Below, piece by piece: positions 1-64,000 of a DNA stretch of 64,000 nt. Source of the DNA: Hymenobacter busanensis. GTDB taxonomy: Bacteria; Bacteroidota; Bacteroidia; Cytophagales; Hymenobacteraceae. The number at the start of each line of letters is the position of its first letter. Position 1 is the stretch's first letter. The position numbers and the translations under genes are program-made. Below the pieces are notes generated by a model. It did not search any database. It saw nothing but the letters and a program-made list of their open reading frames with translations, and had not been told where the DNA came from. The stretch lies in contig NZ_VTWU01000002.1 of NCBI RefSeq assembly GCF_008727865.1, positions 372,001 to 436,000 of the forward strand, written 5' to 3'.

Positions 1-70
1 GCATTCGGCCCCGACGCTCTACCTTGCTCACCGGCTGGGCCCAGCTTGGCCGGCCCACCAGCGCGCTACT

Positions 71-526
71 ATGAACCACTTGCCTGTTCCGGAAACGGGA
101 GCAGATACTGCCCCCGCCACGGCAGCACCCGCTGGCCGCCGCCAGTACCGGGGCCTGCATCTGGTGGGTTTGGTGGGTTGCGTGTCCCTCATGCTGTGGT
201 GCCACCACTGGCTAAACAATGCGCACCTGTCGGACCTGGACGGGAAGCCGGCCGAAACCAGCCGCTACATCCTAGCCCTGGTGTTGGTGCTGCCGGCCAT
301 CAGCGGCTTCTGCTTTTTTGGCCAACGGCTGTGGCGCGGCCGCTGGCTGCTGTGGCTGGCCCTGGTGCTGCTCTGCACCGAATGCGCGGTGTTGGTGGGC
401 ACGTTCTTGCTGATTTGCTTCGTAGGCACGGGTACGACCTGGCAGACGATGCTGCTGGCCCTGGGCGTTGCGGCCTGCGTAGCGGCCGGCTTTGGCGTGT
501 GGCGGCAATTGCGAAGGCCCCGCTAG
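71..526 (+). CDS. small multi-pass membrane protein of unknown function
   Basis: I do not recognise this 151-residue protein. Its first 25 residues are polar and rich in Pro and Ala; hydrophobic segments follow at about residues 28-47, 66-84, 92-118 and 124-143, and it ends in an Arg-rich tail (RQLRRPR), which by the positive-inside rule is probably cytoplasmic. It lies 92 bases upstream of the glycosyltransferase gene, which has its own promoter-like box in the gap, so co-function is not implied. An overlapping frame is also open here but only becomes a recognisable protein from 619 onward, so this frame is preferred for 71-526. Confidence 0.6.
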   Translation: MNHLPVPETGADTAPATAAPAGRRQYRGLHLVGLVGCVSLMLWCHHWLNNAHLSDLDGKPAETSRYILALVLVLPAISGFCFFGQRLWRGRWLLWLALVLLCTECAVLVGTFLLICFVGTGTTWQTMLLALGVAACVAAGFGVWRQLRRPR

Positions 527-592
527 GTTGGCGGGTTGAAGCCCGCGCTACAAACCTCGCTGCTAGGCGCTTCGGAAACGCCATCGGCGCGG

Positions 593-600
593 TATCTTTG
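593..600 (+). promoter_or_regulatory. -7 box of a Bacteroidota promoter for the glycosyltransferase
   Basis: TATCTTTG matches the TAnnTTTG -7 consensus of Bacteroidota. A weak -33 element (TTCG, 571-574) lies 18 bases upstream. The start codon at 619 is 18 bases downstream. Confidence 0.5.
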
Positions 601-618
601 TCATCCGCATTATTCTCC

Positions 619-1647
619 ATGCCTGCATCCAGCGCCGTCTCCCCCATTCTGCTCATTCAGACCGCCTTCATTGGCGACGTCATTCTGGCCACGGCGCTGC
701 TGGAACGCCTCCGCGAAACCGAGCTCGATACTCCGGTGGATGTGCTGGTGCGGCGCGGCAACGAAGGCCTGCTGCTGAACCACCCGCACGTGCGCCAGGT
801 GCTGGTGTGGGACAAGAAGAATGACAAGTACGGCGGCCTCTGGCGCCTGCTCCGCCAGATTCGGGCTACGCACTACGGGCGGGTGTATAACCTGCAGCGC
901 TTCGCCTCCACGGGCCTGCTCACCGCGTTTTCGGGTGCCGAGGAGCGCGTGGGCTTCGATAAAAACCCGCTGAGCTGGGCTTTCACGCGCCGCGTGCCCC
1001 ACGGCTTTGCGCCGGGCCTGCACGAGGTGGGCCGCAACCTCAGTTTGCTGGAGCCCGGCATTGCCGGCCCGCTCACCCGTCCCCGCCTCTACCCCGCGCC
1101 TGCCGACGAAGCAGCCGCCGCGCCGTACGTGGTCGAAAACTACATCTGCATCGCGCCCACGTCGGTGTGGTTTACCAAGCAGTTCCCGCAGGAGCAGTGG
1201 GAAAAGCTGCTTCGCGCCCTGCCGCCGCATTACACCGTGTACCTGCTCGGCGGCCCGCCCGACGTGGCCGCCTGCGAAGCCCTGCGCCAGGCCACCGACC
1301 GCCCCGGTGTGGTGAACCTGGCCGGCAAGCTGTCGTTGCTTGCCTCGGCGGCCCTCATGCGCGGCGCGGTGCTCAACTACGTCAACGACTCGGCCCCGCA
1401 ACACTTGGCCTCGGCCGTCGATGCGCCTACCTGCGCCGTGTTTTGCTCCACGGTGCCGTACTTCGGGTTTGGGCCGCTCAGCTCGTTTGCCCGCGTGGTG
1501 GAGTTGCGCGAGGAACTGGCCTGCAAGCCGTGTGGGCTGCACGGCTACGCCAAATGCCCGCTGAGCCACTTCCACTGCGCCCACGGCATCGACACGCAGC
1601 AACTGCTGGCCGTGCTGGCCGAAGCCGAGCAGCTGGTGGGCGTATAG
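619..1647 (+). CDS. glycosyltransferase family 9 (heptosyltransferase-like) protein
   Basis: Likely transfers a sugar from a nucleotide-activated donor to lipopolysaccharide core or another cell-surface glycan at the inner face of the membrane. The 342-residue protein has the GT9 layout: an N-terminal Rossmann half opening with ILLIQTAFIGDVILATALLE, and a C-terminal donor-binding half with YICIAPTSVWFTKQFP, YLLGGPPD and the VNDSAPQHLASA segment, which corresponds to the NDSGPxH motif of heptosyltransferases. A Cys cluster near the C-terminus (CKPCG, KCPLSHFHC) is common in this subfamily. The frame is open from position 46, but ATG 619 is chosen because the family begins there and a -7 box lies just upstream. 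The acceptor cannot be inferred. Confidence 0.88.
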   Translation: MPASSAVSPILLIQTAFIGDVILATALLERLRETELDTPVDVLVRRGNEGLLLNHPHVRQVLVWDKKNDKYGGLWRLLRQIRATHYGRVYNLQRFASTGLLTAFSGAEERVGFDKNPLSWAFTRRVPHGFAPGLHEVGRNLSLLEPGIAGPLTRPRLYPAPADEAAAAPYVVENYICIAPTSVWFTKQFPQEQWEKLLRALPPHYTVYLLGGPPDVAACEALRQATDRPGVVNLAGKLSLLASAALMRGAVLNYVNDSAPQHLASAVDAPTCAVFCSTVPYFGFGPLSSFARVVELREELACKPCGLHGYAKCPLSHFHCAHGIDTQQLLAVLAEAEQLVGV

Positions 1648-1697
1648 TCGCACCGGCAAAACCCATCGGCCGAAACCATTGGTGGCCCTTGACGGTC

Positions 1698-1705
1698 TAT
1701 CTTTG
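1698..1705 (+). promoter_or_regulatory. -7 box upstream of the M16 peptidase gene
   Basis: TATCTTTG matches TAnnTTTG. A TTGG at 1679-1682 is nearer (15 bases) than the usual 19. If used, the M16 message would have a leader of about 95 bases. Confidence 0.4.
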
Positions 1706-1806
1706 CAGTCTGTCTCAGCGGCTGGGTTTAGGGCCATTCGCTGACTTTTTTCGTTGTTTTTACGCGCCGGCTCCGCTACTTCGCCCCGCCCGGCCCGCCG
1801 CTATAC

Positions 1807-3060
1807 ATGCTCGATTACGACCTCCACGAATACCCCAACGGCATCCGGCTGCTGCACAAGCAGGTGCCCCACACCAAAATTGCCCACTGCGGCTTTCTGC
1901 TCGACATTGGCTCGCGCGACGAGCGGCCGGAGCAGTACGGGCTGGCGCACTTCTGGGAACATATGGCCTTCAAGGGCACCGAGAAGCGCAAGTCGTTTCA
2001 CATCCTGAACCGCCTCGAAAACGTGGGCGGCGAGCTGAACGCCTACACCACCAAGGAGAAAATCTGCTTCTACGCCTCGCTGCTGAGCACCCACTTCGAG
2101 CGGGCTTTCGAGCTGCTGACCGACCTGACCTTCCACTCGGTGTTTCCGCTCAAGGAAATTGAGAAGGAGCGCGGCGTGATTCTGGAGGAAATGGCCATGT
2201 ACGTCGACGCCCCCGAAGACGCCATCATCGACGACTTCGACGCGGTGGTATTCGGCGAACATGCCCTGGGCCACAACATTCTGGGCACCCGCGAAAGTGT
2301 GTCGGGCTTTCAGCAGGCCGATTTTCAGCAGTTTCTGCGCGAGCAGGTGCGCACCGACCGGCTCGTGTTTACGTCCGTGAGCAACCTGCCCTTCAAGCAA
2401 GTGAAGCGCATGGCCGACAAGTACCTGGCTGCGCTGCCGGCCCAAACCGGTGCGCGGCCGCGCACGCCGTTTTCGGTGCACGCGCCCACGCAGCAGCGCG
2501 TCGAAAAACCCATTACGCAGGCCCATTGCTTGGTGGGCGGCGCGGCCTACGCCCTGCCCGATGCCCGCCGTTTGCCATTCTTCATGCTCACCAACATTTT
2601 GGGTGGCCCCGGCATGAACTCGCGCCTCAACATGGGCGTGCGCGAGAAGTACGGCCTCGTTTACAGCATCGATGCCACGTATTCGCCCTACACCGATACG
2701 GGCCTGTTTGGCATCTACTTCGCCACCGAAAAGCGCCAGCTGGAGCGCACCACCCAACTGGTACTCAAGGAGCTGCGCACCCTGCGCGAAAAAGCCCTGA
2801 CCACCAGCCAGCTGCACGTGGCCAAGCAGCAGCTGATGGGCCAGCTGGCCATGGCCGAGGAAAGCAACGGCGGCATGATGCAGCTGCTGGGAAAAAGCAC
2901 CCTCGACCTCGGCCGCGTGGAGTCGCTCAACGAAATCTTCGACCAGATCCAGCGTGTCACCTCGGCCGAGCTGCTGGAACTGGCCAACGATATCCTGCGC
3001 GAAGACCAGCTGAGCACCTTGCAGTACGTGCCGCAGGGCAAGAAAAGCGTCCGCGGCTAA
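1807..3060 (+). CDS. M16 family zinc metallopeptidase
   Basis: A pitrilysin/insulinase-type (M16) peptidase, 417 residues, the usual size of single-unit bacterial members related to processing peptidases. The zinc site is present: HFWEH at residues 48-52 (inverted HxxEH motif) and the distal Glu ligand in ILEEM at about residue 128. The C-terminal half carries the conserved inactive-lobe segment (NILGGPGMNSRLN). There is no signal peptide, so it probably acts in the cytoplasm or is exported another way. Its natural substrate is unknown. The SRA-domain gene starts 6 bases after its stop, so the two are probably co-transcribed. Confidence 0.9.
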   Translation: MLDYDLHEYPNGIRLLHKQVPHTKIAHCGFLLDIGSRDERPEQYGLAHFWEHMAFKGTEKRKSFHILNRLENVGGELNAYTTKEKICFYASLLSTHFERAFELLTDLTFHSVFPLKEIEKERGVILEEMAMYVDAPEDAIIDDFDAVVFGEHALGHNILGTRESVSGFQQADFQQFLREQVRTDRLVFTSVSNLPFKQVKRMADKYLAALPAQTGARPRTPFSVHAPTQQRVEKPITQAHCLVGGAAYALPDARRLPFFMLTNILGGPGMNSRLNMGVREKYGLVYSIDATYSPYTDTGLFGIYFATEKRQLERTTQLVLKELRTLREKALTTSQLHVAKQQLMGQLAMAEESNGGMMQLLGKSTLDLGRVESLNEIFDQIQRVTSAELLELANDILREDQLSTLQYVPQGKKSVRG

Positions 3061-3066
3061 CCGGCC

Positions 3067-3519
3067 ATGGGCACGCCGCGCTTTGGGCATGTGGGTTCGT
3101 ATTTGCCCGGCGACACATTTCGCTCGCGTCTGGAGCTGCGCCTCGCGGGTATGCACACGCCGGTGCGGGCGGGCATTGCCGGCTCGCAACACACCGGTGC
3201 CGAAAGCATCGTCCTGTCGCAGGTGTACGAAGACGACGTGTTCGGCGAGGACGAAATCATCTACACCGGCCAGGGCGGGCGCGACGCCAAAACCGGCCAG
3301 CAAGTGAGCGACCAGACGCTGAACGACCGGAACCTGGCCTTGCTGAAAAGCGCCGAAACAGGCTTGCCGGTGCGGGTGCTGCGCAAAGTGCATGACGAAG
3401 CCACGGCCGCCGAGGTGTTTCGTTACGAGGGCTTGTACCGCGTGGTCGGCTCGGCCTACGGGCCGGGCCGGTCGGGTTTTGGCGTGTGGCGGTTTCGGCT
3501 GGTGCCAGTAGCAGCTTAA
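3067..3519 (+). CDS. stand-alone SRA/YDG domain protein
   Basis: This 150-residue protein consists almost entirely of an SRA-YDG fold. Recognisable pieces are YLPGDTF with a following R-x-E-L, the GIAG and GAESIVLS segments, YEDDVFGEDEIIYTGQGG and the DQTLNDRNLALLKS helix followed by PVRVLR. In eukaryotes (UHRF1) and in some bacterial nucleases this domain reads modified cytosine by flipping the base. Bacterial versions are often fused to an HNH nuclease; none is attached here. It follows the M16 gene by 6 bases. Whether it binds modified DNA here is not shown; a role in modification sensing is inference from the family. Confidence 0.85.
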   Translation: MGTPRFGHVGSYLPGDTFRSRLELRLAGMHTPVRAGIAGSQHTGAESIVLSQVYEDDVFGEDEIIYTGQGGRDAKTGQQVSDQTLNDRNLALLKSAETGLPVRVLRKVHDEATAAEVFRYEGLYRVVGSAYGPGRSGFGVWRFRLVPVAA

Positions 3520-3730
3520 GCAGAAGTCATGTTTTGCCTAGTCGTCCCGTACGAAGTCAGAAGCATAACAGAACAGGAGAGCAGTCCGCAAACAAGCCTG
3601 CACTTTTAAGCCCCGGTGGTTTAGCGCCAATGCCGCGGTGAAAATGGTTCTGCTGATGTCGAATGCTTCTGTTCTTAGCCCGTTCCATCGGCGTGGGTCC
3701 ATCACTATTCCCTCAAAACCGCGCATTTCC

Positions 3731-4378
3731 ATGAGTACGGCCGAATCTGAAGCCCAACGCTACGCCGACGACCACACCTCGCCCGAGTCGCCGTTGCTGG
3801 GCCGGCTGGTGCGCGAAACGCACTTGCAGACGCTCATGCCGCGTATGCTCTCGGGGCACTTTCAGGGGCGGCTGCTGAGCATGATCAGCCACATGGTGCG
3901 GCCGCGGCGGGTGCTGGAACTGGGCACATTCACGGGCTACTCGGCGCTGTGCCTGGCCGAAGGGCTGGCCGCCGATGGCGAGTTGCACACGGTGGAGCAA
4001 AACCCCGAGTTGCGCAGCCGGGTGGCCCGCTACGTGGACGAAGCCGGCCTCGACGGCCGCGTGCACCTGCACATCGGCGACGCCGAGCAGCTGATTCCTA
4101 CGCTGGCCGAAACCTGGGACCTGGTGTTTATCGACGCCGACAAGATTCGCAACCGCGTGTACTACGAGCTGGTGCTGCCGCAGGTGCGCCCCGGCGGGTT
4201 TATTCTCATCGACAACGTGCTGTGGAGCGGCAAGGTGCTGCCCTCCTACCCCATGAAACCGGCCGACAAGGACGGGCAAGCCGTGCGCGCCTTCAATGAC
4301 TTTGTGCAGCAGGACGAGCGGGTGGAAAATGTTTTTTTACCGCTGCGCGACGGCCTGTTTTTGGTACGCAAGCTATAA
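3731..4378 (+). CDS. class I SAM-dependent O-methyltransferase (COMT-like)
   Basis: Transfers a methyl group from S-adenosylmethionine to a hydroxyl of a small molecule; 215 residues, typical for the bacterial metal-dependent catechol O-methyltransferase family. The SAM-binding loop is VLELGTFTGYSALCLAEGL (motif I), motif II acidic residue is in HTVEQNPE, and the metal-binding FIDADK and LIDNVLWSGKV segments are intact. The frame is open upstream to 3638, but ATG 3731 is chosen because the family homology begins near there. The gene stands alone, with 119 bases before the next gene. Substrate unknown. Confidence 0.9.
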   Translation: MSTAESEAQRYADDHTSPESPLLGRLVRETHLQTLMPRMLSGHFQGRLLSMISHMVRPRRVLELGTFTGYSALCLAEGLAADGELHTVEQNPELRSRVARYVDEAGLDGRVHLHIGDAEQLIPTLAETWDLVFIDADKIRNRVYYELVLPQVRPGGFILIDNVLWSGKVLPSYPMKPADKDGQAVRAFNDFVQQDERVENVFLPLRDGLFLVRKL

Positions 4379-4497
4379 TCCATCAACAACTTACCCGCTA
4401 GCCCTGCCCTTACGAGTGGCCCTGCGTATAAGTGGGCTGATTAAACATTGCAGCCGCCAGCCTGTCGAATCCGGCGGCACCTTCTGCCTACCCACCC

Positions 4498-7400
4498 ATG
4501 ACGCATCGAATACTCTGGCTGCTGGCCTTTCTGCTGGCGGCGGCGCAAGCTTCCGCCCAAACCTATCCTGTTAGCGGCCGAGTGGTCGACGGCAAGGACC
4601 AGTCGCCGCTCATTGGCGCCAACGTGCTGCTGACCCGGCTCAGCCCCGACTCGGCCAAAACCGGTGCGGCCGTGGACCCCAACGGCAACTTCGCCATTGA
4701 GGGCAACGCGCCGGGCAGCTACCGTCTCACCATTTCCTTTCTGGGCTACCAAACCGTGAAGCGCGTGGTATCGGTGCGCGACGCCCCGGTGGTGCTGGGC
4801 ACGCTGCCGCTGAACGTGGGCGGCATTACGCTAAAGGGCGTGGAGGTAACCGGCCGCGCTGCCGCCGCCGTGCAGAAGGGCGACACCTCGCAATACGACG
4901 CGCGCGCCTTCAAAACTAACCCCGACGCCAACGCCCAGGACCTGATTACTAAGATGCCGGGCGTAACGGTAGACCCCGGCACCGGCAAGGTGCAGGCGCA
5001 GGGCGAGCAGGTGCAGCGGGTGCTGGTGGACGGCAAGGAGTTTTTCGGCAACGACCCCGACGCGGTGCTCAAGAACCTGCCGGCCGAGGCCATCGACAAG
5101 ATTCAGGTGTACGACCGCGCTTCCGACCAGTCCCAGTTTACGGGCTTCGACGACGGCAACCAGCAGAAAACCATCAACATCGTGACCAAGCCGCAGTTTC
5201 GCAACGGGCAGTTTGGGCGGGTGCTAGCCGGCGCCGGCCGCGGCGGCGAGGGCGACAACCGCTACCGGGCCAGCGGCAACATCAACTTCTTCAAGGGTAA
5301 GCAGCGCTTCTCGGTGCTGGCGCAGAGCAACAACGTGAACGAGCAGAACTTCGGCACCGATGACCTGCTGGGCGTGGTGGGCAGCTCGGCCCGCGGCGGC
5401 GGCGGCGGCCGCAACGGTGCCCAGGGCGGCGGCAACCCGGGCGGCGGTGGCGGCAACAACGCGGGCAACTTCTTGGTGGGCCAGAGCGGCGGCATTTCCA
5501 AAACCAACGCCGTGGGCTTGAACTACTCCGACACCTGGGGCAAGAAAACCGACGTGCAGGCCAGCTACTTTTTCAACCGCAGCACCAACACCCTCAGCAG
5601 CAGCACCAACCGCCGCTACACCGCCGAGGACTCCCTGGGCCGTGTGCTGCGCTACCAGGAAAGCTCGCTGACGACCAGCACCAACATGAACAACCGCTTC
5701 AACCTGCGGCTGGAGCACAAAATCGACTCGCTGAACTCGCTGCTGTGGCAGCCGCGCCTCTCGGTGCAGAACAACGACAGCCACAACAACCTCGACGGCG
5801 GCACGTTCCGCGAGCAGAACAACAGCGAAGCGGGCAACGGCGAGGTGCGCAGCAGCAACCTGAGCGACTACCGCGCCGACAACATCGGCATCAACTTCGG
5901 GCAGTCGTTGCTGTACCGGCACCGCTTCCATACCCGCGGGCGCACCTTCTCGCTGGGCGTCAACATGGCCTACAACACCCGCAGCGCCGAGAACTTCCTG
6001 AACTCGGTGAACGAGGACTTCACCCGCTCCGAAACGCCCATCACCACCCGCACCGACCAGTTTTCGGACCTCGACCAGGTGGGCTGGCAGTGGAGCGCCA
6101 ACGCCAACTACACCGAGCCGCTGAGCCCCAAAAGCCAGTTGCAGCTCACCTACAACACCACCTACTCGCCCAACGACTCCGACAAGCGCACCAACAACCT
6201 CGACCCGGGCAGCGGCGCGTACTCGGTGTTCAACCCCGAGCTGAGCAACGTATTCACGAGCCGCAACCTCACCAACGCGGGCGGCATCAGCTACCGCTAC
6301 AACGACAGGGAGCTGCAGTGGTCGGTGGGGGCGCAGGTGCAGCACGCCCAGTTGAACAACGAGCAGGAGTTTCCGCGCGCGGCCACCACCCGCCTGAGCT
6401 TCCTGAACGTGCTGCCCAACGCCCAGATTCGCTACAACTTCTCGAAGCAGCAGAACCTGCGCCTGAACTACCAGATGCGCACCAGCTCGCCCAGCATCAG
6501 CCAGCTGCAGGAAGTGGTGAACAACTCGAACCCGCTGCAGATTACGACCGGCAACCCCAACCTGCGCCAGGAAAACAACCACAACCTGTTTCTGCGCTAC
6601 TCGCTGGCCAACGTGGAGAAGTCGACCTCGTTCTTCGCCCTCGTCGGCGGCTCCTACACCAACAACAACATCACCAACAGCACCCGCATCTTCAGCCGCC
6701 CCACCGAGTTTCGCGGGGTGATTGTGCCGGCGGGCGGACAGGTGACGCAGCCCGTGAACCTCGACGGGCAATACTCGCTGCGCTCCTTCGCCAACTACAC
6801 CGTGCCGCTCACGTTCGTGAAGTCGAACCTGAACCTGAACACCAACGCGAACTTCTCGCAAACGCCCGGCTTGGTGTCGATTACCGGCGTGGATGAGCAG
6901 CAGCTGAACTACAGCCGCACGCCCAGCTTCGGCTTTGGCGCCGTGCTCAGCAGCAACGTCAGCCCGAACCTCGACTTCACGCTCTCCTCGAACTCGACCC
7001 AGACCTACGTGCGCAACAGCGCCCAAACCAACGCCAACCGCCAGTATTTCCGGCAGAACACCAACCTGCGCTTCAGCTGGATCATTGTGAAAGGCGTTAC
7101 CATGCAGTCGGACGTGAACCACGTGTCCTACACCGGCCTCTCCGACGGCTACAACCAGCAGTTTGTGCTCTGGAATGCCTCGGTGGGCAAGAAATTCCTG
7201 CCCAAGCAGCAGGCCGAGCTGAAGCTTTACGCTTTCGATATTCTGAAGCAGAACAACAGCATTCAGCCCAACCAGACCTCGGCCTACGTGGAAGACGTGC
7301 GCACCAACATTCTCACCCGCTACCTGATGCTGATGTTTACCTACAACATCCGCAACTTCGGGGGTGGCGCCGGCCCCGACCAACCCGGCAATACCCAGCC

Positions 7401-7509
7401 GGGCAACGAGCGGTTCAACCGTCCCGGCGGATTTGGACCGGGCGGCCCCGGTGGCAACCCGGGCGGTGGCCCCGGCGGTTTCGGCGGCCCGCCTCCCGGC
7501 GGCTTCTAA
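4498..7509 (+). CDS. outer membrane beta-barrel / TonB-dependent receptor-like protein
   Basis: A 1003-residue outer-membrane protein. It has a signal peptide (residues 1-20, ending in AQASAQ), a carboxypeptidase-regulatory-like domain (about 22-105, YPVSGRVVDG ... YRLTISFLGYQTV), a plug-like region (about 115-240, with DLITKMPGV and VLVDGKEFFGNDP) and a long barrel rich in Asn, Gln and aromatic residues. This is the architecture of the Bacteroidota OMP_b-brl_3 group. Two low-complexity Gly-rich stretches are present: residues about 298-322 and the last 50 residues (Gly/Pro/Asn/Phe), the latter following the barrel. No SusD partner is adjacent, so a polysaccharide locus is not indicated. Ligand unknown. 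Confidence 0.9.
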   Translation: MTHRILWLLAFLLAAAQASAQTYPVSGRVVDGKDQSPLIGANVLLTRLSPDSAKTGAAVDPNGNFAIEGNAPGSYRLTISFLGYQTVKRVVSVRDAPVVLGTLPLNVGGITLKGVEVTGRAAAAVQKGDTSQYDARAFKTNPDANAQDLITKMPGVTVDPGTGKVQAQGEQVQRVLVDGKEFFGNDPDAVLKNLPAEAIDKIQVYDRASDQSQFTGFDDGNQQKTINIVTKPQFRNGQFGRVLAGAGRGGEGDNRYRASGNINFFKGKQRFSVLAQSNNVNEQNFGTDDLLGVVGSSARGGGGGRNGAQGGGNPGGGGGNNAGNFLVGQSGGISKTNAVGLNYSDTWGKKTDVQASYFFNRSTNTLSSSTNRRYTAEDSLGRVLRYQESSLTTSTNMNNRFNLRLEHKIDSLNSLLWQPRLSVQNNDSHNNLDGGTFREQNNSEAGNGEVRSSNLSDYRADNIGINFGQSLLYRHRFHTRGRTFSLGVNMAYNTRSAENFLNSVNEDFTRSETPITTRTDQFSDLDQVGWQWSANANYTEPLSPKSQLQLTYNTTYSPNDSDKRTNNLDPGSGAYSVFNPELSNVFTSRNLTNAGGISYRYNDRELQWSVGAQVQHAQLNNEQEFPRAATTRLSFLNVLPNAQIRYNFSKQQNLRLNYQMRTSSPSISQLQEVVNNSNPLQITTGNPNLRQENNHNLFLRYSLANVEKSTSFFALVGGSYTNNNITNSTRIFSRPTEFRGVIVPAGGQVTQPVNLDGQYSLRSFANYTVPLTFVKSNLNLNTNANFSQTPGLVSITGVDEQQLNYSRTPSFGFGAVLSSNVSPNLDFTLSSNSTQTYVRNSAQTNANRQYFRQNTNLRFSWIIVKGVTMQSDVNHVSYTGLSDGYNQQFVLWNASVGKKFLPKQQAELKLYAFDILKQNNSIQPNQTSAYVEDVRTNILTRYLMLMFTYNIRNFGGGAGPDQPGNTQPGNERFNRPGGFGPGGPGGNPGGGPGGFGGPPPGGF

Positions 7510-7535
7510 ACCTACCTTCGTTCGATCAGTACTCT

Positions 7536-7569
7536 CGAAACCAGCCCCTCGCGGCTGGTTTCGTTTTTT
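7536..7569 (+). terminator. rho-independent terminator after the barrel receptor
   Basis: An 11-bp stem (CGAAACCAGCC, 7536-7546, with its complement 7553-7563) is followed by six T residues at 7564-7569. Confidence 0.85.
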
Positions 7570-7630
7570 CTGGCGGCCGTTGAAAAGCCGTTTTCTGCGC
7601 CACAGAGCTTGTTGTCAGCCGAAAACGCCG

Positions 7631-7658
7631 TTTGCGCGGGTTTTTTTCGCCTATTTTG
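7631..7658 (+). promoter_or_regulatory. candidate promoter of the LysM transglycosylase gene
   Basis: TTTG at 7631-7634 and TATTTTG at 7652-7658 are 17 bases apart, close to the Bacteroidota TTTG/TAnnTTTG arrangement, and lie 60 bases before the start codon. Confidence 0.45.
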
Positions 7659-7717
7659 TGGGCTGAGGGGGCCGGCCAGCACCGTGCGCAGCGCCGGGCC
7701 CTCCGCTCCGCCTGCTT

Positions 7718-10048
7718 ATGAAACGATTGTTGCCGTTGTTGCTGTGGGTGCTGCCGTTGCTGGCAGCGGCCCAACGCGCCGCCCCCGTACTGCCCACCGT
7801 AACCGTGCCCGCCGAGCTGGCTTTTGCCGGGTTGCGCCTGCGCCTCACCGAAGCCGGCCGCGCCGCCGTGCAGCAAAAGGTGAATGCCTTGCGGCTGCAT
7901 CCCAGCTCGTTTCAGGTCCGCGTGGCCCTGGCCGATGCCGCTTTCCCGCTCATCGACCGGGTGCTGCAGGAAGAAGGCGTGCCCACCGATTTTCGCTACC
8001 TCTGCCTGCAGGAAAGCGGCCTGCAAGGCGACGCCCAAAGCATCCACGACGCCGTGGGCTACTGGCAGTTCAAGCTGGAGTCGGCCACCGACTTTGGCTT
8101 GCTGGTGAACGAGCAGGTGGACGAGCGGAAGCACTTGGTAACGGCCACGCGCGGCGCGGCCAAGTACCTGCAGCGCAGCCAGCGCATGTACCAGAACTGG
8201 CTGAACTCGCTGCTGAGCTACAACTTAGGCCCCGGCGGCGTGAAGCCCTACACCCTGCCCACCGATGCCAACGCCACCGAAATGGAGGTGACGGACAAGA
8301 CCCACCCGTACGTGCTGACGTTCCTGGCCCACAAACTGGCCTACGAACCCGCCGTGGGGGCCAATCCGCGCCCGGCCATGCGCCTGCGCGAATACCCGGC
8401 CGTGCCCGGCCAGTCGTTGGCGGTGCTGGCCCAGGCCCTGCAAACCGAGCCCGCCGAAATGGCCAAGTACAACCGCTGGCTGCTGGGCCCGGCCGTGCCC
8501 ACCGACAAAACCTACACCGCGCTGGTGCCCGTTACCGATTCGTTGCAGCTGCTGGCCATGGCCGTGCAGCAGAAGCAGAACGCCACCAAGCTCGTCATCA
8601 AGCCCGACACCGACCCGCACAACGCGGCGTTTGTGACCGTGAACGGCCTGCGCGCCGTGGTGGCGCTGCCCAACGAATCGAAGGAAGAACTGGCCCGCCG
8701 GGCGGGCGTGAAGCTGCGCCGCTTCATGCAGTACAACGACCTGATGCCCTTCGACAACATTGTGGTGGGGCAGCCCTACTTCGTGCAGAAAAAACGCGAC
8801 AAGGCCGAAACCGAATACCACGTGGCGCAAACCGGGGAAAGCTTGGCGTCGGTGTCGCAGAAGTACGGGGTGCGGGCCAAGGCCATTCGGAGCAAAAACC
8901 GCATGGCGGCCAACGAGGCCCTGCTGCCCGGCCGCGTGCTGTGGCTGCAGCACTCGCGGCCGCGCGAGGTGGCGGTGGAGTTTAAGAACGCCGACCTGAA
9001 CGCGGCCGCGCTGGAACGCCCCGTGGGCCAACCTGCACCGGCCGAGCCGGCTGCTAAACCGGTACCGGCCACGCCCAAGCGCAAAGCCCCCGAAGCCGAC
9101 GTGTACACCGGCCGCACCGCCGAAGCCCAGCGCGTTATCGACGATGCGCCCGAAGCCTCCGAAGATTCTACCGGCGGCAAAGGCCTGCTGGGCCGTTTGC
9201 GCCGCCGCCCAGCCTCGGCCGACACCACAGCCGATTCCTCGGTTGAAAATCTGAACGACGTTTCGGCCGAAGCCGCAGCGCCGGCAGCTCAACCGCCCGT
9301 GGCCCCGGCCCGTGGCGTGTACACGGGCGGCACGGCCAAGAAGCCCCTGCCGGCTTCGTCGCCCATTGCCGACGAGCCACAACCCGACACCGACGCCGTA
9401 GCTACCGAGTCGGCACCGGTGAAACCGAGCCCCAGCAAGGCAGAAGCGGCCCCGAAACCGGCTACTGCGCCTGCAGTTACTGCGGCCCCTGCCGTGGTCA
9501 AAGCTGCACCTCAAGCATCGGCAGCAGCTGCCAGCACCGCCAAACCGGTAGCGGCTCGTCCGGCCGTAGTGCCGCCTGGTCTACCGGCTTCCGCTACGGC
9601 CACGGCCACGGTGCCCGTGCCGGCCGATGGCTTGCATACCGTGCAGCCCGGCGAGACGCTCTACGGCGTGGCCCGCCGCTACGCGCTGGCGCCGGCCGAT
9701 TTGGTGGCCTGGAACAACCTGCCGCGCAACCCGGCCTTGCGCCCCGGCCAGGTGTTGCGCCTGACCAGCAACTCGGCGGCCAAAGCCATTGCCGAAACGG
9801 TTGCTACACCTGCCGCTACGCCTGCCAAACCGGCTGCTCCCGCGGCTACGCCAAAACCTGCCCCTGCCGAACCCGCGCCAGCCGCAACCGCGGGCGGCGT
9901 GGTGAAACACACCGTAGCGGCCGGCGAGTCGATGTACGCCATTTCGCGCAAGTACGGCGTCACTATCAAGCAGATTATGGAGTGGAACAACAAGCCGGAT
10001 TTCAATGTGCGCCCCGGCGAAGTGCTAACGCTGAAGCCCGCCAAGTAA
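7718..10048 (+). CDS. lytic transglycosylase with three LysM domains (MltD-like)
   Basis: Cleaves peptidoglycan glycan strands with 1,6-anhydro ring formation. The 776-residue protein has a signal peptide (1-18), a transglycosylase SLT domain (about 75-185; catalytic Glu in CLQESGLQ, then GYWQFKLESA and LLSYNLGPGG), and LysM carbohydrate-binding repeats at about 367-411, 639-683 and 730-775. The region 412-638 is a long Pro/Ala/Lys-rich linker that contains two VYTG-x-TA elements. MltD of Proteobacteria has the same order but is shorter; the extended linker between LysM1 and LysM2 is the notable feature. A strong shared terminator follows. Confidence 0.92.
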   Translation: MKRLLPLLLWVLPLLAAAQRAAPVLPTVTVPAELAFAGLRLRLTEAGRAAVQQKVNALRLHPSSFQVRVALADAAFPLIDRVLQEEGVPTDFRYLCLQESGLQGDAQSIHDAVGYWQFKLESATDFGLLVNEQVDERKHLVTATRGAAKYLQRSQRMYQNWLNSLLSYNLGPGGVKPYTLPTDANATEMEVTDKTHPYVLTFLAHKLAYEPAVGANPRPAMRLREYPAVPGQSLAVLAQALQTEPAEMAKYNRWLLGPAVPTDKTYTALVPVTDSLQLLAMAVQQKQNATKLVIKPDTDPHNAAFVTVNGLRAVVALPNESKEELARRAGVKLRRFMQYNDLMPFDNIVVGQPYFVQKKRDKAETEYHVAQTGESLASVSQKYGVRAKAIRSKNRMAANEALLPGRVLWLQHSRPREVAVEFKNADLNAAALERPVGQPAPAEPAAKPVPATPKRKAPEADVYTGRTAEAQRVIDDAPEASEDSTGGKGLLGRLRRRPASADTTADSSVENLNDVSAEAAAPAAQPPVAPARGVYTGGTAKKPLPASSPIADEPQPDTDAVATESAPVKPSPSKAEAAPKPATAPAVTAAPAVVKAAPQASAAAASTAKPVAARPAVVPPGLPASATATATVPVPADGLHTVQPGETLYGVARRYALAPADLVAWNNLPRNPALRPGQVLRLTSNSAAKAIAETVATPAATPAKPAAPAATPKPAPAEPAPAATAGGVVKHTVAAGESMYAISRKYGVTIKQIMEWNNKPDFNVRPGEVLTLKPAK

Positions 10049-10076
10049 AACGCGGCTTGCCGCTTGATGTCCGTGT

Positions 10077-10120
10077 AACAAGAGAAAAGGCAGCCCGCGC
10101 GGGCTGCCTTTTCTCTTGTT
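10077..10120. terminator. perfect 22-bp palindromic bidirectional terminator
   Basis: A perfect 22-bp inverted repeat without a spacer (10077-10098 and 10099-10120). A/T tracts on both sides of the GC core let it work in both directions between the convergent transglycosylase and desaturase genes. Confidence 0.85.
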
Positions 10121-10142
10121 GACGCAATGCTGCCAGTTGCCA

Positions 10143-11207
10143 TCAGGCCGCTTGCACCATAGGCTGGGGCACAATCCGGCGCGTACGGGACTTCAGCAGT
10201 GCCACCACCTGCTCGTCGGATTGATACCGGTTGCCGAGGTTGACGAAGTGTCGGGCCATCAGGTCGTAGCGCTTGGTCATGAGCCAGGCAAACAGGTGCA
10301 GGAAGTGGATGCCGTCGAACACAATGGCGTCGTGCTGGATGTACTTGTCGAGGTTTTTCTGAAAAAAGGCCGGGTGCTCGGTCCAGTGCAAGCCGGGCCG
10401 CACGTGGTGGCCAATGTGGTAGCCGTCGTTCCAGCACTTGTGGTTGTAGCGGGTGTTGATGCAGGTGACGCTGTTGGTGTAGGCGTTGCCGGGCGCGGCG
10501 GCATCCACAAAGGCGTGCTGCGTCCAGTTGCCGAGCATCATGATTACCCGCGAAATGAGCAGCGGCAGCACAAACACCACCAGCGTAGCGGGCCAGTTGA
10601 GCAGCCACAACCCAACGCAGAGCGCAAAAAACAGTACTTCGCCCCGCAACGACCGAAACGCCAGCCGCTGCTTGTTGGTGCGCAGAAAATACTCCACCAG
10701 CTCCTTCATGCCCAGCACCATAAACGAGCCGAGGTAGCGCGCAAACCCGCGCCACGAGTCGCGCTGGTAGTTCATGGTCGAGCTGGTATCGGTTTCGGTG
10801 TTGTTTTCGGCGTGGTGCATGCCGATGTGGTGCGTGAAGTAGGTTTCGGGGGTTTGGCCGAACAGCGGCCCGATAACCCACGGCAGGTAGTGGTTCAGCC
10901 AGCGGTACTGCTTCTTGAAAATGGGCCGGTGGCAGGCGCAGTGCAGCATCAGCCCGAAAGGCCCCTTGAAGGTGATGTTGTTCAGGAACAGGTAGAGCCC
11001 GGCCACCGCGCCCCACGCCCACCCGTGGAGCACGGGCAGAAACAAGAGTACCGCCAGCGGAATCAGGGTGAGGCTGATTTGCACGATGAGGTAGAAGAAC
11101 GGCAGGTCGCGCGGGTCTTGCGCGAGGCGCAGCAGCCAGCGGCCAAACGCCGACACCGGAGCATCGGGGGAATACACCCGGTCGGTAAGTACCAAAAGCG
11201 GTTTCAT
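10143..11207 (-). CDS. membrane fatty acid desaturase
   Basis: An integral-membrane di-iron desaturase (354 residues) that would introduce a double bond into membrane lipid acyl chains. The histidine boxes are visible: LHCACHR, HHIGMHHAEN and GYHIGHH, plus NWTQHAF. Hydrophobic spans near residues 38-75 and 185-225 fit the family topology. Start ATG 11207 is chosen over the upstream ATG at 11255 because the conserved region follows it closely. It is divergent from the FAD oxidoreductase gene with a 244-base gap. Regiospecificity cannot be told from sequence. Confidence 0.9.
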   Translation of the reverse strand: MKPLLVLTDRVYSPDAPVSAFGRWLLRLAQDPRDLPFFYLIVQISLTLIPLAVLLFLPVLHGWAWGAVAGLYLFLNNITFKGPFGLMLHCACHRPIFKKQYRWLNHYLPWVIGPLFGQTPETYFTHHIGMHHAENNTETDTSSTMNYQRDSWRGFARYLGSFMVLGMKELVEYFLRTNKQRLAFRSLRGEVLFFALCVGLWLLNWPATLVVFVLPLLISRVIMMLGNWTQHAFVDAAAPGNAYTNSVTCINTRYNHKCWNDGYHIGHHVRPGLHWTEHPAFFQKNLDKYIQHDAIVFDGIHFLHLFAWLMTKRYDLMARHFVNLGNRYQSDEQVVALLKSRTRRIVPQPMVQAA

Positions 11208-11451
11208 AGGACGTGAGTTGGAAAAATCGGCCGCGGCAGACCGACAACAAAGCATTTACCGCTCGGCGGATTTCGAGCGAGTACCTCACCCAGCCCACGG
11301 AGCTTCTGGCGCCCCGTGCTCCGTAAACTCCACAGTTGCTTACAAGGTAAGCCTTTCTGCACGGCCTCTTCGGTGCTGGCCCGCCCAACGGCCGGTCTGG
11401 CTTCGCCGTAAGTGCTGCTACGGCCAGCAGCGGCCACTAACTGGTATTTCT

Positions 11452-12678
11452 ATGATTCTGACGACAGGCCAACCTTTCTGGCTGACCGAACACGGCATGG
11501 TGCGCTACCCCCGGCTCGAACACGACCTGACGTGCGACGTGGCCGTGGTGGGCGGGGGCATTACGGGTGCTTTTTTAGGCTACTACCTCACCAAAGCCGG
11601 GCTGAAAACCGCGGTGCTGGAAGGCCGCTACCTGGGCGGGGGCAGCACTTCGGCCAGCACAGCCATGTGCCAGTACGAACTGGATGTCGACCTCATCGAC
11701 CTACGCAACCAGCTCGGTATTCAGCGCGCCAACGACGCTTACCTCGCCAACCTCTACAGTGTGCACGCCCTGCACCGGCTCTGTACCCAGGAACTTCCCG
11801 TCGACTGCCACTTTCAGTATTGCCAGAGTTTTTACCTGGCCAGCAAGCAGCGCGACGTGAACCACCTGGCCGACGAAGGCGACGCCCGGCGCGGCATTGG
11901 CATCGAAGCCCGCTACCTGAGCGAAGCAGAACTACTGGAGCGCTACCAGTTGCTGGCCCCAGCCGCCTTGCTCTCCGACGACACGGCTCAGGTGGACCCG
12001 TATCTGCTGACCCATACCCTGCTGCAAACGGCCCAACAAAGCGGCCTGCAGGTATTCGAGCGCACTCCCGTGCAGTCTTGCGGTGTGACCAACGATGGGC
12101 AGGGCGTGACGGTGCAGGCCGGCGCGCACCGCGTGCGGGCCGGGCACGTGGTGGTGTGCACCGGCTACGAAGCCGACAACCTCGTGCCGCGGGACCTAGT
12201 GAACCTGCATTCGACCTACGTGGTGCTCAGCCAGCCTGGCGAAGCTACCGCCTTGCCCACCGGCACGGCCCAGATATGGGAAACGGCCCGCCCCTACCTC
12301 TACACCCGCACCACGCCCGACGGCCGCATTATGGTGGGCGGGCGCGACGAAGCCATCAAAGCCGCTACGTTTCAGAACACGGTGCTGGAGCACAAGGTCG
12401 AAAAGCTGGAAAAGCAGTTTCAGGAGCTCTTCGATTGCGCCACACCCTTCACCCGCGACTTTGTGTGGGGCGGCGTGTACGGCGAAACGTCGGACGGGCT
12501 GCCCTACATTGGGCCGCACAAAGACTTTCCGCGCACCTACTTCGCCCTCGGCTACGGCGGCAACGGCACCACCTACAGCCTGCTGGCCGCCGAAATCATT
12601 CGCGATGCGCTAACGGGCCGCCAGCACCGCCACGCCGCTACTTTTGCGTTTGACCGCGTGGGCGGGGCGCCGGCCTAA
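11452..12678 (+). CDS. FAD-dependent oxidoreductase (DAO family)
   Basis: A 408-residue flavoprotein of the D-amino acid oxidase / glycine oxidase fold. The dinucleotide-binding motif is VAVVGGGITGAFLGYYL near residue 30, the second FAD contact is HVVVCTGYEADN, and the C-terminal FAD motif reads FALGYGGNGTTYSLLA. Members oxidise amino acids, sarcosine or glycerol-3-phosphate; the substrate is not predictable here. The start at 11452 places the FAD motif at the usual distance; the frame is open further upstream without homology. The small secreted protein gene begins 41 bases downstream. Confidence 0.88.
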   Translation: MILTTGQPFWLTEHGMVRYPRLEHDLTCDVAVVGGGITGAFLGYYLTKAGLKTAVLEGRYLGGGSTSASTAMCQYELDVDLIDLRNQLGIQRANDAYLANLYSVHALHRLCTQELPVDCHFQYCQSFYLASKQRDVNHLADEGDARRGIGIEARYLSEAELLERYQLLAPAALLSDDTAQVDPYLLTHTLLQTAQQSGLQVFERTPVQSCGVTNDGQGVTVQAGAHRVRAGHVVVCTGYEADNLVPRDLVNLHSTYVVLSQPGEATALPTGTAQIWETARPYLYTRTTPDGRIMVGGRDEAIKAATFQNTVLEHKVEKLEKQFQELFDCATPFTRDFVWGGVYGETSDGLPYIGPHKDFPRTYFALGYGGNGTTYSLLAAEIIRDALTGRQHRHAATFAFDRVGGAPA

Positions 12679-12719
12679 CCGGTTTTATCTTGTCGAACCT
12701 TCTCTGTTCCTTGTCTGCT

Positions 12720-13178
12720 ATGAAGTCGTTTGCCTTGGCTGCCTTACTAGCCGTTGCGGCGCCCGGGGCCGCCTCGGCCCAAACCAAGCCCGCGGCCGCG
12801 TCGCCCACCAGCCTCGAAGCCCGCGTAGGTCAATACTACACCGACCTGACGCAGCGGCTGCGCGAGATTTACTACGCCCCGAGCGACGGCCGCGCCATTG
12901 CCTTCATCAGCAGCACCACGCAGGAAATGGGTGCCCGCCGCAAGGCCCTGCGGGCCGAACTGGCGCAGCGACCCGCTTCTGCCAAAGCCACGAATCCGGC
13001 CGCTTCACCACTCGCCAGCGTGGCCACGCAGCGCCAAGCCATTGAAGAGCTGAACAGCAGCCCCGCCGCCGCAAAGTTCACCGAGCGTTTTGGGCGCAAT
13101 CCGGCTCTGGAGTTGGCCTACAAGCGCCTCATTGAGGCCAATTTGGCTGAGCTGAATCCGGCTCCACCGCGGCCGTAA
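12720..13178 (+). CDS. small secreted protein of unknown function
   Basis: I do not recognise this 152-residue protein. It has a clear signal peptide (residues 1-21, ending ASAQT) and a mature part that is mostly helical and Ala/Arg-rich, with a Pro-rich tail. No Cys lipobox and no metal-binding motif are seen. It follows the FAD oxidoreductase by 41 bases and could share its transcript. The upstream in-frame ATG at 12690 would destroy the signal-peptide layout, so 12720 is preferred. Confidence 0.65.
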   Translation: MKSFALAALLAVAAPGAASAQTKPAAASPTSLEARVGQYYTDLTQRLREIYYAPSDGRAIAFISSTTQEMGARRKALRAELAQRPASAKATNPAASPLASVATQRQAIEELNSSPAAAKFTERFGRNPALELAYKRLIEANLAELNPAPPRP

Positions 13179-13283
13179 GGAGGCAGCCACATGTTCTACT
13201 AACTGTCAGTAGTTTAGCCGGTCCTTTTATTTGTAAGCCGACCCACGTAGCACGTTCATTCCACCCTTCATTTCCACCTTCTT

Positions 13284-14960
13284 ATGATGCTTTTTACGCT
13301 TCGCAGTCAATTGTGCGGCTGCACCATGTTATTAGCTTCGGCCGCTTGGGCGCAAGGCCCTATGGTATCGAGCCTGGCGCCCGCCCGCCACGCCCCGGCC
13401 GCTGCCCGCAACGCCAACGTGCAGCTCACCCTATCGCAGCCGGCAGCCGCTACCGCAGCGCTGCACGTGTTTAGCAGCCGCTCGGGTGGCAAGAAGGCCG
13501 GCACTAGCACGGTGGCCGGCAACACCGTCACCTTCGACCCCAGCTCGGATTTTAAGCCCGGTGAAACCCTCACAGCCACGCTCACCAACGCGGGCGGCCC
13601 CATGCACACGTGGCAGTTCACGGCGGCTGTGGGCGGCGGCACCGGCGTATTCGGCGGCGGCAGCGACTTCAACTTCCAGAATAACTACACCGCCATTAAC
13701 ATTCTGCCCGGCGACTTCGACAACGACAACGACCTTGACGCCATGGTGGTGGCGCAGCAAAGCGGCGCGGCCCTGTTGATCAATAACGGCGCCGGGCAGT
13801 TTACCCGCAGCTCGGCCGGCATTCCCAACACCAACTACCCCACGGAAACGGCCGTCGGCGACATCGACGGCGACGGGGATTTGGACGTCGTTTCCTCCCC
13901 CAGCCGACCTTATGCCATTACTGTGGCGCGCAATAATGGCAACCTGAATTTTGTTTCCGCCGCCGCCCTCAGCATCAATCCGATTTCGACCGAAATCAAC
14001 AGCCTGACCCTCGCCGACATCGACGGCGACGCCGATTTGGATTTGTGCCACCTCAACCCCGTTGCCAAACAGATAACTATTTGGCCCAACGACGGCACGG
14101 GTAATTTTGGCCCCGCCCGCACCACGGCTACCAACTTGGCAAATACCGTTGCCATGCGTCTGGGCGACGTCGACAACGACGGCGACTTGGATGCGCTGGT
14201 CTACAACCGCGTCAGCGGCGAAGCCATGCACGTGTTTCTGAACGACGGCAGCGCCAACTTCACAGCCGGCAGCAGCTTCCCCATCAGCTCTTACGATGCC
14301 CACACAAGCCTTGCCGATATCGACGGTGACGGGGATTTGGACCTAGCCTCCGGCGACTACGGCATGTTGCCGCAGGCGCACCTGTACCTCAACAATGGCA
14401 GCGGCACTTTCACGGCCGGTCAGGTAGTGCCTATCAGCGGGTCGCCCCGGCAAATTGCCTTTGGCGACGTAGATGCCGATGGCGACTTGGACATGATCAT
14501 CAGTGCCAACCAGACCATCAGCCTGAGCCTGAACGCGGGCAATGGGACCTTCACAGCAGGGCCCATTACCCCCATCTCCAGCCGCTGCGTTGCATTGGCC
14601 GACGTAAACGGCGACTCGGCCCTCGACCTGCTTACTGTTTCGCTCAACGGCAACAACCACGAGGTGTTCAATACCCGCCTGAACACCCTGATTACCAGCA
14701 GCAAGTCCAGTGCCCGTGCTGCCTTCCAAGTGTGGCCTAATCCGGTTGGAGCGGGAGCCGCCCTGCACATCACCCTGCCCACTGCGGCTCCGGTGGCTAC
14801 GTACTCGCTCCAGACGCTGCTGGGCCACACGATCAGGCAGCAGCAATTCAGCGGACGCAACACCACCGTTTCGCCCGAAGGCTTAGCCAGTGGCGTTTAC
14901 GTGCTGAAAGTACAGGTGCCAGGCCAGCCGCTGGCGGCTCAGCGCATCGTGGTCAACTAG
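13284..14960 (+). CDS. secreted FG-GAP/VCBS repeat protein with T9SS sorting domain
   Basis: A 558-residue secreted or surface protein. After a signal peptide (1-23, SAAWAQG) there is an Ig-like segment (about 25-110), then a run of FG-GAP/VCBS blades with calcium-binding D-x-D-x-D-G loops such as DFDNDNDLDAM, DIDGDGDLDV, DVDNDGDLDAL and DVDADGDLDMI, together suggesting a seven-bladed integrin-like propeller. The last 80 residues (FQVWPNPVG ... GVYVLKVQ) form a type A sorting domain recognised by the type IX secretion system, so the protein is probably exported and attached to the cell surface. Ligand unknown. Confidence 0.9.
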   Translation: MMLFTLRSQLCGCTMLLASAAWAQGPMVSSLAPARHAPAAARNANVQLTLSQPAAATAALHVFSSRSGGKKAGTSTVAGNTVTFDPSSDFKPGETLTATLTNAGGPMHTWQFTAAVGGGTGVFGGGSDFNFQNNYTAINILPGDFDNDNDLDAMVVAQQSGAALLINNGAGQFTRSSAGIPNTNYPTETAVGDIDGDGDLDVVSSPSRPYAITVARNNGNLNFVSAAALSINPISTEINSLTLADIDGDADLDLCHLNPVAKQITIWPNDGTGNFGPARTTATNLANTVAMRLGDVDNDGDLDALVYNRVSGEAMHVFLNDGSANFTAGSSFPISSYDAHTSLADIDGDGDLDLASGDYGMLPQAHLYLNNGSGTFTAGQVVPISGSPRQIAFGDVDADGDLDMIISANQTISLSLNAGNGTFTAGPITPISSRCVALADVNGDSALDLLTVSLNGNNHEVFNTRLNTLITSSKSSARAAFQVWPNPVGAGAALHITLPTAAPVATYSLQTLLGHTIRQQQFSGRNTTVSPEGLASGVYVLKVQVPGQPLAAQRIVVN

Positions 14961-14974
14961 TACTTGGCGCTGGC

Positions 14975-15015
14975 AAACAGAAACGGACGGACTTTAAGTC
15001 CGTCCGTTTCTGTTT
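14975..15015. terminator. perfect 20-bp stem terminator
   Basis: A perfect 20-bp inverted repeat (14975-14994 and 14996-15015) around a single T, with A/T-rich outer ends, after the FG-GAP gene. Confidence 0.8.
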
Positions 15016-15175
15016 ACTCCAATACGCAAAAACTCCTGCCGCCGCAACGTTTCCTTTCCCCTCCCCTGGCGGTAACTTTACCCTACCTAATGCGGAATTA
15101 TGAATCCTGAATGCTGAAGTAGCAGGCGTCCGGGAATTCATGACTCCGTGTTCAGAATTTTTAATTCCCCGAAGG

Positions 15176-18100
15176 ATGCCCACGTTCTCGCACCTGCACT
15201 GCCATACCCAATATTCCCTGCTCGACGGGCAGGCCAGCATTTCGGCGCTGATGAAAAAGGCGCAGGCCGACGGCATGCCTGCGGTGGCCCTCACCGACCA
15301 CGGCAACATGTTTGGGGCGTTTAACTTCGTGGCCGAGGCCAACAAGTACAATGTGAAGCCCATTGTGGGCTGCGAGTTTTACTTGGTGGACGACCGGCAC
15401 AAGAAAAGCTTCAGCCGCGAGAAGGGCGAGCGGGACGTGCGCCACCACCAACTGCTGCTGGCCAAGGACCAAGCCGGCTACCAGAACCTGGCCAAGCTTT
15501 GCTCCATGAGCTTTATCGAGGGCGTGTACTCCAAGTACCCGCGCATCGACAAGGAGCTCCTGCTGCAGTACCACGAGGGGCTGATTGCGACGAGCTGCTG
15601 CATTGGGGCCGAGATTCCGCAGGCCTTGCTGTGGAAGACGGAGGCCGAAGCCGAGGAAAAGCTGAAGTGGTGGCTCGACGTGTTCGGCGAGGATTATTAC
15701 ATCGAAATCCAGCGCCACGGCATCGAGAACATCGACAACACCGGCAAAAGCCAGGAGGACCTCAACCAGATTCTGCTGCGCTGGGCCCAGAAGTACAACG
15801 TCAAGGTCATCTGCACCAACGACTCGCACTACGTCAACCAAGAGGACTTCGCGCCCCACGATTTGCTGTTGTGCGTGAACACCGGCGAGGAGCACAGCAT
15901 CCCCGTCGGCGACTTCCAAACCAAGTATTTCCGCCTGATTTCGGGCCAGAACGAGGTGCTCTACGACCACCTCGACCGCCTGCGCCCCCTCGCCGGCAAA
16001 GACGACCACGTGCGGCGCCAGCTCATGCGCATCGACGAGGAAATGCAGATGCCCAAGCCCCGCTCGCGCTTCGGCTTTCCCAACGACCAGTTCTACTTCA
16101 AGACCCAGGCGGAAATGGCGCACCTCTTCGCCGACGTGCCCGAGAGCCTGGACAACACCAACGAAATCGTCGACAAAATCACGCCACCAAAACTGGCCCG
16201 CGACATCCTGTTGCCCAACTTCCCGCTGCCGGCCGGCTTTGCCAACGCCGACGAATTTCTGCGCGAGTTGACCTATGTGGGTGCTTTTGGGCCGGGTGCG
16301 GGCAAGGGCATTGTCACGCTGGCCAAGCCCCCGCGCTACGCCGAACGCACCCCCGAAATCGAGGAACGGCTGGAGTACGAGCTGCGCATCATCCAGACGA
16401 TGGGCTTCGCCGGCTACTTCCTCATCGTGCAGGACTTCATCAACCAAGGCCGCAACATGGGCGTGGCCGTGGGCCCGGGCCGCGGCTCGGCGGCCGGCTC
16501 GGCGGTGGCCTACTGCGTGGGTATCACCAACATCGACCCGATTAAGTACTCCCTGCTGTTCGAGCGTTTCTTGAACCCGGAGCGCGTGTCGATGCCCGAT
16601 ATCGACATCGACTTTGACGACGTGAACCGCCAGCGCGTCATCGACTACGTGGTGGACAAGTACGGCAAGACGCAGGTGGCCCAAATCATCACCTTCGGTA
16701 CGATGGCGGCCAAATCCAGCATCAAGGACGTGGCGCGGGCCATGGAGCTGCCGCTGCCGCTCACCAACGAGCTGGCCAAAATGGTGCCCGAAAAGCCCGG
16801 CACCACGCTGGCCGGCGCCTTCGCCGAAAACCAGGAGCTGGACATGATCCGCCGCGACGACGCGCCGGACAACCTGCGCGGCCAGATTCTGCGGCTGGCT
16901 GAAAAGCTCGAAGGCTCGGTGCGCAACACCGGCATTCACGCCGCCGGCGTCATCATTGCCCCCGACGACATCACGAAGTACATTCCGGTGTCGACCTCCA
17001 AGGACTCGGACCTGCTCGTGACGCAGTTCGACGGCAAGGTGATTGAGTCGGCCGGGATGCTCAAGATGGATTTCCTGGGCCTGAAGACGCTCACCATCAT
17101 TGTGGATGCCCTGGAGCTGATCAAGAAAAACCACGGCGTCGACATCAACATCGACGACATCCCGCTCGACGACGAGAAAACCTACGCCCTCTACCAGCGC
17201 GGCGACACCATCGGCACGTTCCAGTTCGAATCCGAGGGCATGCGCATGTACCTCAAGGACCTCAAGCCCACCAACATCGAGGACCTGATTGCCATGAACG
17301 CCCTCTATCGCCCGGGCCCGATGCAGTTCATTCCGAACTTCATCAACCGCAAGCACGGGCGCGAGGAAATCGAGTACCCGCACGAGCTGCTGGAGCCCAT
17401 TCTGAACTACTCCCAGGGCATCATGGTGTATCAGGAGCAGATCATGCAGGCCGCCCAGATTCTGGCCGGCTACTCCCTCGGCGGCGCCGACCTCTTGCGC
17501 CGCGCCATGGGCAAGAAGGACATGAAGAAGATGGCCCAGGAGCGGGAGAAATTCTGCAAGGGCGCCGCCGAGCTGCACGGCATCAAGGAGAAGAAGGCCA
17601 ACGAGGTGTTCGACGTGATGGAGAAGTTTGCGGCCTACGGCTTCAACCGCTCCCACTCCGCGGCCTACTCGGTGGTGGCCTACCAGACGGGCTACCTCAA
17701 GGCCAACTACCCGGCAGAGTACATGGCCGCCGTGCTGACCAACAACATGTCGGACATCAAGAAGGTGACCTTCTTTATCGAGGAAGCCCGCCGGCAGAGT
17801 GTGCAGGTGCTCGGCCCCGACGTGAACGAGTCGGTGCTGAAGTTCAACGTGAACGAGAAGGGCCAGATCCGCTTTGGCATGGCGGCCGTGAAAGGCGCGG
17901 GGGAAGCAGCCATTGAAAACATTGTGGCGGAGCGGGGTAAGAAAGGCCCTTTCACCGATATTTTCGACTTCTCCAAGCGCGTCAACCTGCGGGCCGTCAA
18001 CAAGAAAACTTTCGAAAGCTTGGCCTTGTCCGGGGCCTTCGATTCGTTTGAACGGTACCACCGTCGGCAGTTTGTGGAAGCTCCCTCGGGCGACCAGAAC

Positions 18101-18892
18101 CTCATCGACAAGGCCGTGCGCATGGGCCAGCAGTACCAGGCCGACCAGGACTCGGCCCAGCAGAGTCTGTTTGGCGGCGGGGCCTTCGGGGCCGTGGCCA
18201 TGCCCCTGCCCAAGGTAGCCGACATGGAGCCTTGGCCCGCTACCGAGCAGCTGCGCCGCGAGAAGGAAGTGGTGGGTTTCTACCTTTCGGGCCACCCGCT
18301 CGACGACTTCAAGCTCGAAATTGACTCCTACTGCACCTGCGGCCTGGACAAGGTGGAGACCTACAAGAACCGCGACGTAACGGTGGCCGGCCTGATTACG
18401 AACGTCATGTTCAAGACCACCAAGACCGGGCAGCCTTTCGTGTCGTTTACGGTAGAAGACTACGAATCGAGCCTGAACCTAGCCCTGTTCCGCGACGATT
18501 ACAGCAAATTCTCCCCGCTGATTAACCCGCGCAACTACGACAAGGAGCAGGTGCCGCCCATGTTCATCCGGGGCAAATATGCCCAGCGTTTCCGCGACTC
18601 CGACCAGTTCGAGTTCAAGATCATGACCATGGAGCCGCTCTTCAACGTGGCCGAGAAGCTAGCCAACGGTGTGCGCGTGCAACTCGATCTGCGCACCATT
18701 ACCGAGCCCTTTATGGACCGCTTTATGGAGGCCGTGGAAGGCTGCGCGGGCTCGAAAAAGCTGGAAATCAAGTTTGCGGAGCCCCACGAGCAGTTGACGG
18801 TCGACACGTACTCGCGCCGCTACCGCATCGAGCCCAAGGAGTTCATCCGCCGCATGCGCGAGATGGAAATCGACGCCTGCCAGCTCATCTAG
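15176..18892 (+). CDS. dnaE: DNA polymerase III subunit alpha
   Basis: The replicative polymerase catalytic subunit (1238 residues). In order: PHP domain beginning HLHCHTQYSLLDG, the polymerase core with GPGRGSAAGS and the metal-binding PDIDIDFDD at residues 474-482, the thumb/fingers including NTGIHAAGV, QYxxxG-type clamp-binding and helix-hairpin-helix regions, and an OB fold near 1060-1140 (VTVAGLITNV). The ATG at 15176 is chosen over 15140 because MPTFSHLHCH is the conserved family start. An overlapping 1044-codon antisense frame is a high-GC artefact. The gene is followed by trxA. Confidence 0.97.
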   Translation: MPTFSHLHCHTQYSLLDGQASISALMKKAQADGMPAVALTDHGNMFGAFNFVAEANKYNVKPIVGCEFYLVDDRHKKSFSREKGERDVRHHQLLLAKDQAGYQNLAKLCSMSFIEGVYSKYPRIDKELLLQYHEGLIATSCCIGAEIPQALLWKTEAEAEEKLKWWLDVFGEDYYIEIQRHGIENIDNTGKSQEDLNQILLRWAQKYNVKVICTNDSHYVNQEDFAPHDLLLCVNTGEEHSIPVGDFQTKYFRLISGQNEVLYDHLDRLRPLAGKDDHVRRQLMRIDEEMQMPKPRSRFGFPNDQFYFKTQAEMAHLFADVPESLDNTNEIVDKITPPKLARDILLPNFPLPAGFANADEFLRELTYVGAFGPGAGKGIVTLAKPPRYAERTPEIEERLEYELRIIQTMGFAGYFLIVQDFINQGRNMGVAVGPGRGSAAGSAVAYCVGITNIDPIKYSLLFERFLNPERVSMPDIDIDFDDVNRQRVIDYVVDKYGKTQVAQIITFGTMAAKSSIKDVARAMELPLPLTNELAKMVPEKPGTTLAGAFAENQELDMIRRDDAPDNLRGQILRLAEKLEGSVRNTGIHAAGVIIAPDDITKYIPVSTSKDSDLLVTQFDGKVIESAGMLKMDFLGLKTLTIIVDALELIKKNHGVDINIDDIPLDDEKTYALYQRGDTIGTFQFESEGMRMYLKDLKPTNIEDLIAMNALYRPGPMQFIPNFINRKHGREEIEYPHELLEPILNYSQGIMVYQEQIMQAAQILAGYSLGGADLLRRAMGKKDMKKMAQEREKFCKGAAELHGIKEKKANEVFDVMEKFAAYGFNRSHSAAYSVVAYQTGYLKANYPAEYMAAVLTNNMSDIKKVTFFIEEARRQSVQVLGPDVNESVLKFNVNEKGQIRFGMAAVKGAGEAAIENIVAERGKKGPFTDIFDFSKRVNLRAVNKKTFESLALSGAFDSFERYHRRQFVEAPSGDQNLIDKAVRMGQQYQADQDSAQQSLFGGGAFGAVAMPLPKVADMEPWPATEQLRREKEVVGFYLSGHPLDDFKLEIDSYCTCGLDKVETYKNRDVTVAGLITNVMFKTTKTGQPFVSFTVEDYESSLNLALFRDDYSKFSPLINPRNYDKEQVPPMFIRGKYAQRFRDSDQFEFKIMTMEPLFNVAEKLANGVRVQLDLRTITEPFMDRFMEAVEGCAGSKKLEIKFAEPHEQLTVDTYSRRYRIEPKEFIRRMREMEIDACQLI

Positions 18893-19024
18893 ATAGGGCA
18901 AGCTCGATATTTGAACTTTCCTCGGCGGCGCATGTTTGACAACCAATCTGCTACCTTGCGCGCCCAATCCGCGTAAGCGGATTACGCAACATCGACCTCA
19001 CTTTTTTCTAAACTGAATACGACA

Positions 19025-19354
19025 ATGGGACACAAAGCCATTGAAATCACCGACGCCAACTTCGACGAAATCATCAACTCGGATAAGCCCGTGCTGGTGG
19101 ACTTTTGGGCCGAATGGTGCGGTCCGTGCCGCATGGTGGGCCCGGTAGTAGAAGAGCTGGCCGGCGAATACGAAGGCAAAGCCGTCATCGGCAAAGTTGA
19201 CGTTGATGCCAACCCGCAGACTTCCGCCAAGTTCGGCATCCGTAGCATTCCTACGCTGCTGGTGTTTAAGAACGGCCAAGTAGTTGACAAGCAAGTGGGT
19301 GCCGTGCCTAAGCATGTGTTGGCCCAAAAGCTCGAAGCCCAAGTAACGGCTTAA
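19025..19354 (+). CDS. trxA: thioredoxin
   Basis: Cytoplasmic dithiol-disulfide oxidoreductase of 109 residues, the standard length. The active site WCGPC (Cys32, Cys35) and the cis-proline loop [11 protein letters not shown] are intact. It sits 132 bases after dnaE and ends in a strong terminator, so it is probably a single-gene unit. Confidence 0.97.
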
Positions 19355-19380
19355 GCCTTTCGCCGGAATACTTTCCGGTT

Positions 19381-19424
19381 ACGCAACAGCCCCGCTTTCT
19401 GTAGCAGAAGGCGGGGCTGTTGCG
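19381..19424 (+). terminator. terminator after trxA
   Basis: A long stem of ACGCAACAGCCCCGC with its complement GCGGGGCTGTTGCGT, with a small inner mismatch and a loop around 19399-19404. Position between convergent trxA and the TonB-MORN gene suggests use on both strands. Confidence 0.65.
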
Positions 19425-19451
19425 TGTGGGCGGGTATGGTCTTTCGAGCGG

Positions 19452-20390
19452 TTACCAAGTGGCACGGGCCTCCACGGGCGGGGTAGGTGCGGGCTTGGGC
19501 CCACCAAACAGCCGGAAGTCGGGGGCAAAATAGATGGGCACGGTGTAGGTGAAGGCCGTGGGCACGTTGTACTCCCGGCCCGGTTTGAAGCGCGGCAGGC
19601 TTTTCACTACCCGAATGGCTTCGTTGTCGGCGTCGGCGGAGAGGCCGCGCACCACGCGTACCTGGCTCACACGGCCGTCTTCGTCCACGGTGTAGCTCAC
19701 GTAGACTTTGCCGGTAATGCCCTTGCGCCGAGCATCCTTCGGGTATTCGGTGTGGGCGTTTAGGTAGTCGAGCAGAGCGGTTTCGCCGCCGGGAAATTCC
19801 GGTGGTTGCCGCCGCAGCAGCAAGCCGTCGAACAGGGTGCCGTTTTCGTTGTAGAACGTCAGGGCCGTGGGCTGGCCCTGCTCGATGCTCTCGACGGCGG
19901 CAGGCTGGCCGGTGTTGTAGTAGTAACGCCATTCGCCCAGGGCATGGTTGCCGGCGTACTGACCCTCCGAGCGTTTTTGCCCGTTGCGGTGCACGCTCAG
20001 CCAACGCCCCGTGCGCACCCCGTTGTGGTATTCGCCCCGCTCCCGCACCTTTCCGTCGTCGTACCACGCTACGTACAAGCCGGTTACTTCGTCATCGTGA
20101 AAATGCACTTGGCTGGCTTTGGCCCCGTTGGGGTGGTACCAGGTGAAGAGCCCGTTCCGAACCGGCGTCTCCTGGCTTGTGAGGAAGCCCCTGAGCATGA
20201 GGGTGCCGTTCATGGCGTATTCGCGCATGGGCAACAAGCCGGCTTCCGGGCGCTGGTCGACGATGCGGTAATGGCTGGCGCTGTCGGGTACGGTTTCTTC
20301 GTTACGCTCGTTGAGGTACACGGCGGGCAGGCTCTGCGCGGCGCCCCCGAGGGCACTGCAAACAAAAAGCGCAACGAGCAACACTTTCAT
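19452..20390 (-). CDS. TonB C-terminal domain protein with MORN-like repeats
   Basis: A 312-residue exported protein. A signal peptide (1-18) is followed by toxin-antitoxin/MORN-type repeats (about 60-205: GLFTWYHPNGAKAS, GLYVAWYDDGKVRERGEY, GRWLSVHRNGQKRSEGQY, GEWRYYYNTGQP) and a TonB C-terminal domain (about 210-300: FPGGETALLDYL, YPKDARRKGITGKVYVSYTVDEDG). TonB domains normally contact outer-membrane receptors, but this protein has a cleavable signal instead of the usual single inner-membrane anchor plus Pro-rich spacer, so it may not transduce energy. Such MORN-TonB fusions are frequent in Hymenobacter-like genomes. Confidence 0.85.
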   Translation of the reverse strand: MKVLLVALFVCSALGGAAQSLPAVYLNERNEETVPDSASHYRIVDQRPEAGLLPMREYAMNGTLMLRGFLTSQETPVRNGLFTWYHPNGAKASQVHFHDDEVTGLYVAWYDDGKVRERGEYHNGVRTGRWLSVHRNGQKRSEGQYAGNHALGEWRYYYNTGQPAAVESIEQGQPTALTFYNENGTLFDGLLLRRQPPEFPGGETALLDYLNAHTEYPKDARRKGITGKVYVSYTVDEDGRVSQVRVVRGLSADADNEAIRVVKSLPRFKPGREYNVPTAFTYTVPIYFAPDFRLFGGPKPAPTPPVEARATW

Positions 20391-20482
20391 GACCGTGGGC
20401 AGCGGGGCAGAGTATTCTGGGCAATCCTTTCGAAATATACGTTGCCCGAAACTTCCTTGCAGTCAAGCCTCTGGGTTTTTTA

Positions 20483-20523
20483 CAAAAAAAGATACCGGCC
20501 GTGGCGCCACCCACGACCGGTAC
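20483..20523 (-). terminator. terminator of the 989-residue T9SS protein gene
   Basis: On the minus strand a 12-bp stem (20511-20522 with 20493-20504, one G-T pair) is followed by seven T residues (A tract at 20484-20490). Confidence 0.8.
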
Positions 20524-20531
20524 CGGGCGCC

Positions 20532-23501
20532 TCACAATTTCTGGAAGCGCACCTGCACGCGTCTCTGCTTCGTCTCCACCTGCACGAAGTAAAGTCCGCG
20601 GTGCAATTGTCCTACTTCGAGCCGGAGTTGTTGCGGCTGGCTGGAAGCAGGTAATAATTGGGTCAGGCAGGTGCGGCCGAGGGCATCGGTAACGCGCAGC
20701 ACTGCTGGCCCGGTATCGGAGGTTGGGTTGAGTTGCACGTTCAGCCAATCGGTGGCGGGCACCGGCCAGGCTTCCAGTGCGAGAGGTGCTTCTTCGGCAA
20801 CTGTCGTTACCGTGACAATGGGCGAGAAGTAGAACTGCCCGTCAAAATCCACCTGTCGCAGCCGGTAATAGCGCAGGTGCTGGCCACCCACCAAGGCGTT
20901 GTCGTGCAAGTGGGCGTAGTTCGTTGGCGTTGCTTTCGTGCCCTGAGCCGAGTAGGTCTTGAGCACGGTAAACTCCTTTCCATCCACCGAAGTCTGAACT
21001 TCAAACACGGCCGCGTTTTTCTCTTGGGCCGTGCGCCAGTTCAACTGCACATCCTTCCCGTTCAACACGCGACCCTGAAACTCGACCAGCTGCACCGGCA
21101 ACGGATTACGCGCCGTGGCCGATCCGAAAGTGGTATTGGTGCTGGTGCCGTTTACCAACGGCAAGGCCAAGGAGGCATCAAGGTACTTGAAGGTGGTGTT
21201 GGGCGGAGTGGCCTGGCCGTAGTTGGCCCATTGCCCACCTGCCAAACCCACAATGCGCAAGTCCAGCAAAGCCGCTGCCGTTTCCGAAATGTCGCTGAGT
21301 GGCAACGTGTAGTAGAGGCGCATGATGGCGTTGGCAGTACCTGCCGTGCGGGTAACGTCCCAGTACTCCCGGTTGCTGACCTTAAACAAGCCTGAACCCG
21401 GCTCAAGCATGGTGTTATTCGGCGCAGGCGCTACGTAGGCGACAATGCGGTAGGTATTGCTGGTTGCGGCAGTCGGCTTCACGCCGGCCACTTTCAACCG
21501 GCCACTGGCACCCACCGGAAACGTGTATACTTGGGCGGTGCTGTTGGTCTGGCGGGCCAGCGGGCCGGCAACGTAGCTGTTATTCGAGGCATTCTGCCAC
21601 GTAGCAGCCGGCGCAAGTGTGAGCAGGTTAGCAGTGGTTGTCAGCAGGTTTCCTTGCTGCAAGTCCAGCATTCCTGCCAGTTGCGTAGCCCGGCTCAGCG
21701 TCACGTTGCCACCGGTGTTTCGAACGCCGAGCCTAGCTCCTGCTACCAAGTTATTGGGCAGCCCGTTTCCGGTTACTTGGTTGTTGCTGCCAGTGTATAC
21801 GTAGCCCGCGCTGGTGCTGTAGGTGCGGGCACCCGTCACTTGAATATTGCCTGTGTAAGCACCAATAAGTGGTGTTTTAGCGGCAATACCCTGGAAGTGC
21901 CCGATTTCAAGCGTTGCTCCGTTGTTGAGGGTGAAGTCGCCGTCGCCCGTCAGGGTGTTGTCGGCCAGGTCTACGGTGGCTCCGCTTAGCACAGCTACGC
22001 TTACTACCCCGTTGATAGTCGCACTGGAAGCGCGTCGGAACCGTTGCACCGTGTTCCCGCTGAACTGCACCAAGGCCGTTCCGCCGGTAATCTCACGGCG
22101 CAAGTCGCTGTTGGCATTCAACAACAGGTCGCCTTTCAAATCAATGGTGCCGCTGGTGGTGCCTCCGCTAACCAAAAGCGTAGCATCCGATAGGCTCAGC
22201 GCCCCACCCACCCGAAGCGTACCGCTGCCCGATGACGACGTGTTGCTGAGTTCAAACCGCCCCCCATTCATCACGAAGTCGTTGGTCACGTCGAATACCC
22301 GGCTACGCGACGAGCCGTACCGTGCCACGCATACCTGTCCCCCCGTTTGCTCGTAGCTCCCCACCGTAGTAGTAGTAGCGCCCGAGCCAGTGAGTTGCGT
22401 GAGCTGCAGCCGGCCCGAGCCAGTATTACGCACCGTCAACCGGCCGGCAATTTCCATCAACCCGGAGGTATTGAGGTTGAAAGTGGTGCTGCCCGACCCC
22501 GAAGTACCATAGTTCGGCGTGTCCCATACCACGTTTCCGAATGTTTGGCCGTCGTTGGCGAAATCACTCGCGTCAGTTACCTGCTTGATTTCCAGAGTCG
22601 ACGTGGGGCTCCAAACCGCTTTCGGCAGCGCGCCTCCGTTGGCCGAATGGGTATAGGTTGCGCCTGCACCCACTTCCATGGAGCCTCCCAGCGCAAACGT
22701 GATGTCGTGCGTATTGCTCTGATTACGGAAGGTGCCTTTCATCAGCAGATCGGGCAAAGTAGAGCCAGTCGTATGTGTTACCGTAATGGCACCGTTGGGC
22801 AATTGCACCATCAAGCCACCTGCTTCTACCAATGCTTCGGTGAGGGTTACTGCAGCATTTACCAAAAGTTGGCCGCCACTTTGCACCGTCAGGGCTTCAA
22901 AGGTTGGGCCGCTGGCATCTACGCTCAAGGTTCCTCCGTTGCCTACCAAGGTAGGACCCAGTACGGTGTTGGTCGTCACCCCGTCGGCCAGTTTCACTTC
23001 GCCGTCGTCCTTCACGGTAACCTTGCCCAAACGCCCTTCACTAGCCAAGGTCGCCACCGCGTTATTGCTCACACTCGTTTCGCCAAAGTTGGCCAACTCG
23101 GTGTTTACAATCAGTTGAGTGCTGGTGCCGTCTACAATCATTTCGGCGCAAACCAAACGAGCATTGACAGTGAGTTTACCTACATCCGTGCCGGTGCCTG
23201 GCTCTACCACAATCTTGTTGACGTCGTTACTTACGCCCGCGTTGTTGATTACTTTGGGGTGCCGTACGTAAAAGGTTTTGGTGAAATCCAGTGCGCGAGT
23301 GTTGTTGGGAGTCCAGCCCGCAGCCGTCAAACGCTCCCAACCGCTTCTATTGGTGAAAGCCAACGGCGTGCTCAACGAACGGTAGTCGCCCACGTTTTGG
23401 GCAGCTATGGGTATTGCGCCGCTAAGAAGGTATGCTAGCAGCAAAACCCACAGGCGTAGGCACATAGGCCCGTCGCCTGTCAGCTTGGTTATGGCAGACA
23501 T
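20532..23501 (-). CDS. large secreted protein with T9SS type A sorting domain
   Basis: A 989-residue secreted protein. A hydrophobic signal segment ends near AIPIAAQN. The central 750 residues are rich in Thr, Gly, Asn and Val with a repeating beta-helix feel (runs such as GNGLPNNLVAGARL, LSRATQLAGMLDLQQGNLLT), the kind seen in Bacteroidota adhesins. About residues 805-895 look like a fibronectin-like module (VQLNWRTAQEKNAAVFEVQ), and the last 80 are a type A sorting domain (LEAWPVPATDWLNVQL ... GLYFVQVE). An internal ATG at 23465 would give a shorter, more conventional signal peptide and is a real alternative start. Function probably adhesive or structural. Confidence 0.85.
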   Translation of the reverse strand: MSAITKLTGDGPMCLRLWVLLLAYLLSGAIPIAAQNVGDYRSLSTPLAFTNRSGWERLTAAGWTPNNTRALDFTKTFYVRHPKVINNAGVSNDVNKIVVEPGTGTDVGKLTVNARLVCAEMIVDGTSTQLIVNTELANFGETSVSNNAVATLASEGRLGKVTVKDDGEVKLADGVTTNTVLGPTLVGNGGTLSVDASGPTFEALTVQSGGQLLVNAAVTLTEALVEAGGLMVQLPNGAITVTHTTGSTLPDLLMKGTFRNQSNTHDITFALGGSMEVGAGATYTHSANGGALPKAVWSPTSTLEIKQVTDASDFANDGQTFGNVVWDTPNYGTSGSGSTTFNLNTSGLMEIAGRLTVRNTGSGRLQLTQLTGSGATTTTVGSYEQTGGQVCVARYGSSRSRVFDVTNDFVMNGGRFELSNTSSSGSGTLRVGGALSLSDATLLVSGGTTSGTIDLKGDLLLNANSDLRREITGGTALVQFSGNTVQRFRRASSATINGVVSVAVLSGATVDLADNTLTGDGDFTLNNGATLEIGHFQGIAAKTPLIGAYTGNIQVTGARTYSTSAGYVYTGSNNQVTGNGLPNNLVAGARLGVRNTGGNVTLSRATQLAGMLDLQQGNLLTTTANLLTLAPAATWQNASNNSYVAGPLARQTNSTAQVYTFPVGASGRLKVAGVKPTAATSNTYRIVAYVAPAPNNTMLEPGSGLFKVSNREYWDVTRTAGTANAIMRLYYTLPLSDISETAAALLDLRIVGLAGGQWANYGQATPPNTTFKYLDASLALPLVNGTSTNTTFGSATARNPLPVQLVEFQGRVLNGKDVQLNWRTAQEKNAAVFEVQTSVDGKEFTVLKTYSAQGTKATPTNYAHLHDNALVGGQHLRYYRLRQVDFDGQFYFSPIVTVTTVAEEAPLALEAWPVPATDWLNVQLNPTSDTGPAVLRVTDALGRTCLTQLLPASSQPQQLRLEVGQLHRGLYFVQVETKQRRVQVRFQKL

Positions 23502-23701
23502 AAGGTGGAAGGATTGGTGGAGAGATGCACACGTTGCCCTCCGGCGAACGAGGGCGGCAAGCGCACAGCAGCACTGGCAATGCTTAAGCGCGATTGTTAT
23601 GTAATTATAGCAGTATATTTTTTCACTTTAATTTATAAGCATCAAAACCATGTCTTTTATTTTTATATATCCAATTGCCGCGTTAATGTCCAATGAAAAG
23701 C

Positions 23702-23748
23702 CCAAGGCCTGCCCAACGAAGCAATTCACTTCGCTGGGCAGGCCTTGG
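23702..23748 (-). terminator. terminator downstream of the Lrp-family regulator
   Basis: A 20-bp stem with one mismatch (23702-23721 with 23729-23748) lies 27 bases beyond the stop codon of the Lrp-like gene. Confidence 0.65.
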
Positions 23749-23774
23749 TGGTGCCCTCAGTAACTGATGTGTGC

Positions 23775-24239
23775 CTAGATAAGCTGAATTGGTCGGTTTA
23801 GCGTTTCCTCCAAGGAAATCAACGTTTCGGTACGCTCAATGCCTTCAATCAACTGGATGCGGTCATGCAGTACATCGCGCAAGTGCTGGGTGTCGCGGCA
23901 TACCAAACGGGCAAACACCCCATAGGCTCCGGTGGTGAAATGAATGCTCACTACCTCAGGAATATCACGCAGTTGTTCGGCCACACTATTGTAAACCGAA
24001 CTCTTAAGCAGGTAGATGCCCAAGAACGCGTTTACTCCATACCCCAGCTTGGGGTAATCAATCTTCAACGTAGCTCCGCGCACAATGCCTAGTTCCTCTA
24101 AGCGGGCCATGCGCACATGCACCGTGCCACCCGACACATGCACCTTCCGAGCTATTTCCGTGTAAGGCATTTTGGCGTCTTCAAGCAATAAAGCCAAGAT
24201 TTTACGGTCGGTGTCGTCAAGTTCGTAATTACGGGCCAT
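23775..24239 (-). CDS. Lrp/AsnC family transcriptional regulator
   Basis: A 154-residue feast/famine regulator. Residues 1-60 form the AsnC-type helix-turn-helix (LDDTDRKILALLLEDAKMPY ... VSGGTVHVRMARLEELGI) and about 68-150 the ligand-binding RAM domain (AFLGIYLL ... TGAYGVFARLVC ... EGIERTETLISL). Start 24239 is preferred to 24269 because the family begins with MARNYELDDTDRKIL. Bacteroidota members of this type often sense amino acids and act as octamers. The target genes are unknown; the long AT-rich gap upstream may hold its own operator. Confidence 0.9.
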   Translation of the reverse strand: MARNYELDDTDRKILALLLEDAKMPYTEIARKVHVSGGTVHVRMARLEELGIVRGATLKIDYPKLGYGVNAFLGIYLLKSSVYNSVAEQLRDIPEVVSIHFTTGAYGVFARLVCRDTQHLRDVLHDRIQLIEGIERTETLISLEETLNRPIQLI

Positions 24240-24324
24240 TTTAAAGGGTGCTATTTGAAAAGGTGTCAAAAAGTGCGGCTTAAAATAAAAATACAGTAAA
24301 AATCACCCGTTGATGATGAAAATA

Positions 24325-24355
24325 TTTTATGATACCGATCCTTATGTTACATTTG
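24325..24355 (+). promoter_or_regulatory. candidate promoter driving a non-coding transcript
   Basis: TTTT at 24325-24328, exactly 19 bases, then TACATTTG at 24348-24355, a full TAnnTTTG match. The only feature downstream on this strand is the structured region that ends in a terminator at 24592, so this promoter would drive an RNA of about 230 bases with no convincing open reading frame. Confidence 0.5.
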
Positions 24356-24361
24356 TTGCAA

Positions 24362-24592
24362 TACAACGCAGCAGGCGTTGCCGAATTTGTAGAAAGCAGG
24401 AAAAACGAGTTTCTTTTTTCCGTGGCGCAATTAGGCGAAAAACCATCTGTTTGATGATAGAAGCGCTTAATGGAGGTTCGAATCCTCGTTTTACAACTAG
24501 GGGTGGTTTGTGTTGAGGAATTAAAAAGGACGTATCTGGGTGGGTGCGTCCTCTTCAAGAGGCGGCATCTGGGTGGGTGCCGCCTTTTTTTT
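24362..24592 (+). ncRNA. candidate structured non-coding RNA, unclassified
   Basis: The stretch runs from a promoter match to a terminator and holds no credible gene. It contains a tRNA-like T arm (GGAGG, loop TTCGAAT, CCTC; 24472-24487) directly followed by TTTTACA (24489-24495), which can pair with TGTAGAA at 24388-24394 as an acceptor-like stem with one G-U. An alternative 8-bp pairing (24402-24409 with 24485-24492) would break that T arm. The 3' end consists of two tandem hairpins with an identical 12-base loop string. It is not a normal tRNA, since the closed length is about 109 bases and no D or anticodon arm fits. Expression is not shown. Confidence 0.4.
24527..24592. terminator. tandem hairpins with identical loops, terminator in both directions
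   Basis: Hairpin 1 has stem AGGACG (24527-24532) and CGTCCT (24547-24552); hairpin 2 has stem AGGCGGC (24560-24566) and GCCGCCT (24579-24585). The stems differ but both loops contain ATCTGGGTGGGT (24534-24545 and 24567-24578). Eight T residues follow hairpin 2 on the plus strand (24585-24592), and five T residues follow hairpin 1 on the minus strand, which would serve the isoaspartyl peptidase gene. Confidence 0.75.
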
Positions 24593-24773
24593 GCCCTTTT
24601 GGTAAAGCGTAACCCGCTAGCAAGAACAGCCTCAGGTGTACTCGATAGTAAAGGCAGTTACCTTCCAAGAATAGTATGTTTCTCAGCAAACGTAACTTTG
24701 CCTAGCAAAAGTATAGTTAATTACCCCAATTCGTATGCATAACGCATACTTTAGAGTACCAGGCAACTCCCTC

Positions 24774-25889
24774 TCATCGGTAGATTAACACCTTCGTCTC
24801 TCCGTTGGCCTTAATATACCCTCGGTACATTCCTTCCGAATTAAACGGCATGGCAATGTTTCCGGCCGGATCGAGCGCAATCAGGCCGCCGTCGCCACCC
24901 AGTTTGCCCACCTTATCTATGGTCGCCTGGGCAGCCTGTGCTACCGGTACCTGCTGGTACTCAACACGAGCGGCCACATCGCGCGCCACAGTAGCCCGAA
25001 TGAAAAACTCGCCCCAGCCAGTGCACGACACGGCACAGGATTGGTTGTCGGCGTAGGTACCGGCCCCAATGATGGGCGCATCGCCTACTCGGCCGTAGCG
25101 CTTGTTGGTCATTCCGCCAGTGGAAGTAGCAGCTGCCAAGTTGCCGTATTGGTCGAGGGCCACAGCCCCTACGGTGCCGTACTTGCGCCCCTCGACGAAA
25201 ATGGGCGGTTCGGCATAGCCCTGCGGCTTTCCTGCTTTGGTCTTGGTTTTGGACTTGCCGGGCGCGGCCGGGGCAGCCGCTTTGGTGGGCGCATTCAGCT
25301 GATCAGTAACAACTCCTTTTTCCGAAGCCAGTGCTTTTTGGAGCTGTTGGTAGCGCGCTTCGGTGTGAAAGTAGCTGGGCTCCACAATAGCAAGCCCCTT
25401 CTCTTTGGCAAACTGGTCGGCGCCCGGCCCCACTAGCAGCACGTGCTCCGACTTGTCCATCACGGCGCGGGCCGCAGTGATGGGGTTTCGCACGGTGGTT
25501 ACTCCGGCTACCGAACCGGCTTTAAGGGTCTTCCCATCCATGATGGCGGCGTCGAGTTCGTTGCGGCCGTCGTGGGTGAAAACGGCTCCTTTGCCGGCAT
25601 TGAACAGGGGCGAATCTTCCATCACCCGAATGGAGGCTTCCACCGCATCCAGCGAAGAACCACCCTGCTTGAGAATGGCATAACCGGTTTGCATAGCTTG
25701 GTTAAGCGCATCGGTGTAGGCCTTTTCCTTTTCGGGCGTCATATTCTGCCGCGTAATGGTGCCCGCGCCACCGTGAATAACCAGCGTAATGCGGTTAGGG
25801 TCGGCGGCGCGCTGCGTGGCGGGCGTCTGGGCTTGCACAGTCCCAGCCATCAAGAGCAAGAAGAGGAGCTTTTTCACGGTGGCAGGCAA
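24774..25889 (-). CDS. isoaspartyl peptidase / L-asparaginase (Ntn hydrolase)
   Basis: A plant-type asparaginase precursor of 371 residues that would hydrolyse beta-aspartyl dipeptides and asparagine after autocleavage. A signal peptide (1-20, GTVQAQ) indicates a periplasmic enzyme. The alpha part has the family start LVIHGGAGTI, and the autocleavage site is before the Thr of YGTVGAVALDQYGNLAAATS; the substrate loop GRVGDAPIIGAGTYAD is present. Between the subunits lies a 20-residue Lys/Ala/Pro/Thr-rich linker (about residues 203-222). It is followed by the tandem hairpins and preceded by the dsbD gene 18 bases away. Confidence 0.92.
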   Translation of the reverse strand: MPATVKKLLFLLLMAGTVQAQTPATQRAADPNRITLVIHGGAGTITRQNMTPEKEKAYTDALNQAMQTGYAILKQGGSSLDAVEASIRVMEDSPLFNAGKGAVFTHDGRNELDAAIMDGKTLKAGSVAGVTTVRNPITAARAVMDKSEHVLLVGPGADQFAKEKGLAIVEPSYFHTEARYQQLQKALASEKGVVTDQLNAPTKAAAPAAPGKSKTKTKAGKPQGYAEPPIFVEGRKYGTVGAVALDQYGNLAAATSTGGMTNKRYGRVGDAPIIGAGTYADNQSCAVSCTGWGEFFIRATVARDVAARVEYQQVPVAQAAQATIDKVGKLGGDGGLIALDPAGNIAMPFNSEGMYRGYIKANGETKVLIYR

Positions 25890-25907
25890 GACAACAGAAT
25901 ATTTAAG

Positions 25908-28118
25908 TTAACGCTGCGCAACCGGCTGCCCGGCGCGGTGTTGCTGTAGACCACGGTCGAGGAACTGCACAAAGCGCGCTACGTCGGGCTCGTAGGCCAG
26001 GGGCTCGGCGAGGGGCTGCCCATCGGGCGAGAGCAGTACGTAGTAGGGCTGCGCATTGGCTTGGAATCGGCTGATTTCAAAGTCCAGGTTCTGTTCCCCA
26101 ATGGCCTTCTTCACGCGGTTGTCGCGTTTGGAGGTGTACCACTCGGTTTGGGGCAGTTCGGTTTTGTCGTCTACATAGAGGGCTACCACCACATAGTCGC
26201 GCTGCAGGCGCTGAAGTACTTGCGGGTCGCTCCACACCGAGGCTTCCATGAGGCGGCAGTTGCCGCAGTTGTGGCCCGTGAAGTCGACGAATACCGGCTT
26301 GTTCTGTTGCCTGGCACACCGCAGAGCTTGTTGCAAGTCGAAATAGCCCTGCAGGTTCAGGGGCAATTCCAGGAAATTGCCGTGGCGCGGGGCTTCGCAT
26401 AGTGCCGTAGCGTTGTCGGTAGCAGCCACGGCGGGCAGTGCGGCGGGGCCGGCAGCCATGCTGAAATCGTGACGCGAAGGCGGCGGCAGCAGAGCCGATA
26501 GGGCCGGCAGCGGGGCCCCGAACAAGCCGGGTACCAAGTAAAACATGAACGTGAACGACACGGCCGCCAGCAGCAGGCGCGGTACGCTCACGCGGGTACT
26601 TTCGTCGTCGTGCGGCAAGCGGATGAAGCCCAGCAAGTAAAGGCCCAGCAAGCCGGCCAGCACCACCCAAATGGCCACGAACACCGCCCGCGGCAGCAGG
26701 CCCCAGTGGTACGAGAGGTCGGCGGAGCTCAAGAACTTGAAAGCCAGAGCCAGCTCCACAAAGCCCATCATGACTTTGAGGGTATTCAGCCAGCCACCCG
26801 AGCGGGGCAGGCTTTTCAGGGCCGAAGGAAACAGTGCGAAGAGCACAAACGGCAGCGCGAAGGCCAGGGCGAAGCTCATCATGCCCAGCGTGGGGCGCAG
26901 CAACTCGCCGCCGGCCGAGGCAATGGCAACCGACCCCACAAACGGCACCGTGCAGGAAAACGACACCAACACCAACGTGGCAGCCATGAAAAACAGCCCG
27001 CTCCAGCCGCCTTTGTCGGCTTGCCGGTCTACCTTATTAACGAGGCCGGTAGGGGCTTGAATTTCGAACAAGCCCAGAAACGACAGCCCGAACAGCACGA
27101 AAATGCCGAACGACACCACATTGGGCAGCCAGTGGGAGCTGATGACGTTGGCCGCATCGGCCCCCAGTGCTAAGCTCAATACTACCCCCACACCGGTATA
27201 AATAGCCACGATGCTCAGCCCGTACACCAATGCCTTGGCAATGGACTGGCTGCGCGACCCGCCGGTGCTGGTGAAGTACGATACCGTCATGGGCAGCATG
27301 GGGTACACGCAAGGCATGAGCACAGCAAGCAGGCCGGCTCCAAAAGCCAGAGCCAGGTATTGCCAGAGGCTCAGGGCCGTGGTGCCAGCGGGTTTGGCCT
27401 CGTTGGCGGCCGGTGCTACGGTGACGGCCGTGGCGCCAGAGGCAACAACCGGCGTTTCGGTCACAACCGAAGCCGACGAAGCGGCGGAACCCGCGACAGG
27501 TGCGGTGGTGCTATCAACTGCCGGTGCGGAGCTGGTGGCGGCTGCGGGCGCGGTGGCGAGCGGGGCGGTAGCGGGAGCAGCAGGAGCCTGACCAGCAGCA
27601 GCAGTAGCTGGCGCGGAAACCGCGGCCGGCGCCGTGCCGCTTACTTCGATAGGCCCAAACGCGAGGGCGTCGCTACCGGGCACGCAGCGGCCGTCGGTAT
27701 CGGTGCAGCTCTGGTAATCGGTGCCGGCCTTGATATTGAGGGTGCCGGGCTGCAGCAGCCGGATGCGCTGCCGAATTTGGCCCGTGGTTTCGAAGTAAGT
27801 AACGTCGCCTTTAAAGACGGTGTCGAATTTCTTCTTGGTGCCCACCGATTTGGGCGCGCCCACCAGCTCGTAAGCCGGGCTTTTGGTCCAATTGAACGTG
27901 AAGACGGTGGGGCCGAGGTCGGGGTCGAAGTCGGTGGCGTAGAGGTGCCAGGTGGGCTCGATGCGGGCGTTGACGATGAGGTCAACCTCGTCGCCGACTT
28001 TGGCGGTGGGTTTGCTCACGGCCGTGGCCAGCTTGGTGGGCTCCAGCACCTGCGCCCAACTGGTTACCGTCAGCCACAACAGAACCCAACTCAACAACGC
28101 GGTTTTTCGCAAATACAT
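25908..28118 (-). CDS. dsbD: thiol:disulfide interchange protein DsbD-like
   Basis: A 736-residue membrane electron carrier that moves reducing power from cytoplasmic thioredoxin to the periplasm. Order: signal peptide, N-terminal DsbD-alpha-like domain (about 25-165, with CTDTDGRCVPG Cys pair), Ala/Pro/Thr-rich linker (170-255), eight-span DsbD-beta core (about 265-560, MPCVYPMLPMTV and FSCTVPFVG carrying the two core cysteines), and a C-terminal thioredoxin domain with NCGNCRLME active site. Start 28118 is chosen over 28229 because it gives a proper signal peptide and follows a -7 box by a sensible distance. Probably co-transcribed with the asparaginase gene. Confidence 0.92.
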   Translation of the reverse strand: MYLRKTALLSWVLLWLTVTSWAQVLEPTKLATAVSKPTAKVGDEVDLIVNARIEPTWHLYATDFDPDLGPTVFTFNWTKSPAYELVGAPKSVGTKKKFDTVFKGDVTYFETTGQIRQRIRLLQPGTLNIKAGTDYQSCTDTDGRCVPGSDALAFGPIEVSGTAPAAVSAPATAAAGQAPAAPATAPLATAPAAATSSAPAVDSTTAPVAGSAASSASVVTETPVVASGATAVTVAPAANEAKPAGTTALSLWQYLALAFGAGLLAVLMPCVYPMLPMTVSYFTSTGGSRSQSIAKALVYGLSIVAIYTGVGVVLSLALGADAANVISSHWLPNVVSFGIFVLFGLSFLGLFEIQAPTGLVNKVDRQADKGGWSGLFFMAATLVLVSFSCTVPFVGSVAIASAGGELLRPTLGMMSFALAFALPFVLFALFPSALKSLPRSGGWLNTLKVMMGFVELALAFKFLSSADLSYHWGLLPRAVFVAIWVVLAGLLGLYLLGFIRLPHDDESTRVSVPRLLLAAVSFTFMFYLVPGLFGAPLPALSALLPPPSRHDFSMAAGPAALPAVAATDNATALCEAPRHGNFLELPLNLQGYFDLQQALRCARQQNKPVFVDFTGHNCGNCRLMEASVWSDPQVLQRLQRDYVVVALYVDDKTELPQTEWYTSKRDNRVKKAIGEQNLDFEISRFQANAQPYYVLLSPDGQPLAEPLAYEPDVARFVQFLDRGLQQHRAGQPVAQR

Positions 28119-28148
28119 AGCAGCAAACGGAATTTTCCGAAGAAGAAA

Positions 28149-28156
28149 CAAAGTTA
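28149..28156 (-). promoter_or_regulatory. -7 box of the dsbD promoter
   Basis: On the minus strand this reads TAACTTTG, a TAnnTTTG match, 30 bases before the dsbD start. No clear -33 TTTG at 19 bases. Confidence 0.4.
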
Positions 28157-28215
28157 CGGGAAGCGTTGCACTCGGCTTGGGCAACAACGAACCCAACCGC
28201 GTGTTCCAAATCCCG

Positions 28216-28223
28216 TACTTTTG
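28216..28223 (+). promoter_or_regulatory. -7 box of the CNNM/CorC gene promoter
   Basis: TACTTTTG matches TAnnTTTG and lies 45 bases before the start codon; it forms a divergent pair with the dsbD -7 box. Confidence 0.4.
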
Positions 28224-28268
28224 AAACACAATGGCAGCTAGGCCGACTGCGCCGCGGCTGCCGCATCT

Positions 28269-29603
28269 ATGGCCTTAAAGATTTTTTTAACCCTGTTGCT
28301 GGTACTGGCAAATGGGTTTTTTGTAGCGGCTGAATTCGCCTTTGTTAAGGTTCGCCTATCCCAGATAGAGATTAAAGCCCAGGGCGGCAATCGGCTGGCC
28401 AAGCTCGTGCTCAGCATGTTGCACGACCTGAATTACTACCTCTCGGCCACGCAGCTGGGCATTACGCTGGCGTCGCTGGCCCTGGGTTGGATTGGCGAAA
28501 GCGTGGTAGCCGAGGTGGTGCTGGCCATCATCAATCAGTTTGGCATTACGCTTTCGGACAAGGCCGTGCACCAGATTGCGCTGGCTACCTCGTTTTCGCT
28601 TATCACGGTATTGCACATTGTACTAGGCGAGCAAGCGCCCAAAGTGCTGGCCATTCGCAAGCCCGAGGATGTAAGCATTGCCATTGCCATTCCGCTGCGG
28701 GCCTTTGGTTTGCTGGCCTTCCCCTTCATTTGGCTGCTCGATAAGCTCTCGAACCTAGTGCTGCGCATTTTTGGCGTGGCGTCGGTGCACGAGGCCGAGG
28801 TGCACACGTCCGAAGAATTGCGCCTGCTGCTCGACCAAAGCAAGCAGAGCGGCGAGTTGCAGGAATCGGAGCACGAGCTGCTGGAAAACGTGTTCGAGTT
28901 CAACGACCGGATGGTAAAGCAAATTATGGTGCCGCGCACCCGCATTGCCGCCATCGACGTGAACACGCCGCAAGACGCGCTGTTTGAGACGGTGTACAAC
29001 GAAGGCTACTCGCGCATTCCGGTGTTCGAGGGCAACATCGATAACATCGTAGGCGTGCTCTACGTGAAGGATTTGCTGCCGCTGGTGCGCCGCCAAGAGG
29101 CCATTGTGCTGGCCAAGATCATGCGTACGGCCTTCTTCGTGCCCGAAACCAAGAAAATCAACCGCCTGCTGCGCCAGTTTCAGCGCAAGCACATGCACAT
29201 GGCCATTGTGTCGGATGAGTTCGGCGGCGTGTCGGGCATCGTCACCATCGAAGACATCATGGAGGAGTTGGTGGGCGAAATCCAGGACGAGTACGACAAC
29301 GAGGTGCCGGTAGTGGAAAAGGTATCGGACATCGAATACCGCGTGAATGCCTCCACCGCCATTCCCGACGCCAACGAGTTTCTGCCCTTTGCCCTGCCCG
29401 AAGGCGAAGACTACGAAACCGTAGGGGGCCTGATCAACGTCATCTACGGCGCCATTCCCGAAGTCGGCGACGTAGCCGTGCTCGACAACTACGAGTTCCG
29501 CATTCTGCAACGTTCGCGCCGCGCCGTGGAGCTGGTGCAGCTGCGCGTGCTGCAGCCCAACGAGCGGGAGGCCGCCGCCGATTTCCTCGATCTGGAGGAG
29601 TAG
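28269..29603 (+). CDS. CNNM/CorC-HlyC family membrane protein (DUF21-CBS)
   Basis: A 444-residue protein with the complete DUF21, paired CBS and CorC_HlyC layout. Residues 1-190 carry the DUF21 membrane domain (ANGFFVAAEFAFVKVR, SATQLGITLASLALGWIGE, VLGEQAPKVLA), about 205-335 the tandem CBS domains (MVPRTRIAAIDVN, YSRIPVFEGNIDNIVGVLYVKDLL, VSDEFGGVSGIVTIEDIMEELVGEI), and 350-435 the CorC_HlyC domain. The family is linked to magnesium and cobalt homeostasis; older annotation as hemolysin is not supported by function. Divergently arranged from dsbD. Confidence 0.92.
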   Translation: MALKIFLTLLLVLANGFFVAAEFAFVKVRLSQIEIKAQGGNRLAKLVLSMLHDLNYYLSATQLGITLASLALGWIGESVVAEVVLAIINQFGITLSDKAVHQIALATSFSLITVLHIVLGEQAPKVLAIRKPEDVSIAIAIPLRAFGLLAFPFIWLLDKLSNLVLRIFGVASVHEAEVHTSEELRLLLDQSKQSGELQESEHELLENVFEFNDRMVKQIMVPRTRIAAIDVNTPQDALFETVYNEGYSRIPVFEGNIDNIVGVLYVKDLLPLVRRQEAIVLAKIMRTAFFVPETKKINRLLRQFQRKHMHMAIVSDEFGGVSGIVTIEDIMEELVGEIQDEYDNEVPVVEKVSDIEYRVNASTAIPDANEFLPFALPEGEDYETVGGLINVIYGAIPEVGDVAVLDNYEFRILQRSRRAVELVQLRVLQPNEREAAADFLDLEE

Positions 29604-29620
29604 AACAGCCTCAACCTTCC

Positions 29621-29713
29621 GTCATTCAGAGCGAAGCGAAGAATCTCGCGTGCTGACCTTGGATAGCAACCCAGGGGAAACACGCGGGATTCTTCGCTTT
29701 GCTCTATGTGACG
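29621..29713. repeat. intergenic inverted repeat element
   Basis: GAGCGAAGCGAAGAATCTCG starting at 29629 returns in inverted, slightly diverged form (CGGGATTCTTCGCTTTGCTC, ending 29704). The arms of about 24 bases flank a 25-base spacer. The arrangement is typical of short mobile or REP-like intergenic palindromes; copy number elsewhere cannot be seen here. Confidence 0.65.
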
Positions 29714-29744
29714 TTTTTCTGGACGACGGTCTTTTGATTTCTAC

Positions 29745-30260
29745 TCAGCCCTTAAACCAGCCGGCATACATTATATAGTTGTCGGCAGTGCGGCGCAGGT
29801 TTTCGGCCTGCACTTCGCTCACGGGCTTGATGCGGCGGGCCGGAATGCCGGCGTACAGGTAGCCCGGCTCGCACACGGTATTTTCCAGCACGACGGCGCC
29901 CGCGGCAATAATGCAGCCGCGCCCCACCACGGCGTTGTCCATCACAATAGCGCCCATGCCAATGAGCACGTCGTCCTCCACGGTGCAGCCGTGCACGATG
30001 GCGCGGTGCCCGATACTCACGCGTGCCCCAATGGTGGTAGCTGCCCGCAGGTAGGTGCAGTGAATCACAGCCCCGTCCTGAATATTGGTCTTCTCCCCCA
30101 CCCGAATGCTGTTCACGTCGCCGCGCACCACGGCATTGAACCACACGGTGCAGCCGGTCCCCAGCACCACGTCGCCGACGATGGTGGCGTTGTCGGCCAC
30201 GAAGCAGCTCGGGTCGATTTCGGGGCACTTGCCTTGGACGGGAAGAATGAGTGCGGGCAT
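29745..30260 (-). CDS. gamma carbonic anhydrase-like left-handed beta-helix protein
   Basis: A 171-residue protein of the gamma-class carbonic anhydrase/YrdA family. The hexapeptide repeats of a left-handed beta-helix run through residues 18-150 (ATIVGDVVLGTGCTVWFNAVVRGD, TNIQDGAVIHC, ARVSIGHRAIVHGC). The zinc ligands are visible as His in VIHC, GHRA and VHGC contexts. Start 30260 (MPALILPVQGK) is chosen over 30308 since family homology begins there. Many YrdA-like members lack measurable carbonic anhydrase activity, so the biochemical role is uncertain. Confidence 0.9.
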   Translation of the reverse strand: MPALILPVQGKCPEIDPSCFVADNATIVGDVVLGTGCTVWFNAVVRGDVNSIRVGEKTNIQDGAVIHCTYLRAATTIGARVSIGHRAIVHGCTVEDDVLIGMGAIVMDNAVVGRGCIIAAGAVVLENTVCEPGYLYAGIPARRIKPVSEVQAENLRRTADNYIMYAGWFKG

Positions 30261-30341
30261 GGAAAGGGATGAGAAGCCGGGGAAACAATGTGTGTAATTT
30301 ACATTCATTATTTCCCTCCTCTCCCGCCACTACTTGCCTGC

Positions 30342-31694
30342 ATGACTACTTATTCCGACGAGCTACTCGACCAACTAGCCCGCATCGACGCGCTGCAACA
30401 GCAGATTGATGCGCTGCGCCCGCTGCCCGCCGATGTGCAAGCACGCATCTTCCAGAAGTTTCGCCTCGACTGGAACTACCATTCCAACTCCATCGAAGGC
30501 AACTCCCTGACCTACGGCGAAACGGTGGCCTTTATTATGGAGGGCGTCACGGCCAAAGGCAAGCCGCTGAAGGACCACCTCGACCTGCGCGGCCACAACC
30601 AAGGCATTGATGTACTGCTGGACATTGTCAAGAACCCCGAGGCCGAACTGACCGAGCGCGACATCCGGGAGCTGCACCACATTATTATGGTGGAGCCTTA
30701 TGCCGTGATGGTGGACACTGCTGCCGGCCCGCAACGCCACCTTGTGGAGCCGGGCCAGTACAAGACCATGCCCAACCACACCCTCACCGCTACCGGCGAA
30801 ACCCATTTCTACGCCACGCCCGAGGAAACCCCGGCCCGCATGCACGACCTGCTGGCGTGGTACCGCACCCACCGCGACACCCTGCACCCGCTGGTGCTGG
30901 CGGCCCTCTTTCACCACAAGTTCGTCGCCATTCACCCCTTCGACGACGGCAACGGCCGCATGACGCGCCTGCTCACCAACCTGCTGCTGATGAAGGCCGG
31001 CTACCCGCCCGTGGTGGTGAAGACCGAGGAGAAGCGCGAATACTACGCCGTGCTCAGCCAAGCCGACGCCGGCCTCAACGAACCGCTGCTGACGTATTTC
31101 GCAGAGAGTCTGATTCGGTCGTTAGAAATTTACTTGAAGGGCGCTAAAGGAAAAGATTTTACTGAGCCCGATGATCTGGATAAAAGAATAGCCCTGCTGA
31201 AGAGAAGTTTTACGACAGAAGATTATATAAAGGAAACTATTAACCCCGGCTTAATAAGAAACTTGTTTGCCAATTCAATTTTTAATTTATGCAAAGCCGC
31301 AACTAATAAGTCAGAAGAATTATCCTCATTGTTTTCTTCTACCAAGTTCTTCTACATCTTCAATACTACTGCCGGCCGTCATACTTTCTCAGATACAGGC
31401 GAATTAGCCAGTTGGTTATGGGATGGACCTTACGAACGAGCATGGCCACTACAGTCATTTGAGTTCCAGTATGCTTGGCTAGGTTTCAAAAAGAGTATAG
31501 AGCCATTCGATATACATCAGTTAATAGATATAAATTTCAGTTTATATAAGTATAAAATAAAAATAGACAGGGGCAGAGAAATAGAAATAAGCAAATTCTA
31601 CCACCAGCCATTAACTCAATCTGAAGGCAATGAAATAATAAGCGCCTTTATCAATTCAGCTATTGACAAAATTCAATCCATAACAAAGGTGTAA
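30342..31694 (+). CDS. Fic family protein (AMP-transferase) with atypical AT-rich C-terminus
   Basis: A 450-residue Fic protein, a class of enzymes that attach AMP or a related group to protein targets. The catalytic loop HPFDDGNGR (residues 198-206) is canonical, and an inhibitory-helix motif S-NSI-EGN at 48-54 marks a class II protein with the autoinhibitory helix before the Fic core. From about residue 262 onward the sequence changes sharply from GC-rich to AT-rich coding (Lys/Asn/Ile/Phe-rich protein), as if the C-terminal third came from another source. The C-terminal part has no motif I recognise; it may set the target. Confidence 0.88.
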   Translation: MTTYSDELLDQLARIDALQQQIDALRPLPADVQARIFQKFRLDWNYHSNSIEGNSLTYGETVAFIMEGVTAKGKPLKDHLDLRGHNQGIDVLLDIVKNPEAELTERDIRELHHIIMVEPYAVMVDTAAGPQRHLVEPGQYKTMPNHTLTATGETHFYATPEETPARMHDLLAWYRTHRDTLHPLVLAALFHHKFVAIHPFDDGNGRMTRLLTNLLLMKAGYPPVVVKTEEKREYYAVLSQADAGLNEPLLTYFAESLIRSLEIYLKGAKGKDFTEPDDLDKRIALLKRSFTTEDYIKETINPGLIRNLFANSIFNLCKAATNKSEELSSLFSSTKFFYIFNTTAGRHTFSDTGELASWLWDGPYERAWPLQSFEFQYAWLGFKKSIEPFDIHQLIDINFSLYKYKIKIDRGREIEISKFYHQPLTQSEGNEIISAFINSAIDKIQSITKV

Positions 31695-31700
31695 CAAGCC

Positions 31701-31730
31701 ACGGCCCCGCCGGTTTCCCGGCGGGGCCGT
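31701..31730. terminator. bidirectional terminator between Fic and helical protein genes
   Basis: A 13-bp GC-rich stem (31701-31713 with 31718-31730) around TTTC, between convergent genes. Confidence 0.75.
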
Positions 31731-31742
31731 TGTCATTTCAGC

Positions 31743-32441
31743 TTACTTCCTGCTCGGCGGCAAGTCCAGATTATTGGTACTGCCTTCGCTCCCGCCGCGC
31801 CGCACCACTTTAATGGCTTGGCGGAAGCGGTTCCAGAGGTCCGGGTCGTCTTCCTGGTAGAGGGCGAAGTAGGTTTCCAACTCCTTGAGCAGGCGGGCCG
31901 AGTCTTTGATGAGACGCTCCAGGGCTTGGCGGCCGGTGCTGCCGCTCACGTCGCTGAGGCGGCCCTCGGTGGTGGCGCTGCCAAAGGCGGCCAGCAGCGT
32001 GCGGGCTTCTTGGTAGTGGGCGGCCGTGAAACGCCGTTTGGCCAGGGCGGTTTCGCGGCCGGGTACCAGGTCCAGCAGGCGCTGGGCTTCTTCGCCAAAA
32101 GAGCTTTCGTTAAGGTTGCGCAGCTCGCCCAAGCGGCCGGCAGCGGCACGCAGCTTGGCATCGGTGCTGCGCAGAGCCTCGGCCCGGATGGCCAGAATGA
32201 GGCGGCGCAGCAGGACCGTGAGTTGGTTGCGGGTGCCCTTTTTGCGGGCGGGGTTGCCGTCGGTGTCGGCGGTCAGCACCTGCTGGGCTAGGTCGGCACC
32301 GCGTTGCACGTTGGCCGCCAGTTGGGTGCGCAGCGGGGCCACGTCGTCCTCAATGTCGGCGTAGGCTGCGGGGGTTTGCGCCAGAAACGCGGCGGCGGCG
32401 GTGTCGCGGCGCAGGCGTGACTCGATTAACTCGTTTTTCAT
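31743..32441 (-). CDS. helical protein of unknown function
   Basis: I do not recognise this 232-residue protein. It is almost wholly helical, rich in Ala, Leu, Arg and Glu, without signal peptide or Cys, and contains runs suited to a coiled coil or four-helix bundle (LTVLLRRLILAIRAEALRS, ALERLIKDSARLLKELETYF). It ends with a Gly/Ser and Pro-rich tail. The ATG 32441 is chosen because upstream codons in this frame belong to the 21-bp repeat array and read as low-complexity sequence. Its 5' flank is the array at 32525-32757, which is the only intergenic sequence likely to control it. Confidence 0.7.
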   Translation of the reverse strand: MKNELIESRLRRDTAAAAFLAQTPAAYADIEDDVAPLRTQLAANVQRGADLAQQVLTADTDGNPARKKGTRNQLTVLLRRLILAIRAEALRSTDAKLRAAAGRLGELRNLNESSFGEEAQRLLDLVPGRETALAKRRFTAAHYQEARTLLAAFGSATTEGRLSDVSGSTGRQALERLIKDSARLLKELETYFALYQEDDPDLWNRFRQAIKVVRRGGSEGSTNNLDLPPSRK

Positions 32442-32524
32442 GATATGGAAGGGGAAAAGATGAGCCGACAGAATGGCGTCAAGATACGGAGGGCCCCCAT
32501 TTCGGCCAACTGCTACGGCCCTGC

Positions 32525-32757
32525 TTCCCAACCTGTGTGGCCGATTTACCAGTATCAGCACAGCGGTTCCCGGCGCGTGGCCGCAGCTTCCCGGTGTCTG
32601 CGCATCAGTTCCCATCCCCTCTCCGCGACTTCCCGGAGGGTGAGCAAGTCTTCCCACGCTCTGGCCTGCCCCCCCAGGCCGTGCGCGTCGTTCCCCAGGC
32701 CGTACCAACACCTCCCAGCCTGTAACCGAGCTTCCCAGGCTGTATCTTTTCTCCCGG
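32525..32757. repeat. degenerate 21-bp periodic array (TTCCC motif)
   Basis: TTCCC or a one- or two-base variant begins at 32525, 32546, 32567, 32588, 32609, 32630 and 32651, a strict 21-base period, then continues at about 32671, 32691, 32712, 32732 and 32751 with 19-21 base spacing. On the minus strand the motif is GGGAA, and in one frame between about 32577 and 32663 it encodes alternating W-E-x5 and R-E-x5 heptads. The rest of each unit is poorly conserved, apart from CAGGCTGTA-like strings in the last copies. It fills the gap upstream of the minus-strand helical protein gene. Confidence 0.75.
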
Positions 32758-32772
32758 TTTCCTACCTCGGGC

Positions 32773-33756
32773 CTACCGTGCCAGCATCCGTTTCCAGGTG
32801 CCTTTGTGCCAGTTGTACTTGAGCGTGCTGGGCAGAGCTTGCCAGAAATACTTGCTGGTTTCTACCGCAAAGCTGGGCTGCATGTAGCAGTTGATGGTGC
32901 AGCCTTCGCACTGCGGCAGGCGGCCTTCCAGCGCGGCCAGCGTTTGCACCGGCTCGGAGTGGTAGAGGTCGTGCAGCCGGCCTTCGATGGGGAAGCTGCG
33001 GGTACCGAGGTGGTAGCAGGGCAGCACCAGCTCGTTGGAAGGCGAAATGACGAGCGTGGTGCTGGCAGCCCGGCACACAGGCGCGGCCACGTGGTTGCCG
33101 CCGTCGCGCCGCAGCTGAATGAAAGCCTCGTTGAGGTACACGCCGGGCCGCTTGCCGAAGGCCGACACGTGCGCCAGCTGCTCCTCCGTGAGCTGGGCGC
33201 CGGCTTCCACGGCGTTGTACTCGAAAGCGGGGTTAATGATCAGCATCAGGCCGTTGGGGCGGCTGATGTCGCGGTACACGGCCTCGAGCTGGTCGAGGTT
33301 TTCGGGGAAAACGGTGAACAGGATATCGGGCCGCTCGCCCAGCTCCCTGGCTACCCGAATGCTTTCCATCACGAAATCGAAGCAAGGCACGCCCCGGCCG
33401 CGGTCGTGCTGGTCTTTTTCGCTGCTGTCGAGGGAGAAATGCAGCATGTCGATTTTCCCGCGCAGCCGCTCAGCATACTTCGGGTACAGCATGCCGTTGG
33501 TCGTCACCGTCGTGATGAACCCCATGTCGTGGGCCAGGGCCAGAAACTCGGGCAGCTGCCGGTGCAGCAGCGGCTCGCCACCCGTGAAGTCAATTACGGA
33601 CACGCCCAGCCGCTTTAGGTCGCGCAGGTTTTGCTCCACGTCGGCCAGCTGAATATAGGGCGAGGGTTTCTCCCAGATGTCGCAGAACGAGCACTTGGCA
33701 TTGCACCGGTAGGTGACGTAGTAATTGCACAGAACCGGATGGTTAACAAGGCGCAT
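32773..33756 (-). CDS. radical SAM protein with SPASM-like C-terminus
   Basis: A 327-residue radical S-adenosylmethionine enzyme. The [4Fe-4S] cluster motif CNAKCSFC supplies Cys18, Cys22 and Cys25; the SAM-binding GGEPLL segment (residues 60-65) follows. C-terminal cysteines (CRAAS, LPCYH, CEGCTINC) resemble an auxiliary-cluster (SPASM/twitch) region. No precursor peptide or partner maturase gene is adjacent, so RiPP biosynthesis is not indicated. The reaction is unknown. A long imperfect inverted repeat occupies the gap upstream. Confidence 0.88.
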   Translation of the reverse strand: MRLVNHPVLCNYYVTYRCNAKCSFCDIWEKPSPYIQLADVEQNLRDLKRLGVSVIDFTGGEPLLHRQLPEFLALAHDMGFITTVTTNGMLYPKYAERLRGKIDMLHFSLDSSEKDQHDRGRGVPCFDFVMESIRVARELGERPDILFTVFPENLDQLEAVYRDISRPNGLMLIINPAFEYNAVEAGAQLTEEQLAHVSAFGKRPGVYLNEAFIQLRRDGGNHVAAPVCRAASTTLVISPSNELVLPCYHLGTRSFPIEGRLHDLYHSEPVQTLAALEGRLPQCEGCTINCYMQPSFAVETSKYFWQALPSTLKYNWHKGTWKRMLAR

Positions 33757-33770
33757 ATTTTTAGCAGACG

Positions 33771-33900
33771 GCTATTAGCTGATGGCTGTTGGCGGCAAGT
33801 TACGCCCTTTGTCGGGGCGAGGCGGGATTACGCTGCCCCACAGCAAGCCACAGTCGGCACTCGGCTGGCAGCTCTCGGCTAACAGCCAATGGCCAATAGC
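33771..33900. repeat. long imperfect intergenic inverted repeat
   Basis: Arms 33771-33792 (GCTATTAGCTGATGGCTGTT then GG) and 33879-33900 are inverted copies with a few mismatches, separated by 86 bases. The gap lies between two minus-strand genes (endonuclease III upstream, radical SAM downstream). Confidence 0.6.
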
Positions 33901-33904
33901 TTAA

Positions 33905-34666
33905 TTAGTGCTGCTTCTTTCCTTCCCACTTTTTGGGCGTAGCGGCCAGCGCGGCGGCATCGGCGGGGCCGTAGTGCTCCAAGTAGTAGTTGCAGAAGCT
34001 TTTCAGCGGGCAGGCCGGGCAGTTCGGCTTGGTGAAAAAGCAGATGTGCTGCCCCAGCCAGTAGTTGTGCTTGTGAAAGTTGAACAGTGCCTCGGCGTCG
34101 GCTGGCAGCAGAGCCAGCAACACCGTATGCGCCTTGTCCGCCGACACCTTCGGGCCGATCATGCCCACGCGCTGCGCCACGCGGTGCACGTGGGTATCGA
34201 CGGGAAGCAGCGGCTTGCGGAAGTTGAAGAGCAGCACCAACGACGCCGTCTTCAGGCCGATGCCGGGCATATCGGTCAGCCACGCCAAGGCTTTATTGGT
34301 GGGCCAGTCGGCCAGAAAATCGAGCGTGTAGTCGCCGGCCTCGGCCTTGATGCGCCGTAGAATCTCCTGAATGCGCGGCGCCTGCGTGTCGGGCCAGCGC
34401 GTGGTGCGAATGGCGTGGGCCAGCGCGGTCGTCGGTGCGGCTTCTACCCCGGCCCAGTCGCCAAACGCTTCCAGCATCCGGTCATAAGCCAGTTCTTCGT
34501 CGTCGTGGGTGGTGCGGTGCGACAAGACCGTACTGATCAGCTCGCGCATGGGCGTGCGACGCGGTTCGCGCGGCAGCAGGCCGTAGAACTCGTTCAGAAT
34601 GGCGTGGTCGGCCAGGGCTTTGGCGGCGGATGGCGAATCGTAGGTAGCGAGGGGCGCGATAGGCAT
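33905..34666 (-). CDS. nth: endonuclease III family DNA glycosylase
   Basis: Base-excision repair enzyme that removes oxidised pyrimidines and nicks the abasic site; 253 residues. The helix-hairpin-helix MPGIGLKTAS carries the catalytic Lys139, and Asp157 is in LLPVDTHVHR. The iron-sulfur loop is complete: Cys209-x6-Cys216-x2-Cys219-x5-Cys225. It is somewhat longer than E. coli Nth (211 residues), with extra residues at both ends, so it may belong to a divergent endonuclease III subgroup and not be the housekeeping copy. Confidence 0.88.
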   Translation of the reverse strand: MPIAPLATYDSPSAAKALADHAILNEFYGLLPREPRRTPMRELISTVLSHRTTHDDEELAYDRMLEAFGDWAGVEAAPTTALAHAIRTTRWPDTQAPRIQEILRRIKAEAGDYTLDFLADWPTNKALAWLTDMPGIGLKTASLVLLFNFRKPLLPVDTHVHRVAQRVGMIGPKVSADKAHTVLLALLPADAEALFNFHKHNYWLGQHICFFTKPNCPACPLKSFCNYYLEHYGPADAAALAATPKKWEGKKQH

Positions 34667-34730
34667 AAACGGTTGTACCGCCGGGCTGCGGCGCGGGTTA
34701 CTCCAAACGCCTCAACAACGGGCACAAAAA

Positions 34731-34766
34731 AATCCGGCGGCTCCCGCGTTGGGGAGCCGCCGGATT
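34731..34766 (-). terminator. terminator of the first glycine-zipper OmpA gene
   Basis: A 15-bp stem (34731-34745 with 34752-34766) followed on the minus strand by a T tract (A run at 34726-34732), 33 bases past the stop codon. Confidence 0.85.
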
Positions 34767-34798
34767 GGCAGCAGGACTGCGGCTATGGCCGGCCCAGC

Positions 34799-35506
34799 TT
34801 AGATGGTGCCTTTTTCGGCAGCTTTCTTCAGCTTCTCGTTGGCGTAGATGGCTACTTCCACGCGGCGGTTCTGGCTGCGGCCAGCTTCGGTTGTGTTGTC
34901 GGCAATCGGCTGGTGCGAACCGTAGCCCTTCACTTCGAAGCGCGACGACTCCACCCCTTGGTTCATGGCGTAGTTGGCTACGGCCTGAGCGCGGCGAACC
35001 GACAGCGGATCGTTGATGGCATCGGAGCCGGTGTTGTCGGTGTGGCCTTCAATCAGCACGTTGGTGTCGCCGTACTTCTTGAGGGTTTCAGCCAGCGTGC
35101 CAATGTTTTCCTGGGCAGCAGCGGTGAGGGTCGACGAGTTCTTGGCGAACAGGATGCCCGAAGCAAAGGTGATTTTGATGCCTTCGCCTACGCGCTCTAC
35201 TTTGGCACCGGCCATGTCGCGGCGCAGTTCTTCGGCTTGCTTGTCCATGCGACGACCGATGAGGGCACCAGCGCCACCGCCTACGGCAGCACCAATTACG
35301 GCGCCTACAGCGGTACCTTTTTTGCCACCAATCACGCGGCCCAGTACGGCACCGCCGGCAGCACCGCCCAAGCCACCAATGATGCCGCCCTTAGCGGTTT
35401 TGCTCATCGGTTTTTTGGTGGTCGTGGTTTGGGCCTGCGAGAAGGTTGAGCCCAGCAGCAGCACAAAGGCCAGCAGCATTGCGAGAGAAGAACGGAGGGT
35501 GTTCAT
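34799..35506 (-). CDS. OmpA family protein with glycine zipper
   Basis: A 235-residue exported protein. Signal peptide (1-26), a glycine-zipper segment (about 40-85, GGIIGGLGGAAGGAVLGRVIGG and a second Gly/Ala run), and a peptidoglycan-binding OmpA domain (about 110-225; NVLIEGHTDNTGSDAIN and RRAQAVANYAMNQGV, NRRVEVAI). It has no Cys after the signal, so unlike its paralog at 36424-37167 it is not a lipoprotein. The two proteins are about the same length and share most of the OmpA domain, indicating local duplication. Expected role: attaching the outer membrane to the wall. Confidence 0.9.
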   Translation of the reverse strand: MNTLRSSLAMLLAFVLLLGSTFSQAQTTTTKKPMSKTAKGGIIGGLGGAAGGAVLGRVIGGKKGTAVGAVIGAAVGGGAGALIGRRMDKQAEELRRDMAGAKVERVGEGIKITFASGILFAKNSSTLTAAAQENIGTLAETLKKYGDTNVLIEGHTDNTGSDAINDPLSVRRAQAVANYAMNQGVESSRFEVKGYGSHQPIADNTTEAGRSQNRRVEVAIYANEKLKKAAEKGTI

Positions 35507-35935
35507 GGGGTATTGGGGGTTGGGTTGTTTCTGAGTGAATGGAGCAGTGAAACCAGTGCGGCGGGCCATTGCTCCGTGTTTGGGTGGTGTTAGGCAACCA
35601 CCTTGCCAAAAATCAAAGACTGCTGGAAAAGCACCAGTCAATTTCCTGACATTCAGCGGCAATAATTTTCAGAATACCGCCTGCAGCTTGTCTTGTGCTG
35701 CCTTAGCAGATGTTAGCAGCGCATTGCTACCGGCGGTAAAGATGTAACCAAACGCGCAAACTTTGCCTACGCGCCGGTGGCCGCGTTTGCTGCCGCCCTA
35801 AACGCGGCCGTAGTTGGATTGTTGCCGTGCAGCCCAAAAACAAAAAGGCCGCCCCGGTTTCGGAACAGCCTTTTTGGCTCGTAATCTTATGGTTAAGTCC
35901 TGATACTTTTTCAGGAAAGCTCAGCCAAGAGTCAC
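35507..35935. other. 429-base gap without gene
   Basis: I see no credible coding sequence on either strand. It should contain the promoter of the OmpA gene at 34799-35506, but no clean TAnnTTTG box is seen, and it holds the terminator of the upstream glycine-zipper gene at 35841-35877. Confidence 0.5.
35841..35877 (-). terminator. terminator after the small glycine-zipper gene
   Basis: CAAAAAGGC at 35841-35849 pairs with GCCTTTTTG at 35868-35876; the minus-strand exit is T-rich (AAAAA at 35836-35840). Confidence 0.6.
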
Positions 35936-36235
35936 CTAGTCTTTGCGCGAATACTGGTCATAACGCACCGGGTCTTTCTTCTTATCCTTTTTGCGCCCAA
36001 TGATGGCGCCACCCACGGCACCGGCGGCGCCACCAATCAGCGCGCCCTTGCCCCGGTCGCCTTTCCCGGCAATTACAGCGCCGGTGGCGGCGCCGGCACC
36101 GGCGCCTACCACGGCGCCCTTGCCTTTTTTGCTCCAACCTTTTTTCGGAGTTGTCTGGGCCTCGGCCGAAACAGTAGCCGCTCCCAGGAGCGAAACGCTC
36201 AGAACAGCAGCAACGAAAGCTTTATGAAAGTTCAT
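35936..36235 (-). CDS. small glycine-zipper protein
   Basis: A 99-residue exported protein: signal peptide (1-27, VSAEAQ), then a Lys-flanked glycine-zipper hairpin (GAVVGAGAGAATGAVIAG and GALIGGAAGAVGGAIIG) and a very basic, then mixed-charge tail. It lacks the OmpA domain of its two neighbours but its zipper resembles theirs, so it may be a truncated relative. Glycine zippers pack membrane helices. Its partner is unknown. Confidence 0.8.
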   Translation of the reverse strand: MNFHKAFVAAVLSVSLLGAATVSAEAQTTPKKGWSKKGKGAVVGAGAGAATGAVIAGKGDRGKGALIGGAAGAVGGAIIGRKKDKKKDPVRYDQYSRKD

Positions 36236-36368
36236 GATTTCTAGGAGTTGAGTTCTGCAACAACGCGCGGCAACGACGCCGTTGTAGAATAGTGAGACAA
36301 TGGTATTGAAACGCAGCTACCAGTGCCTGGGGTTACAAGCCGCTATGGTTGGCTCCCTTAAGCTATAA

Positions 36369-36403
36369 GCAAAAAGGCCACACCCTGCGGCGCGGCCTTT
36401 TTG
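36369..36403 (-). terminator. terminator of the OmpA lipoprotein gene
   Basis: GCAAAAAGGCC (36369-36379) pairs with GGCCTTTTTGC (36393-36403), giving an A-tailed stem with a T tract on either exit. Confidence 0.75.
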
Positions 36404-36423
36404 CTTTCAGTTGACGGGGTGCC

Positions 36424-37167
36424 TTAGAGCGTGCCGTTTTCGGCAGCTTTCTTCATTTTCTCGTTGGCGAAAATGGCAATTTCCACGCGGCGGTTAGCCT
36501 GCTTGCCTTCCATAGTGGTGTTGTCGGCTACGGGCTGCGACGAGCCGTAGCCTTTGGTCGTGATGCGGGCCGCATCGACGCCCTGCTGAATGGTGTAGTT
36601 GGCCACGGCTTGGGCCCGGCGCTCCGACAGCGGTTGGTTGATGGCGTCCGAGCCACTGTTGTCGGTGTGGCCTTCCACCAACACGTTGGTGTCGGGGTAT
36701 TTTTTCAGCACCGTAGCCATGTTCTGGATTTCGGTTTGCGAAGCGGCGCGCAAATCCGACTTGTTCGTATCAAACAAGATGCCCGAGTCGAAGGTGATTT
36801 TGATGCCTTCGCCCACCCGCTCTACGCGGGCGTTCTTCATGTCGCGCTGCAGTTCTTCGGCCTGCTTGTCCATTTTGCGGCCGATAACGGCGCCCGTAGC
36901 ACCGCCCACGGCGGCGCCGGTAATGGCCCCGATGGCAGTACCGTTTTTGCCGCCGATTACGCGGCCCAGCACAGCACCGGCCGCGGCACCGGCACCGGCG
37001 CCAATGAGGCCGCCTTTGGCCGTTTTGCTCATGCCCGGGTCGTTGCGGGCGCCGCCCCCGTTGCTGGAGGGCAAGCTACCGCTCGAAGCGGTTTGTGACG
37101 ATTTGCAGGCGCTGAACAGTATGGTACAGAGCAACAGCAGCGAAAGGAGTGATTTGAGGGAGTTCAT
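36424..37167 (-). CDS. OmpA family lipoprotein with glycine zipper
   Basis: A 247-residue outer-membrane lipoprotein. The lipobox is LFSAC, with the lipidated Cys near residue 24. A glycine zipper (about 55-100) and an OmpA peptidoglycan-binding domain (about 120-235, NVLVEGHTDNSGSDAINQP, NRRVEIAIFANEKMKKAAE) follow. It is paralogous to the protein at 34799-35506, including the C-terminal NEK-x-KKAAE-x-GT tail. Start is the ATG at 37167; a TTG nine bases upstream is less likely. Confidence 0.9.
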   Translation of the reverse strand: MNSLKSLLSLLLLCTILFSACKSSQTASSGSLPSSNGGGARNDPGMSKTAKGGLIGAGAGAAAGAVLGRVIGGKNGTAIGAITGAAVGGATGAVIGRKMDKQAEELQRDMKNARVERVGEGIKITFDSGILFDTNKSDLRAASQTEIQNMATVLKKYPDTNVLVEGHTDNSGSDAINQPLSERRAQAVANYTIQQGVDAARITTKGYGSSQPVADNTTMEGKQANRRVEIAIFANEKMKKAAENGTL

Positions 37168-37320
37168 GGAGTACAAGTGGAAAAGTTGAGGGAGTCGGCG
37201 GATTGACTTTTGCCGGTATCTACTGCATCTGGTTGCAAAATGTTCGGGGAATATAGCCGAGGCCGTATTTTCAAGACTCTAACCGGCTGCCACTCCGAAT
37301 GATGCAAGCGTAGACGCGGC

Positions 37321-37364
37321 AAACCCCGCTCCGATGTCGGTTCAGACACCAAAGCGGGGTTTTC
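37321..37364 (-). terminator. terminator downstream of accD
   Basis: AAACCCCGCT (37321-37330) pairs with AGCGGGGTTT (37353-37362), with a small inner hairpin CCGATGTCGG at 37331-37340. It lies 31 bases past the accD stop. Confidence 0.65.
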
Positions 37365-37394
37365 AAGAAGCGTGCCGAAGCACAACCTCCGCTA

Positions 37395-38270
37395 TCAGCG
37401 GGGAACAGCCGGTGCCTCCACCACGGCCGGCCGCAGCATGTGCAGCAGGTCGGTGAGTTGCTGCTTGAGCTGCTTGCGGTCCACAATGAAATCGAGGAAG
37501 CCGTGCTCAAGCACAAACTCGGCGCTCTGAAAGCCCTTAGGCAGGTCTTTGCCAATGGTTTCCTTGATAACGCGCGGCCCGGCAAAGCCGATGAGCGCGC
37601 CCGGCTCGGAGATGTTGAAGTCGCCGAGCATGGCGTAGGAAGCCGTGACACCGCCGGTGGTGGGGTCGGTGAGCAACGAGATGTAGGGCACGCCGGCTTC
37701 GGAAAGCAGGGCGAGTTTGGCCGAGGTCTTGGCCATCTGCATCAGCGAGTAGCCGGCTTCCATCATGCGCGCCCCGCCCGATTTGCTGATCATCAGGAAC
37801 GGAATGCGGTGCTGGCGGGCGTAGTCGATGGCGCGGGCAATTTTCTCGCCAACCACCGAGCCCATGGAGCCGCCGATGAAGCGGAAGTCCATGCAGGCCA
37901 CCACCAAATCCTGGCCGTTCATGAGGCCGTGGGCCGTGCGCACGGCGTCTTTCAGGCCTGTTTGGCGCTGCGTAGCCGCAATGCGCTGCGGGTAGGCCTT
38001 GGTGTCCACAAAGTGCAGCGGGTCGGCCGACGACAGGTTTGTGTCGAGTTCAGTGAACCGGTTGTCGTCGAAGAGCACCTCAAAGTACTCGGCCGAGTCG
38101 ATGCGGTCGTGGTAGTTGCACTTGCCGCAGGTGTAGAGCAGGCGCCGATGTTCGCCCATGTCGGCCACGGTACCGCACTCGGGGCACTTGTACCACAAGC
38201 CGTCGGGCGTCTCCTTCTTCTGTTCCGTCGGGGTGATGATGCCCTTCTCCTGACGCTTAAACCAAGCCAT
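37395..38270 (-). CDS. accD: acetyl-CoA carboxylase carboxyltransferase subunit beta
   Basis: Zinc-bearing beta subunit of the carboxyltransferase that makes malonyl-CoA for fatty acid synthesis; 291 residues. The four-Cys zinc ribbon (Cys29, Cys32, Cys48, Cys51; CPEC ... CGKC) and the crotonase-fold core ([58 protein letters not shown]) are intact. The start at 38270 ([10 protein letters not shown]) matches the family. Separated from fbaB by a 138-base gap that contains a long hairpin; both are on the same strand. Confidence 0.97.
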
Positions 38271-38304
38271 GCTTTGCATTCAGTTTGCTGGATAAATTCT
38301 GAGG

Positions 38305-38398
38305 CAATGAGTGCGTTTCTGCCAGTGCAGCAGATGAAGATGAGCAACAAACAACGGCTTCAAGACCTCGTTTGTTGCTCATCTTCAGGCACTCATTG
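38305..38398. repeat. long intergenic hairpin between fbaB and accD
   Basis: Outer arms CAATGAGTGC (38305-38314) and GCACTCATTG (38389-38398) and inner arms around ATGAAGATGAGCAACAAAC (38334-38352) and GTTTGTTGCTCATCTTCAG (38370-38388) are nested inverted repeats, nearly perfect within each arm pair. It may act as a terminator of fbaB or as an RNA control element ahead of accD. Confidence 0.65.
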
Positions 38399-38408
38399 AT
38401 GACTGCCG

Positions 38409-39461
38409 CTAGGCAATCGTGATTTGCTCGTTCAGGTACACGTCCTGAATGGCGTTGAGTAAGTCCACGCCTTCGGCGAAGGGGCGCTGGAAGGCCTTGC
38501 GGCCCGAAATCAGCCCTTGCCCGCCGGCGCGCTTGTTGATGATGGCCGTGCGAATGGCCTCGTCGCGGTCGGTGGCGCCTTTGCTTTCGCCGCCCGAGTT
38601 GATGAGCCCGATGCGGCCCATGTAGCAGTTGGCCACCTGGTAGCGCGTCAGATCAATCGGGTTGTCGGAGGCCAGGGTTTCGTACATGGCCTTGTGGGTC
38701 TTGCCGAACTTGAGGGCACTGAAACCGCCGTTGTTTTCGGGCAGTTTCTGCTTGATGATATCGGCGCCGATGGTGACGCCCAGGTGGTTGGCCTGCCCGG
38801 TGAGGTCGGCCGATACGTGGTAGTCCTTGTCGGCGGTTTTGAAGGCGTTGTTGCGGGTGTAGCACCACAGCACCGTGGCCATGCCCAGCTCGTGAGCCCG
38901 CTCGAAAGCCTGGGCCACTTCCTGAATCTGGCGGCTCGACTCTTCCGAGCCGAAGTAAATGGTAGCCCCCACGGCCGTAGCGCCGAGGTTCCAAGCCTCC
39001 TCTACCGAGCCGAACATGATCTGGTCGAACTTGTTGGGGTAGGTCAGCAGCTCGTTGTGGTTGATTTTGACCAGAAAGGGGATTTTGTGGGCGTACTTGC
39101 GCGCCACCGTCCCGAAGGTGCCAAACGTAGTGGCCACCGCGTTGCAGCCGCCTTCCACGGCCAGCTTGATGATGTTTTCGGGGTCGAAGTACATCGGGTT
39201 CGGCCCGAACGAGGCGCCGGCGGTGTGCTCGATGCCTTGGTCGACGGGCAGGATGCTCATGTAGCCGGTGCCGGCGAGGCGGCCCGTATTGTAGAGCTGG
39301 CCGAGGCTGCGTAAGACCTGCGGCGAACGGCTCGATTGCAAAAAGCACCGGTCGATGAAATCGGCGCCGGGCAGGTGAATTTGGTCCTTCGTAATGGTTT
39401 GACACTCGTGCTGGAGCAGCGCTTCTACTTCGGCGCTTACCTGGAGGGTGCTGGTGGCCAT
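38409..39461 (-). CDS. fbaB: class I fructose-bisphosphate aldolase (FbaB type)
   Basis: Glycolytic and gluconeogenic aldolase of the archaeal-type class I (DhnA/FbaB) family; 350 residues, the length of E. coli FbaB. Family segments visible: [50 protein letters not shown] (region of the Schiff-base Lys) and [10 protein letters not shown] phosphate-binding loop. The usual Bacteroidota class II enzyme is not in the window. Confidence 0.95.
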
Positions 39462-39502
39462 GCTCGGGGTGGTAGGGAAGAAATGGGAGGGGAAACGGTC
39501 GA

Positions 39503-39510
39503 CAAATATA
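39503..39510 (-). promoter_or_regulatory. -7 box of the fbaB promoter
   Basis: Reads TATATTTG on the minus strand, matching TAnnTTTG, 42 bases before the start codon. The -33 element is unclear. Confidence 0.45.
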
Positions 39511-39623
39511 GGTCGAAAATCGGTTCAGGTGAGGCCTTTGATTGACGGTTCGGCCGTTACGGACTACCTTGCCAACGCCGTACGGCCGGCTCCGTAATCC
39601 GGTCTTTTTTGCCTTCTTCTTTC

Positions 39624-40634
39624 GTGAAAAACTCCTCTTCTACTCTCCTGCTGGCCGCTGCGCTGCTCGGCAGCGCCACCCTGCCCGGCTGCGTTGCTTC
39701 CAAAAAATACGACGACCTGGTGGCCCGCCAGAAAGCTACCGACCAGTCGCGCGAGGCGGCCGAGCGGCAGGCCCGCGAAGCCGTTGCCGAACTCAAAAAA
39801 GCCACCGAGTCGCTCAACGAGCTGCGGCTGGAAAACCGGCGTCTCGTAACCGATTCGGCCCAGACCGGCACCATCCTGCGCAAAACCCAGGTGCTGTACC
39901 GCGAGCTGAGCGACACCTACGACAAGCTCATCAAGAACAACGAGAAGGTGCTGGCCAACAAAACGGCCGATTACCAGAAAGTGGCGCAAGACCTGGCCCG
40001 CCGCGAAGCCGAGCTGGGCGAGCTGTCAAACAACCTCAACAAGAGCCGCGGCGAAATCGACAAGCTGGCCGCCGACGTGAAAACCCGTGAGGCCCGCCTG
40101 GCCGAACTGGAGAAGGCGCTGGCCGAGAAAGACGCGGCCGTGAATGCCCTGAAGGCCAAAGTGAGCAACGCGCTGCTTGCATTCAAAGCCAGCGACCTGC
40201 AGGTGAAGGTGAAGGACGGCAAGGTGTACGTGTCGTTGTCGGAGCAGCTCTTGTTCAAATCGGGCTCCACGAAAGTTGACCCGAAAGGCCAGGAGGCGCT
40301 GACCAAGCTGGCGGGCGTACTCAAGGAGCAGCGCGACGTGAACGTGGTGGTGGAAGGCCACACCGACAACGTGGCCATTCTGAAAGGCACCGCGGGCATG
40401 CAGGACAACTGGGATTTGAGCGTACTGCGCGCCACCGAAATTGCCCGCCTGCTGACGGCTGGCGGGGTGCAGCCGGAGCGCGTGACGGCCTCGGGCCGCT
40501 CGCAGTACGTGCCCGTGGCGGCCAACGACAACGCCGCTAACAAGGCCATGAACCGCCGCACCGAAATCATTCTGACGCCCAAGCTCGACGAGCTGTTTCA
40601 GCTGCTGGACGCCAACTCGCAGCCCGCGAAATAA
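39624..40634 (+). CDS. OmpA family lipoprotein with coiled coil
   Basis: A 336-residue outer-membrane lipoprotein. A lipobox (TLPGC) at residues 18-22 is followed by a long Ala/Glu/Lys-rich coiled coil (about 25-190) and a C-terminal OmpA peptidoglycan-binding domain (about 215-325; VVVEGHTDNVAI, ATEIARLLTAGGV, NRRTEIILTP). The start is a GTG at 39624, giving a normal lipoprotein signal; a TTG at 39609 is also in frame. It is a different subtype from the two glycine-zipper OmpA proteins. Confidence 0.88.
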   Translation: MKNSSSTLLLAAALLGSATLPGCVASKKYDDLVARQKATDQSREAAERQAREAVAELKKATESLNELRLENRRLVTDSAQTGTILRKTQVLYRELSDTYDKLIKNNEKVLANKTADYQKVAQDLARREAELGELSNNLNKSRGEIDKLAADVKTREARLAELEKALAEKDAAVNALKAKVSNALLAFKASDLQVKVKDGKVYVSLSEQLLFKSGSTKVDPKGQEALTKLAGVLKEQRDVNVVVEGHTDNVAILKGTAGMQDNWDLSVLRATEIARLLTAGGVQPERVTASGRSQYVPVAANDNAANKAMNRRTEIILTPKLDELFQLLDANSQPAK

Positions 40635-40684
40635 TCTAACCCTGTCTACGTTACGTTATTCTTGTTACTCAACCCCACAGCTCT

Positions 40685-42199
40685 ATGAAACACTGGATAC
40701 GATTGGTCATGTTGCTGGCCGTTTGGGCCGGCAGCACTACTGCTGCCTGGGCCACGCACGTATTTGGCGGCCAACTGACCTATAAACATCTTGGCGGGCA
40801 GCAGTACCGGGTAACGCTGACGGAATACCTCGACCCGGCTTCAATGGCCACCGTGATGCAGACCAGCGTAACACTCAGCTGTACCCGCAACGGCTGCTCG
40901 CCCACTAATACTGGCAATTTCACGACTGAGATGATGAAAACCGGCGAGCGGTATTTTCCCAGCATGAGCTGCACAGGCGTCCAGAATGTTTATTTGGCTC
41001 GAACCTTCACTGTAGACGTGCAGCTGCCACCGGCTAGTTGGGCATTGAGCATTGATGATTCCAACCGGTCGGTGGTCATGTCGAATCTGTATCGACCCGA
41101 CCAAAAAACCATGCACCTGGAAACACGGTTAGACAATACAACTGGCCTGGTCGATCAGTCTCCGCAGCTTTCTATTTTTCAGCTCCCCTTTGCGGCAGTG
41201 GGCCAGACTGCCTTTTACAACTTCGGCGCCTACGATGCTGACGGGGATTCGCTGGTATACAGCTTGGCACATCCCTCGGGCCACAGCTCCCCGCTCCCTG
41301 CTTGCGCCGACTCTATTGCGTTTACCGGCTATGCCGCCGGGCAAGTCACCGATTCGGGCAACGGACAGGCTGTTGCTTTTCCCGCCGGGATGCTGTCGGT
41401 CGGACTACCAATGCCCGCTTTTCGCGCCGAAAATGGTGTGGTGGAGCCCGCCTTACAGCTTAACCGCCAACTGGCCAACTGGTGGTGACCCCAGCAGCAT
41501 TAGGGCAATATGCCGTAGCGGTGCAAATAGTGCAATACCGTCGCATCAATGGCCAGCCAGTACGCATTGGCAGTTCCATTAGCGAGGTGGTTTATACAGT
41601 TTATAATTCCACTAACCGCACACCGTTTGTACAGGCGGTAACGTTGAACGGTGCTTCCGCAACAATCAATCAGCCGCTATCGGTGCGACCCGGCCAGCAG
41701 CTTGACCTTGTTGTGACGGCAGCCGACCCTGACGCGGGCCAAAATGTGCAATTGCAAAGCGACGTAACGTCCCTGCTGCCCGGCGCCACATTTCAAACCA
41801 GCTTCCCAGCGCCGTCGGCCCGCGTTACTTGGCAAGTACCGGCCAATGCCCCATTCGGCAGCACTTATTCCTTCGGCATTGCCCTAACCGACGACGCCTG
41901 TCCGAGCCGGGGCACTGCGGTGTATACGATTCCGCTGCGCGTCGGCGCGTTGGTTGCCTCGGCTCAGAACCGGCGCAATGTTGCACAGCTCTCGGCCTAT
42001 CCTACCCCGTTTACCAACCGAGTACGCTTTCAACTGGCTGGCTCATTGGCCCAGCCGGTGGTCATCACCGACGGACAAGGCCGGGAAGTAGCCCGCCTCC
42101 TTTCGCAGCCCGACGGCGCGGTGGAATGGACGCCCCGCGGGCTTGTACTTTGCCCGCAGCGCCGACGGACGGCAAATCGTCCGGCTACTGCACCAATAG
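40685..42199 (+). pseudogene. secreted PKD/T9SS-type protein disrupted by two frameshifts
   Basis: Two reading frames (40685-41488 and 41482-42204) encode consecutive parts of one secreted protein: a signal peptide (ending WATHV), a domain with YLDPASMAT and YDADGDSLVYSL, and a second half with ADPDAGQNVQLQSD and a start of a T9SS sorting domain (LSAYPTPFTNRVRFQLAG). The first break, near 41470, is explained by one missing base: adding one A to the CAA there restores LNRQTGQLVVTPAALGQY. The second, near 42142, needs the frame to change to read LYFARSADGRQIVRLLHQ and stop at 42199. Either a decayed gene or assembly errors. Confidence 0.7.
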
Positions 42200-42227
42200 G
42201 CTAGCTCTCCAAACGCCTCGTTTCAGG

Positions 42228-42267
42228 AAAAACCGTCGCGGCCTGTTCTCGATGCGAGCAGGCCGCG
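42228..42267 (-). terminator. terminator of the MBL hydrolase gene
   Basis: CGCGGCCTG (42237-42245) pairs with CAGGCCGCG (42259-42267); on the minus strand the stem is followed by five T residues. Confidence 0.7.
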
Positions 42268-42292
42268 GCAATTCTGGAAGCGTCGGCAGGCG

Positions 42293-43276
42293 TTATAACC
42301 ACCAGCGCGAATTATAGGCGCCGTCCGTTGGCACTACCGACTCGCCCGGCCGGGGTAATAGTAGTTCCACTGCATTGGCCGCCGCAGCCACCAGCAGCCG
42401 CTCCACCGGCTCGGTCCAGCCGTGAAAAGCCAGGTTAAAGGTTCCCCAATGCAAGGGCAATAACAGCTTGCCGCGCAGGGCCCGGTGCGCCTGCACGGCG
42501 TGTTCGGGCCCCATGTGAATATCGGCCCACATGTCGTCGTAGGCGCCGACTTCGAGCATCGTCACGTCGAAAGGGCCGTATGCCGCGCCGATTTCGCGGA
42601 AGCCAGCTTCGTAGGGTCCGGAGTCGCCGCCGAAAAAGGCGCGGTGCGTAGGGCCCAGCAGGCACCACGATGCCCACAGCGTGTTGTCGCGGGTGAGGGA
42701 GCGGCCGGAAAAGTGCCGGGCGGGCGTGGCAACCAGCGTGTGCGCTGGGCCCAGTGGCACTTCCTGCCACCAGTCCAATTCCGTGACTTGCGCGGCCCTG
42801 ACACCCCAGCGCCGCAGGTGCCCGCCCACGCCCAACGGGCAGTAGAACGGCACGCCGGTGCGGCTCAACTCCCGAATGGCGCTTTTGTCGAGGTGGTCGT
42901 AGTGGTCGTGCGACAGGATGACGGCATCGAGTTTGGGAAGTTCCGCCAGCGCCAGCGGCGGGGCAAAAAAGCGCTTCGGCCCAACGGCCGACGAAGGCGA
43001 CGCGCGCGGCCGCCACACCGGGTCGGTCAGCACGCGCTTGCCGTCAATTTCGATGAGCGTCGACGAGTGTCCAAACCACGTTACGCGCAGGCCCTGAGCC
43101 GGCGCGGGCGCAGCCAAGGCTGCCACATCGGCCCGAAACGGCCCCAGCGGCTTGGCGGGCTCGCGCAGTTCCTTGCCTAGCAGCCAGCGTTGCGCCATGC
43201 GGCCGTAGTCGGCCGACATGCCGGTGGGAATGGTGTTGAGGTATTTCTTACCGCCGAACCGGGAAGGAGTTTTCAT
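42293..43276 (-). CDS. MBL fold metallo-hydrolase (UlaG / NAPE-PLD-like)
   Basis: A 327-residue metallo-beta-lactamase fold enzyme. The metal motif HDHYDH gives His123, His125, Asp127 and His128; the upstream WFGHSSTLIEIDGKRVLTDP and downstream ARHFSGR and GGDSGPY and PLHWGTF segments are those of the UlaG/N-acylphosphatidylethanolamine phospholipase D-like group. No signal peptide. The substrate may be a lactone or a phospholipid headgroup; the sequence does not decide. Start 43276 is preferred to 43297. Confidence 0.9.
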   Translation of the reverse strand: MKTPSRFGGKKYLNTIPTGMSADYGRMAQRWLLGKELREPAKPLGPFRADVAALAAPAPAQGLRVTWFGHSSTLIEIDGKRVLTDPVWRPRASPSSAVGPKRFFAPPLALAELPKLDAVILSHDHYDHLDKSAIRELSRTGVPFYCPLGVGGHLRRWGVRAAQVTELDWWQEVPLGPAHTLVATPARHFSGRSLTRDNTLWASWCLLGPTHRAFFGGDSGPYEAGFREIGAAYGPFDVTMLEVGAYDDMWADIHMGPEHAVQAHRALRGKLLLPLHWGTFNLAFHGWTEPVERLLVAAAANAVELLLPRPGESVVPTDGAYNSRWWL

Positions 43277-43362
43277 AATCAGCAAACGGGCGGCCACAAG
43301 CAGCCGCTTTAGGCACGACGTGTTAGCGGCACATTTACTTTATTTCCCCGGTCCGCATCAAC

Positions 43363-43402
43363 AGCAAAGCCGCCTGCTCCACATGGCACAGGCGGCTTTG
43401 CT
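43363..43402 (-). terminator. terminator of the Cys/Met PLP enzyme gene
   Basis: AGCAAAGCCGCCTG (43363-43376) pairs perfectly with its complement at 43389-43402, 33 bases past the stop. Confidence 0.75.
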
Positions 43403-43435
43403 ATTGACCCCGAAAGGCGTTTCGTTGGCAAGAAA

Positions 43436-44575
43436 CTAGCCGATGGCCTGGGCCAGGTCGGCAATCAGGTCTTCGGCGTCTTCAATGCCCACACTCAGAC
43501 GAATGAGCGAATCGGACAGGCCGGCTTTGCGGCGCTCTTCGGCCGGAATGCTGGCGTGCGTCATGGTGGCGGGGTGGCCCGAGAGGCTTTCGACGCCGCC
43601 GAGGCTTTCGGCCAGCGAGAATAGCTCAAACTTCTCCAGCACGGCTACGGCATCCTCAATCTTATCGGTTTTGAGCACGAAGGAAATCATGCCGCCGAAG
43701 TCGCGCATCTGCTGGCGTGCCACCTGGTGGTTGGGGTGCGACTCGAAGCCGGGCCAGTACACCTGCCCTACTTTAGGGTGCTGCTTGAGGTACTCGGCCA
43801 CGGCGCGGCCGTTTTCGCAGTGGCGCTGCATGCGCACGTGCAGGGTTTTGAGGCCGCGCAAAATTAGGAAGCAGTCTTGCGGGCCGGGCGTGCCGCCCGA
43901 GGCGTTCTGGATGTAGGCCAGGCGCTCGGCCAGTTCGGCGTCTTTCATCACCAGAGCGCCCATCACCACGTCGGAGTGGCCGCCCATGTACTTGGTGAGC
44001 GAGTACATCACCACATCGGCGCCCAGTTCCAGCGGAGTTTGCAGGTAGGGCGTGGCAAAGGTGTTGTCGACCACCAGCAGCGCGCCCGATTCTTTCGCCA
44101 CCTCGGCCATGGCCTTGATGTCGATGATGTGCAGCAGCGGGTTGGTGGGCGTTTCGGCCCAAATGAGCTTGGTGCGCTCGTTGCAGGCGGCGCGCACGGC
44201 TTCCTTGTCGTGCATGGGCACGAAGTGAAACTTGATGCCGTATTTGGCGAAGATGCGCGTGAAAATGCGGTACGAACCGCCGTACAGGTCGTTGGTCGCC
44301 ACCACTTCGTCGCCGGGCTCCAGCAGTTTCACCATGCAGTCGATGGCAGCCATGCCGGAGGCAAAGCACAGGCCGTGGGTACCATTGTCGAGGGCCGCCA
44401 GGGCATCCTGCAGCTGCGTGCGGGTGGGGTTGTGGGTGCGTGAGTACTCGTAGCCTTTATGGTCGCCGGGGGAGCGTTGCACGTAGGTCGAGGTCTGGTA
44501 GATGGGCGTCATGATGGCGCCGGTGGTGGGGTCCGGGTGCACGCCGGCATGGATGGCTTTGGTGCCGAATTTCAT
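43436..44575 (-). CDS. trans-sulfuration PLP enzyme (cystathionine gamma-synthase/lyase-like)
   Basis: A 379-residue PLP enzyme of the Cys/Met metabolism family. The cofactor Lys is Lys195 in YSLTKYMGGHSD; other landmarks are YEYSRTHNPTR, FASGMAAID, ETPTNPLL and DNTFATPYLQ, and the C-terminal SLGGVESLSGHPATMTHASI, which is typical of the family. It makes or breaks cystathionine, or acts on homocysteine or related sulfur amino acids; synthase and lyase cannot be separated by eye. Start 44575 is chosen as the first ATG giving the family N-terminus. Confidence 0.92.
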   Translation of the reverse strand: MKFGTKAIHAGVHPDPTTGAIMTPIYQTSTYVQRSPGDHKGYEYSRTHNPTRTQLQDALAALDNGTHGLCFASGMAAIDCMVKLLEPGDEVVATNDLYGGSYRIFTRIFAKYGIKFHFVPMHDKEAVRAACNERTKLIWAETPTNPLLHIIDIKAMAEVAKESGALLVVDNTFATPYLQTPLELGADVVMYSLTKYMGGHSDVVMGALVMKDAELAERLAYIQNASGGTPGPQDCFLILRGLKTLHVRMQRHCENGRAVAEYLKQHPKVGQVYWPGFESHPNHQVARQQMRDFGGMISFVLKTDKIEDAVAVLEKFELFSLAESLGGVESLSGHPATMTHASIPAEERRKAGLSDSLIRLSVGIEDAEDLIADLAQAIG

Positions 44576-44725
44576 AGCAACTGCTTGGAACGTGAGAAAG
44601 GGGAAACGCTGAAGCGGCCCAAAGGTAGCAGGGCATTTTTTCTTGGCGCGGGTTTGCCACCAAGCTGCTGGTGCTCCATATCTTGTACCCGTTTGCCTTA
44701 TTCGTTCACCTTTCCATTTTACCGC

Positions 44726-45712
44726 TTGAAACACTTTTTACGCCTTCTCTGCCTGCTGCTCGCGCCCGTGCTCGGCGCCCAGGCCGGCACCACGCCCGTC
44801 GATTCGGCGGCGTTGTTCAAAGCCAAGGTCGATTCGCTCAACGCGAGCTTCCGCTACCAAACGGGTACCATCAAACTCGGCAAGGACCTGGGCAGCCTCA
44901 GCGTGCCCAAAGACATGCGCTTTCTCGACGCCGAACAAAGCAAGCGCGTGCTTACCAAAATCTGGGGCAACCCTGAAACCGCTGCCGAAGACGTGCAGGG
45001 CATGCTCTTTCCGCTCGACAAAGGCCCCGTCAGTGAAAACAACTGGGCTTTCGTGGTCAGCTACGAGCCCATGGGCTACGTGAAAGACGACGATGCCGAG
45101 GACATCAACTACGACGACCTGCTAAAAGACATGCAGGAGGAAATTCGCGAGGGCAACGCCGCCCGCCGGGAAGCTGGCTACGCAGGCATGGAACTACTCG
45201 GTTGGGCCGTGCCGCCGCACTACGACAAAGCGACCCACGCCCTGCATTGGGCCAAAAAGCTGCAGTTTGACAACAACGCCGCCCCCACGCTCAACTACGA
45301 CGTGCGCTTGCTCGGCCGCAAAGGCGTGCTAAGCCTAAATGCCGTGGCCGACCCCATCCAGCTCGGCTTGGTAGAATCGCAGATTCCGGCCGTTGTCAAG
45401 GGCACTGATTTCGCCCAAGGCCTGCGCTACGCCGATTTCGACCCCAAGCTTGACGAAGTAGCAGCCTACTCCATCGGCGGACTGGTAGCTGGCAAAGTAC
45501 TGGCGAAAGTGGGCGCGCTGGCCGTCATTGCCAAGTTTGGCAAAGCCATTCTGCTGGTGCTGCTCAAAGGCTGGAAGTTTATCCTGCTTGCCTTGGGCGC
45601 CGGCTGGTCGTTCATTCGCCGCTTCTTCACCGGCCGCGGCAAGGAAGATGCCGAGCCTACATTGGCCCTCGACGAGGCCGCGGCCGATGGCAATCCACCC
45701 ACCGAAATGTAG
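44726..45712 (+). CDS. DUF2167 family membrane-anchored protein
   Basis: A 328-residue protein of the DUF2167 family. A TTG start at 44726 gives a signal peptide (MKHFLRLLCLLLAPVLGAQA); there is no ATG or GTG that does so. The family region (WAFVVSYEPMGYVKDDDAEDINYDDLLKDM) sits at about 97-126, and a C-terminal hydrophobic pair (about 255-295, AVIAKFGKAILLVLLKGWK) anchors the protein, followed by a charged tail. Function of the family is unknown. It is divergent from the PLP enzyme gene. Confidence 0.85.
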   Translation: MKHFLRLLCLLLAPVLGAQAGTTPVDSAALFKAKVDSLNASFRYQTGTIKLGKDLGSLSVPKDMRFLDAEQSKRVLTKIWGNPETAAEDVQGMLFPLDKGPVSENNWAFVVSYEPMGYVKDDDAEDINYDDLLKDMQEEIREGNAARREAGYAGMELLGWAVPPHYDKATHALHWAKKLQFDNNAAPTLNYDVRLLGRKGVLSLNAVADPIQLGLVESQIPAVVKGTDFAQGLRYADFDPKLDEVAAYSIGGLVAGKVLAKVGALAVIAKFGKAILLVLLKGWKFILLALGAGWSFIRRFFTGRGKEDAEPTLALDEAAADGNPPTEM

Positions 45713-45749
45713 CTTCGGCGCCCGGATTTACGTTTCAGCCCCTACCAAG

Positions 45750-45780
45750 CGGGCCGGCCCGGCAGCCGGCCCGTTTTTTT
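45750..45780 (+). terminator. terminator after the DUF2167 gene
   Basis: CGGGCCGGC (45750-45758) pairs with GCCGGCCCG (45765-45773) and is followed by seven T residues. Confidence 0.85.
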
Positions 45781-45796
45781 ATTTCATGCCTTGCCC

Positions 45797-46510
45797 ATGC
45801 GCTTTCTCCGAGACCTGTTTCGCACCAATTTTTCCACCCTGCTCTCGATGGGGCTGCTGGTGGCCATGCCGGTGGTGGGCAGTTCGTCGCTGTCGTGGCT
45901 GCTCTACCGCAACCAGGAGCTGCTGCAGCACCTCTCGCCGCTGCAGGTGGGCTTGTATTTCCTGCTCATTGCCTTCACGATGGCCTTTGCCCTCACGCCC
46001 ACCACATTCGTGGCGCTGGTCACGGGCTTCTACTTCGGCTGGCTGGGTTTTCCGGGCATGGTCGTCAGCTATGCCCTGGCGGCGCTGGTTGGCTATGCCA
46101 TAGCCTCGGTGCTCGACCACGGCAAGATGCTCACCTTTCTGCACCACTTCCCGAAAGCCGATGCCGTGATGCGCGAGCTGAAAAACGACAGCTGGCAGCT
46201 TATCCTGCTCACGCGCATTTCGCCCGTTCTGCCCTTCGCCCTCATGACGTTTGTGCTGGCCGTGATGCGCGTGGAACGCAAACGGTTCCTGCTGGCCTCG
46301 GTGGTGGGCATGCTGCCGCGCAGCCTGTTCTTCTACTGGCTCGGCACCAAAGCGCAGGACGTGTTCAGCGCCGTGCGCAACCCCGACAGCGGCAGCGCCG
46401 GCAAAATTCTCATCGGCGTACTGATTGCGGTATCGGTGTTTGGGTTGTACTGGCTTTTCAACCGCGCTTTGAACCGAGCGCTGCAAAACAGCCAAAAAAA
46501 TTCCACCTGA
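45797..46510 (+). CDS. VTT domain (TVP38/TMEM64 family) membrane protein
   Basis: A 237-residue membrane protein of the DedA/TVP38 superfamily. The hydrophobic segments run at about 16-36, 51-75, 80-110 and 140-165, and a C-terminal segment near 203-222. The conserved inner part is RISPVLPFALMTFVLAV followed by GMLPRSLFFYWLG, which carries the Pro and Gly positions of the VTT fold. Members act as phospholipid transporters or scramblases. A TTG six bases upstream is an alternative start. Confidence 0.88.
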   Translation: MRFLRDLFRTNFSTLLSMGLLVAMPVVGSSSLSWLLYRNQELLQHLSPLQVGLYFLLIAFTMAFALTPTTFVALVTGFYFGWLGFPGMVVSYALAALVGYAIASVLDHGKMLTFLHHFPKADAVMRELKNDSWQLILLTRISPVLPFALMTFVLAVMRVERKRFLLASVVGMLPRSLFFYWLGTKAQDVFSAVRNPDSGSAGKILIGVLIAVSVFGLYWLFNRALNRALQNSQKNST

Positions 46511-46566
46511 ATTTCAGCGGCTTGCTTCCCGCAACAGACATTTTTCAAGAGAATAGCCACTTGCCA

Positions 46567-46599
46567 TTTGTGTTTCCGAAAATCAGGAGGCTATCTTTG
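46567..46599 (+). promoter_or_regulatory. promoter of tRNA-Arg
   Basis: TTTG at 46567-46570, then 21 bases, then TATCTTTG at 46592-46599, a full TAnnTTTG match. The tRNA begins 21 bases after the -7 box. Confidence 0.7.
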
Positions 46600-46619
46600 C
46601 ACTCCGCAAGACGGAAAAC

Positions 46620-46693
46620 GGTCACGTAGCTCAACTGGATAGAGCACCTGGCTACGAACCAGGAGGTTTGGGGTTCGACTCCCTACGTGACCA
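46620..46693 (+). tRNA. tRNA-Arg (anticodon ACG)
   Basis: A complete cloverleaf of 74 bases: acceptor GGTCACG (46620-46626) with CGTGACC (46686-46692), D arm GCTC/GAGC, anticodon stem CCTGG/CCAGG around loop CTACGAA, T arm with loop TTCGACT. The anticodon is ACG, decoding CGN Arg. The first CCA base is not encoded, as usual in this group. Accessory genes begin right after its terminator, so this may be the island attachment point. Confidence 0.95.
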
Positions 46694-46696
46694 CTG

Positions 46697-46735
46697 AAAA
46701 CGCCCTCAGCACCGCGCTGAGGGCGTTTTTGTTTT
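46697..46735 (+). terminator. terminator of tRNA-Arg
   Basis: AAAACGCCCTCAGC (46697-46710) pairs with its complement (46716-46729) with T-rich exit at 46726-46735. Confidence 0.85.
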
Positions 46736-47014
46736 CTCTAGTATGCGATGAGTATGCAGGGCACTTCGGAGGGAGCTGAAGAGGGCTATCTTCTGCTATC
46801 TTCTAGGTCTGCTCATCGGTGATTCAGACGTTAGCAGAACGTTGCCTATTTCAGCGCCCATTGAGCTGCTGAATAGAATCTTGTTCTGGGGTGCGCAGCA
46901 ACGCGGCTTCAACTCGACTCTGTACCATCGCTAAAATTTATTTTTCGAAAACAGCTCGATTTTTAAACTAATCGAAAATGAGAATCTATAAGGGGGCACT
47001 TAATCAAATCCCCC
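46736..47014 (+). other. AT-rich leader region of the island
   Basis: No gene is seen. The right part carries two copies of TCGAAAA (46945-46951, where TTTTCGAAAA is palindromic, and 46972-46978). A GGGGG (46992-46996) and CCCCC (47010-47014) pair forms a hairpin that ends at the start codon of the next gene. Such sites might be arm or Xis sites of a recombination module, but no integrase is present to support that. Confidence 0.4.
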
Positions 47015-47299
47015 ATGAACATCGGCTTCACACCGAACGAAATCAACGCCCTCGCTGAACAACTCTGCCCTGCTATCCTGCATAGGCTCGACGCGGCAGT
47101 CAAGCAGCACCTTAAGTCTTCCACCCCGTCGCTGGTACGGCTCACCGTAAAGGAGGTAGCGGACCAACTGAAGCTGTCTGAAAAGACCATTTTGAAGTAC
47201 CTCGCGGAGGGTCGGCTTAGTGGGAACAATCTAGGAACAATCACCAAACCAGTTTGGCGAATCAGCCAAAAAGCAGTCGATGATTTTCTAACCCACTGA
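47015..47299 (+). CDS. excisionase-like helix-turn-helix protein
   Basis: A 94-residue protein whose second half is a MerR/excisionase-type helix-turn-helix (LTVKEVADQLKLSEKTILKYLAEGRLSG ... WRISQKAVDDFL), the form used by bacterial excision proteins and by small regulators of mobile elements. The N-terminal half is helical and leads with FTPNEINALAEQLCPAILHRL. Right after a tRNA, this suggests a recombination directionality or regulatory factor of an integrated element. The ribosome-binding site lies in the G5/C5 hairpin that abuts the ATG. No integrase is adjacent. Confidence 0.75.
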   Translation: MNIGFTPNEINALAEQLCPAILHRLDAAVKQHLKSSTPSLVRLTVKEVADQLKLSEKTILKYLAEGRLSGNNLGTITKPVWRISQKAVDDFLTH

Positions 47300-47330
47300 T
47301 TGTTTGGGTCTCTGTTGCTGCACGACAACA

Positions 47331-47357
47331 AAAAGCCCCGGTTACGCCGGGGCTTTT
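47331..47357. terminator. bidirectional terminator between excisionase-like gene and unknown operon
   Basis: AAAAGCCCCGG (47331-47341) with CCGGGGCTTTT (47347-47357), symmetrical and T-tailed on either strand. Confidence 0.85.
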
Positions 47358-47363
47358 CTCGTA

Positions 47364-47675
47364 TCACAGGTTCTTGTCGTTGTAGAAGATACGGATGAGT
47401 TTCATACCGTACTCGTTCAGCTCCACGTCGGTCATGTTGGGGCGCTTGGATGTCACTTCATCAAGCAGTCGTCGCAACATGCTGCGCGTCGCAGTCAGTG
47501 GCATATTTGGGGTCAGTTCGTCGGCAAAGTCTTCCAAATCGAACTTTGTTGTCAGCTCGTCCGATGTATCGAAGGTCTGCTGGCGCAACGCATCGGCGAT
47601 AAGCGTTTTGAAGACCTCCACTGTCTTTTCGTCAAGCGTGAAGGTGTAGGTGTCTTCGGTGGTCGTAGTGGTCAT
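47364..47675 (-). CDS. unknown small protein of the island operon
   Basis: I do not recognise this protein, 103 residues from the ATG at 47675 (an upstream ATG at 47714 overlaps the preceding gene). It begins with a Thr-rich stretch (MTTTTTEDTYTFTLDEKT) and then is mostly helical, acidic and Asp/Leu-rich, with no Cys. Last gene of the minus-strand unit that starts near 49260; followed by a strong terminator. Confidence 0.55.
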   Translation of the reverse strand: MTTTTTEDTYTFTLDEKTVEVFKTLIADALRQQTFDTSDELTTKFDLEDFADELTPNMPLTATRSMLRRLLDEVTSKRPNMTDVELNEYGMKLIRIFYNDKNL

Positions 47676-47710
47676 GGTCGTCACGTTAGGCGATGCGTAT
47701 GAATATAACA

Positions 47711-48001
47711 TCATCTCTCGTTTTCACAAGCGGCTTGCCTATCGCGCACGACGCGTTTGGCGACGATTACAAACCCGTCTGGCAGGGGCGGCAGTATCTC
47801 CATTGGAAACTGCAGCCCGTGGACCGGACACGAAATCCAGCCTTCCAGCACGTGCCCGGCTTGACGCCATACAACGCCGACAGCGCCCTCGACCAAGTCG
47901 CCGCACGTGGGGCACCAATAGTCTAACAAGGGCGCGTCGTGCTCGTCTACACGAACCTGCCCGTCCGGTTGATGAAGCCACCGATTCGCTAGTGTCGTCA
48001 T
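47711..48001 (-). CDS. small putative zinc-binding protein of the island operon
   Basis: A 96-residue protein with a possible zinc ribbon: DYWCPTCGD and WISCPVHG, which supply three Cys and a His. Otherwise unrecognised. The start codon overlaps the stop of the small frame upstream by four bases (ATGA), which supports translational coupling and hence this reading frame. Large plus-strand frames over the same bases are antisense to it and read as Arg-rich noise. Confidence 0.55.
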   Translation of the reverse strand: MTTLANRWLHQPDGQVRVDEHDAPLLDYWCPTCGDLVEGAVGVVWRQAGHVLEGWISCPVHGLQFPMEILPPLPDGFVIVAKRVVRDRQAACENER

Positions 48002-48108
48002 ATGATGCTCTCAAGCGGGTAAGCGTTGTACTTCCGGGCGCTGCCGTTCGTCCCGTTGATGTGGTGTTTCACGGCGCGTCCATAAGCGTTCCTAAAAAGG
48101 GCAACCAC
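47998..48108 (-). CDS. possible 36-residue small protein
   Basis: A short frame beginning at a GTG (48108) and ending with a stop that overlaps the next start in ATGA form. The sequence (for example FRNAYGRAVKHHINGTNGS) looks protein-like but is too short for a firm call. Codons in frame stay open upstream of the GTG toward the preceding gene, which leaves room for a longer frame. Confidence 0.3.
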   Translation of the reverse strand: MVALFRNAYGRAVKHHINGTNGSARKYNAYPLESII

Positions 48109-48144
48109 TGATTGATGGGAAAGAGTAAATCCAGCTTGGCGCCG

Positions 48145-48741
48145 CTAGTACTGCCACGTGCAGGTTGCCAGAAACGGCTTAGGGTGCAGCGAGTGAACCA
48201 AACCATCCGGTATCCTGATTTGCCCCAGCCCGTAGTTCAGGTTCGTATGCGTCGTCCGGTCTTTGGCGAATACGATGAACTGGCTGACGACCACCCGGTG
48301 ACGCTCTTTTCGGATGTTCAACGGATTTAGCGCATACGAGAGCCGCCAGTCCATCGCCTGCTTGAATGTGACCCTCTTCTCTTGCCCCATGGTCATTCCC
48401 GCCAACTGCGCGGTGAGGACGGGCGACGTCCGGATATAGGAATTCGAAAGGCGGAGTTCCGTGCCACTGCCGGCGAGATAGTGGGTAAGGATAGCAGCCC
48501 CCTCCGGCGATACCACATGCCCGCCCGCCGCAAGCGTTTTGTAGAGCAGCATACACTGCACCCGGTCAGTGGCGTCCAGCCTGCCCGTGCTGAGGAAGCG
48601 GGCATATATCCGGTCCAGATGCTGGCTCACGGCGCGGTCGAACATGCGCCCTAGTGGCGAAGCCAGTACCGCCACAACGAGGCTGCCGCCAAGCAGGCAA
48701 CCTGCGGTAATTCGGGAAAGTCGGCGGGTAAGAGGTGTCAT
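48145..48741 (-). CDS. unknown single-pass membrane protein of the island operon
   Basis: A 198-residue protein with an N-terminal membrane anchor (about residues 11-33, Arg before and after it) and a hydrophilic remainder that is positively charged in its second half (MDWRLSYALNPLNIRKERHR). No known domain is recognised. It begins with an ATG that overlaps the stop of the preceding gene in ATGA form, indicating translational coupling. Confidence 0.6.
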   Translation of the reverse strand: MTPLTRRLSRITAGCLLGGSLVVAVLASPLGRMFDRAVSQHLDRIYARFLSTGRLDATDRVQCMLLYKTLAAGGHVVSPEGAAILTHYLAGSGTELRLSNSYIRTSPVLTAQLAGMTMGQEKRVTFKQAMDWRLSYALNPLNIRKERHRVVVSQFIVFAKDRTTHTNLNYGLGQIRIPDGLVHSLHPKPFLATCTWQY

Positions 48742-49260
48742 GGCAGGCAGCGGTATCGGGTATATTCTTGGGCGTTGTGCGGCACCGGCGTACTGCTCAG
48801 GCGCACTACAAAAGCTTTCGTGGTTGCGCTGACTGCTGCAACGCGCAGGTCGGGGTCGGTCTGGATGGCTTCGTGGGCTGGCGATGCTTGGAGCTGCTTC
48901 AGAATGTACTGCGCCAAGTCCCGAGGCGCACGGCTGCGGGCGTTGTAGAGGGTACCGCAAAGTTCTGCGTAGCCATTGTTCGGGTCGTGGGATAGGGTAT
49001 CGCGCTGGTCCAGATAACGATTGAAGAGCGCCGCTCCGTATAGCAGGTCGGCGCTGAATTCGGGGGGCGCGGTGCACGGTAGGAGCCGCTGCCGGTGCTG
49101 GTTCAGCGCAGCGATGTATTCGTTGAGGGCAATCACGTATTCGGCGTTGAGCCAAAGTAAAAAGTGTCGCTCTGCCGCCAGTACAGGTCAGGTAGACCAT
49201 GACTGCTTCCGCCAGCCCAGCGACTTTATTTCTTATCTGCTTTTGCGAGAAAGCCGTCAT
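48738..49260 (-). pseudogene. unknown protein, apparently frameshifted near 49190
   Basis: Frame 1 begins with ATG at 49260 (MTAFSQKQIRNKVAGLAEAV, MVYL) and then turns to Arg/Pro noise. The adjacent frame, open from about 49185 to 48738, gives LAAERHFLLWLNAEYVIALN and then a 132-residue coding-like stretch from GTG 49136. Removing one base near 49190 joins them into one helical protein of about 173 residues that would be normal in context. Alternatively the gene really starts at the GTG (132 residues). The stop overlaps the next start by four bases. Confidence 0.45.
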
Positions 49261-49600
49261 GCCGGTAAAATTTTCACATGGTAAAGGCTCGCGCACAATT
49301 GCGACATGTAGCTTTTATCAAAACACAACTCATTTAATATCAATCAATTGCTACATAGTCGCCCTATTAATGGATAGAAAACGAAATGAGATTATGTTAT
49401 TGATATTTTCACAGGTTGGACGTTACATGAATTATCATCATCAACCCAAATTAGATATAATCCACCCAGTTCTCAGGAATATTATTCTACATATTATTTA
49501 AGGAATTATAAATAATATTTTAACCAAATAAACTTTTGGGCTTAATGTATTACAAGGAAGGTCAAAACGCTACGGCGACCAACCCTTCACTTATTTCATC
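49261..49600. other. 340-base AT-rich gap between two divergent island genes
   Basis: Much lower GC than the rest of the window. It contains no credible gene (a 100-codon plus-strand frame at 49199-49501 reads as noise). AATATTATT (from 49479) and AATAATATT (ending near 49519) form a weak inverted repeat. It probably holds both divergent promoters. Confidence 0.45.
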
Positions 49601-50938
49601 ATGTCCCTTTTGTTTGAACCTCGGGATGTAAATTTCAACGAATTGCTTCACCAGAAGTACGGTAAAACTTACACTCAGAAGCACAAGTGGAAGTACTATC
49701 ACTTGTACACCCTGCTGCTAAAAAAGAGCCTGTATAGCAACGATATTTGGCATGCCATTTCCTCCACGGCACTGCGCGACCTGTACGGTCGCTCCGGTGC
49801 GCGTGGTAATGAAAAATGGGTTTATCGTCTCATTCGCGAGGACTTGAAAAGCTGGAACGTCATCCTGTACCATACCGAGCAGGTCGATGTAACCAAACGA
49901 ATTGCCCGCTACAAGATTTTGGATGAGCGGGTGTTGAGCGGCTATCATCTAGTGGATACAGTAGTTCCCCGGCGACATGCACCGCCAAAGCCGGCGCCTA
50001 CCAAGTATGCGGGCATCCACGGCATGATTCAGCAAACCGCGAAAAAGCTTCGAGTGGATTACACCGCGGCGCTAGCCTTTATCGAGGATGCATACGCTCA
50101 AAGCTTATCGCTTAAGGACAAGCCTATCCAATGGAATGTCATTCAAAAGGGAAAGTGGTCGGCGTTCAGAAACCGCGTGGTGGACGCCTCGATTTACTCG
50201 CGCTGGCTTTGGCACCTTTATAAGCTTGACAGGGGCGCATACGGCTTCAAAGTGGACCTCGGCAATACCAACCGGGTGTTTTACCTGCTCACGCAGATTC
50301 CCAGCCATTTGCGGAAATTCATGTTACTCGGGGGCAGACACCTTGTGGAAATAGATATTACTGCCGCCCAGCCCCTCCTGTTCACGAACATGGTGCTGGC
50401 GTACTGCCGCCAGCAAGGCATTACGGCAATCCCCGACGACGTGCGGCGGTGGAAAACATTGTGCGAAGAGCCCGACCCAGATAAAAGTTTATACCCGGCG
50501 CTGCATTCGCTTATGGTTGGTGCCCAACTCCTGTTGGATTCGCACCTGCGGTTCGACCCGTTAACCAAGAAAGCATACCGGGTGCGGGAGTACACAAAAC
50601 TTTTTAAGGCAGAATTTTTCGCTAAAATATTTTTTGACGAAGACAAACGGACCCAAATGCGCCGTGTTTTTGCGGAGGCATTCCCCACTGTTTCCGCTGC
50701 CATAACTCATTTTAAACGAGGAGACCACCGCAACTTAGCGTTAGCGCTGCAGCAGATGGAAGCTGATTTAGTCGTCGGAACGGTCTGCGCCCGGCTCTAC
50801 GCGCAAAATATCAGGGCGCTTCCTGTTCACGATGCACTGTACGTCCACGCTGAGCATGTAGAAACCGTGGTCGATGAGATAAAGAAAGCTTTCCAAGATA
50901 TTAACCTCTGCGCACGGATGAAAATAAAGAATATGTAG
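49601..50938 (+). CDS. putative family A DNA polymerase-like protein of a mobile element
   Basis: A 445-residue protein whose C-terminal half resembles the palm and fingers of family A DNA polymerases: HLVEIDITAAQPLL with Asp252 and Gln257 (motif A-like), REYTKLFKAEFFAKIFF with Arg329, Lys333 and Lys336 (motif B-like) and LPVHDALYV with His410 and Asp411 (motif C-like HD), in the right order and at plausible distances. The first 100 residues look like a winged-helix region (LRDLYGRSG ... YRLIREDLKSWNVI). There is no exonuclease domain, and neither is there a YxDD motif, so it is not a reverse transcriptase. It may be a replication protein of the island. The family assignment is inference by eye. 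Confidence 0.5.
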   Translation: MSLLFEPRDVNFNELLHQKYGKTYTQKHKWKYYHLYTLLLKKSLYSNDIWHAISSTALRDLYGRSGARGNEKWVYRLIREDLKSWNVILYHTEQVDVTKRIARYKILDERVLSGYHLVDTVVPRRHAPPKPAPTKYAGIHGMIQQTAKKLRVDYTAALAFIEDAYAQSLSLKDKPIQWNVIQKGKWSAFRNRVVDASIYSRWLWHLYKLDRGAYGFKVDLGNTNRVFYLLTQIPSHLRKFMLLGGRHLVEIDITAAQPLLFTNMVLAYCRQQGITAIPDDVRRWKTLCEEPDPDKSLYPALHSLMVGAQLLLDSHLRFDPLTKKAYRVREYTKLFKAEFFAKIFFDEDKRTQMRRVFAEAFPTVSAAITHFKRGDHRNLALALQQMEADLVVGTVCARLYAQNIRALPVHDALYVHAEHVETVVDEIKKAFQDINLCARMKIKNM

Positions 50939-51068
50939 AAATATATTGTTACAAAACAAACCCGCGACATGCAGCATAATAATCCTACATATCAATAATC
51001 AACATTTTTGATTGAAGAATAAAAACAAATATCAACTTTTATTATACAATATTTAAAACCATAAAATC

Positions 51069-51377
51069 ATGGAAAAAATAAACTCATATAAAAGATTGGT
51101 AGATGTGCTGCTTGCCGCTTCTATGAACGGCTGCGACGCAGGTATATCGACCGAGCCGGGGGGACTCCACGCTGGTTACATGTTGCTCATTATCGAATTC
51201 GCTAACGGTCCGAGCAAGGATTATCTCGTGAACATAAATTTGCTCCCTGCGATGGAAGCAATCTTTGCTTCACCTATAGAAAATCGTGCTCCCGGTTTTT
51301 GCAACCCGCTCCGAATGACTGCAACCGTACAGCAAGAGCTTAAAAGGCTAAAAAATAGCAGTGTGCCCCAACCCTAA
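51069..51377 (+). CDS. unknown small protein
   Basis: A 102-residue protein with no recognisable motif. It begins MEKINSYKRLVDVLLAASMN and has mixed charge and a hydrophobic middle (GYMLLIIEFAN). It follows the polymerase-like gene by 130 bases on the same strand and is bounded by a terminator, so it might be the second gene of that unit. AT-rich for this genome, like its neighbour. Confidence 0.5.
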   Translation: MEKINSYKRLVDVLLAASMNGCDAGISTEPGGLHAGYMLLIIEFANGPSKDYLVNINLLPAMEAIFASPIENRAPGFCNPLRMTATVQQELKRLKNSSVPQP

Positions 51378-51417
51378 CTCTCTCGCCAAGCTCAGCGCTT
51401 CAGTAGACGACTAAATG

Positions 51418-51449
51418 AAAGCCCCGACATCGAGAGACGTCGGGGCTTT
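51418..51449. terminator. shared terminator of the small gene and hsdR
   Basis: AAAGCCCCGAC (51418-51428) with GTCGGGGCTTT (51439-51449), T-rich on both exits, between convergent genes. Confidence 0.85.
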
Positions 51450-51490
51450 CTCATGGTATGGCTGCCGCCTGCAAAATGGTTGTTTTCGCA

Positions 51491-54400
51491 TTAATAATAC
51501 TGCTCCACGTACTGATACGCCTTCTCGAACAGTTCATGGTCCTTGTGAAGCTGGTACTTGAGCAGCGCCTTTCGCAGCTCGCTACGCACCAGCTTCTTCC
51601 CAGCTTCGGTGGTCTGCCAGCTTGGGAAGCGAACCTTGCGCACGATTTCGTCAATGTCCGTGACGATGCGCTCCACGATAGCGGGCGTTTTATCAGTGCG
51701 AATTTCGAGGAACAGCTCGGTCAGGGCGGACTTGGCGTTTTGCTGCTCGGCGACTGGGGCTTCGACGTTTTTCTCGGCTTGGAGAGTTTCGGTTGCTAGC
51801 TGGCACAGCTCCTTGATGAACTCGATGCTGCTTATTAATCCTTGTTCGGCGCGGGCGCGCACCTTTTCTAGCCGCTCACTGAGGGCGAGGAATTCGGGGC
51901 TGCTGTGACGCCCAAGACGCCCGGCGATAAGCTTTGCCAGCTTTTTCGCCTTCTTGGGGTCTTTGGCATTCATCAGGTCATCGATGACATCGGCGTTAAG
52001 CACCATTTCCTCCATATCATCGTGAACGCCGCTTACGTGGACGTGCTCATGGATGAGGCGGGTGGTTTCGGCACCAAGGGCAAACCATAGCAAGCGTCCG
52101 TTATCGGAGGCAGCGGGGCGTACGGAGTCGTACACCTGCGACAACCACTTGTAATCCACCCGATACGGCGACAGAAACGGGTCTGGGCTCAGGGCTTCCC
52201 ATATTTTCGACAGCGCCCCATAGTCGATAGCGAAGGCGTCGCGCTTCTCGTTTGTATCGATGCAGTCCTGCGCGGCTTCCAATCCCTCAAACCCTACCAA
52301 CGTGCGGTCCACGCCGGGGAAATGCGAGAGGGCTTTGGCAAGTAAACTCGGCAGCATGACCTTGTACTCCGCCATGCTGGTCACCACGTTCTGCATGGTC
52401 TTCTCATCGAACGCCAAGGCTTTTGCCGTGTCATCGAAAGAGCCGAAATAATCAACGATACGCCCAAAACCTTTGTTCGGGAACAGGCGGTTGGTGCGGC
52501 AGATGGCTTGCAGCAGCGTGTGGTCCTTGAGGCTCTTGTCGAGGTACATGGTCTGCAGTACCGGCGCGTCGAAGCCAGTAAGCAGCTTTGCTGTAACGAT
52601 GAGGAACTGCAGCGGGTGCTTGGGGTCCTTGAACTTGTTCAGCAGCTTTTCCTGCTGGTCACTGTTCATCGCCCATTGCTTTTTGAAGGCGTCCGGGTCG
52701 TTGGCAGTAGTGGAGATGACCACGGCGCTGGCTTCCGGAGAAAGCAATTTGTCCAGCTCTTCTTTGTACTGCACGCAGGCGTAGCGGTCCGGCGTCACTA
52801 TCATTGCCTTGAAGCCGTGCGGCTCCACATGGGTCTGGAAGTGCTGCACGATGTCCTCGGCAATAGCGTGGACCCGTTGGGGGGCTTTCTGAAACTCGAT
52901 GAGGTTGGCAGCCCGCTTGCTAAGCGTGTTTTGGTCGGCTTCGCTCAGGTTGGCGCGCTCCGCCAGCTCGGCAAATGCGGCATCCAGCTTTTCCTTGTCC
53001 ACATGCACTTCGGGGAGACGCGGCTCGAAGTGCAACTCCAAGGTTTGCTTATCGGCAATGCTTTCCTGAAACGTGTACCGGGACAGGTAGCCGCCCTCGT
53101 CGGTTTCAGAGCCGAAGGTGGCGAAGGTGTTCTGGTCGCGCTTGTTAATTGGAGTACCCGTCAGCCCGAAGAAGAAAGCATTCGGCAGCGCCTCGCGCAT
53201 ATACACGCCTAAGTCTCCTTCTTGGGTACGGTGCGCCTCGTCGCAGAGCACGATGATGTTGTCGCGCAGGTTCAGGTTCTGGGGCGCATCCTGAAATTTT
53301 TGGATGGTGGTGATGATAACCTTACGGGTATCCTTCGCCAGTTTATCCCGCAGGTCTTGAATACTGTCGGCGGGCACCACGTTGGCAACCTCGGCGCTAA
53401 GGAACGTACCGCTGATTTGCTGGTCGAGGTCCTGCCGGTCTACCACAATGAGAATTGTGGGACTTTTCAGCGCCGCCAGGCGCCGCAGCTTCTGGGCGGC
53501 GAAAACCATCAGCAGAGACTTGCCGCTACCTTGAAAGTGCCAAAGCAAGCCCTTCCTGATGGTTCCATCCACCACGCGGTCCACGATGGCGTTGGCGCCC
53601 TCGTATTGCTGGTAACGTGCCACCACCTTCATCTTTTTCTTCTTGCTGTTAGTGGCGTACAGCGTGAAGTTTGCCAGCATGTCCAGCAGGGTAGCGGGGT
53701 TGAGCAAGGAGCAAAGCTGCTTGCCGACCTCCTTCATGCCCACGGCTTGCGCCAGTTCGTCGGCGGGTACGCCATCGGCAGCTTCCAAGCGCCACGGGCA
53801 CCAGAACTCAAGCGGGGTGCGCACGGCACCGTAGAAGAACTCCTTGCCCTCGGTGGCGAAGCTCAGCACATTCGGCACGAACAAGGGTGTCACAGCATTT
53901 TCGTACACCTCGTGCACCTCGTATGCACCATCGAGCCATGTAACAGCGGGGCGGACCGGCGTTTTGGCTTCGCCCACCACCAGCGGAATACCATTCACGA
54001 ACAGCACCACGTCGGGAATCTTGGTCTCGGTGCCGGTGCGGATATGGAACTGGTTGGTGGCGATGTAGTCGTTGTGGGTCAGGTCCTGAAAATCGAGCAG
54101 GCGCACCGTTACGTGCTGCCCATCGTTTCCGAAGGGCATACTCTTCTCCCCGCGCACCCATTTGGCAAACTCCTCGTTGGCACCCACCAGCCCGACCTCA
54201 TGTACGGCGAGCAAAATGTTGCGCAGCTTGTAGATGACTTCATCGGCGCGGCTGGGCTGGGCGGCGATACTGGGGTTGAGCCGGATGAGGGCATCCTTCA
54301 CATCGGCTTCCAGCAGCACGTCGGTTTCCTTGCGCTTGAGATGGTTAGCGGGTACGTAGCGCCACTGGCACGTTCCCGCGCTGGCGGCTGCTCCCGGCAC

Positions 54401-54520
54401 AGCCCCGTAGGTAGCAGCCGGCTCGTGTACCTTGCCGTTACCGTTGCTGTTCAAGTTTACGCCCGTGAGCTTATGGATGATGGAATACTCGACGGTGTTG
54501 AGTTCGTTGAAAGAAGGCAT
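51491..54520 (-). CDS. hsdR: type I restriction enzyme subunit R
   Basis: Motor and nuclease subunit of a type I restriction system: translocates DNA and cuts it away from the recognition site. The 1009-residue protein has an N-terminal PD-(D/E)xK nuclease (Asp170, Glu184, Lys186 in IPDVV and VVGEAK), then superfamily 2 helicase motifs: Walker A HFQGSGKS near residue 330, the DEAH box at residue 427, TGTPINK and a QAICRTNR motif VI, and a C-terminal helical domain that would contact HsdM. All key residues are in place. It is the last gene of a minus-strand operon, 20 bases after the GHKL ATPase gene. Confidence 0.95.
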   Translation of the reverse strand: MPSFNELNTVEYSIIHKLTGVNLNSNGNGKVHEPAATYGAVPGAAASAGTCQWRYVPANHLKRKETDVLLEADVKDALIRLNPSIAAQPSRADEVIYKLRNILLAVHEVGLVGANEEFAKWVRGEKSMPFGNDGQHVTVRLLDFQDLTHNDYIATNQFHIRTGTETKIPDVVLFVNGIPLVVGEAKTPVRPAVTWLDGAYEVHEVYENAVTPLFVPNVLSFATEGKEFFYGAVRTPLEFWCPWRLEAADGVPADELAQAVGMKEVGKQLCSLLNPATLLDMLANFTLYATNSKKKKMKVVARYQQYEGANAIVDRVVDGTIRKGLLWHFQGSGKSLLMVFAAQKLRRLAALKSPTILIVVDRQDLDQQISGTFLSAEVANVVPADSIQDLRDKLAKDTRKVIITTIQKFQDAPQNLNLRDNIIVLCDEAHRTQEGDLGVYMREALPNAFFFGLTGTPINKRDQNTFATFGSETDEGGYLSRYTFQESIADKQTLELHFEPRLPEVHVDKEKLDAAFAELAERANLSEADQNTLSKRAANLIEFQKAPQRVHAIAEDIVQHFQTHVEPHGFKAMIVTPDRYACVQYKEELDKLLSPEASAVVISTTANDPDAFKKQWAMNSDQQEKLLNKFKDPKHPLQFLIVTAKLLTGFDAPVLQTMYLDKSLKDHTLLQAICRTNRLFPNKGFGRIVDYFGSFDDTAKALAFDEKTMQNVVTSMAEYKVMLPSLLAKALSHFPGVDRTLVGFEGLEAAQDCIDTNEKRDAFAIDYGALSKIWEALSPDPFLSPYRVDYKWLSQVYDSVRPAASDNGRLLWFALGAETTRLIHEHVHVSGVHDDMEEMVLNADVIDDLMNAKDPKKAKKLAKLIAGRLGRHSSPEFLALSERLEKVRARAEQGLISSIEFIKELCQLATETLQAEKNVEAPVAEQQNAKSALTELFLEIRTDKTPAIVERIVTDIDEIVRKVRFPSWQTTEAGKKLVRSELRKALLKYQLHKDHELFEKAYQYVEQYY

Positions 54521-54540
54521 AGTGGCGACCGGAGATACGA

Positions 54541-57500
54541 CTAGAGAATAGCAGCCTTAATATCTTGGATTAGAGCGTCAAATGAGTTGCGACGTGCGTC
54601 GATGAATTCGTGGGTGACGAACACCTTGCTTTGATGCAGCGACGATACATCAAACCAAACGGGTGCATCAGTCTGGCTGTATAGTTGCTCGAAGTGCTCA
54701 ATTTCTTTGGCAATTGGCTCCATCGTTGACTGCAAGTCTTTCACGTACACTAGCTCTTGCCGAACGTGTTCCGCAGTCACATCTTCGGCGCGACGGTCGC
54801 GCCCTACTACGCAGAGGGCAAAGGGCTCCTCGCCTTTAGCCGCCCGCTTTGCTTGTGATTGTGCCAGCCGAATGTGCTGCGGATTGTCCTTCTTGAAGGA
54901 TTTTAGCTCTATGTAGAAGGCTTTATTGGTAGCAAGGTTGCGCACGGCAAAATCGTAGGAGCCGATACCGTGGTAATCAATTTGCGCTACCGTGGCTGTA
55001 GTACCCGAGCCGGGCTCTATGACAACTGTAACACCGGCTTCCATCAGAGCTTCCTTGAAGGCTCGCTCCATTTCTGCTCCGATGCTCTGCAGGAACTTGA
55101 AACTGGCAACGTCGCCTTCAAGGTTTGCCGCAAACTTTAACACTTGGTCCAGCACCGCGTCGCTGCTGGTGAGCTGCGCCAGTTTACGCAGCTTAGTTAC
55201 GTCGGTGCCGGATTCAGTGATGGCAACTAAGTCGGCGATAGAATCGGCTTGACGCAGCAGTTTTATCACGTCGCTGCCCTTACCGCTCTTCTCGATGTTC
55301 AGGATGTAGAACATCCGCCCCGACTCCTCGTGAAACTGCGCCAGATATTGCTTTGCCAACGCCTGATGCACGTTACACCAGTCAATTAGCGTCAGAAGCT
55401 GGTCACGGTAGTCCATGTGCTTCCGCTGGTTGCTGATGCTGTCCACCTTCAGCATGATGTCGTTGCCCAGCTCATCGAATTTGTACGCGCCTTTTGGCAA
55501 GTTCAAGCCGATACCGTCCATGAGCAACTGCGGCATCCAACGGGGCTTCGACCGGTCAAAGGCGTGGAGCAATTCCAGCAGTTCCTCATCGAGCGGCTGG
55601 GTAGGAGTGCCGAAGTTGTACAGGTCTTTATAGGCGCAGAGCTTGCCTTCGCGATTGGGCACGATATTGCCAAACTCAAGCAGCGGTTTGAACGTGCCGC
55701 TCTCTGCCACAAACCGTAAGTAGCGCCCCAACAAGTTCACCGCGTCTTCCTCGTCGCGGTTCAGCGACGTTGCTAGCCCTGCTACCGTTTGCATATTGGA
55801 GATGCAGCCGTTCAGATGCAACGTCAGCAGTTGCGTGGCTTTGCCGGGGTCGAAATGCTTTAGGCTCTCAACGGGCAGGAAGTCTTCCTCGAAGTGCAGC
55901 AGCTCCTGTGCATACTTAAATAGCTGGCTCCGGAAGGTGGTATCGTCGGCGCTGGGCGAGGTTAGACGCAGTAGGTCAACGAGAATTTGCTGAGCGTCGC
56001 CACGGCGGAGGAATGCCGATTCTAACGTATCGCCGCTGTTCAGCCGTTCTTTCAGTACCCGGTTGATTTCGGCGGATGCCTCACGCAGCCCCCTGTCTTG
56101 GTGCTTGTAGCCGGGCAGTACGGTGTCACGCCGTGCCAATTCCTGCCGCCACGGCAGATTCAGCTTGTGCAGCACGTCCAGAATGGGTGCTGGAATCAAT
56201 TCGTCGGCGCGTTCTACATAAAGCTTATCTAAGGGGCGCAACTCGCCGTGCTGATTGGGCACGGCGGCGTACGTCTTCAGCAAATCGAGCTGCTTTTGCT
56301 CTGCCAGATAGGCGTATAGCTCATTGAGCCAAACAATTGCTGCTTCTTCGCTGCCACCTTCTCTTTCGCTCATGGGCAGAGCCGCCAGTGTTTTCTTCTC
56401 CGCTACGAGGCGCAGTAGGTCTTCGAGCCCGAGGTGCAGCAACTTGCCCCAGCTCAGCATTTCTTCTTCAATGCCCAGCGCCTTTATCCACGGCGTGAGC
56501 AGCTCCCGGCGCGGCACGGCATCCTTGCCCAGAAAGCCTGCCGCCAGCTCCCACAGCGCCTCATTGTCTTCCTGCTTGGCATTGGCACGCAGGCGTGGGA
56601 TACGCACGGTTGCCAGCACCGCCGGAACCCTGTCTTCGGTTTCCACGAGGGGCAGTTCCAGTAATGCTTTGCGCCACGTGGTTTGCAGGGCTTTGTACCA
56701 CGCGGTAGTAGTCGCGTCGAAACTGGGATTTACTTCGGGAATACGGGTATTTGCCAGTACGAAACGGTTACGGGCGTTGTGCTCCAACAACCACGCGGTG
56801 AATTCCAGCGCCGCCACTTGCGCAGCTTCCAGCAGGGCGCGGTTTTGTGTGGGCTCCTCGCCTTTCCCATTCAGGAAAATACTGTCGCGGGGTTCGGTAG
56901 GAAAAAATTCGAAGCCGTTCAGGGCGAAGGGAAAGTGGAATTTCTCCGAGCCAATCAGCGGAAAGTCGCGGTAGAGCATGGGTTGCTCCCCAGTAGGCGG
57001 TACGAGGGTCAGCGACTCGAAATCTTCGACTTCCGCCAGCAGACGCAGTTCCTCGGTTTCATAGGCGACATAGTGCCGATAGTATATACTCCCCTGCTTG
57101 GCACTGTGGGTGGATACCGTGTACCACGCAATACGGTCTTCGGAGCGGTCCTTCGTGACTTGGTAAGTGTGCGTATCACCATCGGGCAGACTGACGCGCA
57201 CCTTCTTTATCTTCAGATTCGGAATGTTGAGCAGCGTACCGGGGAGGGTGTGTACCAAGTCGGCGATGCCGGCGCGGGCTGCCTCGTGGTTTTCCTCCTC
57301 CTGCAGCACGTAGCAGAACTCGGTGTGCAGGTCAGCTTCCGTGCGGTCTTGCGCGTAGGTGGGCAGCAGCGGAAACTCATCCTCGTTGTGGTCCAGATAG
57401 ATTATTCTGTCGAGCGATTCGCTGATGCTGCTGAGCAGTGCTTCGGACGTGGTACCGGAGCGGTCGAGGATGAGCTTGAACTGGCGGTGCTGGTCATTGG

Positions 57501-57906
57501 CGCGCTTCACCACGCCCCCCACTTCTATCACGTCGGCAAGCAGGTGGGTGCTGATGAAGCCCGTACCGAACTTACCGGTCACCTCCTCGTCGCTGCTGTC
57601 CGACGCCTTAGAACTGACCTGCTGAATCAAGCCAGTGATGTTCTCCACGTGGAACGGGTCGCCGTTGTGGCGGAAGCTCAGGCTTTCGGGCGTCAGCCGG
57701 ATTTCGATGGTTACGCGCCCGAAAGCGTTGGTCACGTCCTTGGCATTCTGCATCAGCTCCCACACCCAACGCCGGTTGGAAAGGTGTGCGTTGTTGCGCA
57801 GGTTCTTCAGAATCTGGATGATTTTGTCCGCCGTGAGCTTGTAATTATTGCGGATAATACTTTTCTGAACGTCGGATATTTCGGGTTGGATAGGCGGGGT
57901 TGACAT
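54541..57906 (-). CDS. HSP90/sacsin-like GHKL ATPase fused to PD-(D/E)xK nuclease-like domain
   Basis: A 1121-residue protein embedded in the restriction operon. The N-terminal 200 residues carry a GHKL ATP-binding fold of the sacsin/HSP90 type: N box ELMQNAKD (Glu50, Asn54, Asp57), a G1-like FRHNGDPF and a G2-like GKFGTGF (111-117). The middle 750 residues are helical and unrecognised. The end holds a restriction-endonuclease-like motif: Asp985 (SYDFAV), then Glu1000 and Lys1002 in YIELKS, matching D-x14-E-x-K of PD-(D/E)xK nucleases, DUF3883-like. It lies 17 bases after hsdS and 20 before hsdR. GHKL ATPases linked to restriction systems are known (the MORC/MutL-like families discussed by Iyer and co-workers), but I do not recognise this protein as a named defence gene. 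Confidence 0.75.
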   Translation of the reverse strand: MSTPPIQPEISDVQKSIIRNNYKLTADKIIQILKNLRNNAHLSNRRWVWELMQNAKDVTNAFGRVTIEIRLTPESLSFRHNGDPFHVENITGLIQQVSSKASDSSDEEVTGKFGTGFISTHLLADVIEVGGVVKRANDQHRQFKLILDRSGTTSEALLSSISESLDRIIYLDHNEDEFPLLPTYAQDRTEADLHTEFCYVLQEEENHEAARAGIADLVHTLPGTLLNIPNLKIKKVRVSLPDGDTHTYQVTKDRSEDRIAWYTVSTHSAKQGSIYYRHYVAYETEELRLLAEVEDFESLTLVPPTGEQPMLYRDFPLIGSEKFHFPFALNGFEFFPTEPRDSIFLNGKGEEPTQNRALLEAAQVAALEFTAWLLEHNARNRFVLANTRIPEVNPSFDATTTAWYKALQTTWRKALLELPLVETEDRVPAVLATVRIPRLRANAKQEDNEALWELAAGFLGKDAVPRRELLTPWIKALGIEEEMLSWGKLLHLGLEDLLRLVAEKKTLAALPMSEREGGSEEAAIVWLNELYAYLAEQKQLDLLKTYAAVPNQHGELRPLDKLYVERADELIPAPILDVLHKLNLPWRQELARRDTVLPGYKHQDRGLREASAEINRVLKERLNSGDTLESAFLRRGDAQQILVDLLRLTSPSADDTTFRSQLFKYAQELLHFEEDFLPVESLKHFDPGKATQLLTLHLNGCISNMQTVAGLATSLNRDEEDAVNLLGRYLRFVAESGTFKPLLEFGNIVPNREGKLCAYKDLYNFGTPTQPLDEELLELLHAFDRSKPRWMPQLLMDGIGLNLPKGAYKFDELGNDIMLKVDSISNQRKHMDYRDQLLTLIDWCNVHQALAKQYLAQFHEESGRMFYILNIEKSGKGSDVIKLLRQADSIADLVAITESGTDVTKLRKLAQLTSSDAVLDQVLKFAANLEGDVASFKFLQSIGAEMERAFKEALMEAGVTVVIEPGSGTTATVAQIDYHGIGSYDFAVRNLATNKAFYIELKSFKKDNPQHIRLAQSQAKRAAKGEEPFALCVVGRDRRAEDVTAEHVRQELVYVKDLQSTMEPIAKEIEHFEQLYSQTDAPVWFDVSSLHQSKVFVTHEFIDARRNSFDALIQDIKAAIL

Positions 57907-57923
57907 AGAATTAGAAGTGGGCG

Positions 57924-59030
57924 TTAGGCAGAGAAAATTTGGTTGATGAGCTGCGTTTTTACTTTGTCGGATTGGGATATTGAAGCCTCACAACCTTCGA
58001 TTGTCTTATCGATACGCTTGAGTTTCAATTCAACTTCAGGTTGGTCTTCTTTCGGGGGCAGAAAAAGGCTCATCTCCATGAGCGTAGACTTGTTGAGCTT
58101 AGGTCTGGTAGACCCAGAAACGTAGTCGGAAATATCGCTGTGGTTGAAATATTCTTTCACCAAGTATCTGCTAGCATCTGTAATCCTCAGAACGTGGGCG
58201 TGGTTATTTACCCAGCATTTTTCGTCTACTTCGTATGCAATATCCAGATTTCTTGTGCTCAAGTTCTCACCATCCTCAGACACAAGGAGTATCGGCTCAT
58301 TGTACAAGAAACCATCGACGTAATCCACTACCCCGCTTGCTCCATAATACGGGTATATACCCGTGCTACGGTCTGATTTCTTCACGGGCTTGCGTTTGCT
58401 ATCCAAACAAACTGCGATTTGCTCGATAGTCACCTGCTCCGTCTGGGCAGGCTCAAATACCACACGCAGGGTCTCTTTTTTTGAAGCCCTTAATGAATCT
58501 AACACATTCCGTTGCTTCTCCCCTACCTCGTCCGCCGCCCAAAGCAATTCCGCCAGCCGGGCTTGCTGGTCGCGGGGCGGCAGCAGGAACTCTTCCACTT
58601 TCAGGTGTCCCCAGTTCACGGTAGGCGACAAACCTCCCACCGAAATATCAACTACCCGGTGCATAAATGCATCGGAATGCAAGAAAAAAGGGAACAAGCG
58701 CGGCTCGATAACATCGGGCTTGGCGCGGAGCACCATTGCGTGCGCGGAGCAGATGCCATCGAATGTGGCTACGGCAGCTTTACGCTGATAGGCACGGCGG
58801 CGACCAAAAATCACGTCGCCAGCATACACCAGCAGCTTGATTCCGTCCACATCGGCGGGAGTTCCTTTCCGTTTGATGTGCAAGGAGCCGGAGTCTAAGT
58901 GTTCCAGCCCCACATAGATTGTCAAGTCGGTGGCACCCGGTTCCACGCGCTTCGAGATATTGTGGGCTATTTCATCAAAACGGAAGGTTTGCCAGTCCGA
59001 TTTGTCAAGGGTTTCGAGCAGATTGGGCAT
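57924..59030 (-). CDS. hsdS: type I restriction enzyme specificity subunit S
   Basis: DNA recognition subunit, 368 residues from the ATG that overlaps the hsdM stop as TAATG. Two target-recognition halves are seen, about 10-175 (GLEHLDSGS ... GDVIFGRR, LPPRDQQARLAELLWAAD) and 185-365 (GIYPYYGASGVVDY ... YVSGSTRPKLNKS, LPPKEDQ), each followed by a coiled-coil helix, the standard HsdS plan. The bipartite sequence recognised cannot be read from it. The translational overlap couples it to hsdM and the next gene begins 17 bases later. Confidence 0.93.
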   Translation of the reverse strand: MPNLLETLDKSDWQTFRFDEIAHNISKRVEPGATDLTIYVGLEHLDSGSLHIKRKGTPADVDGIKLLVYAGDVIFGRRRAYQRKAAVATFDGICSAHAMVLRAKPDVIEPRLFPFFLHSDAFMHRVVDISVGGLSPTVNWGHLKVEEFLLPPRDQQARLAELLWAADEVGEKQRNVLDSLRASKKETLRVVFEPAQTEQVTIEQIAVCLDSKRKPVKKSDRSTGIYPYYGASGVVDYVDGFLYNEPILLVSEDGENLSTRNLDIAYEVDEKCWVNNHAHVLRITDASRYLVKEYFNHSDISDYVSGSTRPKLNKSTLMEMSLFLPPKEDQPEVELKLKRIDKTIEGCEASISQSDKVKTQLINQIFSA

Positions 59031-60499
59031 TAGGATTCGGAAAGCTCCGCGAGTAGCGCGGTAAGAGAAGTGCGTAGGCTGGTGGCACTGGCGGACCACT
59101 CCGCCACCGTTTCGGTAAGGGTTGAAGCAGCAGCGGCGGTACCGCGCACGTTCGAGACGTAAAAGGCAATGTTGAGCGAGGCGTCGCGGGCAAGTACATC
59201 CTCCATCGGCACCACCTTGGCAAAGCCCTCCACATCCTGAAAGTCCCGGTAGGTTTTCAGGATTTTCTGAATGTGGGTTTCATCGAGGTGGCTGATGGTT
59301 TTTTCGGTCTTCACCTCGTCCACGGCGTTGATGAACAGGATGCGTCCTTGCCGTTCTGCGGGCTTGCGGTTGCGGCACAGCAGCAGGCAGCTCTCCATCG
59401 GCGAATTGTAGAACAGGTTCGGTCCCAAGCCAATCACCGCGTCCACTACATCGGCTTCAATCATCTTGCGTCGGATGTGCGCCTCCTGATTGCGGAACAG
59501 CACGCCGTGCGGATGCAGCACCACCGAGCGCCCGGTGTCGGGCTTGGTGCTGAGCTGGATGTGCTGCTGGAACGCGTAGTCGGCGCAGCCTTGCGGGGGT
59601 GTGCCCCAGATGTTGCGCCCCCACGGGTCGTGCTGAAAGCCGGGCTGGTCCCAGCGTTTGATGGAGTACGGCGGGTTTGCCAGCACCACGTCGAACTGCC
59701 GCAGCCGGTCGTGGTGCAGCAGGCGCGGGTGGCTCAGGGTGTTGCCCCGCGCAATCTGGAAGTCCTGAATGCCGTGCAAGAACATGTTCATGCGGGCAAT
59801 GGACGAGGTAATCAGGTTGATTTCCTGCCCGTAAATGCGCAGCGTGCGGTACTCCTGCCCTGCCTCCTTGAGCTGCAGCGCCGCGTTGAGGAGCAGTCCT
59901 CCGCTGCCGCAAGTCGGGTCATATATCGATTCCCCCGGCTGCGGGTCCATCAGCAAGGTCATCAGCCGTACCACCGTGCGGTTGGTGTAGAACTCGGCAG
60001 CAGTGTGTCCGCTGTCGTCGGCAAATTTCTTTATGAGGTACTCGTAGGCGTTGCCGAGTTGGTCCTGCGGTACGGCAGCCAAACTGAGCGTCTGCTGGGA
60101 GAAATGTTCAATGAGGTTGAGCAGCGTGGCATCGGACAGGCGGTCCTTGTTGGTCCAGTTCGCATCGCCGAAGATGCCGCCGAGCACATCGGGGTTAGCC
60201 TTTTCGATGGTGTGCATGGCAGCCAGCAGCGCCGCGCCCACGTCGGTCGTTTGAGCGCGCACATCGCGCCAGTGCGCCCCATCCGGTATCTGGAAGCGGT
60301 GGTGTTCGGCGAAAGTGGCGTAGTCCTTATCCCCTTCCGAATCCTTCATGGCTTGGGCAAACTCCTCGTCGTACACGTCGGAGATGCGCTTGAAGAACAG
60401 TAGCGGGAAAATATATTGCTTGTAATCTCCGGCGTCGATGTGCCCGCGCAGGTGAATGGCGGCACCCCAGAGGTACTTTTCGAGTTCGGTTTGGGTCAT
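59030..60499 (-). CDS. hsdM: type I restriction-modification methyltransferase subunit (copy 1)
   Basis: Adenine-N6 methyltransferase subunit, 489 residues. The HsdM N-terminal helical domain (1-140, LLFFKRISDVYDEEF) precedes an N6 methyltransferase core with the SAM-binding YDPTCGSGGLLL and the catalytic NPPY (Asn275). It heads the operon hsdM-hsdS-GHKL-hsdR. It is clearly paralogous to the second copy at 62228-63712 (shared stretches such as YIFPLLFFKRISDVYDEEFA), with which some nucleotide stretches are still about 90 percent identical by eye. Confidence 0.95.
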   Translation of the reverse strand: MTQTELEKYLWGAAIHLRGHIDAGDYKQYIFPLLFFKRISDVYDEEFAQAMKDSEGDKDYATFAEHHRFQIPDGAHWRDVRAQTTDVGAALLAAMHTIEKANPDVLGGIFGDANWTNKDRLSDATLLNLIEHFSQQTLSLAAVPQDQLGNAYEYLIKKFADDSGHTAAEFYTNRTVVRLMTLLMDPQPGESIYDPTCGSGGLLLNAALQLKEAGQEYRTLRIYGQEINLITSSIARMNMFLHGIQDFQIARGNTLSHPRLLHHDRLRQFDVVLANPPYSIKRWDQPGFQHDPWGRNIWGTPPQGCADYAFQQHIQLSTKPDTGRSVVLHPHGVLFRNQEAHIRRKMIEADVVDAVIGLGPNLFYNSPMESCLLLCRNRKPAERQGRILFINAVDEVKTEKTISHLDETHIQKILKTYRDFQDVEGFAKVVPMEDVLARDASLNIAFYVSNVRGTAAAASTLTETVAEWSASATSLRTSLTALLAELSES

Positions 60500-60641
60500 T
60501 GGGCAAGTATGGAAAGGTAAAGCTACCGCGCCGCTACCTTCTTACCAACCACTCCGTCCCCTACGCGAGCGTTCAGCATTGGAATTCTCGCTACCGGCGC
60601 TGTATCTTATAGCCTTGTTACTCTTGTAGAAGAATTGTTAT

Positions 60642-61496
60642 ATGAACGAATTCGGTGGTGTCTGGACCGAGGAGAAGATTGAGGCTTTCATGAAGTATGT
60701 GAAAGCGTACCTACAGGTGATGAAAAACCGAACCCACTTTCGGTTACTGTACTTCGATGGCTTCGCTGGGTCGGGCACGATAAGCCCCGATGAAGACCAC
60801 GACCCAGAGCAGTTCATTCAGGGCGTGGCGACCCAAGTGCTGTCCATTACGGAGCCACGCGAGTTCGACGCGTATTTCTTCGTGGAAAAGAACCCCGAGC
60901 ACGCGCAAAGCCTATCAGAACTGATAAGAGCCCGTTTTCCTGATAAAAGAGTGCGCGTAGTCGAAGGCGACTGCAACGAGAAGCTGATGCAGTTGGCTAC
61001 GTACATGCGTAACCCCGAACGCATTAACGACCGCGCCTTAGTGTTCATCGACCCGTACGGGATGCAACTCAGTTGGAGCACCATCGAGGCGTTGCGCGGG
61101 GCGGAAATGGACGTTTGGATTCTCGTGCCGACCGGCGTAGCCATTGGTAGGCTTCTCAAGAACAACGGCGAGATTCAGCCGGGCTGGATGGCACGGCTGC
61201 AGGATTTTCTCGGCATGAGCCCAGAGGAGATAAAAGCGTACTTTTACCGCCAAGAAACGAGCCTGACGCTGTTTGGTGAAGAAACAGTCACCGTCAAACA
61301 GGACAAAGCCTCGGAACGTGCAGGAAGGCTGTATGGGGAGCGAATTCGGTCGGCTAACATTTTTAGGCATGTTTCTGAGCCATTAGTGCTTAGAAATTCC
61401 AGAAATGCTATCTTATATCACTTTATTTTGTGTTCCAATAATGCAACAGCACTGAGAATTGCTAACGATATTAACAAAAAAATGAACAGGAAATGA
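60642..61496 (+). CDS. tcmP: three-Cys-motif partner protein TcmP
   Basis: A 284-residue protein matching the TcmP family (partner of three-Cys-motif proteins). Family features: an N-terminal WTEEKIEAFMKYVKAYLQ, YFDGFAGSG resembling a SAM-binding loop, VEKNPE, GDCNEK and FIDPYGMQLSW, all consistent with a Rossmann, methyltransferase-like fold. It is followed by the three-Cys protein gene after four bases, so the pair is co-transcribed. The joint function is not established. It is divergent from hsdM copy 1 across a 142-base gap. Confidence 0.85.
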   Translation: MNEFGGVWTEEKIEAFMKYVKAYLQVMKNRTHFRLLYFDGFAGSGTISPDEDHDPEQFIQGVATQVLSITEPREFDAYFFVEKNPEHAQSLSELIRARFPDKRVRVVEGDCNEKLMQLATYMRNPERINDRALVFIDPYGMQLSWSTIEALRGAEMDVWILVPTGVAIGRLLKNNGEIQPGWMARLQDFLGMSPEEIKAYFYRQETSLTLFGEETVTVKQDKASERAGRLYGERIRSANIFRHVSEPLVLRNSRNAILYHFILCSNNATALRIANDINKKMNRK

Positions 61497-61500
61497 CCCT

Positions 61501-62220
61501 ATGGCTCAGTCAAGTATAGAGTGGACCGAGATGACTTGGAACCCCACCACCGGGTGCGACAAGCTATCTGCCGGCTGCAAGTTTTGCTACGCCGAGGTGA
61601 TGACCAAGCGCCTCCAAGCAATGGGGCTGGAAAAATACTCGGCAGGCTTCCGGTCGATTCGAACCCACGAGGCTGAGCTAACGCGCCCCTATGAGTGGAT
61701 GAAGCCGAGAAAGGTATTCGTCAACTCCATGAGCGACCTGTTCCACGAGGATGTACCATTGGATTTTATCCAGCGCGTCTTCGGCACCATGAACGACTGC
61801 CCGCAGCACCAATTTCAGGTACTGACCAAACGAGCGGAACTATTGGAGCAGTACTCCCCCACTCTTAGCTGGTCGCCGAATATTTGGATGGGGGTATCCG
61901 TTGAAGACCATCGGGTTCAGTTCCGTATCGACCACTTACGCCGTTGCGGCGCGCACGTCAAGTTCTTATCCCTAGAGCCCCTGTTAGGTCCACTCCCCGA
62001 CTTAGACCTAGAAGGCATTCACTGGGTCATTGTGGGGGGCGAATCTGGGCGCAAGCCGCGCCCCATGCAGCAAGAATGGGTGGAAGACATCCGCCAGCAA
62101 TGCTTGCGGGCGGGGGTAGCTTTCTTCTTCAAGCAGTGGGGCGGCATTAACAAGAAAGCGGCAGGAAGAACCTTGAACGGCAGGACCTACGACGCGATGC
62201 CGTTGGTAGCCTGCCATTAA
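61501..62220 (+). CDS. three-Cys-motif (Gp37/Gp68-like, DUF5131) protein
   Basis: A 239-residue protein of the phage Gp37/Gp68 family (DUF5131). Its N-terminus carries CDKLSAGCKFC (Cys19, Cys26, Cys29), a Cys spacing that resembles but does not equal the CxxxCxxC of radical SAM enzymes, and a radical SAM-like TIM barrel probably follows (VFVNSMSDLFHEDV, FQVLTKRAELL, WMGVSVEDH, FLSLEPLLGP, VIVGGESG). The gene begins four bases after the tcmP stop. It ends seven bases before the end of the convergent hsdM copy 2. Confidence 0.88.
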   Translation: MAQSSIEWTEMTWNPTTGCDKLSAGCKFCYAEVMTKRLQAMGLEKYSAGFRSIRTHEAELTRPYEWMKPRKVFVNSMSDLFHEDVPLDFIQRVFGTMNDCPQHQFQVLTKRAELLEQYSPTLSWSPNIWMGVSVEDHRVQFRIDHLRRCGAHVKFLSLEPLLGPLPDLDLEGIHWVIVGGESGRKPRPMQQEWVEDIRQQCLRAGVAFFFKQWGGINKKAAGRTLNGRTYDAMPLVACH

Positions 62221-62227
62221 GATTCCT

Positions 62228-63712
62228 CTACAGCAACTCGAACTCCCCGAGCAGCTTACGAAACCGGTCTTCCGCTTGCCATGCCGCCTGTGCCGCCGTT
62301 TCGAGCTGCGTCAGTGCTTCGTCAAGGCTGGGCAACGCGTCGCCGGCAGCTTTCTCGATGTACAGTGGGATGTTCAGGTTGAAATCCTTTTGAGCAACCT
62401 CTGCTGCATCCACGAGGCGGGCATGGTGCGGCACGTCTTCGCCAGCAGCGTACCACCCGTAGATGGTATCCACGTGCTCCGACTCCAAGAAGTTCTGGGC
62501 TCTGCCCACGCGTACTTGGTTCGACGCGTCGATGAACAAGATTTTACCACGTCGTTCGGCAGGCTTCTGCGCCCGGAACACCAGCAAGCAAGCTGCCAGC
62601 GTAGTGCCGTAAAAGATATTCGCGCCCAAGCCAATTACGGCGTCCAGCTTATCCTGCTCAATCAGCGCCTGTCGGATACGCCCTTCGGCGCCCTTACGGA
62701 ACAGCGCACCGTGTGGCAATACCACCGCCATACGCCCCCGGTCGGGCTTCATGGACGAAATCATGTGCTGAACCCATGCCATATCGCCGTTTGATTTTGG
62801 CGGCACCCCAGCGAAGTTGCGTCCGAAGGGGTCGGCGCTCCATTCATCCACGCCCCATTCTTTAAGCGAGAAAGGCGGATTGGCTACCACGCAGTCGAAC
62901 TGACGGAGTTGGTCATGCTGAACGAATGCCGGGTAGCGTAAGGTGTCGCCCCGCGCAATCTGGAAGTCCTCGATGCCGTGCAGGAACAGGTTCATGCGGG
63001 CGATGGTCGAGGTGGTCAGGTTCTTCTCCTGCCCGAACATGCGCAAGGTGCGGTAGTCGCGCCCTGCTTGGCGCAGATGCTCAGTGCACTCAAGCAACAT
63101 GCCCCCCGTCCCCGCTGCCGGGTCGTATATCGATTCCCCCTCCTGTGCATCCAGAATGAGCCCGATTAGGTGCACCACCGAGCGCGGAGTGTAGAACTCG
63201 CCCGCTTTTTTGTTGGTCAGGTCGGCGAAGTGCTTGATGAGGTACTCGTAGCTCTGCCCTAGAATATCGGGCTCTACGGCGTCGTTTGAGAGGTTATACT
63301 GAGAGAAATGCTCAATCAAATTGATGAGCAAGCCATCGGGCAGCTTCTCGCGGTTGGTCCACGGCGCGTCGCCGAAGATGCCGTAGAGCTGCTTAGGGTT
63401 AGCGGACTCGATGCCTCGGAATGCCGCTTGCAGCGCCTCGCCCACATTGGTGGACACCTCGCGTACATCGCGCCAGTGGCAGCCATCGGGAATGACGAAC
63501 CGGTGCAGTTCCGCCAACGCCGCGTAATCCGCGTCTCCCTCCGATTCCGCCAGCGCCTGCGCAAACTCCTCGTCGTACACGTCGCTGATGCGCTTGAAGA
63601 ACAGCAGCGGGAAGATGTACGCCTTAAAGTCCGCTGCATCCACTGGACCTTTCAATATCCATGCGGCGTGGGATAAATGCTGTTCGAGCTGGGATAGGGA
63701 GAGCTTTTTCAT
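62228..63712 (-). CDS. hsdM: type I restriction-modification methyltransferase subunit (copy 2)
   Basis: A second complete HsdM-like adenine methyltransferase, 494 residues, with SAM-binding YDPAAGTGGMLL and catalytic NPPF (Asn278). The HsdM N-domain is intact. It has its own promoter and a palindromic operator-like site, but no hsdS or hsdR of its own in the window; they may lie past 64000 or have been lost. It is separated from the main operon by the oppositely oriented TcmP/three-Cys pair. Whether it uses the same HsdS as copy 1 is an open question. Confidence 0.93.
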   Translation of the reverse strand: MKKLSLSQLEQHLSHAAWILKGPVDAADFKAYIFPLLFFKRISDVYDEEFAQALAESEGDADYAALAELHRFVIPDGCHWRDVREVSTNVGEALQAAFRGIESANPKQLYGIFGDAPWTNREKLPDGLLINLIEHFSQYNLSNDAVEPDILGQSYEYLIKHFADLTNKKAGEFYTPRSVVHLIGLILDAQEGESIYDPAAGTGGMLLECTEHLRQAGRDYRTLRMFGQEKNLTTSTIARMNLFLHGIEDFQIARGDTLRYPAFVQHDQLRQFDCVVANPPFSLKEWGVDEWSADPFGRNFAGVPPKSNGDMAWVQHMISSMKPDRGRMAVVLPHGALFRKGAEGRIRQALIEQDKLDAVIGLGANIFYGTTLAACLLVFRAQKPAERRGKILFIDASNQVRVGRAQNFLESEHVDTIYGWYAAGEDVPHHARLVDAAEVAQKDFNLNIPLYIEKAAGDALPSLDEALTQLETAAQAAWQAEDRFRKLLGEFELL

Positions 63713-63723
63713 GCGAATAGATT

Positions 63724-63744
63724 GGTCATGCCTGACACATGACC
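63724..63744. promoter_or_regulatory. palindromic operator-like site before hsdM copy 2
   Basis: GGTCATG, seven bases, CATGACC: a perfect interrupted palindrome between the -7 box and the start codon, a typical place for a repressor site controlling a modification gene. No controller gene for it is recognised in the window. Confidence 0.5.
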
Positions 63745-63749
63745 GATTG

Positions 63750-63781
63750 CAAATGTACCCCCCTGCCCGATGGTAACCAAT
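63750..63781 (-). promoter_or_regulatory. promoter of hsdM copy 2
   Basis: On the minus strand TACATTTG (63750-63757) matches TAnnTTTG; ATTG lies 20 bases further upstream (63778-63781). The start codon is about 38 bases beyond. Confidence 0.6.
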
Positions 63782-64000
63782 GTGTATTTCTCCTTCTACC
63801 GGGCAATCAAGGCACCGTATTCTTCGTTTAGAGTGCAGCTATGAGCTTTTTAAAAATATTTTTTACCGCTACTACCCCCATTTTAAAACTTTCCGATTTC
63901 GAGACTCTATAACGCCGGATTCTGTGAGAAACCTACCCCAAACTGGGCGTGGTCACGGCTCTATTCATCAACAACTTCTTTCTCTTTCCACTCATGGCAA

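Follow-up and report, generated by a model that had tools for sequence, protein, structure and literature searches.

A TmtA-family GHKL ATPase with a probable nuclease end occupies a cargo slot in a type I restriction-modification operon of Hymenobacter busanensis

The stretch of DNA that we analyzed (the window) covers 64,000 nucleotides of Hymenobacter busanensis contig NZ_VTWU01000002.1 (positions 372,001 to 436,000) and contains an hsd operon whose HsdM, HsdS, and HsdR proteins all have Pfam family matches over cut-off. On the minus strand, hsdM1 (59030..60499; 489 amino acids, NPPY; PF02384 and PF12161) is followed by hsdS, the specificity subunit (57924..59099; PF01420 in two stretches, PADLOC Specificity_I), by an intact gene for a protein of 1121 amino acids (54541..57906), and by hsdR, the restriction subunit (51491..54520; 1009 amino acids; TIGR00348 at E=9e-160, with PF04313, PF18766, and PF22679). 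The start of hsdS is more likely the ATG at 59030, which has one base in common with the hsdM stop codon (TAATG). An earlier note on this DNA had placed the same four genes in this order, and all four are in place; the close packing that it described, with gaps of 17 and 20 bases on either side of the 1121-residue gene, is borne out by open reading frame positions and family matches. A second hsdM gene, hsdM2 (62228..63712, minus strand; 494 amino acids, NPPF; PF02384 and PF12161), is 52% identical to hsdM1, and the two lineages stay distinct in three sister operons. Separating hsdM1 from hsdM2 on the opposite strand is a pair of genes that encode TcmP (three-Cys-motif partner, PADLOC PDC-M41A; 60642..61496; TIGR04474 at E=1e-43, PADLOC at E=2e-112) and a DUF5131 protein (PADLOC PDC-M41B; 61501..62220; PF07505 at E=1e-99, PADLOC at E=2e-123). 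A tyrosine integrase gene starts in the window and runs past its end (63949..64000, plus strand, contig position 435949 on), with PF00589 and PF17293 over cut-off on positions 15950-17386 of record L113. In the 20 kb of L113 that surround the operon, we found neither a tRNA nor a clear att repeat of at least 18 bases; the tRNA-Ser seen in L114 is some 17 kb past the integrase.

The protein between hsdS and hsdR was not one that the earlier note could name, but it is already catalogued, since PADLOC TmtA model PDLC03967 matched it end to end (residues 9-1120; model positions 4-1060 of 1063; E=5.8e-206) with no difference seen. The next PADLOC model, PDLC03973, is UzuA and therefore gives no hint to a TmtA partner. 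A literature search on the TmtA name returned no description of the family, and Payne et al. 2024, a work on embedded defenses, may well treat it. The N-terminus is a sacsin/HSP90-type GHKL ATPase. Its ATP-binding core (residues 45-129; 57520..57774, minus strand) matched NF047352 at E=7.4e-22 and carries the motifs WELMQNAKD (E50, N54, D57), HNG, and GKFGTGF. Across 20 rows, made up of the window and 19 relatives that were hand-picked for presence of the C-terminal domain, E50, N54, D57, G82, G114, G116, and F117 were identical in all, and N81 and K112 were kept in 16. Foldseek matched the full-length AlphaFold model, a poor one (mean pLDDT 57, C-terminal end mostly below 50), to TRAP1, GRP94, HtpG, and MORC3 with a best E of 1.1e-4 and low TM-scores (0.5 or less). 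Pfam HATPase_c was found below cut-off only, and sequence searches of the PDB gave nothing useful. The NF047352 match, the invariant motif residues, and the Foldseek result agree with the sacsin/HSP90-like ATP site that had been proposed for this protein.

The C-terminal module (residues 937-1121; 54544..55098, minus strand) is probably a PD-(D/E)xK nuclease end of the NO VEIN C-terminal (NOV_C) kind. The domain is named for plant NO VEIN, a eukaryotic developmental factor that also has an HSP90-like ATPase. The motif D985-x14-E1000-x-K1002 is the only match of that pattern in the whole window protein, but shuffled copies of the protein contained 0.30 on average, so the pattern by itself was not taken as proof. 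Rather, we hold the motif to be real because it is conserved across relatives: E947, D985, E1000, K1002, and Q1018 were identical in 20 of 20 rows, a set chosen by hand for this end. A looser ExK pattern occurred near the C-terminus in 22 of the 38 rows of our tree. Pfam NOV_C did not match the end of the window protein; among relatives it reached E=0.0016 in L095 and 5e-4 in L093 (both under cut-off), and 6e-5 in L085 (over it). NOV_C was also found in two of the seven members of alignment A1 at E<=1, and six proteins whose ends the TmtA model also matches had it with E values between 3e-9 and 2e-19. Profile-profile comparison of the C-termini with stand-alone NOV_C proteins gave a probability of 9% and E=0.003, with the same residues aligned.

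Structural modeling was partly in line with this assignment. The C-terminal model (m7b8a0edc6fd7), which is of low depth (mean pLDDT 67; built on three sequences, of which two share 90% identity), shows a helix, three strands, a helix, and a strand, with the D and ExK on neighboring strands. Its Foldseek matches were not significant (best E=0.027) and comprised the CidA/CidB and CinA/CinB complexes, then PaqCI, nocturnin, which has another fold, and MspJI. The proposal of a terminal nuclease motif thus gains from the conserved residues and from NOV_C in related ends, and the strand order fits a nuclease fold, but a significant fold match was not obtained. With the nuclease end taken as probable, the architecture described from the letters stands: a single protein within a complete hsd operon joins an HSP90-type ATPase, a long helical middle, and a PD-(D/E)xK-like end.

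That the protein is built into the restriction machine, as had been supposed, found no support among its relatives. Of 34 with readable context, 25 were away from type I operons, including the nearest (L089 and L002), and 9 were inside an hsd operon; a survey for placement beside hsdS and hsdR thus found homologs mostly elsewhere, though 7 of the 9 embedded ones lay exactly between these two genes. Among the 19 of these relatives with an ExK end, 11 were away from and 8 inside type I operons. Two relatives counted as away (L090 and L147) have type I genes about 7-8 kb off. L004 was set aside from the hsd group and scored as "other," with a 946-amino-acid gene 4 kb downstream that reached only 26 bits against the HsdR profile; the gene two places downstream in L004 carries SLFN_AlbA_2. 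For L141-L151 and L112, open frames were chosen by a simple greedy script, and HsdS, HsdM, and HsdR were called with local profiles built from the window, L085, L093, and L095 rather than with Pfam. On the tree of 38 rows, built with a quick method that may have misplaced long branches (L143 and L149 among them), the hsd label changed 8 times for 9 rows, no better than chance (8.2 when shuffled), and at least six of these changes were forced by starred branches, which led us to set aside embedding as a single ancestral event. Tblastn against plasmids yielded three records, all with query coverage under 80%, and phages yielded no match to the protein. Viral contigs held no relative when searched with single-protein, C-terminal, or stand-alone NOV_C queries and a single one (L112) when searched with the family alignment.

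Comparison of sister operons indicates that TmtA does not behave as a subunit of the type I enzyme. A subunit would be kept in sister operons and conserved like hsdR. Yet within one restriction-modification subfamily, TmtA was present in 5 of 12 operons, and the TmtA proteins of these five were only 22-44% identical where their HsdR proteins were 62-83% identical. In the seven sister operons without TmtA, the gap either had no gene or was filled by DarTG, helicases, a subtilase, an AAA ATPase, or genes without an assignment; in L142, DarT, a macro-domain gene, and TmtA sit in the slot together. The space between hsdS and hsdR is a cargo slot, which members of the TmtA family have entered several times. 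Five occurrences in 12 operons, against 0.44 expected (p=2e-5), show a slot preference that goes beyond pure ride-along. Because relatives have repeatedly entered the same spot, TmtA looks more like a self-contained, second-line defense than like a component of the restriction enzyme.

The putative nuclease end was swapped as one module between a copy embedded in hsd and a free one, as judged from the jump in identity along the gene. When aligned with the relative in Hymenobacter fodinae (L002), the window protein is 56% identical up to residue ~933-937 and 95% identical after it (break test, z=7.4). Across the break, third-codon identity rises from 0.46 to 0.75, and from 0.56 to 0.77 where both codons give the same amino acid (Fisher p=5e-13). 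The common block (54511..55103, minus strand; blastn, ~89% DNA identity) consists of the module and 30 bases beyond the stop, including the hsdR start codon; 24 of these 30 bases are identical, followed by 15 of the next 70. Other relatives differ in their ends. Eight tree rows, seven of them in one starred branch, had no ExK end and had a separate SLFN_AlbA_2 gene adjoining, identified by Pfam in L099, L100, and L109 and by a local profile in the others, which points to swappable effectors. At these loci, L100 also has a TIR domain, and L099 and L109 have a HEPN-like stretch under the Pfam cut-off. The ATPase part may thus come with interchangeable effectors, either fused to it (a nuclease or another end) or encoded next to it by an SLFN gene of its own.

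Several known systems resemble TmtA in part. Like TmtA, VcSduA is a single protein with an N-terminal GHKL ATPase and a C-terminal PD-(D/E)xK nuclease, and mutating either site abolishes its phage defense (PMC12137116). There, the nuclease is DUF4263, the domain by which Shedu is recognized, whereas the end of TmtA resembles NOV_C, and DUF4263 had no match at E<=1 in the window protein, family members, or C-termini searched. Compared by description only, paraMORC3 is a GHKL protein from a family with a C-terminal E-D-ExK nuclease and restriction-modification gene neighborhoods (superfamily II helicases, DNA methylases, and VSR-type endonucleases), whereas TmtA is sacsin-type and here lies in a type I hsd operon (PMC2292703). 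DarTG2 of enteropathogenic E. coli occupies the same hsdS-hsdR slot, but it is a toxin-antitoxin pair in another host, and the window slot holds a single GHKL-nuclease gene (PMC12255303).

On balance, we favor, as somewhat probable, the reading that TmtA is a nuclease gated by ATP, which would work autonomously and probably abortively, and which a restriction-modification operon carries as second-line cargo; a signal-gated abortive step had also been raised in the earlier note. ATP binding would dimerize the clamp and hold the nuclease off until a phage-made signal, sensed by the ATPase or middle part, frees it. The freed nuclease would then cut phage or host DNA, ending infections missed by the type I enzyme, possibly with the loss of the cell itself. 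What the operon provides would be coexpression and joint transport rather than a partner in catalysis. Alternatively, the C-terminus could be a dead or DNA-binding PD-(D/E)xK relic on a chaperone-like clamp. We consider this quite improbable: the fold search was not significant and the ExK pattern is absent from 16 of the 38 tree rows (some cut short or with another end), but five active-site-like residues are invariant in the 20 chosen rows and the module has been exchanged intact.

Two further explanations give the type I enzyme a larger part. In one, the assembled enzyme silences TmtA, and a phage anti-restriction protein that disables the enzyme sets it off. PrrC, whose gene is likewise embedded in a type I locus (EcoprrI) and for which control by the restriction-modification enzyme is reported, offers a precedent (PMC3710099, PMC12707154), although it combines an ABC ATPase with a HEPN RNase where TmtA has GHKL and PD-(D/E)xK. 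The gene lies within the hsd locus, as such a guard demands, the seven exact placements are spread over the tree, and TmtA is enriched in the slot. Even so, the guard remains unlikely given a family that is not bound to hsd (25 of 34 relatives outside), TmtA proteins that diverge far more than their HsdR proteins, and a slot that DarTG and others also occupy. In the other explanation, TmtA is an integral accessory that adds a second cut to DNA translocated or cut by HsdR. Tight packing with hsdS and hsdR, down to only 1 and 3 bases from hsdR in L142 and L143, speaks for this, but sister operon L168 has no TmtA in its 32-base hsdS-hsdR gap and most sampled relatives are apart from hsd, which makes an accessory role very improbable.

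More tentatively, and doubtful as yet, type I operons that encode two dissimilar HsdM subunits may form a dedicated defense platform with two cargo slots, one between the hsdM genes and the other between hsdS and hsdR. TmtA would be favored in the second because it is gated by a signal that the restriction enzyme gives, and nuclease ends would be swapped between genes, as are the toxin ends of polymorphic toxins.

Our findings tie a PADLOC family, on which our searches turned up no description, to a concrete architecture, namely, a sacsin-type switch with what is probably a NOV_C-like nuclease. The exchange fixes the border of the module to within a few residues, giving experimenters a cutting point. 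More generally, unrelated genes have settled repeatedly at a single site of a type I operon.

The 1121-residue protein encoded between hsdS and hsdR (54541-57906, minus strand) belongs to a catalogued defense family and sits in a type of location already described. PADLOC model PDLC03967 (TmtA) spans residues 9-1120 (E = 6e-206), so an earlier note's view that the protein could not be named does not hold. Among the matches listed, the literature yielded no paper using the name TmtA in PADLOC's sense. The new detail here concerns what occupies the slot and how a module was exchanged. In the window, which belongs to contig 4 of the genome, the minus-strand order is hsdM1, hsdS, TmtA and hsdR, closely packed, and hsdM, hsdS and hsdR all score above Pfam cut-offs, in agreement with the earlier description of intact, tightly spaced neighbors around TmtA. 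Used as a query against its own genome, the TmtA protein matched itself and nothing else. Also borne out is the proposed sacsin/HSP90-like ATP site: the N-terminus matches NCBIfam NF047352 (E = 7e-22), with Pfam HATPase_c below cut-off only. The full-length structural model was poor (mean pLDDT 57; residues 60-300 better), and its Foldseek matches, which come without residue ranges, were TRAP1, GRP94, HtpG and MORC3, with a best E of 1e-4 and no TM-score above 0.5.

The operon has a single hsdS and a single hsdR, and a second hsdM lies upstream of the first on the same strand. The two genes, hsdM1 (59030-60499, minus strand, NPPY) and hsdM2 (62228-63712, minus strand, NPPF), encode proteins that are 52% identical and are separated by TcmP and DUF5131 genes (60642-62220) on the plus strand, inverted relative to both. 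Because the two HsdM lineages stay separate in three sister operons (L141, L143 and L149; 65-78% identity among M1, 68-86% among M2), sequence comparison suggests that the type I enzyme contains two distinct HsdM subunits; titles and abstract openings among the matches listed described no type I restriction system with two different HsdM proteins. The gap between the hsdM genes is a second cargo slot, holding GmrSD_N in L169 and L171, HipA_C among others in L143, PDDEXK_3 in L141, genes without a Pfam match in L149 and L170, and merely about 100 bases in L168. A tyrosine integrase gene starts at the window's very end (63949-64000 and on; 15950-17389 in L113, the fetched stretch around the operon), and an aldose epimerase gene comes after it. 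The restriction-modification block resembles the border of an integrated island; L113 showed no tRNA and no clear repeat. A plus-strand gene of 445 aa (49601-50938) has polymerase-A-like stretches when read by eye and no Pfam match at E ≤ 0.01.

TmtA-model matches at E ≤ 0.001, many of them partial, occurred in 24 of 395 genomes sampled from the phylum, 33 of 204 from the family, 26 of 395 from the class, 50 of 390 from the order and 4 of 87 from a sister order; with at least 200 bits, the corresponding counts in these overlapping samples were 9, 8, 15, 14 and 2. Surroundings were fetched for 27 and then 12 stretches, plus L002-L005 and a viral-contig locus (L112), leaving out G1246, whose match of at least 200 bits sits at a contig edge. 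To find hsd genes, Pfam models were run on the first 26 genomes, and every locus was scanned with local profiles. Our tree holds 38 relatives including the window, four without readable surroundings, so context was judged for 34. Nine belong to an hsd operon. In seven of these TmtA lies between hsdS and hsdR (the window, L085, L093, L141, L142, L143 and L149), in L095 it follows hsdS and is preceded by hsdR, and in L112 it lies behind hsdR. Of the 34, 19 retain the ExK end, a C-terminal nuclease-like module with E1000 and K1002, and eight of those 19 are in an hsd operon. Another eight of the 34 rows are short forms adjoining an SLFN_AlbA_2 gene (by Pfam in L099, L100 and L109, by local profile in the rest), none with the ExK pattern; a TIR domain accompanies L100, and HEPN-like stretches under the Pfam cut-off accompany L099 and L109. 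The remaining 17 lie elsewhere, and two relatives counted as away (L090 and L147) have type I genes at 7-8 kb. On this quick tree with long branches, explaining the 9 hsd rows took 8 changes (mean of 8.2 after shuffling, with 282 of 500 shuffles as low), and explaining the 8 SLFN rows took 2 (with none of 500 shuffles as low). Thus, hsd embedding is scattered over the tree, whereas SLFN pairing is mostly inherited.

Short relatives beside SLFN_AlbA_2 and without the ExK end were seen in L099, L100, L101, L108, L109, L145, L146, L147 and L150; they are about 850 aa where whole, and that of L108 is split over two frames. Such a relative and its SLFN_AlbA_2 neighbor are probably a two-gene system of their own. 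At L097 (2206-11588), one of the 17 that lie elsewhere, a TmtA relative directly follows, and overlaps the end of, an apparent Wadjet operon, called from a JetD_C match just under cut-off and, for the other three genes, from size and order, the large one having no Pfam match; it may represent a second type of host operon. The relatives in L106 and L107 have 829 aa and no ExK pattern, and in L106 the terminal domain is a different one that contains the stretch FIDAKTT and may be another nuclease.

Searching 380 genomes of the order with the window's HsdR found 14 matches: 12 full-length proteins of one subfamily (the window included; 62-66% identity to the window's), one distant protein (33%) and one fragment. 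TmtA lies between hsdS and hsdR in 5 of the 12 operons; within these five, pairwise identity is 62-83% for HsdR and 22-44% for TmtA. This overlap compares with 0.44 expected (p = 2e-5), taking near-equal samples of 390 and 380 genomes as one of 385 and ignoring kinship. In other operons the slot is taken by an AAA ATPase together with a small gene (L166, with hsdM split over two frames), by a subtilase gene among others (L170), by DarT plus a macro-domain gene (L171), by UvrD and DEAD helicases (L172) or by numerous small genes (L169; the three scanned had no Pfam match); in L168 it is empty (32 bases). In L167, where the contig ends before hsdS, a 324+835-aa pair was judged by length, the same or nearly the same as in the AAA and subtilase pair of L141; L142 holds DarT, a macro-domain gene and TmtA together. 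Given the excess overlap and these other occupants, TmtA has a real preference for the slot, yet is no fixed part of the operon. The earlier note had it built into the operon and proposed a survey of homologs: placement between hsdS and hsdR did recur in seven relatives, but 25 of the 34 are outside hsd operons, and the stronger claim, that TmtA is built into the restriction machinery, is not supported. The slot itself was already known, since PMC12255303 places DarTG2 between hsdS and hsdR, has a different gene pair there in four genomes and terms the site a potential recombination hotspot. The site is the same as for the window's TmtA; the cargo there is DarTG2 or the gene pair.

The closest relative of the window's TmtA, from Hymenobacter fodinae (L002, the same locus as L089), lies outside any hsd operon. 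Identity between the two proteins is 56% over the 919 positions before residue 937 and 95% over the 185 that follow, and third-codon identity rises from 0.46 to 0.75 (Fisher p = 5e-13), or from 0.56 to 0.77 for same-amino-acid codons only. The best single break falls at residue 933 (z = 7.4 versus a largest value of 4.3 in 2000 shuffles), and the exchange border coincides with the start of the nuclease-like domain. Beyond the stop codon the DNA block continues for 30 bases (24/30 identical, then 15/70), crossing the spacer and reaching ten bases into hsdR. As the block runs into the start of hsdR, it fits an H. fodinae end that came from a gene adjoining hsdR; transfer in the opposite direction is possible. 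Between L141 and L142 the contrast is reversed, with 47% identity before the end and 27% within it.

The exchanged C-terminus is probably a nuclease, as the earlier note's terminal motif suggested. Residues E947, D985, E1000, K1002 and Q1018 are invariant in 20 of 20 rows chosen for having the domain, and 22 of the tree's 38 rows have a loose ExK pattern close to the end. The suggested structure prediction (residues 920-1121; mean pLDDT 67, pTM 0.63, built on three sequences) gave a helix, three strands, a helix and a strand, with D985 and E1000/K1002 on adjacent strands, but none of its Foldseek matches was significant. The ten best (E 0.03 to 0.3) were structures that contain PD-(D/E)xK enzymes (Wolbachia CidA/CidB and CinA/CinB complexes, PaqCI, MspJI) and nocturnin, which has another fold. 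Pfam found no NOV_C match in the window's own C-terminus; the ends of L095 and L093 fall just below cut-off and that of L085 just above, and the last part of the PADLOC model also matches six proteins whose scanned ends are clear NOV_C domains.

From established GHKL biology and from VcSduA, we infer that an ATP-driven clamp would hold the putative nuclease in check until a phage-made trigger releases it, with the restriction-modification operon supplying co-expression and shared transfer. VcSduA likewise joins ATPase and nuclease sites, both of them required for defense according to PMC12137116; we also drew on PMC2292703, PMC3710099, PMC8011034, PMC12707154, PMC10609329 and PMC8406281. The main rival to this clamp is a guard role, with TmtA silenced by the type I enzyme as PrrC is. 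That most sampled relatives are without hsd genes speaks for a TmtA autonomous of them. The occurrence of the ATPase part with different ends or partners supports a division in which this part is the sensor or switch and the ends or partners are the effector.
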